A stretch of DNA of 64,000 nucleotides from Acidimicrobiaceae bacterium (GTDB lineage Bacteria; Actinomycetota; Acidimicrobiia; Acidimicrobiales; RAAP-2). Position 1 is the stretch's first letter; each line of letters starts with the position of its first letter. The notes under the pieces are model-generated. The model saw only the letters and a list, made by a program, of their open reading frames with translations, made no database searches and was not told where the DNA came from. Shown one piece after another: positions 1-64,000 of the stretch. The stretch lies in assembly GCA_003138815.1 (NCBI GenBank), contig PLHD01000010.1, positions 124,308-188,307 of the forward strand, given 5' to 3'. The position numbers and the translations under genes were made by a program.

Positions 1-3351
<3,351 letters not shown>

Positions 3352-3432
3352 AGCGTTACCTGTCGGGGCAACGCTGACCCTGCAACAACTATAACGAAAT
3401 CGGCGGCCGTGGATGCGGCGTACGCTGGAAGC

Positions 3433-4506
3433 ATGAGTTCAACACAACGCTCAACACTCGTCGTGGGCGCGGGCATCATTGGCTTGACCAGTGCGTTTCG
3501 TCTCGCCCAGTCCGGCCATCAGGTGACGCTCTTCGACCCCACTCCCGCTCGCGGAGCAACCTGGGCGGCGGCGGGAATGCTCGCTCCATCTGCGGAAATA
3601 TCGCCCGGCGAGGAAAGCAACTACGAGATGCAGAAGGGAGCCGTCTCCGCCTGGCGCCAGACGGCGGCCGACCTCCTGGCGGTGACCGGATCCACGCTGG
3701 AGATCCACGACACCGGAACGCTAATCGTGGGCTGGGACGCCAGCGATCGCCGCCTGATCGACCAGTTCGCCCAGGTCGCGACAACCTTCGACGCGGACTG
3801 TCGCCCGGTGAGCCGGGCCGAGTCGCCCGATATCTTCGACCGAATCTCGCCCCGTATTAGTGAGGGCCTGTTGCTCAGCGGCGACGCGTGGCTGGACCCG
3901 GATCAGGCGGTGGCGCTGCTGACCCAGGCCTTGGAGCAACTGAAGGTTCCTATCGTCCGTGAGGCGGTGCTGCGCGTGTACGGCGACGCGGACGGCGTCG
4001 TCGCCGAGACCGCCTCGGGAAGCTTCCGAGGAGCCACGGGGATACTCGCCACGGGTCACCTCGGGCTGCCCACGGGAGCGGTGTCTTCGGGGCCGCACAC
4101 CATTCGCCCGGTCCACGGCGTGACCGCCCGGGTGCAAGGGATCGACCGCGCGAACCTGCCGACCATCAGGGCATTCGTGCGTGGTAGGACCTTCTACATG
4201 GTAAGCCGTCCGGGCGGCTACTGCGTGCTCGGGGCGACGGCCGAGGAGCGCACCGAGCCGACCGTCCAGGTCGGCGAACTGCAGCGGCTCTTGCGCGACG
4301 GGCTCGATATCGTGCCCGAGCTCGAGACGGCCCGCGTGCTCGAGAGCCGCGTTGGACTGCGTCCCGCGAGCCCCGACCTTCGACCGTTCTTCGAGAGGCT
4401 CGAGACGCGCGGATGGGCGTGGTCGTCGGGCCATTACCGTCATGGCGTGACACTCGCCCCCATCGCCGCGGGCCACGCCCTGGCGTTCGTCGAGGGCGGC
4501 GCGTGA
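3433..4506 (+). CDS. thiO: Glycine oxidase ThiO-like FAD-dependent oxidoreductase
   Basis: [35 protein letters not shown] Rossmann FAD motif; ...[16 protein letters not shown]; immediately followed by thiS. Confidence 0.85.
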
Positions 4507-4697
4507 TCCGCGTCAATGGTGAGGGCCACGAGGCGCTCAACGAGACGGTGGCGGACCTGTTGGAGCGTCTGGGCATCGATCCCCGGGGCATCGCGGTCGC
4601 CGTTGACGGGGAGGTCGTGCGCCGGGGCGACTGGCCCACGACGTTGCTCCACGACGGAGCCTCGGTGGAGATAGTCACCGCCGCCGCGGGCGGCTAG
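4503..4697 (+). CDS. thiS: Sulfur carrier protein ThiS
   Basis: 64 aa, GTG start overlapping thiO stop; [39 protein letters not shown]...ASVEIVTAAAGG, C-terminal GG. Confidence 0.88.
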   Translation: MIRVNGEGHEALNETVADLLERLGIDPRGIAVAVDGEVVRRGDWPTTLLHDGASVEIVTAAAGG

Positions 4698-4714
4698 AGG
4701 AAAGAGGGAGAATC

Positions 4715-4867
4715 ATGAAGGTCAATGAGTTGGTCGAAGCGCTCGATGAGCGGATCCATCAGGCGCTGCTCGCCAAGGCCACCGGAGAGACGATCATGTT
4801 CCTCTGCGAAGCCCGCGCGTGGCTCACTAATCCCGATCAGCCTCACGGGGCGCACCGGCAGTCGTAG
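4715..4867 (+). CDS. Small hypothetical protein (50 aa)
   Basis: MKVNELVEALDERIHQALLAKATGETIMFLCEARAWLTNPDQPHGAHRQS; RBS-like GAGGGAG upstream; follows thiS. Confidence 0.45.
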   Translation: MKVNELVEALDERIHQALLAKATGETIMFLCEARAWLTNPDQPHGAHRQS

Positions 4868-4899
4868 CCAGATTCGAACCGGCTAGGCTTTCATTTCCA

Positions 4900-4978
4900 C
4901 GGGCTGTGGCTTAGTTTGGTCTAGAGCGCTCGGCTGGGGGCCGAGAGATCGGGAGTTCGAATCTCCCCAGCCCGACCA
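4900..4978 (+). tRNA. tRNA-Pro (anticodon GGG), CCA encoded
   Basis: Acceptor CGGGCTG...CAGCCCG+ACCA; anticodon arm CTCGG-CTGGGGG-CCGAG; T arm GGGAGTTCGAATCTCCC. Confidence 0.93.
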
Positions 4979-5398
4979 GGGCGTGTTCGAACGTGTTTTG
5001 AAGGTGGAGATGTTTTGAAGGGCGTTCACGGCTGCGGCCGAAGTGAAGACTTTCTCGCTTCTTAGGGCCGCCAGAAATCACCCTTACGGGACCTGCTTAC
5101 GGTCGGTCGTCGCAAGATCGCGATCCGTCACCAAGGGAGACTGCCGTGCCGTCCACCACCGTACCCTCGCTTGAAATCGACCTGGGCGCTGGATACAAGC
5201 GACGGCGAGGCGGTCGTCGCGTTCGTTCGCTGACCCGACGCAGTTCCGCCAACCTGCGTTAGCGGCTGGGGTCCGCATGATCCTAAGCACTGTCGAATCC
5301 CCACTCCCCACAGCCAAATCGGCCTATAGATTGAACTCAGAGACCCGAGAGACATCGAACCTCGAGGGCTGTGACGACGAGGACTGGGATCAGCCGCA

Positions 5399-7138
5399 AT
5401 GAGCGATAGTCGGTGCGGATCCACCCATCCAACGTGGCACCGGCTTAGCGCTGCGGTTACTGCGGTGCTCGCTCTCGTTTGTGTTGTTCCACTCTCGAAC
5501 ATCGCCTCGGCCACGACCTCAGCAACTACTAGTACGTACCTTCTCTACGTTGGCCATGGCGTCGGAGTCGCCGCCACGGCGAATCCGAACACTGGATGCA
5601 GCGAGGTTTCCCTCACCACCGACTTCATCCACTGGCGAAACATCACCCCGCCGCTCAAGGTTCCCAAGACAATGCCGAAGGGCACGTGCCTCTGCGTCTG
5701 GACCGGCGCGAGCTTCACCTCACCAGCCGTCGGCTGGCTCTTGGCTCGCAATGGAGGAAGCACCCAGACGATTCTGCGCCACACCCTCGACGGAGGAAGA
5801 ACCTGGATCACGCAACCCGGTGGCGACACGGGGAGCAACGCTGGAGAGGAGACGATCAGCTTCGTCAACTCTCAGGTTGGGTGGCGTCAGCAGTTAGGCA
5901 CTGGCTCCAACGGCAATTACGCACTCCAGCGGACCCTGGACGGGGGAATGACGTGGTCGACCCGTTCGTCCAGTCCTCGAAATTGGTGCCCGTTCACTAA
6001 CGAAGTCTTCTCGTCGGCGTCAGTGGGATTCGCCTCCGCACCGTGGGCGAGTGCCATCAACTCCACTCACCTCTGGTGGACCCAGGACGGCGGCGTCGAC
6101 TGGTCAACGTTGACCCTCCCCCGTCCGTCCCCGTTAGCGCGCAACGCTCGCGGACTCTACGGCGAGCCGGAGTTCTCTGGTCTCAATGGCGTAGTGCCGG
6201 TGGCCTATCCCGTCGGCCGCCACCAGGCCATCTACTTCTACGCAACCCACGACGGTGGCGTGACCTGGAAACTTGAGGTCGGTTCCCATTTGCCAATCGA
6301 CGTGAGTGGAGCACTGACGATCGACCCCCAGACCGCCACGCAGGTGTGCAGTCTGGATGTTCGCGCGGCGTCGGGCCGTGTGGCTATCGTCACTGCAGCG
6401 AGTCCCGCGACCTGGTGGATTCTCCAGTCGGGGCCCAAGGGCGCGACCACGAGACTGGTCGTGGTCGCCGACGGAGCTGGGATCACCACCTACGGCATGA
6501 AGGACCTGCCCGCTACGACCGACCAATCGGACTTGGCTGCTTTGAACACCAATGATGCGCTCCTCACCCTCCCCATCCCCTACGGATACGAAACGACGTA
6601 CGAAACGTCAGACGGCGGTGTGAAGTGGGAGAAGGTGACGCTTCCCGCCAAGCATTCGGTGGAGAGCCTCGTGACACCGGTCTGCGCGACATTGCAGCTG
6701 CGAATCACGTTAGGACATATTGGTGTCGCGTTAGGTCACGTCGGGATGTACTTCGTCGTCAAGAACACCGGGGCCAAGACGTGCGAACTCGACGGGTTCC
6801 CGACCGTTCAGATGATCGGGGGCACGAAGCATCTGGTCCCCACCATGGTCACGTTCGGTTCGGATTACACGGTGCCGCTCATCTCTGCGCGACTCACCCT
6901 TATCAAGTCGGGTGCCACTGCGGCCTTCATGTTGGGCTATGCCGATAGCACCGGCTACGGCCTTTCGAAGTGTCCGACGGCCCACACGCTTCGGATAACC
7001 CCACCGGGCGATCTAGCTACGCAAGACCTCCACCTCGAGATGGAACCGTACGGCGGTGCAGCCATTCAGAGCCTCGTGTGTGGCGAGATTGCGGTGTCGC
7101 CGATAGTGACGCTGGCCACGGCAAGGCGGTTCATGTGA
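5399..7138 (+). CDS. Secreted BNR/sortilin-like repeat protein with C-terminal DUF4232-like domain
   Basis: N-terminal signal-like segment; repeated xxDGGxTW motifs (TLDGGRTW, TLDGGMTW, TQDGGVDW, THDGGVTW); C-terminal CATLQLRITLGHIG...FVVKNTGAKTCELDGFPTV resembles DUF4232. Confidence 0.7.
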   Translation: MSDSRCGSTHPTWHRLSAAVTAVLALVCVVPLSNIASATTSATTSTYLLYVGHGVGVAATANPNTGCSEVSLTTDFIHWRNITPPLKVPKTMPKGTCLCVWTGASFTSPAVGWLLARNGGSTQTILRHTLDGGRTWITQPGGDTGSNAGEETISFVNSQVGWRQQLGTGSNGNYALQRTLDGGMTWSTRSSSPRNWCPFTNEVFSSASVGFASAPWASAINSTHLWWTQDGGVDWSTLTLPRPSPLARNARGLYGEPEFSGLNGVVPVAYPVGRHQAIYFYATHDGGVTWKLEVGSHLPIDVSGALTIDPQTATQVCSLDVRAASGRVAIVTAASPATWWILQSGPKGATTRLVVVADGAGITTYGMKDLPATTDQSDLAALNTNDALLTLPIPYGYETTYETSDGGVKWEKVTLPAKHSVESLVTPVCATLQLRITLGHIGVALGHVGMYFVVKNTGAKTCELDGFPTVQMIGGTKHLVPTMVTFGSDYTVPLISARLTLIKSGATAAFMLGYADSTGYGLSKCPTAHTLRITPPGDLATQDLHLEMEPYGGAAIQSLVCGEIAVSPIVTLATARRFM

Positions 7139-7245
7139 AACGTGACTCTCGGCGGAAGACCGATCCACCTGCTTGACCTCGACACCTGGGTTAGTTTTGA
7201 AGTGTGGACATCATGTGACTGGACGCGTGTCCGTAGCGAACACCA

Positions 7246-7259
7246 TCACCAATTGGTGA
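7246..7259. repeat. 14-bp perfect palindrome TCACCAATTGGTGA upstream of secreted-protein ORF
   Basis: Read directly; ends about 22 bp upstream of ATG 7281. Confidence 0.4.
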
Positions 7260-7280
7260 CCGACCCTTTAGAGAGAAGGC

Positions 7281-7775
7281 ATGATGAAATTCTTCGAGAA
7301 GAAGGACTCCTGCACTAGTCCTCGCGGTACATCGAAAGTGGCCATTGGTGCAGTCCCGCTGCTCGCCTTGGCCCTGGCTATTGGGCCAGCCGCCGGCGCG
7401 TCGGCGTCAGGTTCCGCGAACGCCCTAGTCGTCACCGGCGCACTGACGGGAACGCTCAAGATCGGACCTAACAGTGGATGCGACGCCAGTGCTAATGGCG
7501 TCACGCTCAGCTCCTTTACTACCTCACTTTCCTCGAAGAAATACAAGACCTGGTCGGTTACTGTCTTCGTCGCCAAGCCGGGCACTTACACGAAGTTCAA
7601 ATTTCTGAAAAGTTCCTTTGTGCTTGAGACGAGCAACCTCACTGCCTGGGTTGCTACCAAGGGGACGATGACCATTACGAGCCACAGTGGTACGGTCAAC
7701 CTCACCCTGGGAGCTCACGAGGGCGCCGCCACCGGCACGGTTCACGTCAAGGGCAGTTGGAGATGCAAGACCTGA
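7281..7775 (+). CDS. Secreted hypothetical protein
   Basis: 164 aa with N-terminal hydrophobic signal (VAIGAVPLLALALAIGPAAGASASG); RBS AGAGAAGG upstream. Confidence 0.55.
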   Translation: MMKFFEKKDSCTSPRGTSKVAIGAVPLLALALAIGPAAGASASGSANALVVTGALTGTLKIGPNSGCDASANGVTLSSFTTSLSSKKYKTWSVTVFVAKPGTYTKFKFLKSSFVLETSNLTAWVATKGTMTITSHSGTVNLTLGAHEGAATGTVHVKGSWRCKT

Positions 7776-8518
7776 CCCGGTGCGCTCGTCCACGCACCGC
7801 GGCGGGGGCCGTCACTGCAGGGGACTTCGCTCAACCCAGGTGACCGGGACGTCTGACGTCAGACGCAAGCGATCTTCGGCTGGAGGCGGCTGCCCTGGCA
7901 TCCCTTTCAATCCGTGACCAGACCCATTGGGAGTGCCACCTTGCCCTGGCTGTGGGTCGCGCTCGTTTGATAGTCCTACATCCTTTTGTAGGTGGCCCGA
8001 CGTCATCGTCCTGCTACCAGGCACTGACACCTTGCCCAAGCCGGAGGCAGCGCTGAGATGCTGACGCCCCGCAAGGAAGTGGGCATTATGGGATCCAATT
8101 GACCGTGCTCAGGCCTTTGCAACATGGAATAGTTGAGTTCTGTGAGTGACGACACTGAGATCCATGAGCAAGCGACAACTTCGACTCAGGAGCCGTAAGT
8201 ACGGCGCGATACGAGGTGGCACTGCCGGCCAGTGGATCTCGACTGGTGGAGCAAGGGTCCGTAGGCTTCCTCAGAGCCTCATACAGGATTTGCACGCACG
8301 TTGTTGGAGGTGAGTCAATGGTCGAGTTTGCAACACCCAATTTGGACCGCGGATGCGCGTACATAACGGGTCGATTCGGGGCAGTTGGTTCGCTGGCGAG
8401 TGCGCCCGTCATCCGATCGGGAACTGGTGGGCGTTTCTCGTCAACCCAGTTGAAGCTGTCAATGGCTGTCCGCTTGGCTACTGGATTCAAGGGAATAGCG
8501 AGGCGATCCTTAACCAGT

Positions 8519-8560
8519 GTCGGAGGCCCGACGCAACAGACACCCACCATGCATTGGCGG
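8519..8560. repeat. Diverged repeat copy A containing hairpin GTCGG-AGGC-CCGAC
   Basis: Shares GTCGGAGGCCCGACG at the start and TTGGCGG/CTGGCGG at the end with 10558..10600. Confidence 0.4.
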
Positions 8561-8789
8561 CTCGTGCCGCGTAAGTCCTGATTGGTATGGGAGGACCGAT
8601 TGCAACAATCGACTGGCGAATCAGGTGATGGGACAATGATCCCTACCTGGCGCCTGGACTCGCTATGCGTGGTTCTTCGCAGGGCGGGGAATCAGGAGGA
8701 CACCGGCCGAAGCGATTGCCAGCGCCGGAAGTACAATCAAAGTCGCATGCTCGCAAGAGTGGCGAGCGAATTGGCTACCATTCAAGTAC

Positions 8790-9188
8790 ATGGGGCGCCC
8801 GATGGATAACGAATCCGCAGAGATCATTAACCCTAAGTTCAAGATGTGGCTCCGGCCCGACGGGATCGTTCAACTCGTCTGGGTCCCTGCAACGGTCATG
8901 AGTTTTGAGGACGCGATCGCGGCTATCGACGCAATGGCCAAACTCACTGGCGGGCAACGATGCCCCCTGCTGGTGGACGCACACGATGCCGGACCGCAAG
9001 ACCGGTCTGCGCGCTCGGAGTTCGCACGCCGGGGTGACCTCGTGTCGGCCGTCGCCATACTTGCTGGTACTCCACTCAGCCGGTTGGTGGGGAGTTTCTT
9101 CATCGCCGTAAGCAAACCAATGGCACCGACGAGGCTATTCGATGATGAGTCCTCCGCACTCACCTGGCTCACGAAGTTCACGAAGTGA
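8790..9188 (+). CDS. STAS/SpoIIAA-like small protein (possibly DUF7793-type), coupled to a diguanylate cyclase
   Basis: 132 aa, ...KMWLRPDGIVQLVWVPATVMSFEDAIAAIDAMAKLTGGQRCPLLVDAHDAGPQDRSARSEF...; stop overlaps GTG start of GGDEF gene. Confidence 0.5.
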   Translation: MGRPMDNESAEIINPKFKMWLRPDGIVQLVWVPATVMSFEDAIAAIDAMAKLTGGQRCPLLVDAHDAGPQDRSARSEFARRGDLVSAVAILAGTPLSRLVGSFFIAVSKPMAPTRLFDDESSALTWLTKFTK

Positions 9189-10027
9189 GCACGACTCCAG
9201 AATCAGAGGACAAGACTTCTTCGCGAGTCCTGGATGCATCAGCGCCGGCTGTCATCGAACCACTCCCAGACCGAGACGACTTGCGAATTCACGACGTTGA
9301 GCGGCGTCTGGAAGAAATCGTGGGCACGATCCAGGAATTCGCAGTTCTCCGGTTCGATGCTCGCGCCGAGGTCAGCCCCCGCGGGGACATCGTCGATGCT
9401 GTCGCGGCGGGTGTCAATTTTCTCGGCGAGGAGCTTGAGGCATCGTACAGTGAGATCGAGCGCAAGGTCGCAGACCGAACTGCCGAACTTGACGTCATGA
9501 CGCACGAACTCACCCGCCGAACACTTCACGACGAGCTGACTGGCCTGCCAAACCGCACCTTGTTCTGGGACCGTTTATCCCATCGCATGAGTCTCGCCGA
9601 CCGACGCCATTCTTGTTTTGCGGTCATCCTTGTCGACATCGACAAGTTCAAGGAGACCAACGATACTTTGGGCCACGCCGTTGGAGATGAACTGCTGATT
9701 GATGTGGCGATGCGCATTCGCAGCGTGCTACGGGTAGGTGACAGCTCCGCCCGCATGAGCGGAGACGAGTTTCTTGTCCTTCTTGACGACGTGGGGTCGC
9801 CGGAGGCAGCACTGGTCCTTGCGAGCCGCCTCAACGCGGCGCTCCGGGAACCCTACGAAATGGGGCCTGACCGGCGGAGCATAACGACCAGCATGGGCGT
9901 CGCCGTGGGGCCGGAGGGGTTTGCAGAGGCAGATGCAATGGTCGCCGCTGCCGACGCTGCAATGTATGAGGCGAAGCAACGTGGCCCGGGACAGTGCGTG
10001 CTCTACAGCGAGATTGGTCGGAATTAG
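9185..10027 (+). CDS. GGDEF-domain diguanylate cyclase
   Basis: HDELTGLPNRTLFWDRL...LVDIDKFKETNDTLGHAVGDELL...RMSGDEFLVLLDD...TSMGVAVGPEG...AADAAMYEAKQRG; signature is SGDEF. Confidence 0.9.
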   Translation: MSTTPESEDKTSSRVLDASAPAVIEPLPDRDDLRIHDVERRLEEIVGTIQEFAVLRFDARAEVSPRGDIVDAVAAGVNFLGEELEASYSEIERKVADRTAELDVMTHELTRRTLHDELTGLPNRTLFWDRLSHRMSLADRRHSCFAVILVDIDKFKETNDTLGHAVGDELLIDVAMRIRSVLRVGDSSARMSGDEFLVLLDDVGSPEAALVLASRLNAALREPYEMGPDRRSITTSMGVAVGPEGFAEADAMVAAADAAMYEAKQRGPGQCVLYSEIGRN

Positions 10028-10169
10028 ACAGCGCTTCAAGTCGAGAGTGGTCATGGAATGCGGCTGGATGAAGTCAGTCGCGACAATGTTCCCGAGTGAC
10101 TTCTGCTGGGCCATCACAATGCTGTCGCATCGAGTTAGTGTCTTCAACGAACGAGCACAACGTCTTTGA

Positions 10170-10490
10170 GCGTCTCGGTCAGAAACGAGCATCACTGACG
10201 AAGAGTGCCGCGCCGCGCAACGGGGTCTCGCCAAGGGCGTCCAACCGTCCAAGGATCTGCTTTCGGGCCGCGTACTCTGCAGCCCGTGTGGGCGCCGCAG
10301 GGGCGCCGTGCAGAACGGCAAGGGTTCGCTCAACTACATGTGTCGCCATCACGGGAAGGGATGCGATCAACCCGCCAGGAGCAATAAGGGCTTCTTACGC
10401 GCTGCGGTCATGGGATTGTTGACGAGAATCGAGAAGAGCGGCTCCAAATGGCCATTCGTAAGCAGCTGGCTTGAGGGTCGCGGGAGGTGA
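10170..10490 (+). pseudogene. Remnant of large serine recombinase (zinc beta-ribbon region only)
   Basis: Frame reads ITDEECRAAQRGLAKGVQPSKDLLSGRVLCSPCGRRRGAVQNGKGSLNYMCRHHGKGCDQPARSNKGFLRAAVMGLL, resembling the recombinase Zn-ribbon; catalytic N-terminus absent and the frame opens after a TGA. Confidence 0.6.
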
Positions 10491-10557
10491 AAGTCTCCGG
10501 CACTCCTTCACTCAATGTGCTGCTTAGTGAAGTCGGTCTCAAGGTACGATTGTTTGG

Positions 10558-10600
10558 GTCGGAGGCCCGACGTAGCAGGTTTGCAACCCGACACTGGCGG
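10558..10600. repeat. Diverged repeat copy B containing hairpin GTCGG-AGGC-CCGAC; related hairpin GTCGG-AGAC-CCGAC at 10624..10637
   Basis: Direct comparison with 8519..8560. Confidence 0.4.
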
Positions 10601-10775
10601 TTGCCCGACTGATCAGACTTCGTGTCGGAGACCCGACCCCAAAACTGAGACCCCCGAAGCGTCAGCAGCCCCAAGTCCTTCGCTTTGACCGACCAGTTTG
10701 ACTCAGGGTCCCGGTCCCTGGCAGGTTGAGCCAATCGTGTCAACATACGGAGTCGGTCTTTGAGAGGAGTAACTC

Positions 10776-12032
10776 GTGGCGTACTGCACGAATTGTGGAA
10801 CCCAAGATTCTCCAGGTCAGCGCTTCTGCGTAGTGTGCGGCACGGCCTTGCTCGCTCCTACGCGCGCGGCTGCCATGCCAGCAGTGCGGCCAGTCAGCTC
10901 CAATGAAGAAGCCCAAGTACTCATTGGCATTTCGCTTGACCCGCCTCGCCAGGCTCGCTGGTCGGTCTTCTTGCGACTGATTCTCGCTCTCCCTCTTTTC
11001 GTGGTCCTGTTCTTCATCGCGATTGCCGGTTTCTTCGCGACAATCGCGGCCTGGTTCGCCGCACTGTTCACGAAGCGCGTACCCGAAGGCATCCAACGAT
11101 TCCTCACGAAGGTGCTTCGCTTCCACGCGAACCTGCTCGCCTACGAATTCCTTCTGACCCCTCGATGGCCCGGCATCACGCTCAACGAACGAGCGAACGA
11201 CCAGGTACTTATCGAAGTCGATCACGCCGACCTGCGTCGTTCGTCGGTCTTCTTTCGTTGCGTACTCGCCTTTCCCGCGGGGATCGTCGGCCAAGCGCTC
11301 TCTCTTGGCTCGTATCCAATACTGCTGGTTATGTGGATCTGGGGCATCGTTGTCGGCCGAGAGTCGCGGACTTTGCATCAAGCGCTCGCCCTAGTGATGC
11401 GCTACCAGGTTCGGTACTTGGCCTACGCCTGCCTGCTCACGCCGACACAGCCGTTCAAGGGATTCCTGGGCGATGGCGAAGAACAGAAAGCAGACCAGCT
11501 ATCGACCCTCACTGCGGGCTCGAGGCCGACAAGGTGGGGCGTCATCAAGTCCGGCCGAGTGATGGTCGTGATCGCACTGCTGCTCAGCGTTCCGATCTAC
11601 GCGTTGCAGATCAGAGGCAACGACCTGCTCTTGACACCGTTCAAGTCAATCATCTCGCGCGCTCTCGTGGACGGCTCGAACATCAAGATCTCCGCTGCGA
11701 TTAACCAGTTCGATTCGTCAGTGTCTACTTGCCAGTCGTCGACGTCACCAGGTTGCATGTCCCAGGCAGCACGGGATGCCTACAACGTCCTCTTGCAACA
11801 ATCGTCGGTCCTCAACTCATTTACGATTTTTCCCTCTGACGTGCATAGCCAGTTGAACCGCTACGAACTTTCAATCGACACCTTGGAGAGCGAGTTGCTG
11901 CAAGTGGAAGACACGAAGTCAGTCCAGGCCCAACTGGACGTGATCGACAACCAATTCCAAACGACCATCGTTGCATTTGACAGTAGCTATATCGCCCTGA
12001 AAGTGAAACTCGCCGCTCGTCCATGGCCTTGA
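10776..12032 (+). CDS. Zinc-ribbon + DUF4389-like membrane protein
   Basis: MAYCTNCGTQDSPGQRFCVVCGTAL zinc ribbon, then RWSVFLRLILALPLFVVLFFIAIAGFFATIAAWFAALFTKRVPEGIQRFLTKVLRFHANLLAYEFLLT typical of DUF4389. Confidence 0.75.
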   Translation: MAYCTNCGTQDSPGQRFCVVCGTALLAPTRAAAMPAVRPVSSNEEAQVLIGISLDPPRQARWSVFLRLILALPLFVVLFFIAIAGFFATIAAWFAALFTKRVPEGIQRFLTKVLRFHANLLAYEFLLTPRWPGITLNERANDQVLIEVDHADLRRSSVFFRCVLAFPAGIVGQALSLGSYPILLVMWIWGIVVGRESRTLHQALALVMRYQVRYLAYACLLTPTQPFKGFLGDGEEQKADQLSTLTAGSRPTRWGVIKSGRVMVVIALLLSVPIYALQIRGNDLLLTPFKSIISRALVDGSNIKISAAINQFDSSVSTCQSSTSPGCMSQAARDAYNVLLQQSSVLNSFTIFPSDVHSQLNRYELSIDTLESELLQVEDTKSVQAQLDVIDNQFQTTIVAFDSSYIALKVKLAARPWP

Positions 12033-12878
12033 ATAGTTTCGAAGGGTCGACCTCAACGTGCCGAATGAACGTTGGAGACGTAAATACACCGCTCGAAAGA
12101 CATTCTGCATCTTCGATCGCAATCTGTTCTTTGAGAGTCAACCAATTCTCCCGGATCCGTGAATCGCTACTTGCAGGAACGCTGTAGTCGCAGTCGTCCT
12201 CCACGCTTCCAACCAATGGATAACGAGGCGAGACCGACGACTGCGAAACTTGCGGAAGTTCTCAACTCGCCAGTGCTGAAGATGGAGGTGCGGATGCCAC
12301 CAATCACACGCACGAGCACAAAGGCGAAGCCGGTCGCCATTATCCGATCAGGACTCGGTGGCCACCTCTTCCGGGTCGGTGTATTACCGTTCGGGCCCCT
12401 CGTCACAATTCCCCACCTCAAACAGTTCCGCTAGAGATCACGATTCCGGCTAGTGAAAGACAGACTCAGGTGAGCTGTAGCGGTAGGAAGTATCGATGCG
12501 AGCTCAGGGAGGCAGATTCCTGAACGCCCCTTCGGGCATTCCTGGATGGAGCGGACTATCTGCGGACTTGACCCTATTGCTTGACCTTGACTCTCTCGGC
12601 GCACGCGGACGCCCTCACTCCGGCGATGTTCGTGGCCTCACCGCCACCCGCTACGACGTGCCCGTCTTCAGGCTCGCGATGGTGAACTGTGTCCCGATTG
12701 GTCGGGAGAGTTCTTCCACCCGTCGCCGTTGAGCGAGTGCTGGCAACCGACGATGGGGCCTCCGCCAGTGGCCGGGGTACCGGTGAACGTGGCCGCGATG
12801 CCTCGACCGTGGCCGACTCGCAATGCACGTCGGTCCTACGCGGAGCTGTGCTCGAGCAAGTTCCGAGAACTCGAAGGG

Positions 12879-13829
12879 CTAGCGGAAGAGGTCGGCCGTC
12901 GTTCGTACGCGCAGTGACACGTGCTCGCCGATGAAGGGACTGCGCCGCTGCGCCTCGGCGTGGGTGAGCTGCACCCACGACGACTCCCCCGAGCTAGTTT
13001 GGACGACAACGCGGACCTCGAAACCGAGGCGCACGACGTCGGTGACTCTGGCGTCGATCCCCAGTCCAACGTCACAGAGTTCGATGTCGTGTGGCCGGCA
13101 GGCGACGCCGTTCAGGACCGTCATCGGACCCAGGAATCCCTGGACGAAGTCGTTGGCCGGCTTGTCGTAGACCGTGTCGGGAGTGCCGACTTGCTCGATG
13201 CGGCCCTCGTTCAAGATCACCAGGCGGTCGGCGATCTCCATGGCCTCGATCTGGTCGTGCGTGACCAGGATCGTGGTGATCCCCAGTTCGTGCTGGAGCT
13301 CGCGCACCCAGCTCCTCAGCTCGCCTCGCACCTGGGCGTCGAGCGCGGCGAAGGGCTCGTCGAGCAACAGGACCTCGGGCTTGATGGCCAGCGCTCTGGC
13401 CAGTGCCATGCGCTGGCGCTGGCCTCCCGAGAGCTGTCTCGGATAGCGGTTGGCGAACGCCTCGAGGCGAACCAGGCTGAGCAGGTCATCGACCTCCCGG
13501 CGCAATTGGGCCTTGGGCACGCGCTGGACCTTCAGCCCATAGGCGACGTTGTCGAAGACGCTCAACTGGCGAAAGGGTGCGTAGTCCTGGAAGCAGAACC
13601 CGATGCGGCGATCTCGCACCGCCACGTTGGTTACGTCGCGGCCGCCCAGCTCGATGTGGCCGCTGTTCAGGGGCTCGAGTCCGGCGATGATGCGCAGCAG
13701 CGTCGACTTGCCCGAGCCCGACGGCCCGAGCAGGGCCGTCAGCGAGCCCTGGGGCACGTCGTCGCTGACGTCGTCGAGTACGAGGTCGCGACCGAAGTAC
13801 TTGGTCACGCCGTTAAGCGAGATAGTCAT
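12879..13829 (-). CDS. cysA: Sulfate ABC transporter ATP-binding protein
   Basis: Walker A GPSGSGKST, LSGGQRQRMALARALA, VLLLDEPFAALD, CysA-like; adjacent to two permeases and a binding protein. Confidence 0.85.
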   Translation of the reverse strand: MTISLNGVTKYFGRDLVLDDVSDDVPQGSLTALLGPSGSGKSTLLRIIAGLEPLNSGHIELGGRDVTNVAVRDRRIGFCFQDYAPFRQLSVFDNVAYGLKVQRVPKAQLRREVDDLLSLVRLEAFANRYPRQLSGGQRQRMALARALAIKPEVLLLDEPFAALDAQVRGELRSWVRELQHELGITTILVTHDQIEAMEIADRLVILNEGRIEQVGTPDTVYDKPANDFVQGFLGPMTVLNGVACRPHDIELCDVGLGIDARVTDVVRLGFEVRVVVQTSSGESSWVQLTHAEAQRRSPFIGEHVSLRVRTTADLFR

Positions 13830-14625
13830 GGCGCTTCCTTTCACGGTGCCGGGCTACGCCCAGGATCAGTAGCAGGACTATCGAGGCCAGCGCGAGCAGC
13901 GCAGCGCCCACGAAGCCTTGGTAGTCATTGAAATTATCAAAGTTCGCGCCGATGTTCAGGGTCAGCGTCTGGGTGACGAGGGCGATATTGCCCGAGATGA
14001 TGAGCACGGCCCCGTACTCGCCAATGACCCTGGCCAGCGTCAGCGAGACGCCGTAGGCGGTCGCCCAGGTGATCGAGCGCATGGTGATGGTGCAGAAGAT
14101 GCGCACCGGTCCGGCCCCGAGCGTCGCCGCGGTCTGCTCCTGGTGGTTGCCCATCTCTCGCAGTAGCGGTATGACCTGGCGCGAGACGAGGGGTAGCGAC
14201 ACGAATATTGACGCCATTACGATGCCGGGCAGCGAGAACATCACGTGCCATCCGAGCGCGGCGAGTCCGGACCCGAACCATCCGTTCTGCGCGTAGGCGA
14301 GTTCCAGGACCAGGCCGATGATAATCGGAGAGATGGCCAGCGGGATGTCGATGAGGGTGTCGATCGCCCTGGTCAGCCACGAGGGGTGGCGTACGATCCA
14401 CAGCGACACCCCGACGCCGAAGAGCACGTTCAGGGGTACCGCGATCAGGGCAACTTTCGCGGTGAGGATCATCGCCGTGTCCATCTGGTGGTCGCCGAGC
14501 GCCCTGAAGAACGTGCCCAGCCCGTGGATCAGCGCCTGCTGGAAGACGAAGACGAGCGGCAGCCCGACCAAGGCTCCGACGTAGAGAAGCACGACCACGC
14601 GCAGGATCATCGAGGAGCGCCTCAT
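13813..14625 (-). CDS. cysW: Sulfate ABC transporter permease CysW
   Basis: MRRSSMILRVVVLLYVGALVGLPLVFVFQQAL...EYGAVLIISGNIALVTQTLTL...; in-frame part of supplied ORF 13813..15435. Confidence 0.85.
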   Translation of the reverse strand: MRRSSMILRVVVLLYVGALVGLPLVFVFQQALIHGLGTFFRALGDHQMDTAMILTAKVALIAVPLNVLFGVGVSLWIVRHPSWLTRAIDTLIDIPLAISPIIIGLVLELAYAQNGWFGSGLAALGWHVMFSLPGIVMASIFVSLPLVSRQVIPLLREMGNHQEQTAATLGAGPVRIFCTITMRSITWATAYGVSLTLARVIGEYGAVLIISGNIALVTQTLTLNIGANFDNFNDYQGFVGAALLALASIVLLLILGVARHRERKRHDYLA

Positions 14626-15494
14626 CCCCGGGCCCTCGCGATTCGTCGCGACACGTAGCTGAAGGCCACGAGCAGTGCCAGGGCCAGGACCAGGAGCACG
14701 ACGGCTACCGACGCGGCGCTGTTGGTCTGGCCCGACGTGGCGAGCGAGTAGATGTACGAGCTTGCCACCTGGGAGCGGTAGGGAAGGTTGTTCGAGATGA
14801 ACACCACCGAGCCGTACTCCCCCACGGCGCGCGCGAAGGCCAGCCCGGTGCCGGTCAGCAGCGCCGGCGCCAGCGCTGGCAACGTAATCGTGCGAAAGAC
14901 GCGTACGGGCGAGGCACCGAGCGTGGCGGCAGCCGATTCGGCGTTGAAGGTGAGCGACTCCAGGACCGGTTGGACCGACCGGACGGTGAACGGCAACGTC
15001 ACGAACATGATGGCGACCGTGATGCCGATCCACGACCCGGTGATATTGACGTGGAACGGCGAGAGCGGTCCGTACAGCGTGTAGAACGTCACGCCGGCCA
15101 CGACCGTGGGCAGCGCGAAGGGAAGGTCGACGATCGCGTTCAGGATCCCCTGTCCCGCGAAGCGGTCGCGCACCAGCACCCACGCGGTCGCCAGGCCCGC
15201 CACCGCGTTGAGCAGCGACGCCGCCAGCGCGCAGAGCAGCGTCAGGCGCAGCGCGTCGATCGACTCGCGCTGGGTGGCCGCGTCCCAGAAGGAGCCGAGG
15301 CCTTTGCTGAACGCGTTGGTCGCCAGCGCCGCGATCGGAATGAGCACGAGCAGGCTGAGGTAGGTGACGGCGAGGCTCTTGCCCGCGACTCGTACGACTC
15401 GCGCGGCCCCGCGGGCACCACCGAACAGCCGCCACTTGCGCGGAGGCTGTTCGGTGGGCTTCGAGAGTTCGGTACTAAGCGCTAGTACCGGCAA
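14622..15494 (-). CDS. cysT: Sulfate ABC transporter permease CysT
   Basis: ...LPFALPTVVAGVTFYTLYG...FARAVGEYGSVVFISNNLPYRSQVASSYIYS. Confidence 0.87.
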   Translation of the reverse strand: MPVLALSTELSKPTEQPPRKWRLFGGARGAARVVRVAGKSLAVTYLSLLVLIPIAALATNAFSKGLGSFWDAATQRESIDALRLTLLCALAASLLNAVAGLATAWVLVRDRFAGQGILNAIVDLPFALPTVVAGVTFYTLYGPLSPFHVNITGSWIGITVAIMFVTLPFTVRSVQPVLESLTFNAESAAATLGASPVRVFRTITLPALAPALLTGTGLAFARAVGEYGSVVFISNNLPYRSQVASSYIYSLATSGQTNSAASVAVVLLVLALALLVAFSYVSRRIARARG

Positions 15495-16644
15495 ATTGCT
15501 CCAGATAGGTCACAATCCCCTGGGACGGGTAGGTCTTACTCTTCTTGGGGAACAGCACGCTGGAGGAGAAGAACTCGTTGTCGACGGTGTTCCAGCCGTC
15601 CCTGCCGAGGTTCTCCACGGTCAGCAAGTCAGTGGGCTTCTTGAAGGCCGCGAAGTCGCCCTTGGTCTGGGTCCACACCGTCTTCAGCACCGATCGGTAG
15701 CCGAGGCTCGCGAATATCCCTTGGCCCGCGGCGGAGAAGAGGTACTTGTAGAACGCGCTGGCCCCGGCGTTGGCGACCCCAGTCGTCGTGAGCGCGATCG
15801 GGTTCTCGATGAGCAGGGTCTGGGGCGGAGTGATGATCTTCACCGCGTCGCCATTCGCGACGGCCGCCAGCGCGTCGTCCTCGTAGTCCAGCAGGACGTT
15901 ACCGGTGCCAGCGACGAAGGCCGCCAAGGCCGCCGAGCCGCTCGTCGGTTGGGCGACGGTGTGGGCGATCAGCGACTTCAGGTAGGCCTGAGCCTGATTG
16001 GGCTTCTTCTTCAGCGAGATCTGGGAGGCGTAACCGGCCAGCAGGTTCCACTTCGCGCTGCCCGACGTCAGCGGATTGGGTGTCACCACCTGGACACCGC
16101 TCTTGATCAGGCTGGCCCAGTTGGTGATGCCCAATGGGTTGCCGGAGCGAACCACGAAGACCACGACCGAATCGGTCACGATGCCCTTGGCCGAGTAGTT
16201 GGTCTGCTGCCTCTTGCCGGTCAGCGCGGCGTTCACGTGGCCGTAGGTCAGCTCCTGACTCGTCCAGTTCGAGGGTACCTTCCCTGCTCGCACGAGTTGT
16301 GTGACGTTCGTCTGGTACGAGAGGTTCACCAGGTCGGCGGCCTGTCCGTTGATCACGTTCTGCGTCTCGGTGTCCGAGGCACCGAAGGAGTTCGTGAAGG
16401 TGACGTTACGTCCGGCGGGCGTGGCCTGGAAGGCTGCCTCGAGTGCCTTGTACGCCGGCCCCACGACCGAGTAGCCAACGACATTCACGTTCGTCGGCGG
16501 CAGAGTCGTCGTCGTCGAAGCCGTGAGCGTCGTTGTCGTAGTCGTGTCGGCCTGAGCCGGCACCGAGGCCAGGGTGGAGAGCGGCAGGACCACGGCGGCG
16601 CCTAGGGCCGCGAGTCGTAACCTTCTGGTCGGGCGTAACTGCAT
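15475..16644 (-). CDS. sbp: Sulfate ABC transporter substrate-binding protein
   Basis: Signal peptide then Thr-rich linker; NVVGYSVVGPAYKALEAAFQATPAGRNVTFTNSFGASDTETQNVINGQAADLVNLS, ...GNVLLDYEDDALAAVANGD. Confidence 0.88.
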   Translation of the reverse strand: MQLRPTRRLRLAALGAAVVLPLSTLASVPAQADTTTTTTLTASTTTTLPPTNVNVVGYSVVGPAYKALEAAFQATPAGRNVTFTNSFGASDTETQNVINGQAADLVNLSYQTNVTQLVRAGKVPSNWTSQELTYGHVNAALTGKRQQTNYSAKGIVTDSVVVFVVRSGNPLGITNWASLIKSGVQVVTPNPLTSGSAKWNLLAGYASQISLKKKPNQAQAYLKSLIAHTVAQPTSGSAALAAFVAGTGNVLLDYEDDALAAVANGDAVKIITPPQTLLIENPIALTTTGVANAGASAFYKYLFSAAGQGIFASLGYRSVLKTVWTQTKGDFAAFKKPTDLLTVENLGRDGWNTVDNEFFSSSVLFPKKSKTYPSQGIVTYLEQFAGTSA

Positions 16645-16850
16645 AAACGAGGCTCCTTCTAATATTCTCTAGTAATTCACTAGCAGATATAGAGATAGTA
16701 GCCGATAGGTTGACCAAATCGCGACTTCCTCCGGGAAATCTTTCATTCACTGACGATCAACTGCGCACGGGGCCGTCCGACCATCCTGTTCGGTCCGCCC
16801 TGGAACCTGCCCCGGGTCTCAATCCATCCGGAATCGCTCGGGCCTGTTCC

Positions 16851-18098
16851 TCAGCGTTCGTCGCCCGTGCGCAGCAAGCCAAGCGACCACGCCGCCTTCC
16901 ACAGGGACTCTCGAGCGCGCGGGTGCGCGGCCTGCTCGATGAGCAGGCGCGCCTGGGCGTGCTCGCTGCGGCCGAACAGCGACGCGAGGCCTTGCTCGGT
17001 CACCACCACCGAGTGCTGGAAGGAACAGACCGGGTCGTGGAGAAGCGGGATGAGGGTGGACGAGTCGGTCTTGTCGTGCCAGGAGCGAAGCGCCATGACG
17101 GCGTGGCCCCCGGCGGAGTGCAGGGCCCCGGTCACGAAATCCGGTTGCCCACCGAATCCCGAGTAGATGACTCCGTGGACGTAGCTGGCGTTGGCCTGCG
17201 CGTAGAGGTCGATCTGCAGCGCGGTGTTGATGGACAGCATGGATTGGTGCCGCGAGATGTTGGTCGGATCGTTGACGATCTCGGTGCGACGCATGACCAG
17301 CTGGGTGCTCTCGCCGGCCCATTCATAGAACTCGGGCGATCCGAAGAGGAACGACGCCGTCACGTTGCGCGCCGGGTCGAGCGCCCCGGCGCGGTCGAGA
17401 CGCATCACCCCGTCGCTCACCAGCTCGGACCACACGCCCATTTCCCTCTTCCCGAGCATGTGGCCAACGGCGGCGTTGGGCAGCTGACCGATTCCCATCT
17501 GCAGGGTGCCGCCGTCGTTCGCCAGCGAGGCGACCCGTTCGCCGATCGCCAGGGCCGCGTCGTCGGGATCCCTCTCCGACGGTGAAGGCAGCGGCTGATC
17601 GACCTCGATTGCGACGTCGATCTGGTCGAGGTCGATCACGCCGTCGCCGCGGGTGTAGGGCATGTGAGAGTTCATCTGAGCGACCACGAGACCGCCCCGC
17701 CGCCTCACCTGTTCGATGGCGGCCGGAAGGATGTTGACCTCGACGCCGAGCGAGAGCTTCCCTCCCCTGGGGGTCGACGCGTGCACGAGCACCGCGTCGG
17801 GCGGTCGGGTCGTGTTGAAGAGCCTCGGCACGAGCGACAGGCGCATCGGCAGGTAGTCGAGCATCGCGTCCTCGCGCGCGCCGGGGCCCACGAATGGGGT
17901 CTCGGTGACGAAGCCGTCCCGGCGAGGCCAGCCCGACTGGACGTTCATCACGAAGGCCCGGCACCGCGGCAGGCTCGATTCCAGGATCCGCACCAACTCC
18001 CAGGGGGTGGCGTAGTTCCCCGACACCACGACTCGCGGCTCTGCACCCGGCAACGCCCGCAGGCGCTCGGCCACCACGGCTTCAGTGACAATTTCCAT
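16851..18098 (-). CDS. Acetyl-CoA hydrolase / 4-hydroxybutyrate CoA-transferase family protein
   Basis: ...LQMGIGQLPNAAVGHML..., GFGGQPDFVTGALHSAGGHAVMAL typical of the family. Confidence 0.85.
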   Translation of the reverse strand: MEIVTEAVVAERLRALPGAEPRVVVSGNYATPWELVRILESSLPRCRAFVMNVQSGWPRRDGFVTETPFVGPGAREDAMLDYLPMRLSLVPRLFNTTRPPDAVLVHASTPRGGKLSLGVEVNILPAAIEQVRRRGGLVVAQMNSHMPYTRGDGVIDLDQIDVAIEVDQPLPSPSERDPDDAALAIGERVASLANDGGTLQMGIGQLPNAAVGHMLGKREMGVWSELVSDGVMRLDRAGALDPARNVTASFLFGSPEFYEWAGESTQLVMRRTEIVNDPTNISRHQSMLSINTALQIDLYAQANASYVHGVIYSGFGGQPDFVTGALHSAGGHAVMALRSWHDKTDSSTLIPLLHDPVCSFQHSVVVTEQGLASLFGRSEHAQARLLIEQAAHPRARESLWKAAWSLGLLRTGDER

Positions 18099-18121
18099 CG
18101 AGAACTACCTCTTTCCTGGCT

Positions 18122-18913
18122 CTAGGCGCCACACACCGCGGCCGGGCCGGGTTCGGCCAGGGCGTTCACTGCGTTCAGGTTATGGCGGGTGCACGCCTGG
18201 AGCCACGAGAGAGATCGGGGCGTCAGCCGGTCGCACACCCAGTCCCAGTGCAGCGAGACCATCTCTCCCTCGACCAGATGTTCGACGAAACCGGCGCCGT
18301 CCAGGCTTCGGCGAACCTGTTCGACCCGCTCGTCCCCCAGCACGAGGCGCGAGCCGACGAAATCCAGCGCGCGGCTGGTGACGCTCACCAGGTCGCCGTG
18401 CAGGGCCTCTACCCGCCCCCAGCGGATGCGGCACCGGTCCAGCACCTCCAGCGGCGGGCCTTCCATGCCGGCGCGCAGCAGTCCGAGCCAGGGGTAGACC
18501 GCGAAGACGTGGAAGCTGTGCTGGGGCACCCCGCCCGCTACTGCCGCCGACACCAGGGGCTCGAACCGCCTTCCGGCACGGCTCGAGAAGCGCTCGTCCA
18601 GAGACCCTGCGAGCACCGTCGGCGGAACCTGGAGCGACAGTCGGTTGCCCACCCAGTAGGCCTCGACGACTCGCCGGTCCAAGGGATCGTGCAGGCCGTT
18701 GCAGCCGGCAATTAGCTCCAGGTACGGCCAGGCGCCCTCGAACTGCCTCGCCAAATTCGCCAAGTGGTCCCACTGGCCACCCTGGCCGGCGGCCTGGAGC
18801 AGCGCCGCGGGGTCGTTGGGACCGCAGTAGCCGAGCGCGTTGGGTGGATAGGCGTAGCGTGCGAACAGTTCCGGTCCCGACGTCGGCGGCGCGCTCGGCG
18901 CGTGGAGGCTCAC
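18122..18913 (-). CDS. DUF6390-like protein in hydrogenase operon
   Basis: 263 aa, SGPELFARYAYPPNALGYCGPNDPAALL...FHVFAVYPWLGLLRAG; 4-nt overlap with upstream EamA gene. Confidence 0.6.
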   Translation of the reverse strand: MSLHAPSAPPTSGPELFARYAYPPNALGYCGPNDPAALLQAAGQGGQWDHLANLARQFEGAWPYLELIAGCNGLHDPLDRRVVEAYWVGNRLSLQVPPTVLAGSLDERFSSRAGRRFEPLVSAAVAGGVPQHSFHVFAVYPWLGLLRAGMEGPPLEVLDRCRIRWGRVEALHGDLVSVTSRALDFVGSRLVLGDERVEQVRRSLDGAGFVEHLVEGEMVSLHWDWVCDRLTPRSLSWLQACTRHNLNAVNALAEPGPAAVCGA

Positions 18914-19944
18914 GATCTAACCGGCAGCTTCCCCCGTGGCGCCACGCGAAGGACGCTCGCCCCCACGACCAGGAGGGCTCCCAGCGCGATCAGGACGAGC
19001 CCCAGTGATGACCCGGCTGCGGTCGCGGTGCCGGCCACCAACTCCAGCAGCCAGGTGATGAGCGCGCTGGCCACCAGCACCGAGGTCACGTCGAGCGCGT
19101 TGGCGCGCGACAGCGCGGTCATCCAGGTCGCGACGTACGCGCCTAGCAGCAGACCGGTCCATAACGCCCAGCCGAGTTGGGTCGCGTTGAGTGTCAACAG
19201 GGTGCCCAGCGAACCGGTGGCGGCCAGGTAGGCCAGCAGTGCCGCGGCCCCGACGCCCATGCGCACGACCGACAGCGTGGCCGCAGACAGCGAGCGCAGC
19301 AGGTGCTTGGCGACTACGACCTCGACCGCCCACAGCACGGTCGCGGCCAGGACGTACATCTCGCCGCGGTTTGCTGAGAGGCGCCCGACGCCTCCGGTGA
19401 GCGTGACCTCGCCGACCATCAAGCACACGACCGCCGCGACGTTCCACCAACGAACGCGTTCGCGCAGGATGGGAACGGCGAGTACGGCGACCCAGATCAC
19501 GAGCGTGTCGCGCCAGAAGGCCGCCGACGCCGGCTCGCTCTGGGCGAGCCCATTGAAGAACAGGACGAAGGCGAGCCCGCCTCCGATGACTCCTACGTAC
19601 GCCAGGCCCAGCCAGCGACCCACGCCCGCGAGGCTCCTGGTCGCGGTCGCGGCGGCGCCCGGCTCGTGGGGATTCGCCGTCTCGCGGGGCGTCGCGAAGT
19701 TCGCCCGCATCGATCCGGCCCGCCGGCTCCGAGCGGTCCAAGCGGCCAGCATGGCGACCGTGAGGACCATCGCGGCCACCAGGTTCTTCGCCGTGGTGTA
19801 CACCGCCGGCGACGACACGGCCCTTACGCCGTAGCTGTTGACGAAGACCGAGACTCCGCTGATCGCGGCGGTGACGCCCGCGACGTAGACGCCGCGCACC
19901 GGCTTGCTCGCCGCGCGTTCGCCCGCAGGGCTGTCGACGTTCAT
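18910..19944 (-). CDS. EamA/DMT-family transporter
   Basis: Multiple TM segments, two EamA-like repeats; overlaps hypC-like stop by 4 nt. Confidence 0.75.
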   Translation of the reverse strand: MNVDSPAGERAASKPVRGVYVAGVTAAISGVSVFVNSYGVRAVSSPAVYTTAKNLVAAMVLTVAMLAAWTARSRRAGSMRANFATPRETANPHEPGAAATATRSLAGVGRWLGLAYVGVIGGGLAFVLFFNGLAQSEPASAAFWRDTLVIWVAVLAVPILRERVRWWNVAAVVCLMVGEVTLTGGVGRLSANRGEMYVLAATVLWAVEVVVAKHLLRSLSAATLSVVRMGVGAAALLAYLAATGSLGTLLTLNATQLGWALWTGLLLGAYVATWMTALSRANALDVTSVLVASALITWLLELVAGTATAAGSSLGLVLIALGALLVVGASVLRVAPRGKLPVRS

Positions 19945-20201
19945 GAACGCACCTCACCTTCGTGGTCTCTTCGAGTCTCAGGGTTCCGGCCCCGCAGTTC
20001 GCTGCGCACGGCCTGTGCCTCGACCGAGTCCACCCGGTCGAGGGCGTAGCCGCTGTGCACCGTGAGCCACTCCCCTGGCGCGGGTGTCGGGCCATCCAGG
20101 GCGAGCAGCGACACGACGTGGCGCGCGCCGTCGACGTCCTCGACCTCGGCGACGCCGACGCCGGTGAGGCGAACGACCTGGTGCAGGCGGCTCATGCACA
20201 T
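19941..20201 (-). CDS. HypC/HybG/HupF-like hydrogenase assembly chaperone
   Basis: MCMSRLHQVVRLTGVGVAEVEDVDGARHVVSLLAL...PGEWLTVHSGYALDRVD; Cys2 and HypC-type fold pattern. Confidence 0.78.
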   Translation of the reverse strand: MCMSRLHQVVRLTGVGVAEVEDVDGARHVVSLLALDGPTPAPGEWLTVHSGYALDRVDSVEAQAVRSELRGRNPETRRDHEGEVRS

Positions 20202-20692
20202 GCGCGCACCTCATCTATCAGGCCGAGCACCCGGCTGACCGCTTCGGGAACCGCTGCCTGCACGGCGGGGCTCAACCCCTCGCCGAAGTCGAACCTCTCT
20301 CCCTCGATCCCGACGACCACCAGCCGCGTTGGACACTGGTCCACTGCTCGCGCGAGGCGCACGACGCCGGCGAGGCCGATCCCGTGGGTGCTCGTCACGC
20401 CCCACGCGTCGTCGGGCTTGGTCTTCTCGTGCGCCGCGCCCGTGTCCACCTCGAGCACGCGGATCGTGCCGCCCGGCGCGCCCGATCGCAGCGCGTCGAT
20501 CACCACCACCAGGTCGGCGTCGTTCCACTGGCCGAGCAGGTCGAGCGGGTCGCTGAGCGGACCTACGTCCCTGGCCAGCGAGCACTGCTCGGCGATCAGG
20601 GTTGCGACGAGCGGACCGGCACCGTCGTCACGCCGGTCCCGGCTCCCGAATCCGGCCACGACGACCCGGGCGCTGCGAGCAGCCGCGCTCAC
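20192..20692 (-). CDS. NiFe hydrogenase maturation protease
   Basis: VVVAGFGSRDRRDDGAGPLVA...DADLVVVIDALRSGAPGGTIRVLEVD...STHGIGLAGVVRLA; GTG start overlapping hydrogenase large-subunit stop. Confidence 0.82.
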   Translation of the reverse strand: MSAAARSARVVVAGFGSRDRRDDGAGPLVATLIAEQCSLARDVGPLSDPLDLLGQWNDADLVVVIDALRSGAPGGTIRVLEVDTGAAHEKTKPDDAWGVTSTHGIGLAGVVRLARAVDQCPTRLVVVGIEGERFDFGEGLSPAVQAAVPEAVSRVLGLIDEVRACA

Positions 20693-21993
20693 GTGCGCAC
20701 CACCGACACGTCGAGGAAGTGGGCCGCGCACGAGATGCAGGGGTCGTGGTTGCGCACCGACTGCTCGCAGCGCCACTGCAGGTCGTGATCGCTGAGGTCC
20801 AGGCCGCCCTGGACCACGCGACGCAGGTCGTCTTCGATCGTCAGCTGGTTCTGCGACGTTGGCGGCACGATGCGGGCGCTGCGGATGATCCCCGCGTCGT
20901 CGATCTCGTACTGATGGAACAGCAGCCCCCGAGGCGCCTCGGTGGCGCCGGTGCCGATGCCGGCACGCGGCTCCACGAGGTCCGCGCTGGGCTCGGGCGG
21001 CTCGTAGGCCTCGACCAGTGCCAGGGCCTCATCGCACGCGGCGACCAGCTCGACGGCGCGCACCACGATGCTCTTGAACGGGTTGCTGCAGACGTCGCCA
21101 AGGCCGGCCGCGCGAGCGGCCTCGGCCGCCAGGGGCGCCAACTGAGCATTGTTCATGGCGTAGCGCGCCAGGGGGCCGGTCAGGTAGTGATCGGCGCCGC
21201 CCAGGCGTGCGTGCAACGCGGTCGAGCGCGCGACGTGCTCCTCGACGACCAGGTCGGCGAACTGGGCCACGGTGTAGTCGAGACCCTCCGAGGAGCTGGG
21301 CCGGCCCGCCTCGATGGCGTAGCGCTCAGGTTCGTGAAGCGCGACGAAGCGGTACTCGCCGACGACGTCGGGGAACTCGAAGCCGTGCACCCACGACACG
21401 GTGGCGAGGGCCCCGTCACGCGCCCGGCGCAGGGGCTCGGCCAGTGCCGCGATCGCACCGCGGTCCGGTGCACGGTAGAAGCCTCCGACCCTGACGTTGA
21501 CCGGGTGCACCGCGCGCCCTCCGACCGTCTCCATGATCAGGTTGCCCGTGCGCTTGATCTCGAGCCCGCGCTCGACGGCGCGGCGATCGCGCTGGGCCAA
21601 CTCGATCGCGTCCGCGCAGCTCAGGAAGTCCGGCGCGTGAAGCAGGTACACGTGCAGCGCGTGGCTCTGGATCCATTCGCCGCAGTAGAGCAGGCGGCGC
21701 AGCGCCCGTACCCGCTCGCTCACCGTCACGCCGCACACGTCCTCCATCGCCGCGCAGGCCGACATCTGGTACGCCACCGGGCAGATGCCGCAGATCCGCG
21801 CCGTGATATCGGGAGCCTCGCTGAAGTGACGACCGACCAGCAGCGCCTCGAAGTAGCGCGGCGGTTCGAATATCTCGAGCGCCACGTCGGTGACGATGTC
21901 GTCGTGGATCACCACCCGCAGCGAGCCCTCGCCCTCCACCCGCGAGATTCCCTCGATGCCGATGGTGCGGTCGGATTTCGAGCCGTGCGTCAT
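20689..21993 (-). CDS. NiFe hydrogenase alpha (large) subunit, group 3b-like
   Basis: [12 protein letters not shown]..., [15 protein letters not shown] (L1) and [18 protein letters not shown] (L2). Confidence 0.9.
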
Positions 21994-22793
21994 GCGTCTC
22001 CTCGGGCGGACTGGCGCTCGCTCTCGGCGCGAAAGACCGGCGCGTTCGCGTTGAAGGTCCGAAACAGCCTGGAGACGAGTTCGCCCGTGGCGCCGTTGCG
22101 CGAGAGTTGGTCGGCCAGAGAAATGGTGTTGGCGCTTTGCGAAGGCCCGAAGCAACCGAAGCAGCCACGTCCAACTGACGGACAGAGCCCTCCGCATCCC
22201 GCGCGCGTCACCGGACCCAGGCAGGGCGTGGCGTTGGCGACCATGACGCACACGTTGCTCCGGCCCTTGCACTCCTGGCATACCGAATGGCCCGCGACCG
22301 CCGGTCGCCGACCGGCGAGGAACGCGAGCAGCACCTCGAGGAGCTGACGGCGGTCGATCGGGCATCCGTGGAGCTCGTAGTCCACCGCCACGTGGTCGCT
22401 GATCGGCGTGGACGTCTCGAGGGTCTTCAGGTACTCGGGATGGGCGTAAACGGTGCCCGCGTAGGCTCCCTCGGCGGCGAAGTTGCGCAGGCCCTGAATC
22501 CCCCCGGCTGTGGCGCAGGCCCCGATGGTGACGAGATGACGCGAGTCCCTGCGTACCTGTTGAATCCGCTCGGCGTCGTCGGGCGTCGTGATGGATCCTT
22601 CCACGAGCGAGATGTCGTAGGGACCGTCAGTCGATGTCCGCGACATCTCGGTGAAGTGGGCGATGCGCACAGCGCCGGCGAGGGCCAGCAACTCGTCCTC
22701 GCAGTCGAGCAGGCTGAGCTGGCAGCCGTCGCACGAGGCGAACTTCCACACGGCCAGCGTGGGCCTCGCGTCGGTCGCCGAGATCTCGCTCAT
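21990..22793 (-). CDS. NiFe hydrogenase delta (small) subunit
   Basis: [26 protein letters not shown]...[39 protein letters not shown]...[14 protein letters not shown]. Confidence 0.9.
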
Positions 22794-23683
22794 CGCTCGC
22801 GCTCCGCCAGCAGATCGCTCACGACGCCGGCGTACGCCACCACCGGCCCGTCGCGGCACAGGAGGAACGGACCCAGTTGGCAGTGACCGCACCAGCCGAG
22901 GCCGCACTCCATGTTCCTCTCGAGCGACACCAGGATGGCGCGCTGGTCGACACCCATGTCGACCAGCGCGCGCGCCGTGAAGCGCATCATGATCTCGGGC
23001 CCGCAGATCAGTGCCCTCGTGCGGGCGGGGTCGAACGGGGCGCGGCCGAGCAGCGTCGTCACCAGGCCCACGCGCCCGCTCCACTGCGCCGAGGCGCGGT
23101 CGACGGTCAGGTCGACGTAGGCGCCGTCGTCGGCCCACGCCTGGAGGTCCTCGTTGAAGATGATCTGGGAGGGATCGCGCGCGCCGACCAGCACGAAGAC
23201 GCGTCCGCCATTCTCGCGGCTCGCAGCCACCAGCTCTTGCACCGCGCCGCGAAGCGGCGCCAGGCCGATGCCGCCCGCCACCACGACGGTGTCGCGGTCG
23301 CGCCCGTCCTCGGAGCGGTCCCCTATTCGCCAGTCGCTCCCGAAGGGGCCGCGCACCCCGACCAGGTCGCCGACGTCGCTCTGGCACAGGGCGTGCGACA
23401 CCGGACCGACGTCGCGCACCGTATGGCGCAGCGGGCCGGGGTCACGGGGTGCGCCGCTCAGGGAGATGGCGGCTTCTCCGATGCCGAAGGCGCTCAGCAT
23501 GTTGAACTGGCCCGGACGGAACTCGAGACGAGTTCCCGACACCGGCTCCAGCTGGATCGTCACGACGTCATCGGTTTCTCGCCGCCGGCCCACGACGCGG
23601 TGCACGACCGGCGTCATCGCGCCGACCTGAGCGTCTGCGCGCGCCGCCGCGCCGCCGCCGCGCGGGCTTCGCTCAGCGCTCAT
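22790..23683 (-). CDS. Hydrogenase/sulfhydrogenase gamma subunit (FAD/NAD(P)-binding, FNR-like)
   Basis: ...[25 protein letters not shown]...[20 protein letters not shown]...[30 protein letters not shown]. Confidence 0.88.
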
Positions 23684-24143
23684 TGGCTTCACCGTAGAGG
23701 TCCAGAAGGCGCATGCGCGTGGCCTGCAAGCGCGCCAGGATCTGGCCCGCGACCCTCTGCAGCAGCGCGTAGCCGAAGGCCGGGTCGTCCAGCGACTTGG
23801 CCCGCAGGCAGGCTCCGTCGATGGCGATGGCGCCGAGCGAGTCCTGGGCCCGCGCGTCGAACGTCCAGCGGTACGGCTCGATGAGCCAGCTCCACCCGAC
23901 GACCTCACCGGGTCCGATGGTCTCGATCACGAGCTGGCCACGTCCGGGCTCGTGCACTTCGATCGCGGCGTGTCCGCGGCGAAGCAGGTAGAACGTGTCC
24001 GCCGACGCGCCCTCGGCGAAGAGCAGCGCCCCGGGCTCGAAGGCCACGTTTCGCGCGCAGCCCGCGACCAGGGCGATCGCGTCGCTGGAGAGGCCGTTCA
24101 TCAGGGGATACGCCTCGAGCAGCTGGGTCATCGATGTCGTCAC
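23673..24143 (-). CDS. Stand-alone cyclic nucleotide-binding domain protein (no HTH)
   Basis: 156 aa: ...[29 protein letters not shown]...[26 protein letters not shown]; no C-terminal DNA-binding domain. Confidence 0.8.
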
Positions 24144-25327
24144 CGGGCCTCCTCTTCGACGTGGACGGCTCGGGCCGCCTCGTCGTCGCCTCGAATCGCG
24201 GCGGCTTCCTCGGTGATGTCTATGCCCACTGGGCACCACGTTATGCAGCGCCCGCAGCCGACGCAGCCCGAGGTGTCGAACTGGTCCCACCAGGTCGAGA
24301 GCTTGTGGGACATCCACTGGCGGTAGCGCGATGACGTCGACGCGCGTACCGGCCCGCCGTGCAGGTACGAGTGGTCCAGGTCGAAGCACGACGACCACGT
24401 GCGCGTTCGTTCGACGGCTCCGGACACGTCAGTCGTGTCTCGGAAGTCGCTGCAGAAACACGTGGGGCAGACCAGGGTGCAGTTGCCGCACGACAGGCAC
24501 CGCTCGGCTATCTGGTCCCAACGGGGGCTCTCCATGCTGCGCGCAAGCAGTGCCGCCAGTCCTTCGGTCTGGAGATGACGATGCATCCGGTTGATCGACC
24601 GGTCGAGGGCTTGTGCACGCGCCGCGACGTCGGCGTCCGTGGCGCTGGTCGACGAGACTCCCGCCATGACCTCGGCGCCCCGGGCCGTGCCCACGCGCAC
24701 CACGAAGCGGTGGCCATCGGCGTCGTCGAGCTCGAGCAGCGCCAGGTCGAACCCGGGGCCTGCCGAGGGTCCGCTGCCCATCGAAGCGCAGAAGCACGTG
24801 CCGCCCGGTGCCGTGCACTCGGCCACCACTACGAACAATCCCTCGCGGCGGGCGTCGTACCCGGTGTCGGGGCACGCTCCGTTCATCAGCACCTCGTCGA
24901 GCACGGAGATGGCCGCGACCTCACACGGACGCGCTCCGATGATGGCGAGCGGCCGGGCGCTCTTCGTCGGCTCGGTGAACCGCAGGGTGCCGTCCACGAT
25001 CACGGCGCGCCACTGACGCTCGCGCGGCGCGAAGAACTCGGCCTTCCACGACCTGGCTCCGACGGCCCACTCGAAGAGGTGACCGTCATCCGAGTACTCA
25101 AGGCGGTAGCGGCCCGGCGACTGGGCGTCGCGCGCTCCGACGGGCAGGTCGGACGTGCCGCGCACCGCACCGGGCACGATTGCCCCGTCACCAATCGTCG
25201 GTCCCTTGGTCTCGTAGCCCAGGTCGCCCAGGCGGGCTATCAGATCGTTCAGCTGGTCCGGGCGAATAACGACCAGGTCCTCCACGTCCAGATTCGGTCC
25301 AAGTCCGCTTCGATCGTGGAGCGACAT
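24140..25327 (-). CDS. Hydrogenase beta subunit, 4Fe-4S dicluster protein
   Basis: [16 protein letters not shown] and [17 protein letters not shown]; ...[15 protein letters not shown]... Confidence 0.88.
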
Positions 25328-25335
25328 GTCTTCAC

Positions 25336-27660
25336 TTAGCCCGCGTGCGTCGCAGCTTCGTGATGGCCGCGGTGCGCGGGGTCGGCCGCCTCGAGGAGCA
25401 GACGCCATTCGGCGCGGGCGATTGAGCGTCGGGCCGCCTCGATCGCGTCCGGATTGACCGAGATCGACGTGATGCCCAGGCGCACCAATCGCTCGGCGAA
25501 CTCCGGGTGGTTGGACGGCGCCTGGCCGCAGAGCGAAGACGTGATGCCGGATTCGTGGGACCGGGTGATGATCGTTCCAATCGCGTCGAGCACCGCGTCA
25601 TCGGACTCGTCGAAGAGGTCGGCGCAGGTCTGGGAGTCGCGGTCGACGCCGAGCATCAGCTGGGTCAGGTCGTTGCTCCCGATCGACACGCCCTTGATGC
25701 CCATCGCGGCGTACTCGGGAATGCGGTACGCGACCGACGGCACCTCGGCCATCACCCACAACGGCAATTCCCCGCCCACGGGGCTCGAGGCCACGAGCTC
25801 GAGACACGCCTCGAGCTCCCACTTGGTGCGCACGAACGGGATCATCAGCGTGATGTTCGGTGTCTCCTCGAAGACCTTGGCCAGCACGTCGAGCTCGAGG
25901 CGGAACACTTCGGGGTCGCGCACGTAACGGTAGCAACCCCGGTAGCCGATCATCGGATTCTCCTCGACCGGTTCGAACCGCTCGCCGCCTTCGAGGTTGG
26001 AGAACTCGTTGCTGCGGAAATCGATGCTCCGGTAGACGACCGGCCTGGTGCCGAAGGCCCGCGTGATGCGCAACAGCGAGTTCGCCATGGCGTCGACGAA
26101 CGTCTTCTGCTCGCCGCGTTCGATCAGCAGCTTGGGGTGCACGCCACCGAGCGCGTCGGTCACCATGAACTCGGCGCGAAGCAGTCCGACGCCGTCGACG
26201 TCGAGGGCCGCCACTTCCTCGGCGTGCTCGGCGAAAGCGAGGTTGACGTACAGCCGAGTGGCCAGTGGCGGAGTGGTGTGCTCGCCTGTCGCGTGGGGCT
26301 CGGCGCCGCCCGTGGCGACGCTGATCGTGGCCGCGGAAGCCGACGTGTGGACGAGGTCTCCCTCGTAGACCGCGCCCTGGGCCCCGTCGACGGTCACGAC
26401 CTCGCCGTTGCGCAGCACCGTTGTGGCGTTGCGGGCCCCGACCACGCAGGGCACGCCGAGCTCGCGCGACACGATCGCGGCGTGACAGGTGATGCCTCCC
26501 CCGTCGGTGATCAAGGCGCTGGCTCGGCGCATCGTCGGCACCCAGTCGGGGCTCGTCATCTTGGCGACCAGGATCTCGCCGGTGACCAACTGATCGCCCT
26601 GATCGGCGGACTGCAGTATTCGTACTGATCCCGCGGCACGGCCGCTCGAGGCAGCCAGGCCCTGGACCAGCGGCCGTCCCGCCTGGAGGTCGAGCTTCGC
26701 CTCGGGGGCCACGGTGTTCATGACGGTGATCGGTCGTGACTGCACGAGGTACAGTTTGCCTTCCGCCATGGCCCACTCGGTGTCCTGGGGCGAGCCGTAA
26801 TGCGCCTCGGTCGCGAGGCCGAGCCGTGCGAGCTCAAGGGTCTGCTCGTCGGAAAGGACACGCGAGCTGGCCTCGCCGACCGCGAGGTCGACGTTCAGGT
26901 CCTTGCCGTCGGGCCCTCGGATGATCTTGAAGTCCTTGGTGCCCACCCGGACGTGAGCGAGCGTGGGTCCTTCCTTGGAGAGGATGTAGGTGTCGGGCTC
27001 AACTTCGCCGCTGACGACCACCTCGCCCTGTCCGAAGGCGGCTTCGATGACGATCCGGCTCGTGTCGCCGGTGGAGGGGTCGGCCGTGAACATCACGCCG
27101 GAGCGCTCCGAGGGGATCATCTCCTGGACGATCACCCCCATGGCGGGCACGTCGTCGAGCGCGCGGATGATCCGGTAGGAGATGACCCGTGCTCCGTAGA
27201 GCGAGGCCCAGCAGTCCACGATGTTGGTCAGGACTTCGTCATCGCCGCAGACGTTGGTGAACGTCGCGTTCATCCCCGCGAACGACGTGTCGCCGGCGTC
27301 CTCGCCGGTGCCCGACGAGCGAACCGCGACGCGAACCGTCTCGCCCAAGCGGTGGTACGCCTCCAGGATGGCGCTCGACAGGTCGCCCGGCAGCACAATG
27401 GTACGCAGCAGGCTCTGCGCCTCTTCGGACACGCGGTCGAGGTCGGCCGTACTCTCGACGTTCACGTCGGCGAACAGCTTGGCGAGCGCCTCGGAGATCC
27501 CCGCGCTCGCCACGGCGTACCGGTAGGCGTCGGCGGTTACCACGAAGCCTGGGGGGACGGGCAGGTCGGCGACCGTGAGTTCACCGAGATTCGCCCCCTT
27601 TCCACCAACTAGCGGGGCATCGCCCAGACGTATTTCTTCGAACCAGCGTATGAGTTCCAC
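25336..27660 (-). CDS. ppsA: Phosphoenolpyruvate synthase
   Basis: [26 protein letters not shown]..., [23 protein letters not shown] swivelling His; GTG start at 27660 preceded by GGAG; ORF-track M at 27699 is an upstream alternative. Confidence 0.9.
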
Positions 27661-27691
27661 GATCGTTTCTCCGATCAATCGGTGCATTACT

Positions 27692-27707
27692 TTCCGCAAT
27701 CATTCTG
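27692..27707 (-). promoter_or_regulatory. Mirrored motif copy 1 (minus-strand reading CAGAATGATTGCGGAA) upstream of ppsA
   Basis: Near-identical to 27871..27887 (CAGAATTCATTGCGGAA) in opposite orientation. Confidence 0.45.
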
Positions 27708-27870
27708 CTCCTTCTCGTGGTCGGTGTTGTAGGGCAAAAGGTCACTGAAAGCCCTTGCGGGACCGGTGGAGCGCACCGCCGGCGCCTGGCCGGACGTGCC
27801 ATGCGCGTTGGCGATGACAATGGGCCTTTCGCCCCTAAGCGTCAATCCAGAACCTTCGCCATACTGAAGC

Positions 27871-27887
27871 CAGAATTCATTGCGGAA
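27871..27887 (+). promoter_or_regulatory. Mirrored motif copy 2 CAGAATTCATTGCGGAA upstream of cooF
   Basis: See copy 1. Confidence 0.45.
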
Positions 27888-27942
27888 GTCCTGGCCCTTA
27901 GTCGGCAGCAACGCTCGACGAAGCTTCTAGCGGAGGAGGCGG

Positions 27943-28677
27943 ATGATGCAAACCGTGTTCGTTAACCCTGAACGGTGCATTGGCTGCCTGCAGTGCGAGG
28001 TCGCCTGCGCGGTCGAGCATTCGGCGACCCGAGACCTGGCTCAGGCTTGGCGCGAATCGCCGGTTCCACGCACGCGAGTGCACGTCGAAGCCGGTCCAGT
28101 GCCGACCACGGCGTATCCGAACAAGTGCCGCCACTGCAATCCCGCGCCTTGCCAGAAGGTATGCCCGAGCGGGGCAATCACTCGCTCCGACGACGGGGAC
28201 CTGGTCTTAATCGAACCAATGCGCTGCATTGGCTGCGCGATGTGCGCCGTCGTGTGCCCGTTTGACGTCCTGACGTTCCATCCGCTGGTGGGGGCTCTCG
28301 ACCTCGAGACCGCGGTGGCCGTGAAGTGCGACGGGTGTGTCGATCGCGTGAGCCGGGGCGAGGTGCCCGCATGCGTCGAGAGCTGCAAGGTGAATGCGCT
28401 CATCTACGGAGAGATCAACGAGCTCATGGCCAGCGGGCGGCTGCGTGAGACCGGAGCGGTGCTGGCCTTGGCCGGGTCCGCGCCCACGCCGCCCATCGGC
28501 GGCGACCCACTCGCCGGGTGGCACTCATTCGGTGTCGCTCGGGCCGCGGCCGCACTGGAGGCGGTCGAGTGGCGAAGCAGCCGCAGGCCAGACACTCACG
28601 CGGGCGCGACGAGCGTGGTCGGCGACCCAGGGTCGCCGACGAATGAAATCCGAAACGAAGAGGAAGGCACTCAATGA
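27943..28677 (+). CDS. cooF: CooF-like 4Fe-4S ferredoxin-type electron carrier
   Basis: Four Cys clusters: CIGCLQCEVAC, CRHCNPAPCQKVCP, CIGCAMCAVVCP, CDGCVDR...CVESCKVNAL; overlaps cooS start by 4 nt. Confidence 0.88.
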   Translation: MMQTVFVNPERCIGCLQCEVACAVEHSATRDLAQAWRESPVPRTRVHVEAGPVPTTAYPNKCRHCNPAPCQKVCPSGAITRSDDGDLVLIEPMRCIGCAMCAVVCPFDVLTFHPLVGALDLETAVAVKCDGCVDRVSRGEVPACVESCKVNALIYGEINELMASGRLRETGAVLALAGSAPTPPIGGDPLAGWHSFGVARAAAALEAVEWRSSRRPDTHAGATSVVGDPGSPTNEIRNEEEGTQ

Positions 28678-30632
28678 GCACGACCAATGAAGTTGGCGGG
28701 CCCGGTCGCTTGACGGTCCACGATGATGCCCAGCAGATGATTGAGCGAGCCCGCGCCGAGGGCATCGAGACCGTGTGGGACCGACTCCACGCCCAAGAGC
28801 CGCAATGCGGCTACTGTCAGCTGGGTCTCAGCTGCCGCAACTGCGCGATGGGCCCCTGCCGGATCGACCCCTTCGGCGAAGGTCCTCAGAAGGGCGTCTG
28901 CGGCGCCGACGCCGACACGATCGTGGCCCGAAACCTCGGACGCACGATCGCCGCAGGATCTTCGTCCCACTCGGATCACGGCCGGGACGTCCTGGAGGTC
29001 TTCGCCGAAGTGGCCCACGGAGGTGCCAGTGGCTACCGGATCAACGACGAGGCCAAGTTGCGGCGCATTGCCGATGAACTGGGAATCGCCACCGAGGGAC
29101 GCAGCACCACCGAGGTGGCAGTCGACCTGGCCGATGAACTCGTGGCGAACTACGGCAGCGCTAAGGGATCACTTTCCTTCGTCAGTCGAGTACCGGCGAT
29201 TCGTCGCGAGAAGTGGGCCGGACTGTCCATCACGCCGAGGGGCATCGACCGCGAGAACGTGGAGATGATGCATCGAACGCACATGGGAGTGGACAACGAT
29301 TACGTCAACCTGCTCCTGCACGCGCTTCGCACGAGTTTGGCCGATGGCTGGGGCGGCTCGATGATCGCGACCGAGTTGTCGGACATCATGTTCGGAACAC
29401 CGAAGCCGGTAATATCGGAAGTCAACCTCGGAGTGCTCAAGACCGATCAGGTCAACATCGCCATGCACGGGCACAACCCGCTGCTCTCTGACGTTATAGT
29501 GGCGGCGGCCCAGGAGCCCGAGCTCGTGGAGCTGGCCAAGTCCTACGGCGCCAGCGGCATCAACATCGTCGGTCTGTGCTGCACCGGCAACGAGATGCTC
29601 ATGCGCAAGGGCGTGCACATGGCGGGCAATCACCTCATGCAGGAGCTCGTCCTGGTCACCGGGGCGCTCGAGGCGATGGTCGTGGACTACCAGTGCATCA
29701 TGCCGTCGGTCGTCGACGTCGCGAAGTGCTACCACACCAAGGTCATCTCGACTTCAGACAAAGCCAAGTTCCCCGGCGCGACGCACGTGTCGTTCGACCC
29801 TCACCGAGGTGCGGAGATCGCCCGCGACATCGTGCGCATGGCGGTCGAGGCCTATCCGAGCCGCAACCAGAGCCGAGTACGCATTCCGGTCCATCCCGTA
29901 CGGATGATGGGCGGGTTCTCCGTCGAGGCCATTCTCGGCGCGCTGGGAGGCACGCCCCAGCCACTGATCGACGCGATCGTCGCCGGGACGATTCGAGGCG
30001 CGGTGGCGGTCGTAGGGTGCAACAACCCGAAGCTTCCCCAGGACCTCGAGCACATCGAGTTGACGCGGACGCTGATCGAGAACGACATCCTGGTCCTCGT
30101 CACCGGCTGCGCCGCTGTCGCGAACGGCAAGGCGGGTCAGATGATGCCGGAGTCGGCCGCGCTGGCCGGTCCGGGACTGCGCTCGGTGTGCGAGGCGCTC
30201 GGTATCCCGCCAGTGCTGCACATGGGCTCGTGCGTTGACAACAGTCGCATCATGCAGCTCGCAGCGGCCCTCGCCAACGCGCTCGGGGTCGACATCGACA
30301 GTCTCCCGCTGGCCGGTGCGGCCCCGGAGTGGTACTCGGAGAAGGCGGTCGCCATCGGCGCCTACGTCGTAGCCTCGGGAATCACCACGGTGCTCGGCGT
30401 GCAGCCGTCGATATTTGGCAGTTCGAACGTAGTGAACCTACTGGCCGGCGGGCTCGACGGAGTGGTCGGTGCCAAGTTCGCGGTCGAGCCCGATCCCTAC
30501 AAGGCGGCTTTGCTGATTCGTCGACACATCGAGGCGAAGCGCCAAGGGTTGGGCCTTTCGCATACCGCGCCGGAACTGATCACCGCGAACGAATCCGGTG
30601 GCGAGCCGGTTCACGTCAACGCGCGGAGTTGA
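28674..30632 (+). CDS. cooS: Anaerobic (Ni-Fe) carbon monoxide dehydrogenase catalytic subunit
   Basis: Motifs CGYCQLGLSCRNCAMGPCRIDPFGEGPQKGVCGA, SHSDHGRD, MHGHNP, GLCCTGNEMLMRKG, DYQCIMPS, VVGCNNPK, VTGCAA, MGSCVDNSRI, SEKAVAIG. Confidence 0.95.
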   Translation: MSTTNEVGGPGRLTVHDDAQQMIERARAEGIETVWDRLHAQEPQCGYCQLGLSCRNCAMGPCRIDPFGEGPQKGVCGADADTIVARNLGRTIAAGSSSHSDHGRDVLEVFAEVAHGGASGYRINDEAKLRRIADELGIATEGRSTTEVAVDLADELVANYGSAKGSLSFVSRVPAIRREKWAGLSITPRGIDRENVEMMHRTHMGVDNDYVNLLLHALRTSLADGWGGSMIATELSDIMFGTPKPVISEVNLGVLKTDQVNIAMHGHNPLLSDVIVAAAQEPELVELAKSYGASGINIVGLCCTGNEMLMRKGVHMAGNHLMQELVLVTGALEAMVVDYQCIMPSVVDVAKCYHTKVISTSDKAKFPGATHVSFDPHRGAEIARDIVRMAVEAYPSRNQSRVRIPVHPVRMMGGFSVEAILGALGGTPQPLIDAIVAGTIRGAVAVVGCNNPKLPQDLEHIELTRTLIENDILVLVTGCAAVANGKAGQMMPESAALAGPGLRSVCEALGIPPVLHMGSCVDNSRIMQLAAALANALGVDIDSLPLAGAAPEWYSEKAVAIGAYVVASGITTVLGVQPSIFGSSNVVNLLAGGLDGVVGAKFAVEPDPYKAALLIRRHIEAKRQGLGLSHTAPELITANESGGEPVHVNARS

Positions 30633-30636
30633 GAGC

Positions 30637-31524
30637 GTGTGTTCCACGGGCGAGCGGCGAGAGCGGGAAGTGGGTTGGGCGACTGGCGAGGGCGCGCGCG
30701 TCGTCGTCGTGGGCAAGGGTGGCGTCGGCAAGTCAACCCTCACCGCGATGCTGGCGCGGACGATGGCCCGATGCGGCGCCACCGTGGTCGCCGTTGATGC
30801 CGATGAGCAGCGCAATCTCGCTGCGACCCTCGGTCTCGACTCGTCGGCGATGTCGGCCATCGTCCCACTGGCCGGCGACGCCGACTATATCGAGGAGAAG
30901 ACCGGTGCTCGACCGGGTGAGGGATCTGGCGCCATGCTGCGCCTCAATCCCGACACCGGCGACGTGGTGGACCGCCACGCGGTTGCGGCGCCCGACGGCG
31001 TACGCCTGTTGGTCATGGGTGGTGTGCCGCGCGCCGGAGGCGGATGCCTGTGCCCGGAGAACGCGCTTCTCGCCGCGACTCTGGCGAACATGCGCCTGCG
31101 TCGAGGCGAGATGGTCATCATGGACACGCACGCCGGCGTCGAGCACTTCGGCCGCGCCCTCGCACGAGGCTTCGACCGGGCCCTGGTGGTGGTCGAGCCG
31201 ACCTTCAACTCGGTCCAGGTAGGGCTGGAGACCGCTCGCCTTGCCAGGGAGTTGGGCATCGTCGCAATTGACCTCATCGTGAACCGGTGCCGTGACCAGC
31301 AAGATCTGGCTCGCGCACTCGCCTACGTGCAAGGTATGGACGATTCGAAGTTCGGCTCCATTACTGCGCTGCCATTCGACCAAGCGCTGCTGGAGTGCGA
31401 GCCGTCCATCAGCGGGCTGAAGGACGACTCGCCTCTTGCGCTGGCCGTTACCCGGCTGTGTCGCCAGCTCTTCGAGGTTCAGCTCGACGGTTCCGAACAG
31501 GGCGCTCTGGCGGGGGTTCGCTGA
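30637..31524 (+). CDS. cooC: CODH nickel-insertion ATPase CooC-like
   Basis: VVVVGKGGVGKSTLTAMLAR (deviant Walker A), VDADEQRNLAATLG, GGVPRAGGGCLCPENALL (CxC). Confidence 0.87.
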   Translation: MCSTGERREREVGWATGEGARVVVVGKGGVGKSTLTAMLARTMARCGATVVAVDADEQRNLAATLGLDSSAMSAIVPLAGDADYIEEKTGARPGEGSGAMLRLNPDTGDVVDRHAVAAPDGVRLLVMGGVPRAGGGCLCPENALLAATLANMRLRRGEMVIMDTHAGVEHFGRALARGFDRALVVVEPTFNSVQVGLETARLARELGIVAIDLIVNRCRDQQDLARALAYVQGMDDSKFGSITALPFDQALLECEPSISGLKDDSPLALAVTRLCRQLFEVQLDGSEQGALAGVR

Positions 31525-32753
31525 TGCGTGCGGTGGTCATCGGCACGGGTCCCGCGGGTATCACTGCTGCCGAGACACTGCGCCGTCTGGATCCGAGCGG
31601 CTCGGTCGTCGCGCTCTCGAGCGAGCCGTACGCTCCTTACTCCCCCGTCGCGCTGGCAGACCATTTCCTCACTGGCCGCGACGAGACGCTCTACTGGAAG
31701 GGCGAAGGAGTCGCGGAGCGACTGGGAATCGACGAGCGCCGCGAGAGTGTCGTCATGGCCGTTGACGTGGACAACCGTGAGGTCGTGCTCAGCGACGATA
31801 GCCGGATTCCTTTCGAAGGATTGGTGATCGCCTCGGGGAGCCGACTACACGCCCCGATTGAGGGCTCGGACCTCCCGGGCGTCTTTGATTTCAAGTCGCT
31901 GCGAATGGCCACCGACCTCGTGGGCCGTGTCCACCGAGGTGAAGCGCATTCGGCACTCATAGTGGGCAATGGCCTGATCGGGGTCGAATTGTCCCTCCTG
32001 CTGGTGGGCCTCGGAGTCGACGTGTCGATCATTGGACGGCGACCCTGGGTGATGCCCCGGGTCCTCGATCCGGCGACGGCGGCGATAGCCGAGAAGGGTC
32101 TGGTCGATCGAGGAGTGAAGTTGCTTCTCGGCGTCGAGGCCTCGGCCTTCGTCGGATCGCCGCGGGTCAACGGCGTCCGCCTGGCCGACGGGAAGATCCT
32201 CCAAGCCGACCTCGTGATCGCCGCTACCGGTGTCAAGCCCCACGTGGAGTTCCTCAAGGACTCACCAATCGTCTGCGAGTGGGGAATCCACGTCGACAAC
32301 AAGATGCGCACGTCGGTCCCAGGCATCGTGGCGGCGGGAGACGTCGCTGAGGCCGCCGACTGGCTCACCGGTGAGCGCTTCGTGCACGCGATATTCCCCA
32401 ACGCGGTCACGCAGGCCCCGGTTGCCGCCGCCAACCTCCTGGGCGCTAATCTGACGTACGACGGGGCAGAGGCCATGAACAGTTTGAAACACCTGGGAAT
32501 CCCGATTGTTGCGATGGGGACTATCGACAAGCCCGATGACGTACTGAGATGGGAGTCCGCCGGCTGCCTGCGGGCCGTTTACCTGCGCGACGGGACGATC
32601 ATCGGGGCTCAGTTGGCCGGCGACATTCGCTCGGCGGGGGTGTATCGGTCGCTCATGCTTCGTCGAGCCGACGTCACCTGCTTCGGGCGCGGTCTGGTGG
32701 AGCCGGACTTCAACATAGGCACCGTCGTATCGAACGCGCTCGTCTCAAGGTGA
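31524..32753 (+). CDS. FAD/NAD(P)-dependent pyridine nucleotide-disulfide-type oxidoreductase, CODH-associated
   Basis: MRAVVIGTGPAGITAAETLRRLDPSGSVVALSSEPYAPYSPVALADHF; ALIVGNGLIGVELSLLLVGLG; TSVPGIVAAGDVAEA; ATG overlaps cooC TGA. Confidence 0.87.
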   Translation: MRAVVIGTGPAGITAAETLRRLDPSGSVVALSSEPYAPYSPVALADHFLTGRDETLYWKGEGVAERLGIDERRESVVMAVDVDNREVVLSDDSRIPFEGLVIASGSRLHAPIEGSDLPGVFDFKSLRMATDLVGRVHRGEAHSALIVGNGLIGVELSLLLVGLGVDVSIIGRRPWVMPRVLDPATAAIAEKGLVDRGVKLLLGVEASAFVGSPRVNGVRLADGKILQADLVIAATGVKPHVEFLKDSPIVCEWGIHVDNKMRTSVPGIVAAGDVAEAADWLTGERFVHAIFPNAVTQAPVAAANLLGANLTYDGAEAMNSLKHLGIPIVAMGTIDKPDDVLRWESAGCLRAVYLRDGTIIGAQLAGDIRSAGVYRSLMLRRADVTCFGRGLVEPDFNIGTVVSNALVSR

Positions 32754-32883
32754 CTGCTGTGTTGGCCGTGTTCAGTTCTCGACTTCCAAGGTCCGCGGCG
32801 AGGTCAGGTCTTCGATGGACGCTCTCAGTTCCCGCGTGGCCGCTGGGACGTTCACGAGTGCCCCACCCTCAACCGGTGACACC

Positions 32884-33792
32884 ATGACGAACGTCATCGA
32901 GGTGAACAATCTCACGAAGAGGTTCGGCAAGCTCGCGGCGGTCGACGACGTCTCGTTCAGCGTTCGTCAGGGCGAGATCTTTGGACTGCTCGGCGAGAAC
33001 GGCGCCGGCAAGACGACCACCATCGAGATCCTCGAAGGTTTCCAGCGGGCCGACCACGGAACGGCGCTGGTCCTGGGGGTCAATCCCTGCCTCGCCCATC
33101 GTGGCTGGCACGACCGGATCGGGCTCGTGCTCCAGGAATCGGACTTCGATCCGGTCCACACGGTCAACGAGACGCTGAAACTGTTCGCGAGTTTCTTCTC
33201 GAACCCGCGTGACGTGTCCGAGACGCTCAAAATGGTCGGGCTCACGGACAAGGCGGGTGAACGGGTGGGCCGTCTCTCGGGCGGGCAGAAGCGGCGGGTG
33301 GACGTGGCCCTCGGGATCATCGGCCACCCCGAAGTGCTCTTCCTCGACGAGCCCACGACGGGCTTCGATCCGGTCGCCCGCCGGGAGTTCTGGACCGTGA
33401 TCGAAGGGCTGCGCGAGGTGGGCACCTCGATCGTGCTCACCACGCACTACATGGAGGAGGCCGAGCGGCTCTGCGACCGGCTCGCCATCATGGCCAAGGG
33501 CCAGATCGTGGCGGAGGGGACCTCGGCCGCGCTCATCAGTGCCATGGGCGCGACGACGATCCGCTTCGAGCTCCCGGCCGACGTGGAGGTCTCCACCCTG
33601 CGGTCCATCGCCGGAGCGGACTTCATTCTGCGCGACAACCTGGTCGAGGTGCTTCTGGGCACCGGCGTGGCGGAGGTGCTGCTGCGTCTGCTGCAATGGT
33701 CCGAGACGACGGGAGTCGTGCTGACCAGGCTCGAGGTCGTCAGGCCGACGCTGAACGACGTATTCCTGGGTGCCACCGGGTGTGACGAATGA
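32884..33792 (+). CDS. ABC transporter ATP-binding protein (ABC-2 type exporter)
   Basis: GLLGENGAGKTTTIEILEGFQ, LSGGQKRRVDVALGIIGHPEVLFLDEPTTGFDPVAR. Confidence 0.88.
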   Translation: MTNVIEVNNLTKRFGKLAAVDDVSFSVRQGEIFGLLGENGAGKTTTIEILEGFQRADHGTALVLGVNPCLAHRGWHDRIGLVLQESDFDPVHTVNETLKLFASFFSNPRDVSETLKMVGLTDKAGERVGRLSGGQKRRVDVALGIIGHPEVLFLDEPTTGFDPVARREFWTVIEGLREVGTSIVLTTHYMEEAERLCDRLAIMAKGQIVAEGTSAALISAMGATTIRFELPADVEVSTLRSIAGADFILRDNLVEVLLGTGVAEVLLRLLQWSETTGVVLTRLEVVRPTLNDVFLGATGCDE

Positions 33793-34568
33793 GGTTCATG
33801 CGGCTCAGCGTCGCCCAAGCCGTCTACAACCTGCGGGCCTACCTGCGCAGCGCGCGCACCGTCGTGCTGGGCGTCGTCATGCCGGTCGGGCTGCTGGTGA
33901 TCCTCAGCTGGGTCTTCGCTCACCAGGGCGAGATAGCGGCCGCGGCTGGCTACCAGATCAGCGCCATCGCGTTCTACGCGGGAGGTCTCACCGCGTACGG
34001 CCTCATGCTCGGGACCTTCACGGGCGTGATGGTCGCCGTCGTCAGTGCTCGCGAAGCCGGCTGGCTGAAGAGGTTCCGCGGCTCGCCCATGCCTCCCGGC
34101 GCCTACCTGGCGGGCCAGATCATCTTCAACGTCGTCATCTCGCTCGGACTCGTGATCGTCATGATGCTCATTGCGACGCTGGTCTACAGCCTGCACGTGC
34201 GCACGGTCGCCCTCGTGGCCGTCTTCTGCTATTCGCTGCTCGGCGTCTTCTGCTTCACCGCGATCGCGCTCGCCATCACCAAGGTCATCACGACCCCGGA
34301 GATGGCCTCGTCGGTCGGCCCGACCGCCACGATCACGCTGAGCTTCACCAGCGGCGTCTTCCTGCCCCCGGACCTGATGCCGCACTGGCTGACCAACGTT
34401 GCGAACTACCTGCCGCTCGAACCCCTCGCCCAGTCGATGCAGAGTGCCCTCGCCAGCACCGTCGGGACCGGTTTCCAGTTGAGGACGTTCGTCGTGCTGG
34501 GAATCTGGGGCGTGGTCGGGTTCGCAGTGGCGCAGTGGACGTTCACCTGGCAGCCGTTGCGGCGTTAG
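33789..34568 (+). CDS. ABC-2 type transporter permease
   Basis: Six-TM ABC-2 pattern; overlaps upstream ATPase stop by 4 nt. Confidence 0.82.
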   Translation: MRFMRLSVAQAVYNLRAYLRSARTVVLGVVMPVGLLVILSWVFAHQGEIAAAAGYQISAIAFYAGGLTAYGLMLGTFTGVMVAVVSAREAGWLKRFRGSPMPPGAYLAGQIIFNVVISLGLVIVMMLIATLVYSLHVRTVALVAVFCYSLLGVFCFTAIALAITKVITTPEMASSVGPTATITLSFTSGVFLPPDLMPHWLTNVANYLPLEPLAQSMQSALASTVGTGFQLRTFVVLGIWGVVGFAVAQWTFTWQPLRR

Positions 34569-35422
34569 CCGGCGACACCGACGTTTCGTATGCAACCCAG
34601 GCCTTCGATGGACGTGAGCACCGCGTCGCCAACCCTCAGGAAGATCGGCGGCCTCTGTCCCTGGCCGACCCCGTGGGGACTGCCGGTGAAGATGATGTCG
34701 CCGGGTCGCAGCTCGCACACGCTCGAGATGTACGACACGAGCTCGCCCACGCCGAAGTTCATGTCGCTGGTGTTGGAGTCCTGGTACAAGACGCCGTTCA
34801 CCTCGCACGTGATCTCGAGCGAGTCGGGGGTGGCGATCTCGTCGATGGTCGTGAGCCACGGACCGATCGGCGAGAAGTTCTCGTAGGACTTGCCGAGCGA
34901 GAACTGGGCCGAGGGTCCCTGCATCTGCAGGTCGCGACAACTCAGGTCGTTGCCCACGCAGTAGCCGGCCACGTACGCGAAGGCGTCGTCCGGCGAGACG
35001 TGGCGGCCGCGCCTGCCGATCACCACCACGAGCTCGGACTCCCAGTCGACGCGCGACGACGGTATCGGAAAGCAACTGTTCGCCCCGCCCAGCGAAGAGG
35101 CGAACTTGGTGAAGACCATCGGCTTGGCCGGCACCGTGAGATTCATCTCGAGCGCGTGGGTGCGGTAGTTGAGTCCGATGGCGAAGACCTGGCTCGGCCG
35201 GCTCACGACTGGCCCGAGGCGGGCGTCACCCAGCAGCTCATCCGGCGTCGTTGGCTCGGTGACGTCGGGACCGGCCTCGGCCAGCCATGAGCGCAGCTCG
35301 TCGAGCTGTCCCACGACAACGTCGGTGCTCGTGGAGAACCTCCCGGCCGACGCCCGCTCCACGTCGATGAGGCCATTGTCGGTGACGAGTGTGGCGCGGT
35401 TGTCGAGATTGGCTATGCGCAT
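34565..35422 (-). CDS. Fumarylacetoacetate hydrolase family protein
   Basis: FAIGLNYRTHALEM...PMVFTKFASSLGG...VDWESELVVVIGRRGRHV...GPWLTTIDEI...IFTGSPHGVGQG. Confidence 0.88.
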   Translation of the reverse strand: MRIANLDNRATLVTDNGLIDVERASAGRFSTSTDVVVGQLDELRSWLAEAGPDVTEPTTPDELLGDARLGPVVSRPSQVFAIGLNYRTHALEMNLTVPAKPMVFTKFASSLGGANSCFPIPSSRVDWESELVVVIGRRGRHVSPDDAFAYVAGYCVGNDLSCRDLQMQGPSAQFSLGKSYENFSPIGPWLTTIDEIATPDSLEITCEVNGVLYQDSNTSDMNFGVGELVSYISSVCELRPGDIIFTGSPHGVGQGQRPPIFLRVGDAVLTSIEGLGCIRNVGVAG

Positions 35423-35563
35423 GTGGTCCTGTGGTTCCTTGGATTCGGCGACTTCGGCTTACGAAAGGCTACCGGCTGCGCACGAGGAGCCCGGTGCTCT
35501 GGCGACGTCCCTGGGACGGCGCACTACATTGTCCTCAGCAATGCCCTAGTCGTCAGGACCGTC

Positions 35564-36634
35564 GTGTCGCAACTATTCCGATCCCTCCAACTGCGCGACG
35601 TCGAGTTCGCGAACCGCACCTGGGTCAGCCCCATGTGCCAGTACTCTGCCGTGGACGGCCTCGTGGGAGCCTGGCACCTCGTCCACCTGGGCGTCCTGGC
35701 GACCGGCGGTGCCGGGCTGGTCATGGCCGAGGCCACCGGGGTGTTGCCCGAGGGGCGTATCTCGGTGAACTGCCCGGGCATCTGGAGCGAGGCACAGGTC
35801 GCCGCGTGGCGTCCGGTCGTCGATTTCGCCCACTCCCAGGGAACGAAGATAGGCATCCAGCTGGCACACGCGGGGCGCAAGGGCTCGACGCTTTCGCCCT
35901 GGGCCGACCATCTCATGGCGAGCGAGGAGGAGGGCGGCTGGACGGCCGTCGCGCCGAGCGCGTTGGCCTTCGAGGGCTACGACGTGCCCCACGCGCTGAG
36001 TTCGGCCGAGATCAACGCGACGGTCCAGGCGTTCGCCGCCGCCGCCACGAGGGCGACGTCGGCGGGCTTCGACGTCATCGAGCTGCACGCGGCGCACGGT
36101 TACCTCGCCCACCAGTTCCTCTCGCCCCTGTCGAATCGACGGTCGGACCAGTACGGAGGATCCTTCGAGAATCGCGTCAGGTTCCTCTGCGAGGTCGTCG
36201 AAGCGGTGCGAGCGGTGCTCGACAGTGGCGTCCCGCTCTTCGTTCGGATCTCGGCTACCGATTACACCGAGGGCGGCTGGGACCTTGGGCAGTCGGTCCG
36301 CCTGGCCAAGCAGCTCAAGGTGCTGGGCGTCGACCTCGTCGATGTCTCCTCGGGCGGCAACGTCGCCGGCGCGAGGATTCCGGTGGGCCCCGGCTACCAG
36401 GTTCACTTCGCCGAGACGATCCGCAGCGAGACCGAGCTGGCGACCAGCGCGGTGGGGCTGATCACCGAGCCCGAGCAGGCCGAGGAGATCGTCGCCTCGG
36501 GACGGGCCGACGCGGTGATGCTGGCACGGGCCAACCTGCGCAATCCCCGGTGGTCGCTCATGGCGGCCGAGAGGCTCGGCGAGTTCATTGTCTGGCCCCG
36601 TCAGCTGGAGCGGGCGCGCACGCTGCGCGCGTAG
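35564..36634 (+). CDS. NADH:flavin oxidoreductase (old yellow enzyme, YqjM-like)
   Basis: FANRTWVSPMCQYSAVDG..., IQLAHAGRKGS, HAAHGYLAHQFLSPLSNRRSDQYGGSFENRVRF. Confidence 0.88.
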   Translation: MSQLFRSLQLRDVEFANRTWVSPMCQYSAVDGLVGAWHLVHLGVLATGGAGLVMAEATGVLPEGRISVNCPGIWSEAQVAAWRPVVDFAHSQGTKIGIQLAHAGRKGSTLSPWADHLMASEEEGGWTAVAPSALAFEGYDVPHALSSAEINATVQAFAAAATRATSAGFDVIELHAAHGYLAHQFLSPLSNRRSDQYGGSFENRVRFLCEVVEAVRAVLDSGVPLFVRISATDYTEGGWDLGQSVRLAKQLKVLGVDLVDVSSGGNVAGARIPVGPGYQVHFAETIRSETELATSAVGLITEPEQAEEIVASGRADAVMLARANLRNPRWSLMAAERLGEFIVWPRQLERARTLRA

Positions 36635-36780
36635 CCGTCTCGGTCCAGGGGCGTCGCCGAGGCCGCCCGGAGGGTACAATTGCCTTGCCAAGACCGGCTT
36701 GAGACCCGGTGTTCGTGTCGCGATGCGCGCGAAAGAGGACGTTGCAGAGAGGGTGATTCCAGCCGCTGGTTGGACACAGT

Positions 36781-38193
36781 ATGGAGAAGAAGGATCCCTT
36801 CGTCTTGCGTCACCTCGCCGACGTCCAGCCCGACCTCTGGTGGCTCGACTCGGACCCGCTCGAGCCCGCCTCGCATTCCGCGCTGATCGGCGATATCGGT
36901 GCCGACCTCTGCGTGGTGGGGGCCGGCTACACCGGCCTGTGGACCGCGCTGCTCGCCAAGGAGCGTCACCCCGAGCGCGTCGTCGTCGTCGTTGAGCAGT
37001 TCGAGACTGGAGCGGGCGCCTCGGGCCGTAACGGCGGGTTCTGCTCCTACTCGCTGACCCACGGATTCGCCAACGGGATGCACCGGTTCGCCAAGGAGAT
37101 GGACGTCATCGAGCGTCTGGGCCGCGAGAACCTCAACGAGATCGAGGCGACCATTGCGCGCTACGGCATCGAATGCGACTTCGAGCGCACCGGGGAGCTG
37201 CGGGTGGCCGTGGCGTCGTGGCAGCTGCGCGACATGCACGAGGAGGCGAAGCTGCGAAACGCGATGGGTGACCACGTGCAGGTCCTGAGCCGAGAAGAGG
37301 TCAGGGCGCGGGTGCACTCCCCCCTCTACGAAGGCGGCATCTTCGACCACGACGGGACCGCGCTGGTTGACCCCGCCCGCCTGGTCTGGGGACTCGAGCG
37401 GGCCTGCCTGTCGCTCGGCGTGCGGATCTTCGAGCAGTCCAAGGTGGAGCGGCTCGAGGACGTCGCCGGCGGGGTGCGGGTGCACACGTCCTACGGCTCG
37501 GTCACCGCGGCGCGGGTGGCGCTGGCGACCAATGTGTTCACCTCGCTCATTCGCAGCGCCCGCAAGTACGTGGTACCGGTGTACGACTACCAGCTGGTCA
37601 CCGAGCCGCTCACCCCCGAGCAGCTCGAGAGCATCGGCTGGGACGGCCGCGAGGGAGTGGCCGACGCCGGCAACCAGTTCCACTACTACCGCCTGACGAA
37701 AGACCAGAGCATCCTCTGGGGAGGCTACGACGCCATCTACAACTTCCGCGGCAAGGTGCGGCGCGAGTACGAGTTCAACGCCGAGACCTACGCCACCCTG
37801 GCGGGACACTTCCTAAAGACGTTCCCCCAGCTCGCGGGCGTCAAGTTCACCCACGCCTGGGGCGGCGCGATCGACACCTGCACGCGGTTCTCCCCGTTCT
37901 GGGGGACCGCCCACCGCGGCAAGGTCGCCTACGTGCTCGGCTACACGGGCCTCGGGGTGGGCTCCACGCGGTTCGGTGCGGCGACCATGCTGGACCTGCT
38001 CGACGGTGTGCAGACCGAAGGCACCGCGCTCACCATGGTGAGGAAGAAGCCCATGCCGTTTCCGCCCGAGCCGCTGCGCTGGATCTTCATCCGAATCTCG
38101 CAGTGGGCCCTGAAGCGCGCCGACGAGCACGAAGGCCGACGGAACCTGTGGCTGAGGGCGATGGACCTGCTCGGCGTCGGCTTCGACTCGTAG
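36781..38193 (+). CDS. FAD-dependent oxidoreductase (DadA/gamma-glutamylputrescine oxidase-like)
   Basis: DLCVVGAGYTGLWTALLAKERHPERVVVVVEQFETGAGASGRNGGFCSYSLTHG. Confidence 0.82.
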   Translation: MEKKDPFVLRHLADVQPDLWWLDSDPLEPASHSALIGDIGADLCVVGAGYTGLWTALLAKERHPERVVVVVEQFETGAGASGRNGGFCSYSLTHGFANGMHRFAKEMDVIERLGRENLNEIEATIARYGIECDFERTGELRVAVASWQLRDMHEEAKLRNAMGDHVQVLSREEVRARVHSPLYEGGIFDHDGTALVDPARLVWGLERACLSLGVRIFEQSKVERLEDVAGGVRVHTSYGSVTAARVALATNVFTSLIRSARKYVVPVYDYQLVTEPLTPEQLESIGWDGREGVADAGNQFHYYRLTKDQSILWGGYDAIYNFRGKVRREYEFNAETYATLAGHFLKTFPQLAGVKFTHAWGGAIDTCTRFSPFWGTAHRGKVAYVLGYTGLGVGSTRFGAATMLDLLDGVQTEGTALTMVRKKPMPFPPEPLRWIFIRISQWALKRADEHEGRRNLWLRAMDLLGVGFDS

Positions 38194-38195
38194 AA

Positions 38196-38232
38196 CACAG
38201 CAGCCCCGGCCGCTCGGGCCGGGGCTGCTGTG
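38196..38232. terminator. Strong bidirectional hairpin between convergent genes
   Basis: CACAGCAGCCCCGGCC-GCTCG-GGCCGGGGCTGCTGTG read directly, just after stop at 38193 and before acs stop at 38253. Confidence 0.75.
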
Positions 38233-38252
38233 CGGGTCTGAGCCGAGGAGGT

Positions 38253-40391
38253 TTACTCCTCGGAGCCGAAGTTCAGGATCGACTGGAGCTCCGCCGCGCT
38301 GAGATCGCGCGGCTGCTCCCCTCGCGCCACCTTCTCGCTCTCAACGAAGTGCCGGATGTCCGTGACGACGTCGGGGTTGGCCAGCGTCGTGATGTCGCCC
38401 ACGTCGGTGAAGTTCGAGATCGACGCGATGACCCGGCGCATGATCTTGCCCGAGCGGGTCTTGGGCATGTCGGCCACGATCCAGACGTTCTTGGGTCGGG
38501 CGATCTTGCCGATCTCCGTCTCGATCATTCGCGACACCTTTTCGGCCACGTCCACGCCCGGATCGACCCCGGGCTTGACCGCGATGTACATCTCGACGAC
38601 GTGACCGCGGACCTCGTCGACCACCGGAACCGCGGCGGCCTCGGCGACCTCGTCGACCATGAGCGCCGCCGACTCGAGCTCCTTGGTGCCCAGACGGTGT
38701 CCGGATACGTTGATCACGTCGTCTACGCGGCCGAGGATCCGGTAGTAGCCGTCCTTGGCCTGCATCGCGCCGTCGTTGGCGAAGTACGGCCAGTCGTGCC
38801 AGTCCGTGCTCTTGGGGTCCTTGTTGTACTTCTCGTAGTACGTCTTGACGAACCGGTCGGGGTCGCCCCAGATGGTCTGGAAGATCCCCGGCCACGGGTT
38901 GCGGATGCAGATGTTGCCGGCGTGGCCGCTGCCGGCTTTCACCTCATCGCCGTTCTCGTCCAGGATCCGCGGGAAGATGCCGATGACGGCCGGTCCGCAG
39001 CTGCCCGGCTTCATCGCGTCCAGCGCCGGCAGGGTGCTCCCGAGGAAGCCTCCGTTCTCGGTCTGCCACCAGGTGTCGACGATCACGGCCTCACCCTTGC
39101 CGACGACCTCGTGGTACCAGCGCCACACGTCGGGCTCGATCGGTTCGCCCACGGTCGTCATGTGCTTGAAGTGGTAGTTGTACTTCGCCGGCTCGTCCGG
39201 TCCGACCTTGCGCAAGGTGCGGATCGTCGTGGGAGCGGTGTGGAACTGGGTCACTCCGAGTCTCTCGGCGATCCTCCACATGCGCCCGGCGTCGGGGTAC
39301 GTGGGCACGCCCTCGTACATGACCGTGGTGGTGCCCAGGGCCAGCGGCCCGTAGACGATGTAGGAGTGCCCGGTGATCCAGCCGATGTCGGCCGCGCACC
39401 AGTACGTGTCCTCGGGGTGGATGTCCTGGTAGTACTTGGACGTTCCCGCCACGTACGAGAGGTAGCCGCCCGTGCTGTGCTGGCAGCCCTTGGGCTTGCC
39501 CGTGGTGCCGCTCGAGTACATGATGAACAGCGGCGCCTCGGCCGGCATCGAAACCGGGTCGACCAACTTGCCCTTGTACTCGGGCATGATCTCGTCGACG
39601 AAGAAGTCCCTGCCTGGAACCATCGGGCTCTTGGAGGCGTACTCGCCGGGGTTGCGGCGGAACACCAGCACCTTCTCAACCGTGACGCCGTCTTCGAGGG
39701 CCCTCGCTACTGCCTCATCAGCCTTGGCCTTGTGGTCCTGGAGCTCGCCGTTGCGGTAGTACCCATCCATGGTCACAAGGATCTTGCTCTTCGAGTCGGC
39801 GATGCGCCCGCCGCACGCGGAGCCGGAGAAGCCGCCGAAGACCTGGGAGTGAATGACGCCGAGGCGGGCGCACGCGAGCATCGCGATGGGCAGGTCCGGC
39901 ACCATGGGCATGTGGAACGTCGCCACGTCGCCGGTCTCGACGCCGCAGAAGCCCTTCAGCAACGCGGCGAACTCGTTGACGCGCATGTAGAGCTCTTGAT
40001 AGGTGATGACCTCGGTGTCGGTGTCCTCGGGCTCGGGCACCCAGATGATCGCCGCCTTGTTGCGGTCGGTCTTGAGGTGTCGGTCTACGCAGTTGTAGGA
40101 GGCGTTCAGCCGCCCGCCGACGAACCACTTCCAGAATGGCGCGTTGCTCGTGTCGAGGGTCGTGTGCCAATACTTGTCCCAGGTCAGAAGGTCGGCGTAC
40201 TCCTTGAAGCACTCGGGATAGTTCTTCTCACTGAAGCGCTCGCGGATGCTCGGGTCGCTGGCGTTCGCCTGACCGATGAATTTCGCCGAAGGAGCGTAAT
40301 ACCCCTCCTCACGCCAGTGCACCGCGATCTGAGCCTCCGAGGCCTGATCCGACTCGAACTCTTCAGCCTCTTTGTCGCCCTTTTTTGACAT
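38253..40391 (-). CDS. acs: Acetate-CoA ligase (acetyl-CoA synthetase)
   Basis: FIMYSSGTTGKPKGCQHSTGGYL..., DTWWQTENGG, GRVDDVINVSGHRLGT, KTRSGKIMRR. Confidence 0.95.
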   Translation of the reverse strand: MSKKGDKEAEEFESDQASEAQIAVHWREEGYYAPSAKFIGQANASDPSIRERFSEKNYPECFKEYADLLTWDKYWHTTLDTSNAPFWKWFVGGRLNASYNCVDRHLKTDRNKAAIIWVPEPEDTDTEVITYQELYMRVNEFAALLKGFCGVETGDVATFHMPMVPDLPIAMLACARLGVIHSQVFGGFSGSACGGRIADSKSKILVTMDGYYRNGELQDHKAKADEAVARALEDGVTVEKVLVFRRNPGEYASKSPMVPGRDFFVDEIMPEYKGKLVDPVSMPAEAPLFIMYSSGTTGKPKGCQHSTGGYLSYVAGTSKYYQDIHPEDTYWCAADIGWITGHSYIVYGPLALGTTTVMYEGVPTYPDAGRMWRIAERLGVTQFHTAPTTIRTLRKVGPDEPAKYNYHFKHMTTVGEPIEPDVWRWYHEVVGKGEAVIVDTWWQTENGGFLGSTLPALDAMKPGSCGPAVIGIFPRILDENGDEVKAGSGHAGNICIRNPWPGIFQTIWGDPDRFVKTYYEKYNKDPKSTDWHDWPYFANDGAMQAKDGYYRILGRVDDVINVSGHRLGTKELESAALMVDEVAEAAAVPVVDEVRGHVVEMYIAVKPGVDPGVDVAEKVSRMIETEIGKIARPKNVWIVADMPKTRSGKIMRRVIASISNFTDVGDITTLANPDVVTDIRHFVESEKVARGEQPRDLSAAELQSILNFGSEE

Positions 40392-40592
40392 ACATCCCCT
40401 CCTTGTGAGGCAACGCGCGCGAGCACCTTGCCGATGACTGGTAAACACACTCAGATTGAAGCTTGATCCCCCATGCATTTTGCGACCACGAGATACTGCC
40501 CGTACGTTGTTCTATCACGGAAGAATTGATCTGACCACCGGTTCCGAGTCGGACGACGCCCGCTCCTCGGAGATTCAGGAACTGCTCCAGCA

Positions 40593-40634
40593 CGCCAACA
40601 GCGCCCGAGCCGTGCGGCAGGGGCGCTGTTGGCG
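40593..40634. terminator. Hairpin between satP and acs
   Basis: CGCCAACAGCGCCC...GGGCGCTGTTGGCG inverted repeat downstream of satP stop (40668, minus strand). Confidence 0.55.
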
Positions 40635-40667
40635 ACTGATTCGGTGACGAGTCACCGTGCGCGCGTG

Positions 40668-41231
40668 CTATGCGCGCGGACCAACGGGCAGCAGGACCTT
40701 GCCGTGCGTGTCGTTGATGACACCGGCCGCCGAGGCGTACCAGGCGAGCAACGCCGTCAGGACTCCAAGGTATCCGCCTATCTTGACCATCTCGGTGTGC
40801 CCAGCTCCCCAGTTGCCAATTGTCAGGAAGATGAACGTTACGGTAAGGACTAAGAAAACAAGAAAAACTGCGGTTGACGTCTTGGCCGCAGCGACCGTCA
40901 TGTACAGCGTGAAGATAGTCCACGCCAGCAAGTAAATCGCCACCGTGTCCGTCCCGGCCGGGATGGCCGGAATCTTCAAGAGCACATAGAAGCCAATCCA
41001 GAACGCGCCGTACGAGGTGAACGCCAGGGCACCGAAGGTGTTCCTGCGCACAAACTCCCACATACCTGCTGCGAACTGGGCAATGCCGCCGTAGACCAGT
41101 GCAAGAGCTAAGGCCGCAGCCGCCCCTCCACCGTGCCACCAGCCAGCATTGCTGACACTAAGACAAAACGTCGTCATGGCAAATCCGGCAAGGCCTAACG
41201 GCCCCGGATCAGCAACTCCTTGTTCGGACAT
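40668..41231 (-). CDS. satP: GPR1/FUN34/YaaH (SatP) family acetate transporter
   Basis: ADPGPLGLAGFAMTTFCLSVSNAGWW...VYGGIAQFAAGMWEFVRRNTFGALAFTSYGAFWIGF. Confidence 0.9.
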   Translation of the reverse strand: MSEQGVADPGPLGLAGFAMTTFCLSVSNAGWWHGGGAAAALALALVYGGIAQFAAGMWEFVRRNTFGALAFTSYGAFWIGFYVLLKIPAIPAGTDTVAIYLLAWTIFTLYMTVAAAKTSTAVFLVFLVLTVTFIFLTIGNWGAGHTEMVKIGGYLGVLTALLAWYASAAGVINDTHGKVLLPVGPRA

Positions 41232-41334
41232 TTAATTCCCCCCAATTGGTTGAACAACGAGTCACCGGGTTTGATGACTCAAAGTTGATTTAACACCATG
41301 AGGGACCGCCGCGCTGGGACCTTGATGGGTATTT

Positions 41335-41350
41335 TGTGAAGTGATTCACA
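41335..41350. promoter_or_regulatory. CRP-family operator-like palindrome TGTGAAGTGATTCACA
   Basis: Exact match to TGTGA-N6-TCACA about 104 bp upstream of satP start (41231, minus). Confidence 0.6.
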
Positions 41351-41435
41351 TCCAGCCGGGACGTTACCCCCCGGTATTTGTCGGAGATTGCCCACAATCC
41401 TTGACGTGCGACTGGGTCGCGAGGCGTCGATTTCA

Positions 41436-41459
41436 AAGTTGGGACCTAAGTCCCAACTT
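41436..41459. terminator. Hairpin downstream of trpA
   Basis: Perfect inverted repeat AAGTTGGGAC-CTAA-GTCCCAACTT next to trpA stop (41462). Confidence 0.6.
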
Positions 41460-41461
41460 CG

Positions 41462-42225
41462 TTAGTCAAGCGCACGGCGAAACCCGCCAACGAAGGCCTC
41501 CACGCTGCTCGCGTCACCCCCGTCAAGGATGAGTTTCACGAGAGCGGAGCCGACGATGACGCCGTCGCTCTGTTCGCCAGCCTCCCGGGCCTGCTGGGGC
41601 GTCGTGATCCCGATGCCGACGTAGGTCGGCAGATCACTGACGGCGCGGATCGAAGCAACGACGCGCCCCGACTCGCCAGCGTCGCTGGCTCGCCCGGTCA
41701 CTGCCATGCGCGCCGACGCGTAGACGAATCCCTCGCTCGCGTGCGCGATCCGCGCGACGCGGTCCGCGGTGGTCGACGGCGCGACCAGGAAGACGGTGGC
41801 CACGTCGCTCGCGTCGCAGGCCTGCTTCCAGTCGGCGGCTTCCTCGAGGGCGAGGTCGGGCACGATGGCGCCGATGATGTTGCTGGCGCGCAGCTTGCCG
41901 GCCGATCGCTCGAGCCCGTAGTGGTGGAAGATGTTGAAGTACGTCATGGCGATCATCGGGACCGGCGAGCCGAGCGCCGCCAGGTCGGCGCAGATCGAGT
42001 CCAAGGTGGTGCCCGCTTCGAGCGCACGCATCGCCGCGGCTTGGATGACGACGCCGTCCATCATTGGATCGGAGAACGGGATGCCAATCTCCACGGCGTC
42101 GGCCCCGGCGTGAACCGCCGCCTCGACGTGGCGCACCCAGTCGGGAGTGAGGCCGGCGACGAAGTAGGGCACGAGGGCCTTTCGCCCCGTGTCGCGTAGG
42201 TGGCGAAGCTGGACCTCGAGGCTCT

Positions 42226-42229
<4 letters not shown>
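41462..42229 (-). CDS. trpA: Tryptophan synthase alpha subunit
   Basis: [14 protein letters not shown]...[21 protein letters not shown]...[13 protein letters not shown]...[15 protein letters not shown] start overlaps trpB stop. Confidence 0.92.
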
Positions 42230-43389
<1,160 letters not shown>

Positions 43390-43402
43390 GAACTGCGGCG
43401 GA

Positions 43403-44035
43403 TCAGTCACGCGACTCCTCTCGGTGTTCGAAGAACGCCGACGCGCTCGCGACGAAGTCTCGCACGCGACGCGGGTCCTTACGCCCAGGCGCCGTCTCGA
43501 CCCCCGAGGCCACGTCCGCACCCCAAGCGCCGGTCATGGCCAGGACCTCGGCAACATTCCCTGGGGTGAGGCCACCGGCCGCGATGAGCGGCCGCTGGAA
43601 GTGCCGCTGTGATACGTCGTTCCACGTGTGGGGGTCTCCGCTGCCCGGCCGGGGGCCATCGATCAGAACGGCGTCGACGCGGTGCTCGTCGAAGGTGACC
43701 AGCTCGTCGCTGGCGACCGGGATCGCCTTGATGATGGCGACGCCGCGGTCTCGAAGCTCGCCGAACAGCTCGTCAGAGAGTACGCCGTGCACCTGGGCCA
43801 CCTCGACCCCCGTGGCGTCCACGGCCTCGCAGACGAACCTGGTCGTGTTGTCGCGGAACACCCCGACCCGGACGATGGAGCCCTTGGTCGCCGCGGCCAG
43901 GTCGCTCGCCTGGTCGAGCGACAGCTGGCGAGGCGACGCCGCGAGGATGAGCCCGAGGGCGTCGGCACCCGCCTCGATCACGCACTGCGCGTCCTCGAGC
44001 GTAGTGATGCCGCAGATCTTCACGAAGTGCGCCAT
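43403..44035 (-). CDS. trpF: Phosphoribosylanthranilate isomerase
   Basis: [28 protein letters not shown]...[13 protein letters not shown]...[17 protein letters not shown]. Confidence 0.93.
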
Positions 44036-44045
44036 GGCGGAGAGT

Positions 44046-44846
44046 TCAGGCACCAGGCACCCTCGCCACCGACGCGAAGGAGCGCACGGTGGCCTGGGGG
44101 GTCGCGGAGCGCACGAAGGTCTCACCCACGAGGATCGCGTCGAAGCCGGCCCGCGCGGCGTCCTCGACGTCGCGGCGCGTCGTGAGTCCGGATTCGACGA
44201 CCGAGGTCACGCCCGCGGGCATGGCGCCAACCAGCGAGGCCGCCCGCTCGAAGCTCACCTCGAACGTGCGCAGGTCACGCTGATTGACGCCGATGAGGCG
44301 AGCTCCCTGGTCCAGCGCCCGGCGCAGCTCCTCGGCGTCGTGCACCTCGACCAGCGCGTCGAGGCCACACTGCTGGGCGACGTCGACGAAGAGCGCCAGC
44401 TCGTCGTCGTCCAGCGCGGCCACGATCAGCAGGACCGCACTTGCCCCCATGGCGGCCGTGTCGAGCACGTCGTTGGCGCTCAGCGTGAAGTCCTTGCGCA
44501 GCAGTGGTAGCGTCACCGCCGCTCTGACCTGGGCGAAGTCGTTGAGCGATCCTGAGAAATGGGGCTCATCGGTCAGCACCGAAATGGCGGCTGCTCCCCC
44601 GAGCTCGTAGGCGCGCGCCAGGGAGGGCGCGTCGAGATGCTCGTCGATCCAGCCCTTGGACGGCGAGCGGCGCTTGACCTCGGCGATGACCTTGATATCC
44701 GTGGTCGGCGCACCGCTCAAGGCGGCGAGCATCGATGGGCCCTCGTAGCGGACCGTTCCGAGGCGCTCTCGCCAATCGCGGGTATCGTCGCTGACCCGCG
44801 CGCGGTGAAAGGCCACGATGTCGTCGAGGTACGTTGGCGCCATCAA
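44046..44846 (-). CDS. trpC: Indole-3-glycerol phosphate synthase
   Basis: VIAEVKRRSPSKGWI...LPLLRKDFTL...LIGVNQRDLRTFEV...VVESGLTTRRDVE. Confidence 0.95.
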   Translation of the reverse strand: MMAPTYLDDIVAFHRARVSDDTRDWRERLGTVRYEGPSMLAALSGAPTTDIKVIAEVKRRSPSKGWIDEHLDAPSLARAYELGGAAAISVLTDEPHFSGSLNDFAQVRAAVTLPLLRKDFTLSANDVLDTAAMGASAVLLIVAALDDDELALFVDVAQQCGLDALVEVHDAEELRRALDQGARLIGVNQRDLRTFEVSFERAASLVGAMPAGVTSVVESGLTTRRDVEDAARAGFDAILVGETFVRSATPQATVRSFASVARVPGA

Positions 44847-44924
44847 TCAATCGTACCGGCGTCGCCGGGGCACCGGATCACGACTAACTTGTCGCTATGC
44901 CTGACCATCTCTCTGGAACCCGCA

Positions 44925-45944
44925 TTGAGTAATTCGTTCTCCGCGGACGTCCTCAACCCGCTCGTGCGGGGCACGAACCTCGAGCGCGCCCAGGCTCGCG
45001 ATGCCCTGCAGTTGATACTGGACGGGCAGATCGAGGGACTGCTGATCGCGAGCTTCCTAACGGCGCTCACGGCCAAGGGAGAGACCGCCGACGAGATGAC
45101 CGGATTCATCGACGCCATGATCGCGTCGGCCGACACCTTCTCGATCGGCCCCGACGCTATCGACATAGTCGGCACCGGCGGCGACCAGTTGCATACGGTC
45201 AACATCTCCACCATGGCGTCGCTCGTGGTGGCTGGATGCGGGGTGCGGGTCGCCAAGCACGGCAATCGGGCCGCGTCGTCGTCGGTGGGTTCGGCCGACG
45301 TCCTCGACGCGCTCGGCGTGCGCCTCGACGCGCCGGCGGAGGTAGTCCGCGCCTGCGTCGAAGGCGCCGGGATCGGATTCCTGTTCGCCCCGACCTTCCA
45401 TCACGCGCTCGGCTACCTGACACCGATCCGCCGGGCCCTGGGCTTTCGAACCATCTTCAACGTCCTCGGACCGCTCGCGAATCCGGCCCTCGTCGAGCGG
45501 TCCCTCGTCGGCGTGGCCCAGCACCAACTCCTCGGGCACATGGCCCAGGTGCTCCAGGCCCGCGGAATTCGCTACGCCATCCTCGTGAACGCCGACGACG
45601 GACTCGACGAGCTGTCGCTTGGTTCGCCGTCGACGCTGCACGTCATCACGCCTCAGAGCATCACCGTCGAGCGACTCGACGCGCCAGGCGTGCTGGGGCT
45701 GCACCACACGGCCCAAAGTCTGCGTGGCGGCGACACTCGCGAGAACGTGGAGGTCGTGCGGCGCTTCGTCGACGGCGAACGGGGTCCGGTCTTCGACGTG
45801 GTCTGCGCCAACGCGGCGCTCGCGCTGATGGTTGGCGCCAAGGCGACGTCGTTGAGCGAGGGCTTCGAGCTCGCGAGCGCCAGCGTCCTCGAAGGTCGCG
45901 CCGCGCTCGCACTGGAGCGACTGGTCGCGCTGTCCAACGCCTAG
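44925..45944 (+). CDS. trpD: Anthranilate phosphoribosyltransferase (TTG start likely)
   Basis: DIVGTGGDQLHTVNISTMASLVVAGCGVRVAKHGNRAASSSVGSADVLDALG; divergent from trpC. Confidence 0.93.
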   Translation: MSNSFSADVLNPLVRGTNLERAQARDALQLILDGQIEGLLIASFLTALTAKGETADEMTGFIDAMIASADTFSIGPDAIDIVGTGGDQLHTVNISTMASLVVAGCGVRVAKHGNRAASSSVGSADVLDALGVRLDAPAEVVRACVEGAGIGFLFAPTFHHALGYLTPIRRALGFRTIFNVLGPLANPALVERSLVGVAQHQLLGHMAQVLQARGIRYAILVNADDGLDELSLGSPSTLHVITPQSITVERLDAPGVLGLHHTAQSLRGGDTRENVEVVRRFVDGERGPVFDVVCANAALALMVGAKATSLSEGFELASASVLEGRAALALERLVALSNA

Positions 45945-46456
45945 AGAAGCCGAAGTTCCTTCTTGTAGCGCTTGGCGTTGGCCACGTACGACGCGGCCTG
46001 GGACTCGATGATCTGCTCGCTGGAGAAATTCGACTTGATCTCGGCGGGCACGCCAAAGGCCAGCGAATTGGCGGGCACGTTCATCCGGTTGCGCACCACC
46101 GCCCCCGCCGCCACCGTGGCTCCGCTGAAGATGATGGCCTGGTGCAGCACGACCGACCCGCTGCCCACGAGCGCCCGGTCGTGGACGACGCATCCTTCCA
46201 GGTGCGCCAGGTGGCCGATGACGCAGTCGCTGCCGATGACGGTGGGGTACTCGCCGACGGCGTGTACGACCGCGCCGTCCTGGATGGACGTGCGTTCGCC
46301 CACGATGATCGAGCCATAGTCGCCTCGCAGCACCGCCCCGGGCCACACGGACGACTCGGCGCCGATGACGACGTCGCCGATGACCACGGCGTCAGGGTGC
46401 ACAAAGGCGTCGGGATGGATCGTCGGAACGCGGTCACCGAGTGCGTAGATGGGCAT
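45941..46456 (-). CDS. Gamma carbonic anhydrase-like hexapeptide protein
   Basis: SVWPGAVLRGDYGSIIVGERTSIQDGAVVH...IGHLAHLEGCVVHDRALVGSGSVVL. Confidence 0.85.
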   Translation of the reverse strand: MPIYALGDRVPTIHPDAFVHPDAVVIGDVVIGAESSVWPGAVLRGDYGSIIVGERTSIQDGAVVHAVGEYPTVIGSDCVIGHLAHLEGCVVHDRALVGSGSVVLHQAIIFSGATVAAGAVVRNRMNVPANSLAFGVPAEIKSNFSSEQIIESQAASYVANAKRYKKELRLL

Positions 46457-46465
46457 TGGATCCTC

Positions 46466-46648
46466 CTAGTGGCTCAGCCACGAAATCAACTGATAGATGC
46501 GCCAGATGACGTAGATGACCGTGACCACGATAAAGAATCGCCAACGCCAGGGAATGGGCTCCCTGACCGGCGCCACGACGGCCTTGCCACAGACCTCGCA
46601 CACCTCGCCCTCGACTGGCCGGTCGCACGTCTCGCACCACTGGGCCAC
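46466..46648 (-). CDS. Small zinc-ribbon single-TM protein
   Basis: VAQWCETCDRPVEGEVCEVCGKAVVAPVREPIPWRWRFFIVVTVIYVIWRIYQLISWLSH; overlaps der stop. Confidence 0.6.
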   Translation of the reverse strand: MAQWCETCDRPVEGEVCEVCGKAVVAPVREPIPWRWRFFIVVTVIYVIWRIYQLISWLSH

Positions 46649-47943
46649 TATTCGACTCGTACGCGCACGCGAAGCGGCTGTGAACCCAACTCGAAACGCT
46701 CGCGCAGCGAGCGCTCCACGTAGCGCATGTACGTCGCGGGCAGCTTGCCGGCCACGAACAGCGTGAAGGTCGGCGGCTCGATGGCCCCCTGGACCGCGTA
46801 GCGGATCTTGCCGGTCGGCGCGGGCTGCTTGATCTGCAGGTCGCGGATGGCGCGGTTGAGCGCCCCGGTCGGAACGCGCTTGACGTAGTCGGCGGCGGCG
46901 ATGGAAAGCGCGGGCAGGATGCGGTGCACGCCCTTGCCCGACGTCGCCGTCGTCTTCATAACCGGCGCGTCGCCCAGGAACGCAAGCTTCTCGCCCACCG
47001 TCGCGAGCACGTTGTCGCGCTCCTCGACGGCCACGAGCTCCCACTTGTTCAGCACCACCAGCGACGGGCAGCCGGCCGCGGAGATTCGCTCGGCCAGGCG
47101 CTGATCCTGTCCGGTCGCTCCGACGGTCGCGTCGATCACCAGGATCGCGATGTCCGCCCGGTCCAGGGCGTCGAGGCTTCGCAGGACGGCGTACGTCTCG
47201 AGGCCGGCGGCGGTCTTGGCCCGACGGCGCATTCCGGCGGTGTCGATGAAGCGGATCAGGCCGGCGTCGGTGCTGACGACCGTGTCGATGGCGTCGCGGG
47301 TCGTGCCGGGCATGTCGTGAACGACCGAGCGCTCCTCGCCGATCAGCTGGTTGAAGAGCGTGGACTTGCCGACGTTGGGGCGTCCGACGATCGCCACGCG
47401 AAGCGCGCCGTCGTCGTCGGCCTCGGCCGCCTCCTCCACCTCGATCTGCTCGCCGAGCTGATCGACGATGAAATCGAGAAGATCGCCGGCCCCGCGCCCG
47501 TGCAGCGCACTCACCGTATGGGGGTCACCGGCGCCGAGGCTCAGGAACTCCCAGCTGTTGGCCTCGTGCTGGGTGTCATCGACCTTGTTCACCACGAGCG
47601 CCACCGGGCGGCCGCTGCGCAGCGCCCACCTGGCTGCGTGGGTGTCCTCGTCGACCATGCCCGTGGTCACGTCGGTCACCAGGAGAACCAGGTCGGCCTC
47701 GGACAGCGCCGTCTCGGCCTGCTGGGAGACCTTGCCCTCGAGGTCCGAGCCGGCCTCGAGCCAACCTCCCGTGTCGACGACGTCGAAGGTTAGCCCGCGC
47801 CACTCCACCTCGACCGACTTGCGGTCGCGGGTGACGCCGCGGTGCTCCTCGACCACGGCCACCCGCTTGCCCGCGAGTCGGTTGACGAGCGAGGACTTGC
47901 CCACGTTGGGGCGCCCGACGATGACCACCTGGGGCTTCTTCAC
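46648..47943 (-). CDS. der: Ribosome biogenesis GTPase Der
   Basis: Two GTPase domains, VGRPNVGKSSLVN and VGRPNVGKSTLFN, KH-like C-terminus. Confidence 0.95.
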   Translation of the reverse strand: MKKPQVVIVGRPNVGKSSLVNRLAGKRVAVVEEHRGVTRDRKSVEVEWRGLTFDVVDTGGWLEAGSDLEGKVSQQAETALSEADLVLLVTDVTTGMVDEDTHAARWALRSGRPVALVVNKVDDTQHEANSWEFLSLGAGDPHTVSALHGRGAGDLLDFIVDQLGEQIEVEEAAEADDDGALRVAIVGRPNVGKSTLFNQLIGEERSVVHDMPGTTRDAIDTVVSTDAGLIRFIDTAGMRRRAKTAAGLETYAVLRSLDALDRADIAILVIDATVGATGQDQRLAERISAAGCPSLVVLNKWELVAVEERDNVLATVGEKLAFLGDAPVMKTTATSGKGVHRILPALSIAAADYVKRVPTGALNRAIRDLQIKQPAPTGKIRYAVQGAIEPPTFTLFVAGKLPATYMRYVERSLRERFELGSQPLRVRVRVE

Positions 47944-49316
47944 GTTGAGACCATTCCTTTGGAGCGCACCGAGTCGAGGGTGGCGCGAAGATCGTGCCCC
48001 GTGGTGCGAACGGTGATCACGGGGTGCGCCAGATCATCCAGTGTAAGCCCGTCCAGGAACCGCCCTTCGGAGAGGCAGACGTCGGGCAGCAGACAGATGG
48101 TCGACACCGGCACGTCGGCGGTGGCTCGGATCAGGTCCTGGCCGGTGAGCAGGCCAGCCACCTTGATGTTTCCGCCGAAGTACGAGTTCACGACGGGCAG
48201 GATTCCTACGTCCGCGAAGCCGTGGCCGTCGAGGAGATCGCGCAGTATCGGAGCCGCGTACTCGCCCGTGATGACCATCACGTCGTCGCCGTGGCGGATC
48301 GAGACGTCGCCGCCACGCTCGGCGCGGTAGCCCCACGCCGGGGCGCCGTCGACCGACTGGAAGAATCCGGTGCCCAGCTTCGCCATCTCGGTCTGTTCCA
48401 CGAAGCTCTCGATGAACGCGGCGACCAGACCGATGCCGTTCTCGGCCTGGTCGAGGCTTTCGAACTTGGTGGCCGGCGGCGGTGCCATCCCGGCGACGAG
48501 GTAGAACTCGTCGCTGGCGAAGACCGAAACCCGTCCGAGCAGCTCCTGCGTGAGAGCCTGGAAGCGGTCGGCCAGCGCCACGACGTGGCGCGCCTCGTTG
48601 GGCGTGTGCGAGCGCATCGTCTCGTCGCTGGAGAAGTCGCTGATGCCGATCGGCACGAGGGCCACCGACGCGAGGTCGGGGTACAGCGACAGCACGTCGT
48701 GCAGCGTGCGCTCGAGTTCGACGCCGTCGTTGACCCCGGGGCACACCACGACCTGCGCGTGCACCTCGATGCCGCCGCGCAGCAGCTCGCCCAGCCAGCG
48801 CAGGCTGGTCGCCCCGCGCGGGTTGCGCAGCATCTCGGCGCGCAGCCCCGGGTTGGTGGTGTGGATCGAGACGTAGAGCGGCGAGAGACCCTCCTCGATG
48901 ACCCGTTCCAGGTCGAACTCGGTGAATCGCGTGAGGGTCGTGTAGTTGCCGTAGAGGAACGAGAGGCGGAAATCGTCGTCCTTGACGTAGAGCGAGCGGC
49001 GCATCCCCTTGGGCAGCTGGTAGATGAAGCAGAACGAGCAGTGGTTGTCGCAGGTGCGGATTCGGTCGAACACGGCCGAGTCGATCGCCAGTCCCAGGGG
49101 CTCACCTTCACCCTTGTGCACCGTAACCTTGCGCTGCAGGGGCTCGTCGGCCCGTTGCAGGACGAGGGTCACGCTCTCGCCGTCTATCAACTGCTGGTAC
49201 TCGATGATGTCGCTCGGCTCTCGGCCGTTGACCGAAATCAGCTCGTCGCCGACCGCGATGTCCACCCGGGCGGCCGCAGAATCCGCGGAGATTGAGGAAA
49301 TTCGGGCACCCGACAC
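47940..49316 (-). CDS. DUF512/PDZ-type radical SAM-like protein
   Basis: PDZ-like N-terminus; RTCDNHCSFCFIYQLPKGMRRSLYVKDDDFRLSFLYGNYTTLTRF. Confidence 0.88.
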   Translation of the reverse strand: MSGARISSISADSAAARVDIAVGDELISVNGREPSDIIEYQQLIDGESVTLVLQRADEPLQRKVTVHKGEGEPLGLAIDSAVFDRIRTCDNHCSFCFIYQLPKGMRRSLYVKDDDFRLSFLYGNYTTLTRFTEFDLERVIEEGLSPLYVSIHTTNPGLRAEMLRNPRGATSLRWLGELLRGGIEVHAQVVVCPGVNDGVELERTLHDVLSLYPDLASVALVPIGISDFSSDETMRSHTPNEARHVVALADRFQALTQELLGRVSVFASDEFYLVAGMAPPPATKFESLDQAENGIGLVAAFIESFVEQTEMAKLGTGFFQSVDGAPAWGYRAERGGDVSIRHGDDVMVITGEYAAPILRDLLDGHGFADVGILPVVNSYFGGNIKVAGLLTGQDLIRATADVPVSTICLLPDVCLSEGRFLDGLTLDDLAHPVITVRTTGHDLRATLDSVRSKGMVST

Positions 49317-49365
49317 CCCTCCAGCCTAGGACCCCTTCGAGAAACGGGTTACTAGGCTTGGTCAC

Positions 49366-50403
49366 GTGAGTGTCGACAAGGTAGTTCTCGCGGCGCCTCG
49401 GGGCTTCTGCGCCGGGGTCGAGAAGGCCATCAAGGCCCTGGACTGGATGACCCGCATCTTTGAACCGCCGGTCTTCTGCTACCACGAGATCGTCCACAAC
49501 CAGTTCGTCGTCGACCATTTCCGGTCCCTCGGCGTCGTCTTCGTCGACGACGTCGCCGACGTGCCGAGCGGCGCGCCGGTCATGCTGAGCGCCCACGGCT
49601 CCCCCCCGCAGGTCATCGAGAGCGCCCGCCGGTCCGGGGGGACCGTGATCGACGCCGTCTGCCCGCTCGTCACCAAGGTCCACCACGAGCTCAAGGTCCG
49701 CGCGCGCAAGGGCTACACCATCCTCTACGTGGGCCACGAGGGTCACGAGGAGGCCGTGGGCACGATGGCCGTCGCCCCAAAGTCCGCGCACCTCATCGAA
49801 TCGACCGGCGACATCGACGCGCTGAGCGGCCGCGAGGGCCCCTTCGCCCTGCTGAGCCAGACCACCCTGAGCCTCGACGAATGGCAGCACCTGCGCGAGT
49901 ACGCCGAGCAGACGTTCCCCGACATCTGGATGCCCAATCGCAGCGACCTCTGCTTCGCGACCACAAACCGCCAGGCCGCGCTGCGGGCGATCGCCGCCGA
50001 CGCCGACGCCGTCATCGTGATCGGCTCGGCGAACTCGTCGAACACCGTCGCGCTTGCCCAGGTGGCCGAGGCCGTGGGATGCGCGCGCGTCCTGCGGGTG
50101 AATCGCGCCAGCGAGCTTCCCGACGACCTGACGGGCGTCGTGGCGGTCACCGCCGGGGCCTCAGCCCCCGAGTCGCTCGTCAACGAGGTGCTCGAGTTCC
50201 TCGATCCCGCCAACGGTGTCGAGGTCCGCTCGGTCACGGTGGAGGACGAGTACTTCCCGCCTCCCCCCGAGCTGCGAGAGATGCTCAAGGCCCTGTCGGC
50301 CGCGCTGGATCTCGTCCTCGCCACGCCCCTCACGTCGACCTTCGACGGTCAGGCCGATCGGGATTTCACCGCCGCTCAGGTCCTTTCGGCCACCGGACGG
50401 TGA
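49366..50403 (+). CDS. ispH: 4-hydroxy-3-methylbut-2-enyl diphosphate reductase
   Basis: APRGFCAGVEKAIKALD...YHEIVHNQFVV...SAHGSPP...DAVCPLVTKVHHE...GHEGHEEAVGTM. Confidence 0.95.
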   Translation: MSVDKVVLAAPRGFCAGVEKAIKALDWMTRIFEPPVFCYHEIVHNQFVVDHFRSLGVVFVDDVADVPSGAPVMLSAHGSPPQVIESARRSGGTVIDAVCPLVTKVHHELKVRARKGYTILYVGHEGHEEAVGTMAVAPKSAHLIESTGDIDALSGREGPFALLSQTTLSLDEWQHLREYAEQTFPDIWMPNRSDLCFATTNRQAALRAIAADADAVIVIGSANSSNTVALAQVAEAVGCARVLRVNRASELPDDLTGVVAVTAGASAPESLVNEVLEFLDPANGVEVRSVTVEDEYFPPPPELREMLKALSAALDLVLATPLTSTFDGQADRDFTAAQVLSATGR

Positions 50404-50440
50404 GTTCAGGGCAAATCCTGCGAAAGGCTATTGTTTGTCC

Positions 50441-50689
50441 GTGAATTCATTCCCGAGCATGGACGTCTCGACGCGCGAGCAGTGGATGACCATTGTGGAT
50501 GAAACGATCGCCGCCCAGCCCCGCGTGGGCCGCCAGCTCCTGTCGATGATCCGGGGACTGGGGACCATCACCGACGGCTTCGCCGGCGAGTGGGATCAGA
50601 GGTCATTTGATCCGGCGTATTGCTCGGAGCCCCTCGAGCACTTCGAGCCGATCGTGCTGCGCGTGTTCGCTCGAGCAAAGTCCATCTAA
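50441..50689 (+). CDS. Hypothetical protein
   Basis: In-frame VNSFPSMDVSTREQWMTIVDETIAAQPRVGRQLLSMIRGLGTITDGFAGEWDQ...; followed within 10 nt by GT2 gene. Confidence 0.5.
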   Translation: MNSFPSMDVSTREQWMTIVDETIAAQPRVGRQLLSMIRGLGTITDGFAGEWDQRSFDPAYCSEPLEHFEPIVLRVFARAKSI

Positions 50690-50697
50690 GGAGCATC

Positions 50698-51498
50698 ATG
50701 GCCAAATTTGATCTGGAAAAACGTCGCATCACGCGCCTGCGCGCCTACGCGATCGAGCAGGCCCTCGCCCGCCTCGAGAGTGACCGGCCGGGCTTCACGC
50801 CTGAGGCGATCGTCGCCTCCATCTGCGCCTACGAGGAGGAGGGCAACATCGGCGGCGTGCTGGACAAGATGCCCACCGATATCAACGGCCAGCCCTACAC
50901 GACCCTCGTCGTGGTGGACGGCGGCGACGACAAGACGGCCGAGATCGCCCGGTCCTATCCGGGCGTCGTGGTCATCGTGTTCCCCGTGAACCTCGGCCAC
51001 GGCGTGGCCCTGCAGGTCACCTACCGCTACTGCATCTCCCATGACGTCAAGTACGTCGTCACCCTCGACGCCGACGGCCAGAACGACCCCGCCGAGATCC
51101 CCCAAATCCTGGCCCCGCTCGTCGCCGACCAGGCCGACTTCGTGGTCGCGAGCCGCCGACTCGGCGTGGACAAGACCTCGGACCGGTTCCGAAAGACGGG
51201 CGTGTGGGTCTTCTCGTTCATCATGAACCGCATGACGGGCGCCAAACTGACCGACACCTCGACCGGCTACCGGGCGCTGCGCGTGACGATGCTGGCCGAC
51301 GTGGTCGACCGGCTCCAGCAGGAGCAGTACCAGACCGCTGAGCTGCTCATCACCTGCCTGAAGCGTGGATGGCGCGCCGGCGAGGTGCCCACCGTGTGGC
51401 ACCCGCGCTTCTCGGGCACGACCAAGAAGGGCAAGAACTGGCTCTTCGGGTTCCGCTACGCGAGGGTCGTCTTCGGCACGTGGTGGCGCGAGCGTTAA
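50698..51498 (+). CDS. Glycosyltransferase family 2
   Basis: VASICAYEEEGNIGGVL...VVVDGGDDKTAEIA...VTLDADGQNDPAEIP. Confidence 0.87.
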   Translation: MAKFDLEKRRITRLRAYAIEQALARLESDRPGFTPEAIVASICAYEEEGNIGGVLDKMPTDINGQPYTTLVVVDGGDDKTAEIARSYPGVVVIVFPVNLGHGVALQVTYRYCISHDVKYVVTLDADGQNDPAEIPQILAPLVADQADFVVASRRLGVDKTSDRFRKTGVWVFSFIMNRMTGAKLTDTSTGYRALRVTMLADVVDRLQQEQYQTAELLITCLKRGWRAGEVPTVWHPRFSGTTKKGKNWLFGFRYARVVFGTWWRER

Positions 51499-52160
51499 CT
51501 CGCCCTGAGGGCCTCGTCGTACGCCGCCTGGAGCCCCTGGCGCAACTCCTCGGTCTTGGCCGTGATCGCCGATCTCGACACGCGCCCCTCGGACGTCGGC
51601 GGCGTGATCGGCGCGCCGATCACGATGCGGATCCGCACTAGACGAGGGAGCTTGGCGCCCAGCGGCAGGGCCCGGTCGCTGCCCGCGATGCCGACCGGCA
51701 CCACCGTGGCCCCGGTGCGCGCGGCGATGAACATGGCGCCGTCCTGGAGCGGGCCGACGAGGGGTCCCTCCTTGCGGGTGCCCTCCGGGAAGAGAACCAG
51801 CGCCTGGCCCTGGCGCAGGACCTCCTGGGCCGAGTTCATCGAGTCGCGGTCCGTCGTCGCGCCCCGGTGGATGGGGAAGGCGCCCAGGTGGACCAGCAGT
51901 CGGCCGAAGGGTGCGAACTTGAAGATCCCGTCCTTGGCCATGAAGAAGACCTTGCGCGGAGAGATGAACAGGGTGAACGCGAAGTCGACGTTCGAGCGGT
52001 GGATCGGCGCGATCAGCACCGGCCCCTCCAGGGGAATGTTCTCCTGGCCGGTCACCGTAGGGCGGAAGAGGAGTCGCGAGAGGCCCGAGAGGATGGCCGC
52101 CACGACGTGGTAGGCGACCGTCTTGTCGGGGTTCAGTTCGACTGTCGAGCGCTCAGGCAT
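51495..52160 (-). CDS. plsC: 1-acyl-sn-glycerol-3-phosphate acyltransferase
   Basis: PVLIAPIHRSNVDFAF (variant of NHxxxxD), LFPEGTRKEGPLVG. Confidence 0.87.
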   Translation of the reverse strand: MPERSTVELNPDKTVAYHVVAAILSGLSRLLFRPTVTGQENIPLEGPVLIAPIHRSNVDFAFTLFISPRKVFFMAKDGIFKFAPFGRLLVHLGAFPIHRGATTDRDSMNSAQEVLRQGQALVLFPEGTRKEGPLVGPLQDGAMFIAARTGATVVPVGIAGSDRALPLGAKLPRLVRIRIVIGAPITPPTSEGRVSRSAITAKTEELRQGLQAAYDEALRAS

Positions 52161-52762
52161 TCAATGATCTCCCCCGCTACCTCGTCCACAGTACGGCCGG
52201 TGGTGTCCAGCACGAGCGCATCGTCGGATTGACGCAGCGGCGAGGCGTCGCGCGTCAGGTCGGCCTCGTCGCGCCGCGACACCGACGCGGCGCTCTCGTC
52301 GCCCCGGCGACGAGAGCGTTCCATGGGCGACGCCGTCAGGAATATTTTGAGCGTGGCGTCGGGGAAGACCACGGTGGTGATGTCGCGCCCCTCGACGACG
52401 GTGCCCACGGGCTGCTGGGCGGCCCACTCGCGCTGGCGCGCAACCATCGCCCGGCGCACGAGCGGATTCGCGGCCACCACCGAGACGGCCTCGTTGACGC
52501 GGTCGTTGCGGATCTCGTCTTCGACGTCGCGGCCGTTGACCGTGACGCGCGGCAGCGTCGTGAGGGTGACCTCGCTCGCGAGCCGGCCCAGGACCTGCTC
52601 ATCGTGAACGTCGAGCCCGCGCGACAGCGCCTCGCACGTGACGGCCCGGTACATGGCGCCCGTGTCGAGGAACGACCACCCCAGCTCGCGGGCGACCTGG
52701 CGCGCCACCGTGGACTTGCCCGAGCCGGCCGGACCGTCGATGGCGATGATCTGGTGGCTCAT
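52133..52762 (-). CDS. cmk: Cytidylate kinase
   Basis: IIAIDGPAGSGKSTVARQVARELGWSFLDTGAMYRAVT...VVEGRDITTVVFPDA. Confidence 0.93.
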   Translation of the reverse strand: MSHQIIAIDGPAGSGKSTVARQVARELGWSFLDTGAMYRAVTCEALSRGLDVHDEQVLGRLASEVTLTTLPRVTVNGRDVEDEIRNDRVNEAVSVVAANPLVRRAMVARQREWAAQQPVGTVVEGRDITTVVFPDATLKIFLTASPMERSRRRGDESAASVSRRDEADLTRDASPLRQSDDALVLDTTGRTVDEVAGEIIECLSARQSN

Positions 52763-54042
52763 TGCAATGATGCTACGTCGTCGAAAAAATGGGGATAGCT
52801 CGATGCGACCGTCTGCGCGCCCGAGATGACGCAGCCCCCGCCGGCCCACCCGGCGACGGCGCTCGCCATGACGATGCGGTGGTCGAGTTGCGCGTCGATG
52901 CGGAAGTGCGCGAAGGCGCTCGCGCTGCCGAGGCCCTCGATGAAGAAGTCGTCGCCCTCCTCCCACACCCGACATCCCAGCAGCCTGGCCAGCCTCATCG
53001 ATCCGGTGAAGCGGTCGGACTCCTTGAGCCGCAGTTCGCCCATGTCGCGGAAGGCGGTGATCCCGCTGGCCGCCGCGGCGGCCACGGCGAGGACGGGGAC
53101 CTCGTCCACCGAGGGTATCTCGCGGGACTGGACCTCGCTGGCGACCAGGGTCGAGCTCTGGCTGAGCAGCGAGGTCCCCGTCGCGCGGTTCTCGAGCGCG
53201 ACCCGAGCTCCCATCCGCGCCAGCACCCCGACGAATCCCACGCGCTCGGGAGCGCTGTCGACGCCCACCACTTCGAGCGACGCGTCCGCGTGCACGGCTC
53301 CCAGCACCGCGAAGAAGGCCGCCTGGGACGGGTCACCCGGCACCCGCCACGCCGTGGCGTTCGGGCGGGCGGGAACGATGGTCACGACTCGCCCGGTGCC
53401 CTCGTCGACGCTGCGCACGTCGAGGCCGGCCTGGCGCAGCATGTCCTCGGTCGTCGTGCGGGTGCGGTGGTCCTCGCGCACCGTGGTGGGGCCGGTCGCC
53501 GCGAGCGCGGCGAAGAGGATCGACGACTTGACCTGCGCGCTGGCTCGGGGAACGTGGTAGTCGATCGCCCGCAAGGTCACGGCGCCCTCGATGGTCAACG
53601 GCGCCGTGACGCGGTGGCCGTGGCCGGTGACGCGAGCGCCCATCAGCGAGAGCGGAACGGCGATGCGGTCCATGGGCCGCTTGGAGAGCGACGGGTCGCC
53701 GACCAGGGTGTGCACCCCTTCGACCCCGCTCACGATTCCCGACAGGAGCCGCATGGTCGTTCCGGAATTACCGCAGTCGAGCTCGCCCGTGGTGGGCGCC
53801 AGTCCCTCCCGGGGTCCGACGATCCGCACGACCTTCGCCTCGTCGGTGCGCGAGGCCCCGAGGCTCACCATGATGGCGCTGGTCGACGCGACGTCGTGGC
53901 CCGGCGAGAGGCCCTCGATCGTGCTCTCGCCGCTGGCCAAGGCGCTGATCATCAGCGCCCGATGCGACGCGCTCTTGTCGCCCGGGACGCGCAGCGAGCC
54001 GTGAAGCCTCTGCGCGTGAACGACGCTGCGTACCTGGCTCAC
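52759..54042 (-). CDS. aroA: 3-phosphoshikimate 1-carboxyvinyltransferase
   Basis: GSLRVPGDKSASHRALMISALA...LDCGNSGTTMRLLSG...DHRTRTTTEDML. Confidence 0.94.
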   Translation of the reverse strand: MSQVRSVVHAQRLHGSLRVPGDKSASHRALMISALASGESTIEGLSPGHDVASTSAIMVSLGASRTDEAKVVRIVGPREGLAPTTGELDCGNSGTTMRLLSGIVSGVEGVHTLVGDPSLSKRPMDRIAVPLSLMGARVTGHGHRVTAPLTIEGAVTLRAIDYHVPRASAQVKSSILFAALAATGPTTVREDHRTRTTTEDMLRQAGLDVRSVDEGTGRVVTIVPARPNATAWRVPGDPSQAAFFAVLGAVHADASLEVVGVDSAPERVGFVGVLARMGARVALENRATGTSLLSQSSTLVASEVQSREIPSVDEVPVLAVAAAAASGITAFRDMGELRLKESDRFTGSMRLARLLGCRVWEEGDDFFIEGLGSASAFAHFRIDAQLDHRIVMASAVAGWAGGGCVISGAQTVASSYPHFFDDVASLQ

Positions 54043-55112
54043 TGCTCGCGAACCACCTGGAAGCCCAGTTCGCCGAGCGCCGCAGCGAGGAGCTGCGCCT
54101 GGGTGGCGTCGACGGCCAGCAGCAGCGTCCCGCCCGCTCTCTCGATGCCGTGGGCGATCTCGATGTCGTAGATGTTCACCGCCAGCTCCGAGGCAGCCAT
54201 CGTCACGTTGGCCAGGACACCTGGTCGGTCGCTCACGGCGACGCGCAGGTAGGCCAGGTTGTCCGAGCTCAGGGCGCGTCCGGGCAGCTGGCGTCGGGCG
54301 ATCGACGCCGACTGGAGGCTGGATTCGATGGTGGCGCGCCGCCCGGCACCCAAGGCCTGGCGCAGGGTCTCGAGGCGCTCCTGGAGCGACTCGAGCGTCT
54401 GGTCGATGGCGTCACGGTTCTCGAACAGGATGTCGGGCCAGATCGTCGGGTCCCCGGCCGCGATGCGGGTCATGTCGCGAAATCCCCCGGCGGCCAGCTG
54501 CAGCAGGACCGGATCGTCCTCGGCGGCCTTGGTCGCCTCGTTCATGAGCGCACCGGCCAGCAGGTGAGGGACGTGGCTCGCCAGGGCGACCAGGCGGTCG
54601 TGGTCGTGCGCGTCGATCGCCACCACGCTGGCCCCGATCTCGCGCAGCACCCCGTGCAGCGTGCTGTAGGTCTCGGGGAGGGTTCGGCGTGTCGGCGTCA
54701 GCACCCACGTGCATCCTCGAAAGAGGTCCGCGCTCGCTCCGCCCAGCCCGCGCTGCTCCGAGCCGGCCATCGGATGGCCGCCCAGGAATCGCGGGTCGGC
54801 GACGGCGTCGACGATCGAGGACTTGACGCCGGCGACGTCGGTAACGATGAGTCGCGGATTCGTGCTCCCCGCCAGCATCTGGTTGGCCACTTCAGCCACG
54901 GCCCCGGCGGGTGTGGCGACGACGATCAGGTCGTGCTCGGCGCCGGGGGCGGGCCCGCGGATGACGGCCGCGTCGCGGGCTCGCTCGAGGGTGGCGTCGT
55001 CGAGGTCCCAACCAGTGACCTCCCAACCAGCCGCGCCCAGCGCCAGCGCCACCGACGAGCCGATGAGGCCCAGGCCGACGACGTGGGCGCGCCGCCTAGC
55101 CGGGGAGGTCAT
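54039..55112 (-). CDS. tyrA: Prephenate dehydrogenase with ACT-like C-terminus
   Basis: AHVVGLGLIGSSVALALGAAGWEVTGWD...GGHPMAGSEQRGLGGAS...FRDMTRIAAGDPTIWPDI. Confidence 0.9.
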   Translation of the reverse strand: MTSPARRRAHVVGLGLIGSSVALALGAAGWEVTGWDLDDATLERARDAAVIRGPAPGAEHDLIVVATPAGAVAEVANQMLAGSTNPRLIVTDVAGVKSSIVDAVADPRFLGGHPMAGSEQRGLGGASADLFRGCTWVLTPTRRTLPETYSTLHGVLREIGASVVAIDAHDHDRLVALASHVPHLLAGALMNEATKAAEDDPVLLQLAAGGFRDMTRIAAGDPTIWPDILFENRDAIDQTLESLQERLETLRQALGAGRRATIESSLQSASIARRQLPGRALSSDNLAYLRVAVSDRPGVLANVTMAASELAVNIYDIEIAHGIERAGGTLLLAVDATQAQLLAAALGELGFQVVREQ

Positions 55113-55467
55113 CGCGGAGTGACTGCGCGTCGCGCAGGTAGACGTGGCGGACGTCGGCACGCGCACGAGTGGTGTAGATGTGCATCAGGACCCGGATGCA
55201 GTGCTGCTTCGAGTTCGGCACGTCGATCTCGCTCGCGCACAGCAGGGGGATGTCACCGAATCCGATGCCTCGCGCGCCAGTCGCCGGAAAGGCCGAGGTC
55301 AGGTCGGTCGTCGTCGTGAAGACGATGCTGATGACGTCATCGTGCTCGAGGGCGTTGCGCTCCATCATCGCCGCCAGGAGTTCCTGGGTCGCCTCGGTGA
55401 TCTGTTCGGGAGTGTCGTTCGAGCACGTCGTCGCCCCGCGAACGCCCCGAACGATTGGAGAAGTCAT
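55096..55467 (-). CDS. aroH: Monofunctional chorismate mutase AroH-type
   Basis: VRGVRGATTCSNDTPEQITEATQELLAAMMERN...SIVFTTTTDLTSAFPATGAR; overlaps tyrA start. Confidence 0.9.
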   Translation of the reverse strand: MTSPIVRGVRGATTCSNDTPEQITEATQELLAAMMERNALEHDDVISIVFTTTTDLTSAFPATGARGIGFGDIPLLCASEIDVPNSKQHCIRVLMHIYTTRARADVRHVYLRDAQSLRDDLPG

Positions 55468-56204
55468 GAAGGCATCGTAGATGCGATTTCATCGGTCATC
55501 CCGACGGCCTCCATAAGTCGGCGCACTTCGCTTATCGAGAGCTGGCGTGAGGACCCGGGACTCAGGGTGGCGTCCTGGAGCGGCCCGATGCGCGTTCGCA
55601 CGAGGCGGGTGACGTCGTGGCCCACCGCGGAACACATTCGCCGGACCTGGCGGTTGCGCCCCTCGTGGATGACGATGCGCAGCAGCCCTTCGCTCACCCG
55701 ACTCACCTGGGCCGGGCTCGTGAGCCCGTCGTCGAGTTCGACTCCTTCGCGCAGCCGTCGAATCGCCGCGGGCGAGGGGTCCCCCTCGACCCGGGCCAGG
55801 TACTCCTTGGCGATGCCCGAACTGGGGTGAGTGAGCAGGTGCGCGAGCCGACCGTCGTTGGTCAGTATCAAGAGACCCTCGGTGTTCATGTCGAGGCGCC
55901 CGACCGGGAATATCCGGACCTGGGACTCGACGAGGTTGAGCACCGTGGTGCGCCCCTGGGGGTCCGAGGCGGTGGTCACCACCCCGTCGGGCTTGTTGAG
56001 CAGGTAGTAGACCATGCTCTGGGCAGTGGGCGCCAGCGTGCCGTCCACGCAGATGATCTGGCGGTCGGGGTCGACGCGGTTCCCGAGCTCGGCCACGCGC
56101 CCGTCGATGGTCACTCGACCCTCGGTGATCAGGACCTCGCACGACCGGCGCGAGCCGAAACCGGCGCGAGCCAGGGTCTTCTGGAGGCGCTCGCCCTCTT
56201 CCAA
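55464..56204 (-). CDS. RluB-type pseudouridine synthase
   Basis: S4-like N-terminus RLQKTLARAGFGSRRSCEVLI; YYLLNKPDGVVTTASDPQGR, FPVGRLDMNTEGLLILTNDG. Confidence 0.92.
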   Translation of the reverse strand: MEEGERLQKTLARAGFGSRRSCEVLITEGRVTIDGRVAELGNRVDPDRQIICVDGTLAPTAQSMVYYLLNKPDGVVTTASDPQGRTTVLNLVESQVRIFPVGRLDMNTEGLLILTNDGRLAHLLTHPSSGIAKEYLARVEGDPSPAAIRRLREGVELDDGLTSPAQVSRVSEGLLRIVIHEGRNRQVRRMCSAVGHDVTRLVRTRIGPLQDATLSPGSSRQLSISEVRRLMEAVGMTDEIASTMPS

Positions 56205-56792
56205 CTAGATGTCCTCGACCATGTCGGCCACCAAGAACATCTCGTCGACGATCTCGTTGGCCATCGCGACGGGCGGCATGAACTCCTCGATCGGGGGAAG
56301 GTCGCGCAGCGCCGCGAGGCCCATCCGGTCGAGAAACGACTCGGTGGTCCCGTAGAGAATCGGCTGGCCGGGCCCCGCGGCGCGACCCTGCTCTTCGATG
56401 TAGCCGCGCTGCTCGAGGAGCCGGCAGACGCCGTCCACGTTGACCCCGCGCAGGGCAGTAATCTGCGCGCGCGAAATGGGCTGGCGGTAGGCAATGATGG
56501 CCAGCGTCTCGAGAGCGGCCGAGCTCAGCCGATGCGACACGTCGCGGTTGGCGAACTTGACCACCCACTGGGCGACGTCGGGCGACGACTGCATGACCCA
56601 CCCGCTGGCCAGTTCCACGATCTGGAATCCGCGACGGTCGTCGACGAACTCCTGGCGCAGCGCGCGCAGCGCCGCGAGGACGTCCGGGGCGTCGGTCTCG
56701 ACGACGTCGGCGAGCTCCTCGGTCGATATGGGTTCGAGCGCCACGCACAGCATCGCCTCGAGCTTCTGGTCGAGAGAGAACTCATCCCTCAT
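56205..56792 (-). CDS. scpB: Segregation and condensation protein B
   Basis: LSSAALETLAIIAYRQPISRAQITALRGVNVDGVCRLLEQRGYIEE; adjacent to scpA. Confidence 0.92.
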   Translation of the reverse strand: MRDEFSLDQKLEAMLCVALEPISTEELADVVETDAPDVLAALRALRQEFVDDRRGFQIVELASGWVMQSSPDVAQWVVKFANRDVSHRLSSAALETLAIIAYRQPISRAQITALRGVNVDGVCRLLEQRGYIEEQGRAAGPGQPILYGTTESFLDRMGLAALRDLPPIEEFMPPVAMANEIVDEMFLVADMVEDI

Positions 56793-57558
56793 AGGTGTCC
56801 ACCTTCCCAAGCTCCAGCCCGCTCTCGTCGTTGAGCCACTCGATGCGCACCTCGCCGAACGTGCCCCCCTGGCCGAGGTTGACGCGCCCCAGCTTGCACA
56901 GTTCCAGCAGCGCCAGGAAGTGCACGATGATCTCGATGCGGCTGCCCAGCCCCTCGGTCAGCGCCCGGAAGGAGAGTGGGCCCAGCGCCGGAAGTCGCTG
57001 GGCCAGCGACACCACGGTCTCGGCGACCGAGACGGCGTCCACCGTCACGTGATTGAGGCGCACCACCGGCACGGGCTTCTCCTCGATGCCGCGCAGGTAG
57101 GCCATCGCGAGGTCGGCGCTCGTGACGCCGGCCAGGAGGTCCGGGGGCTGCACGACGAAGCCGTCGTCGACCCCGCGGATACGCGGAAAGGCCCGGCTGG
57201 CCCTCTCGAAGAGCGAGACGAAGGCGTCGGCGAGCGAGGCGTAGGTGCGAAGCTCGAGCAGTCGGGCCAGCAGGACGTCGCGCTCCTCCCAGCCCACGAA
57301 CTCCTCGTCGGGTTCGGTGCTGTCGCGCCCGGGCAGCAGGCGCTGGCTCTTCATCTCGAGCAGGATCGCCGCGATGAGCAGGAACTCCGAGAGGTCCTCG
57401 ACGTCCACGGTGACCGAGTCGTCTCGCAACAGCGCGACGAACGCGTCGACAATCGGGGCGAGCGGCACGTCCAGGACATCCAGGTCATGGCTGCTGATCA
57501 GATGCAGGAGTAGTTCAACGGGGCCGCTAAAGGACGGCGTCGTCACGACGAAGGTCAC
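56782..57558 (-). CDS. scpA: Segregation and condensation protein A
   Basis: FSGPVELLLHLISSHDLDVLDVPLAPIVDAFVALL...EFLLIAAILLEMKSQRLLPG. Confidence 0.92.
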   Translation of the reverse strand: MTFVVTTPSFSGPVELLLHLISSHDLDVLDVPLAPIVDAFVALLRDDSVTVDVEDLSEFLLIAAILLEMKSQRLLPGRDSTEPDEEFVGWEERDVLLARLLELRTYASLADAFVSLFERASRAFPRIRGVDDGFVVQPPDLLAGVTSADLAMAYLRGIEEKPVPVVRLNHVTVDAVSVAETVVSLAQRLPALGPLSFRALTEGLGSRIEIIVHFLALLELCKLGRVNLGQGGTFGEVRIEWLNDESGLELGKVDTYEG

Positions 57559-57615
57559 GGCGCAACTCTACCGGCTTTGCCCGGAACCCAAGAGGTCCTC
57601 CTCTACCATGGAGCG

Positions 57616-58584
57616 ATGCGCATACTCTCAGGAATTCAGCCGTCGGGAACTCCGCATATCGGCAACTACGTCGGCGCCATGAAGCAGTGGGCGAGTTCGC
57701 AGAACGCCGAGGCTTTCTACTGCGTCGTCGACCTGCACGCCCTGACGCTGCAGATCGACCCCGCTACCTTGCGCGAGCAGACGATCGACTGGGTCGCGTG
57801 GCTGCTGGCGACCGGCCTGGACCCCGAGGTGTGCACGCTGTTCATCCAGAGCCACGTTCCCTATCACGCGCAGATGGCGTGGCTGCTCGAAAACGTGACC
57901 ACCTTCGGTGAGCTGAGCCGCATGACCCAGTTCAAGGAGAAGGCGCAGCGCCAGGAGGGCTACCGCGTAGGCCTGTTCACCTACCCGGTGCTCATGGCGG
58001 CCGACATCTTGCTCTACGACGCCCGGGAGGTGCCCGTCGGCGACGACCAGCGCCAGCACATCGAGCTGGCGCGCGAGATCGCCGAGCGCTTCAACAACCG
58101 CTTCGGCGAGACATTCACCATGCCCGTGGGCGTGCAGCCGACGGTGGGCGCGCGGATCATGGACCTCCAGGAGCCGACGCGCAAGATGTCCAAGTCGGTC
58201 TCGAGTCCAATGGGCTCCATCTACCTGCGCGATGACCCCAAGGAGATAGAGAAGAAGATCAAGAAGGCCGTCACCGACACCGACGGCGAGGTCCGCTTCG
58301 ACTGGGAGACCAAGCCCGGGCTCTCGAACCTCCTGGAGCTGTTCGCGAGCCTCAGCGGCGAGAAGCCCGAGGCGATTGCGGCGCGCTACTCGCGCTACGG
58401 TGACCTCAAGAAGGACCTCGCCGCGCTGGTCGTGGAGTCGCTGGTCCCGATCGGTGCGCGCTACCGCGCGCTGCGCGCCGACCCGGCGGCGCTCGCGGCC
58501 ATCGTCGAGCGCGGAGCCCGGAAGGCCGCCGCGGTCTCGGGCCCCGTCTACCGGCGCGCCGCCGAGGCCATGGGCCTGTTCTAG
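57616..58584 (+). CDS. trpS: Tryptophanyl-tRNA synthetase
   Basis: MRILSGIQPSGTPHIGNYVGAMKQW (HIGH-type HIGN), EPTRKMSKSVSSPMG (KMSKS). Confidence 0.95.
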   Translation: MRILSGIQPSGTPHIGNYVGAMKQWASSQNAEAFYCVVDLHALTLQIDPATLREQTIDWVAWLLATGLDPEVCTLFIQSHVPYHAQMAWLLENVTTFGELSRMTQFKEKAQRQEGYRVGLFTYPVLMAADILLYDAREVPVGDDQRQHIELAREIAERFNNRFGETFTMPVGVQPTVGARIMDLQEPTRKMSKSVSSPMGSIYLRDDPKEIEKKIKKAVTDTDGEVRFDWETKPGLSNLLELFASLSGEKPEAIAARYSRYGDLKKDLAALVVESLVPIGARYRALRADPAALAAIVERGARKAAAVSGPVYRRAAEAMGLF

Positions 58585-59198
58585 AAGAGCCGGTTGACCC
58601 ACCAGTTCTGCAGGTCGGACAGCCAGTTGATGCCGACGTGGAAGAAGAGCGAGTCCAGGATGATCAGGGCCATCACGACGGGCAGCGCCCGCGCCCGGAA
58701 GTGGTAGTACCTGGGCAGGTGCCGGTTCGGTACGAAGCGCTCGATGATCGCCGAGCCGTCCAGCGGGGGAATCGGCAGCAGGTTGAAGACGGCCAGCGTC
58801 AGGTTCACGAGGCCCAGGTACTCGCCGACGTCGAAGGTGAACTGATTACGGGTCACGTGAATCGCGAACTCGCAGATGGCGAAGCCCAAAGCGGACAGGA
58901 GAATGTTGACCAGGGGCCCGGCGAGGGACACGTAGAGCGACTGGGTGCGGGGCTTGCGCAGGCGCGAGACGTTGACCGGCACCGGCTTGGCGTACCCGAA
59001 CGCCGGCAGCCCGCTGATGATCAGCAGGGCGGGCAGGAGCACCGTGCCGAAGGGATCGATGTGGCGCAGCGGATTGAGGGTGAGACGGTGGCTCTCCTTC
59101 GCGGTGGGATCGCCGCACAGGTTCGCGACGTAGCCGTGGCTGACCTCGTGGAGCACGATCGACGGAACGATCGCGAGGAAGAAGAAGAAATACGTCAA
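58581..59198 (-). CDS. Site-2 protease family (M50) membrane metalloprotease
   Basis: SIVLHEVSHGYVANLCGDPTAKE (HExxH), FNLLPIPPLDGS. Confidence 0.9.
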   Translation of the reverse strand: MTYFFFFLAIVPSIVLHEVSHGYVANLCGDPTAKESHRLTLNPLRHIDPFGTVLLPALLIISGLPAFGYAKPVPVNVSRLRKPRTQSLYVSLAGPLVNILLSALGFAICEFAIHVTRNQFTFDVGEYLGLVNLTLAVFNLLPIPPLDGSAIIERFVPNRHLPRYYHFRARALPVVMALIILDSLFFHVGINWLSDLQNWWVNRLF

Positions 59199-59211
59199 GG
59201 GGGCCTTTCGT

Positions 59212-60103
59212 TTACCCGTGGGCGCGCGGGTGCGCGTTTCGATATTCGCGCTGCAGCGATGTTACCGACACCGCGGTGTAGATCTGCGTCGTCGCGATCG
59301 ACGCGTGGCCCAGGAGCTCCTGGACCACGCGGATATCGGCCCCGTGAGCCAGCATGTGGGTGGCACAGCTGTGGCGAAAGACGTGCGCGCTGATCCTCGT
59401 GCGATCGATTCCCACCGCCAGCGCCCGCTTGTGGATGATCAGGTCGACGCCCTGGCGCGAGAGCGGACCACCTCGGGAGTTGAGGAACAGCCGCGCGCTG
59501 CGGTGGGCGTCGGGCAGCTCGCTGCGACCCCCGGCGTTCAAGTAGTCGCCCAGCGCCGCGCCTAGCGCCGCGCCCATCGGTACCAGGCGCTGCTTGGACC
59601 CCTTGCCGGTGACGAGAATCAGCTCCTCGTCGAAGTCCAGGTCCTCGAGGCTGATGCCCACGGCCTCGGACACGCGCGCGCCGGTCCCGTAGAGCAGCTC
59701 CAGCAGCGCGCGGTCGCGGATATCGATCGGGGTGAACGAGGGCACCGAATCGAGCAGACCGATGACCTCGTCCTCGTCGAGGGGCTTGGGCAGCGTACGG
59801 CCGCGACGTCCTCCCCTCAGCCTCGCGGTGGGATCGGCCTGGAGGTGGCCTTCGTCAACCATGAACCCGAACCACCCGCGCACGGCCGACATGGAGCGAA
59901 CGACGGTGCTCTCAGCCTGGTGCTCGCCGCGCAGGCCGTTGAAGTACTCCTCGAACGCGCCCTCACGCAGGGTCTCGACCGTCAGGTCGCGGCGCAGCAT
60001 CCACTCGCAGAATCTCGCTATGTCGCGGCGGTAGGCCTCGGTGGTGGCCGGACTGCGCCCCTTCTCGATCGTGAGCCACGTCATGTACTCATTGAGGAGC
60101 GAG

Positions 60104-60129
<26 letters not shown>
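59212..60129 (-). CDS. xerD: Tyrosine recombinase XerD
   Basis: ALLELLYGTGARVSEAVGISLEDLD, SAHVFRHSCATHMLAHGADIRVVQELLGHASIATTQIYT. Confidence 0.92.
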
Positions 60130-62313
<2,184 letters not shown>

Positions 62314-62362
62314 CTATCCACGGATACACATAGTAGTCGGCACCTTTCGAGCGACGGAACTA

Positions 62363-63949
62363 TTAACGCAGTGTTTCGAGCAACTGCTGGGCGAGGGCCA
62401 GTGATTCGACCGACATTTCGTCCCCGGCGAGCATGCGGGCGATCTCCTCGACACGCTCGTCGCCGGTCACCTGGCGAATGGACGTGACGGTGGCGCCGCC
62501 CTCGACGATCTTGTCGATGACGAAGTGGTGGTCGGCCTTGGCCGCCACCGAGGCGAGGTGCGTGACCGCCAGGACCTGCTGCTGGGCGCCCAGCTCGCGC
62601 AGGCAGTCTCCGATCTGCTGAGCCACCTGGCCTCCCACTCCGGCGTCGACCTCGTCGAAGACCGCTACCACGTCCTCGTGGACCGTCTCGAGGGACAGGG
62701 CCAGCAGGACGCGGCTGAGCTCGCCGCCGCTCGCCAGGGCCTGCAAAGGACCCTCGCCAAGCCCGGGGTTGGGGGTGAAAAGGATCTGGACGTCCGAGCC
62801 GTCGTCGCCCTCGACCTGGAAGCGCAGCGAGGCGTGGGGCAGGGCCACCCGGGGCAGCTGCGAGCGCACCGCCTCGGTCAGGCGAGCGGCCGCGCGCTCG
62901 CGCGCCGCGCGCGCCGCGCGCGCCAGCCCCCGCTCGGCGCGGTCCAGCTCTCGGATGTCATCGTCGAGGCTCGCCAGACGCCCGGCCTCGCCCGCCCGAG
63001 CCTCGCGCTGCCGTCGAATCTCGTCCAAGACGCCGAGCGCGACTTCGAGGGTGCCTCCGTACTTGCGCGCGATCAGCTGGAGGACCGAGGCGCGCTCGTC
63101 GAGGTCGGCGAGTGCCGCCGGATCGAAGGCCTCCGGGTCCGCGAGCGACGCGAGCTCGTGCACGCAGTCGCGGGCCTGCTCGAGGGCGCTGCGCAGCGAG
63201 TCGCGCACGGGCTCGTAGGCCTGGCCGCCGGGAATGCGCCCGATCGCGCGCGCCAGGCGTGACAGCACCGCGGCGTCGCTGTCGGCGTCGAGTTCCTCGA
63301 GAACCTCGGCCAGCGCCGCCTGGCCGTCGCGCATCTCGCTGAGCCTGGTGAGCTCCTCGAGCGTCGCCTCCAGCTCGTCGCCCGAGCGGATCTTGACGGC
63401 CTCCAACTCGCCGATCTGGAAGTCCAGGAACTCCAGCTCGCGCTGGCGCTGGCCCTCGTCGCCGCCGAAACTCTCTCGAAGCTGCAGGGCCGTGCTGCGC
63501 GCCCGGCGCACCTCATCCAGCTCGGTCGTGGACACTCCCCCGCTGGCGTCGACTATCCGAAGCACCTCGGCCCGATTGCGAAGCGCCAACGAATCGTGCT
63601 GTCCGTGAATCACGATGAGTTCGGTGGCCAGCGCCCGCAGCGCCTCGGCGCTGGTGACCACGCCGTCGACGGTGCTGCGAAGGCGTCCCGTCGCGGTGGA
63701 CTCGCGGGTGAGGACCACCTCTCTCCCGTCGCGCACAAAGAGCGCAGCGGTGCGCATCTCGGCGGGCATCGCGTGGCGCGATACGGTCCCGTCGCCGCCC
63801 AGGCAGAGCTCCAGCGCGCCCAGCAGCAGCGTCTTGCCCGCCCCCGTCTCACCGGTGATGACATTGAACCCCGGTCCGAAGTCCACCTGCGCATCGTCGA
63901 TGACGCCGACACCGTGAGCGTAGAGCTCGACCAGCCGCGACTTAGGCAT
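62363..63949 (-). CDS. recN: DNA repair protein RecN
   Basis: FGPGFNVITGETGAGKTLLLGALELCLGG...ELIVIHGQHDSLALRN...ALASGGELSRVLLALSLE...VFDEVDAGVGGQVAQ. Confidence 0.95.
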   Translation of the reverse strand: MPKSRLVELYAHGVGVIDDAQVDFGPGFNVITGETGAGKTLLLGALELCLGGDGTVSRHAMPAEMRTAALFVRDGREVVLTRESTATGRLRSTVDGVVTSAEALRALATELIVIHGQHDSLALRNRAEVLRIVDASGGVSTTELDEVRRARSTALQLRESFGGDEGQRQRELEFLDFQIGELEAVKIRSGDELEATLEELTRLSEMRDGQAALAEVLEELDADSDAAVLSRLARAIGRIPGGQAYEPVRDSLRSALEQARDCVHELASLADPEAFDPAALADLDERASVLQLIARKYGGTLEVALGVLDEIRRQREARAGEAGRLASLDDDIRELDRAERGLARAARAARERAAARLTEAVRSQLPRVALPHASLRFQVEGDDGSDVQILFTPNPGLGEGPLQALASGGELSRVLLALSLETVHEDVVAVFDEVDAGVGGQVAQQIGDCLRELGAQQQVLAVTHLASVAAKADHHFVIDKIVEGGATVTSIRQVTGDERVEEIARMLAGDEMSVESLALAQQLLETLR

Positions 63950-64000
63950 GACCCTCTCGGAGGCTCTCGCGGAGACGAAAGCCCAGCTCGAAGCTGCGCG
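63942..64000 (-). CDS. C-terminal end of upstream gene (possibly NAD kinase), truncated by window edge
   Basis: Reverse frame RSFELGFRLRESLREGHA* ending just inside recN start; position upstream of recN suggests nadK. Confidence 0.4.
   Translation of the reverse strand, partial: RSFELGFRLRESLREGHA

Follow-up and report, generated by a model that had tools for sequence, protein, structure and literature searches.

The 282-nt ppsA-cooF intergenic gap (27661-27942) lies between a hydrogen operon and a carbon-monoxide operon in the window, i.e., the whole 64-kb stretch of DNA that was analyzed. The gene ppsA (25336..27660, minus strand) codes for PEP synthase (NF005057 and TIGR01418, both above cut-off) and heads the hydrogenase operon. 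The start codon GTG at 27660 was favoured over TTG at 27699 and ATG at 27687, and the N-terminus read from this GTG aligns with that of the orthologous locus L035. With this start, the gap is exactly the 27661-27942 interval considered in the earlier sequence-only reading. A likely Shine-Dalgarno element of ppsA, GGAG, is seen in the sequence 8 nt before the GTG (27669..27672, minus strand). The [NiFe] hydrogenase genes on the ppsA strand (20689..25408) are of the group 3b type (sulfhydrogenase-like), their top matches being the sulfhydrogenase beta, gamma, delta, and alpha models at scores under the curated cut-offs. The hydrogenase operon also includes a protein with a cNMP_binding domain. 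On the plus strand, the gap is followed by the gene of a cooF-like 4Fe-4S protein (27943..28677; ferredoxin-type matches), present in 17 CODH loci, and by cooS, encoding the catalytic subunit of Ni-CODH (28674..30632; TIGR01702, 711.6 bits against a cut-off of 478). The plus-strand genes of a cooC-like maturation ATPase (30598..31524; MinD/ParA-type matches) and of an FNOR-like FAD/NAD(P) oxidoreductase (31395..32753; profile matches) come next, both assigned with the help of synteny.

The gap was compared across 17 distinct cooF-cooS loci, namely the window, L005, and L033-L047 (the L034 and L035 records correspond to the genomes G016 and G022). These orthologous loci are metagenome assemblies; they come from same-genus relatives and from assemblies of Acidimicrobiaceae and further actinobacteria sampled at palsa, bog, fen, and additional sites. 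Among the 17 loci, only the window and L035 have ppsA and cooF in divergent orientation. L034 and L005 lack ppsA, and it is the hydrogenase genes that face cooF there. Short remnants of the ppsA 5' end (L034, about 4620-4740; L005, about 1170-1230) suggest that the gene was lost there from between cooF and the hydrogenase genes.

Two DosR-type sites were recognised in the gap. Box A, GGGCCTTTCGCCCCTA (27822..27837, plus strand), faces cooF, and box B, GTGACCTTTTGCCCTA (27730..27745, minus strand), faces the ppsA-hydrogenase operon. Box A has 1 mismatch to the stringent DosR consensus GGGACTTNNGNCCCT, which was used for M. smegmatis (PMC6448022), and 0 of 200 shuffles were as good; box B has 3 mismatches to GGGACTTNNGNCCCT with an A added at the 3' end. 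Box B also matches GKGACYTTNNGCCCTA exactly, as does just one other site in the genome. The full 20-bp palindrome of the Park consensus for DosR/DevR, TTSGGGACTWWAGTCCCSAA, is not matched at box A (7 mismatches). As box A fits the shorter consensus of PMC6448022 and not the full palindrome, the term DosR-type is used for it here in place of canonical Dev box. A weight matrix for the window was built only from loci outside the genus-level group of the window. Trained in this way on other lineages, it ranked box B first and box A second among the 127,970 positions in the 64-kb window. When the matrix test was reversed, the cooF box came first or second in all ten other-lineage loci having one.

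Of the 17 loci, 16 have a 16-nt site resembling GGGACTTNNGNCCCT with 0-3 mismatches ahead of cooF, always on the same strand. This count and the spacing counts given below are non-independent tests, as the loci are related to each other, which also makes binomial values for them naive. In most loci, these cooF-side sites beat at least 95% of the shuffles; the consensus matches of L033 (p 0.055) and L040 (p 0.255) are weak. A second, opposite-strand box facing ppsA or the hydrogenase genes is present in the window, and this box B is conserved in L035, L034, and L005. The sole locus of the 17 without a box is L047, which belongs to the genome G073, where neither a close DosR nor a DosS match was found.

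The -10 hexamers were scored with the mycobacterial -10 pattern nANNNT. The predicted -10 hexamer of ppsA is CAGAAT (27702..27707, minus strand), 22 nt after box B, and that of cooF is CATACT (27860..27865, plus strand), 22 nt after box A. The spacing of 22 nt between box B and nANNNT is found in all four loci with this box: the window and L035 (CAGAAT in both), L034 (CAAAAT), and L005 (AAGAAT). On the cooF side, nANNNT lies 21-22 nt past the box in 12 of 16 loci and 32 nt past it in the remaining four. On both sides of the gap, the DosR-type box sits just upstream of a -10 element and the spacing is conserved. In seven hydrogenase operons of other lineages, located separately from cooF, the order box (weak in five), 21 nt, nANNNT, and start codon was observed. 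The boxes of cydA and hsp20 show an equal spacing to nANNNT. It should be noted that at these hydrogenase promoters (L038, L040, L041, L046, L037, L039, and L043) the start codon comes directly after the -10 hexamer, so the seven mRNAs may be leaderless.

The sequence-only reading had drawn attention to a different feature of the gap, a mirrored 16/17-nt motif. Both sequences, TTCCGCAATCATTCTG (27692-27707) and CAGAATTCATTGCGGAA (27871-27887), were confirmed in place, and they are indeed near-perfect reverse complements that differ by one indel plus a substitution (CAGAAT-G-ATTGCGGAA versus CAGAAT-TC-ATTGCGGAA). The two arms match across 15 bases with one indel, and the longest gap-free arm is 9 bp. 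The genome search proposed in that reading, with the pattern CAGAAT-N1-2-ATTGCGGAA, returned just these two copies in the 2.53-Mb genome; this uniqueness adds no support, because far fewer than one chance occurrence is expected for a pattern of 15 bases. Inverted repeats at least as good arose in 29-65% of the dinucleotide shuffles (282- or 400-nt region, four scoring schemes), and 516 of 678 segments of 282 nt along the 64 kb scored at least as high as the motif region under one of the four schemes. Under the permissive scoring scheme tried first, the inverted repeat again lacked significance. The footprinting that had also been proposed went against the motif, which is unconserved in the closest orthologous loci. 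In L035, L034, and L005, the identity of the right arm is 47, 29, and 29%, compared with 49, 48, and 45% for the whole gap, and neither the motif nor a second copy of the pair was found upstream of cooF in any orthologue. The left arm is 75% identical in L035. Its ten non-hexamer bases show 60, 40, and 20% identity in L035, L034, and L005; the partial conservation of the arm comes from its final six bases, which make up the ppsA -10 hexamer CAGAAT. Being at chance level in the shuffles and without conservation in the relatives, the inverted repeat was rejected as a real element, and we conclude that the mirrored motif is a chance resemblance overlapping the ppsA -10. The left arm (27692..27707, minus strand) is no separate motif; it consists of the predicted ppsA -10 hexamer (27702-27707), its only well-conserved part, and the next 10 nt. 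The right arm (27871..27887, plus strand) begins six bases downstream of the last base of CATACT, the cooF hexamer, and forms the start of the predicted cooF leader.

The long-range pairing of the arms that had been suggested is likewise unsupported, as the arms would go onto different mRNAs, transcribed outward, as the same sequence. No family reached the cut-off in an Rfam search of the gap. The plus-strand fold has z = -1.8, its stability being equalled or exceeded by 9 of 200 shuffles, and in the divergent model the gap is not one transcript; an RNA element was rejected, given the absence of an Rfam family above the cut-off and the unconvincing fold stability. The 9-mer GAGCAGAAT shared on the plus strand by L033, L034, and L005 was considered as a moved copy of the motif and dismissed, because the alignment shows box B there. 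The 196-bp interval was also inspected by eye as a possible mobile element (MITE); its edges showed no matching direct repeats.

Two further explanations of the arms were weighed against the reading of the motif as a chance resemblance. That the mirrored motif is a paired operator of some regulator common to both operons seems very improbable to us: there is one copy per divergent gene, only two copies occur in the genome and the left one is partly kept in L035, but the similarity is at chance level, the right copy is unconserved, and what is conserved in the left copy is accounted for by the -10 hexamer. It is also unlikely, though less so, that both CAGAAT hexamers are -10 elements and the arms duplicated core promoters, the ATTGCGGAA similarity being accidental. 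The distance to box B is 22 nt for the left CAGAAT, and that to box A is 33 nt for the right one (27871-27876); in line with this, the spacing of 32 nt in the four relatives lies about one helical turn beyond 21-22 nt, and the hexamer CAATAT of L035 aligns with the right CAGAAT. Against it stands CATACT, whose distance of 22 nt agrees with that of most loci and which recurs as an identical hexamer in L034 and L036. For cooF, the right-arm CAGAAT could still serve as the -10 element instead of CATACT. What stands of the sequence-only reading is its general idea that CO and H2 functions are coordinated through paired promoter elements; it is boxes A and B that support it, and the mirrored motif does not.

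A response regulator with 53% identity to DevR of M. tuberculosis is encoded in the genome. In an independent search, its best PDB match was DevR 3c3w (E 7e-60). This DosR orthologue has a receiver and a LuxR-type domain, and its recognition helix AEKTVKNYVS is identical to that of DevR. A GAF histidine kinase adjoins dosR; its GAF domain matches the heme-GAF structures of DosT/DevS (E about 1e-39), it keeps the HP motif of the proximal histidine, and it has HisKA_3 and HATPase domains. DosS and DosT carry two GAF domains, whereas one was found here. Judged by these sequence features, the kinase is a putative DosS/DosT-type heme sensor. Close DosR orthologues (>50%) were found in 15 of the 17 genomes searched, counting a 96% C-terminal fragment in G062. 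None was found in G068, where a box is present, or in G073, where it is absent; a DosS match was absent from both and from the small assembly G062. The assembly of G068, with a box but without close DosR or DosS, may be incomplete.

Since the genome encodes further response regulators of the NarL/LuxR family, the boxes could be real but read by one of these and not by the DosR orthologue. We regard this as quite unlikely, because the sites match the DosR consensus, the recognition helix is the same as in DevR, and G073 is without both the box and DosR. Control of the CODH side by CooA, FNR, CRP, or Rex seems very improbable. Hydrogenogenic CODH clusters are classically activated by CooA (PMC6344411), but the closest matches for CooA, FNR, CRP, and Rex in the gap have 3, 3, 4, and 6 mismatches, respectively, so that none was accepted as a close site, and the cNMP-binding protein of the hydrogenase operon gave no DNA-binding domain match.

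DosR-type boxes were also observed elsewhere. The gene order dosS-dosR-cydAB has a box between dosR and cydA (L080, 9675-9690), which suggests that cytochrome bd may be under DosR control, and a box also precedes an hsp20 gene. The matrix ranking covered the 64-kb window and the loci; genome-wide site counts come from pattern searches, and the loose scans gave 29, 40, and 48 sites against 14, 23, and 37 in the respective reversed-pattern controls. As these counts are just modestly above the controls, no regulon is listed. In the window, 41439-41454 and 41334-41351 lie upstream of an acetate-permease-like gene (satP-like by eye), which is followed by an acetyl-CoA synthetase-like gene. This upstream region contains the DosR-like near-perfect palindrome GTTGGGACTTAGGTCCCAAC and the Rex/CRP-like palindrome TTGTGAAGTGATTCACAT; the genome has just one other place of this kind. 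Strong DosR-type boxes occur in pairs at L041 16491-16552 and L043 16116-16253, close to an MFS transporter and an aldehyde dehydrogenase/DUF779 frame.

DosR is an oxygen- and CO-responsive regulator of mycobacteria, known mainly from dormancy. In M. smegmatis, the Dos-regulated cluster msmeg_3926-3955 includes hydrogenase 3 (Hyh) and PEP synthase (PMC2799521), and it is DosR-dependent and induced by hypoxia (PMC2799521, PMC13098282). The locus described here resembles this cluster in combining hydrogenase and PEP synthase genes, DosR-type boxes, and the presence of DosS/DosR; it differs in its Acidimicrobiaceae host and in the divergent Ni-CODH operon with a box of its own. The CODH reported for M. 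smegmatis is CoxLMS (PMC13098282), which was not CO-induced (PMC8125079), whereas a Ni-CODH is encoded here. As with ppsA and cooF, the divergent genes narK2 and Rv1738 of M. tuberculosis have one intergenic region in common, which holds several DevR sites (PMC7018068); there are four sites, compared with the two recognised here, and the genes differ. The carbon-monoxide operon is similar to the CooF-CooS-CooC-FNOR type of Ni-CODH clusters (PMC6344411), in which CODH and CooF are combined with a FAD/NAD(P) oxidoreductase. The regulators of Ni-CODH clusters named in the passages considered from that survey, which covered only 5 actinobacterial genomes, are CooA and an NsrR/IscR-like protein, not DosR. 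A literature search found no paper joining DosR with Acidimicrobiia. DosR, hydrogenase, and CO dehydrogenase were named together in three papers from the literature searched: a mycobacterial H2 study and two works that, judged from title and abstract, review CO tolerance and CO-releasing compounds.

The conserved sites, their fixed spacing to nANNNT, and the genes of a regulator and a sensor are observed features, and on this basis we consider it highly likely that the ppsA-cooF gap is a divergent promoter pair switched on by a DosR/DevR-type response regulator. DosR binding, activation, the transcription starts, and the signal are inferred by analogy. Upon a drop in oxygen (or binding of CO/NO to heme), the DosS/DosT-like kinase would phosphorylate DosR, which in its phosphorylated form would bind box A and box B. 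The centre of each box would lie some 42 bp ahead of the predicted transcription start, and the box would overlap the -35 position; RNA polymerase would be activated at CATACT for cooF-cooS-cooC-FNOR and at CAGAAT for ppsA-hydrogenase. Both operons would thus be turned on together in hypoxia, as expected from mycobacteria.

Hypoxia is the safer candidate signal and CO only a possible one, since hydrogenase 3 and PEP synthase of M. smegmatis are Dos-regulated (PMC2799521), and CO induces part of its dos regulon via DosR, the hydrogenases excepted (PMC8125079). It is conceivable, if rather doubtful, that in peatland Acidimicrobiaceae a DosS-type heme kinase serves as a CO sensor co-inducing Ni-CODH and hydrogenase, in a CooA-like role. 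If true, a DosS-type kinase would do here what CooA does in classical CO-oxidising, H2-producing bacteria. The best explanation of the locus appears to be that the mycobacterial module of hydrogenase 3 and PEP synthase extends to Acidimicrobiaceae and to Ni-CODH. This would add Ni-CODH to the likely DosR targets and suggests that the DosR switch may also govern the anaerobic metabolism of gases in uncultivated Acidimicrobiaceae of permafrost and bogs; it would connect oxygen or CO sensing to CO/H2 turnover in thawing peat in a testable way.
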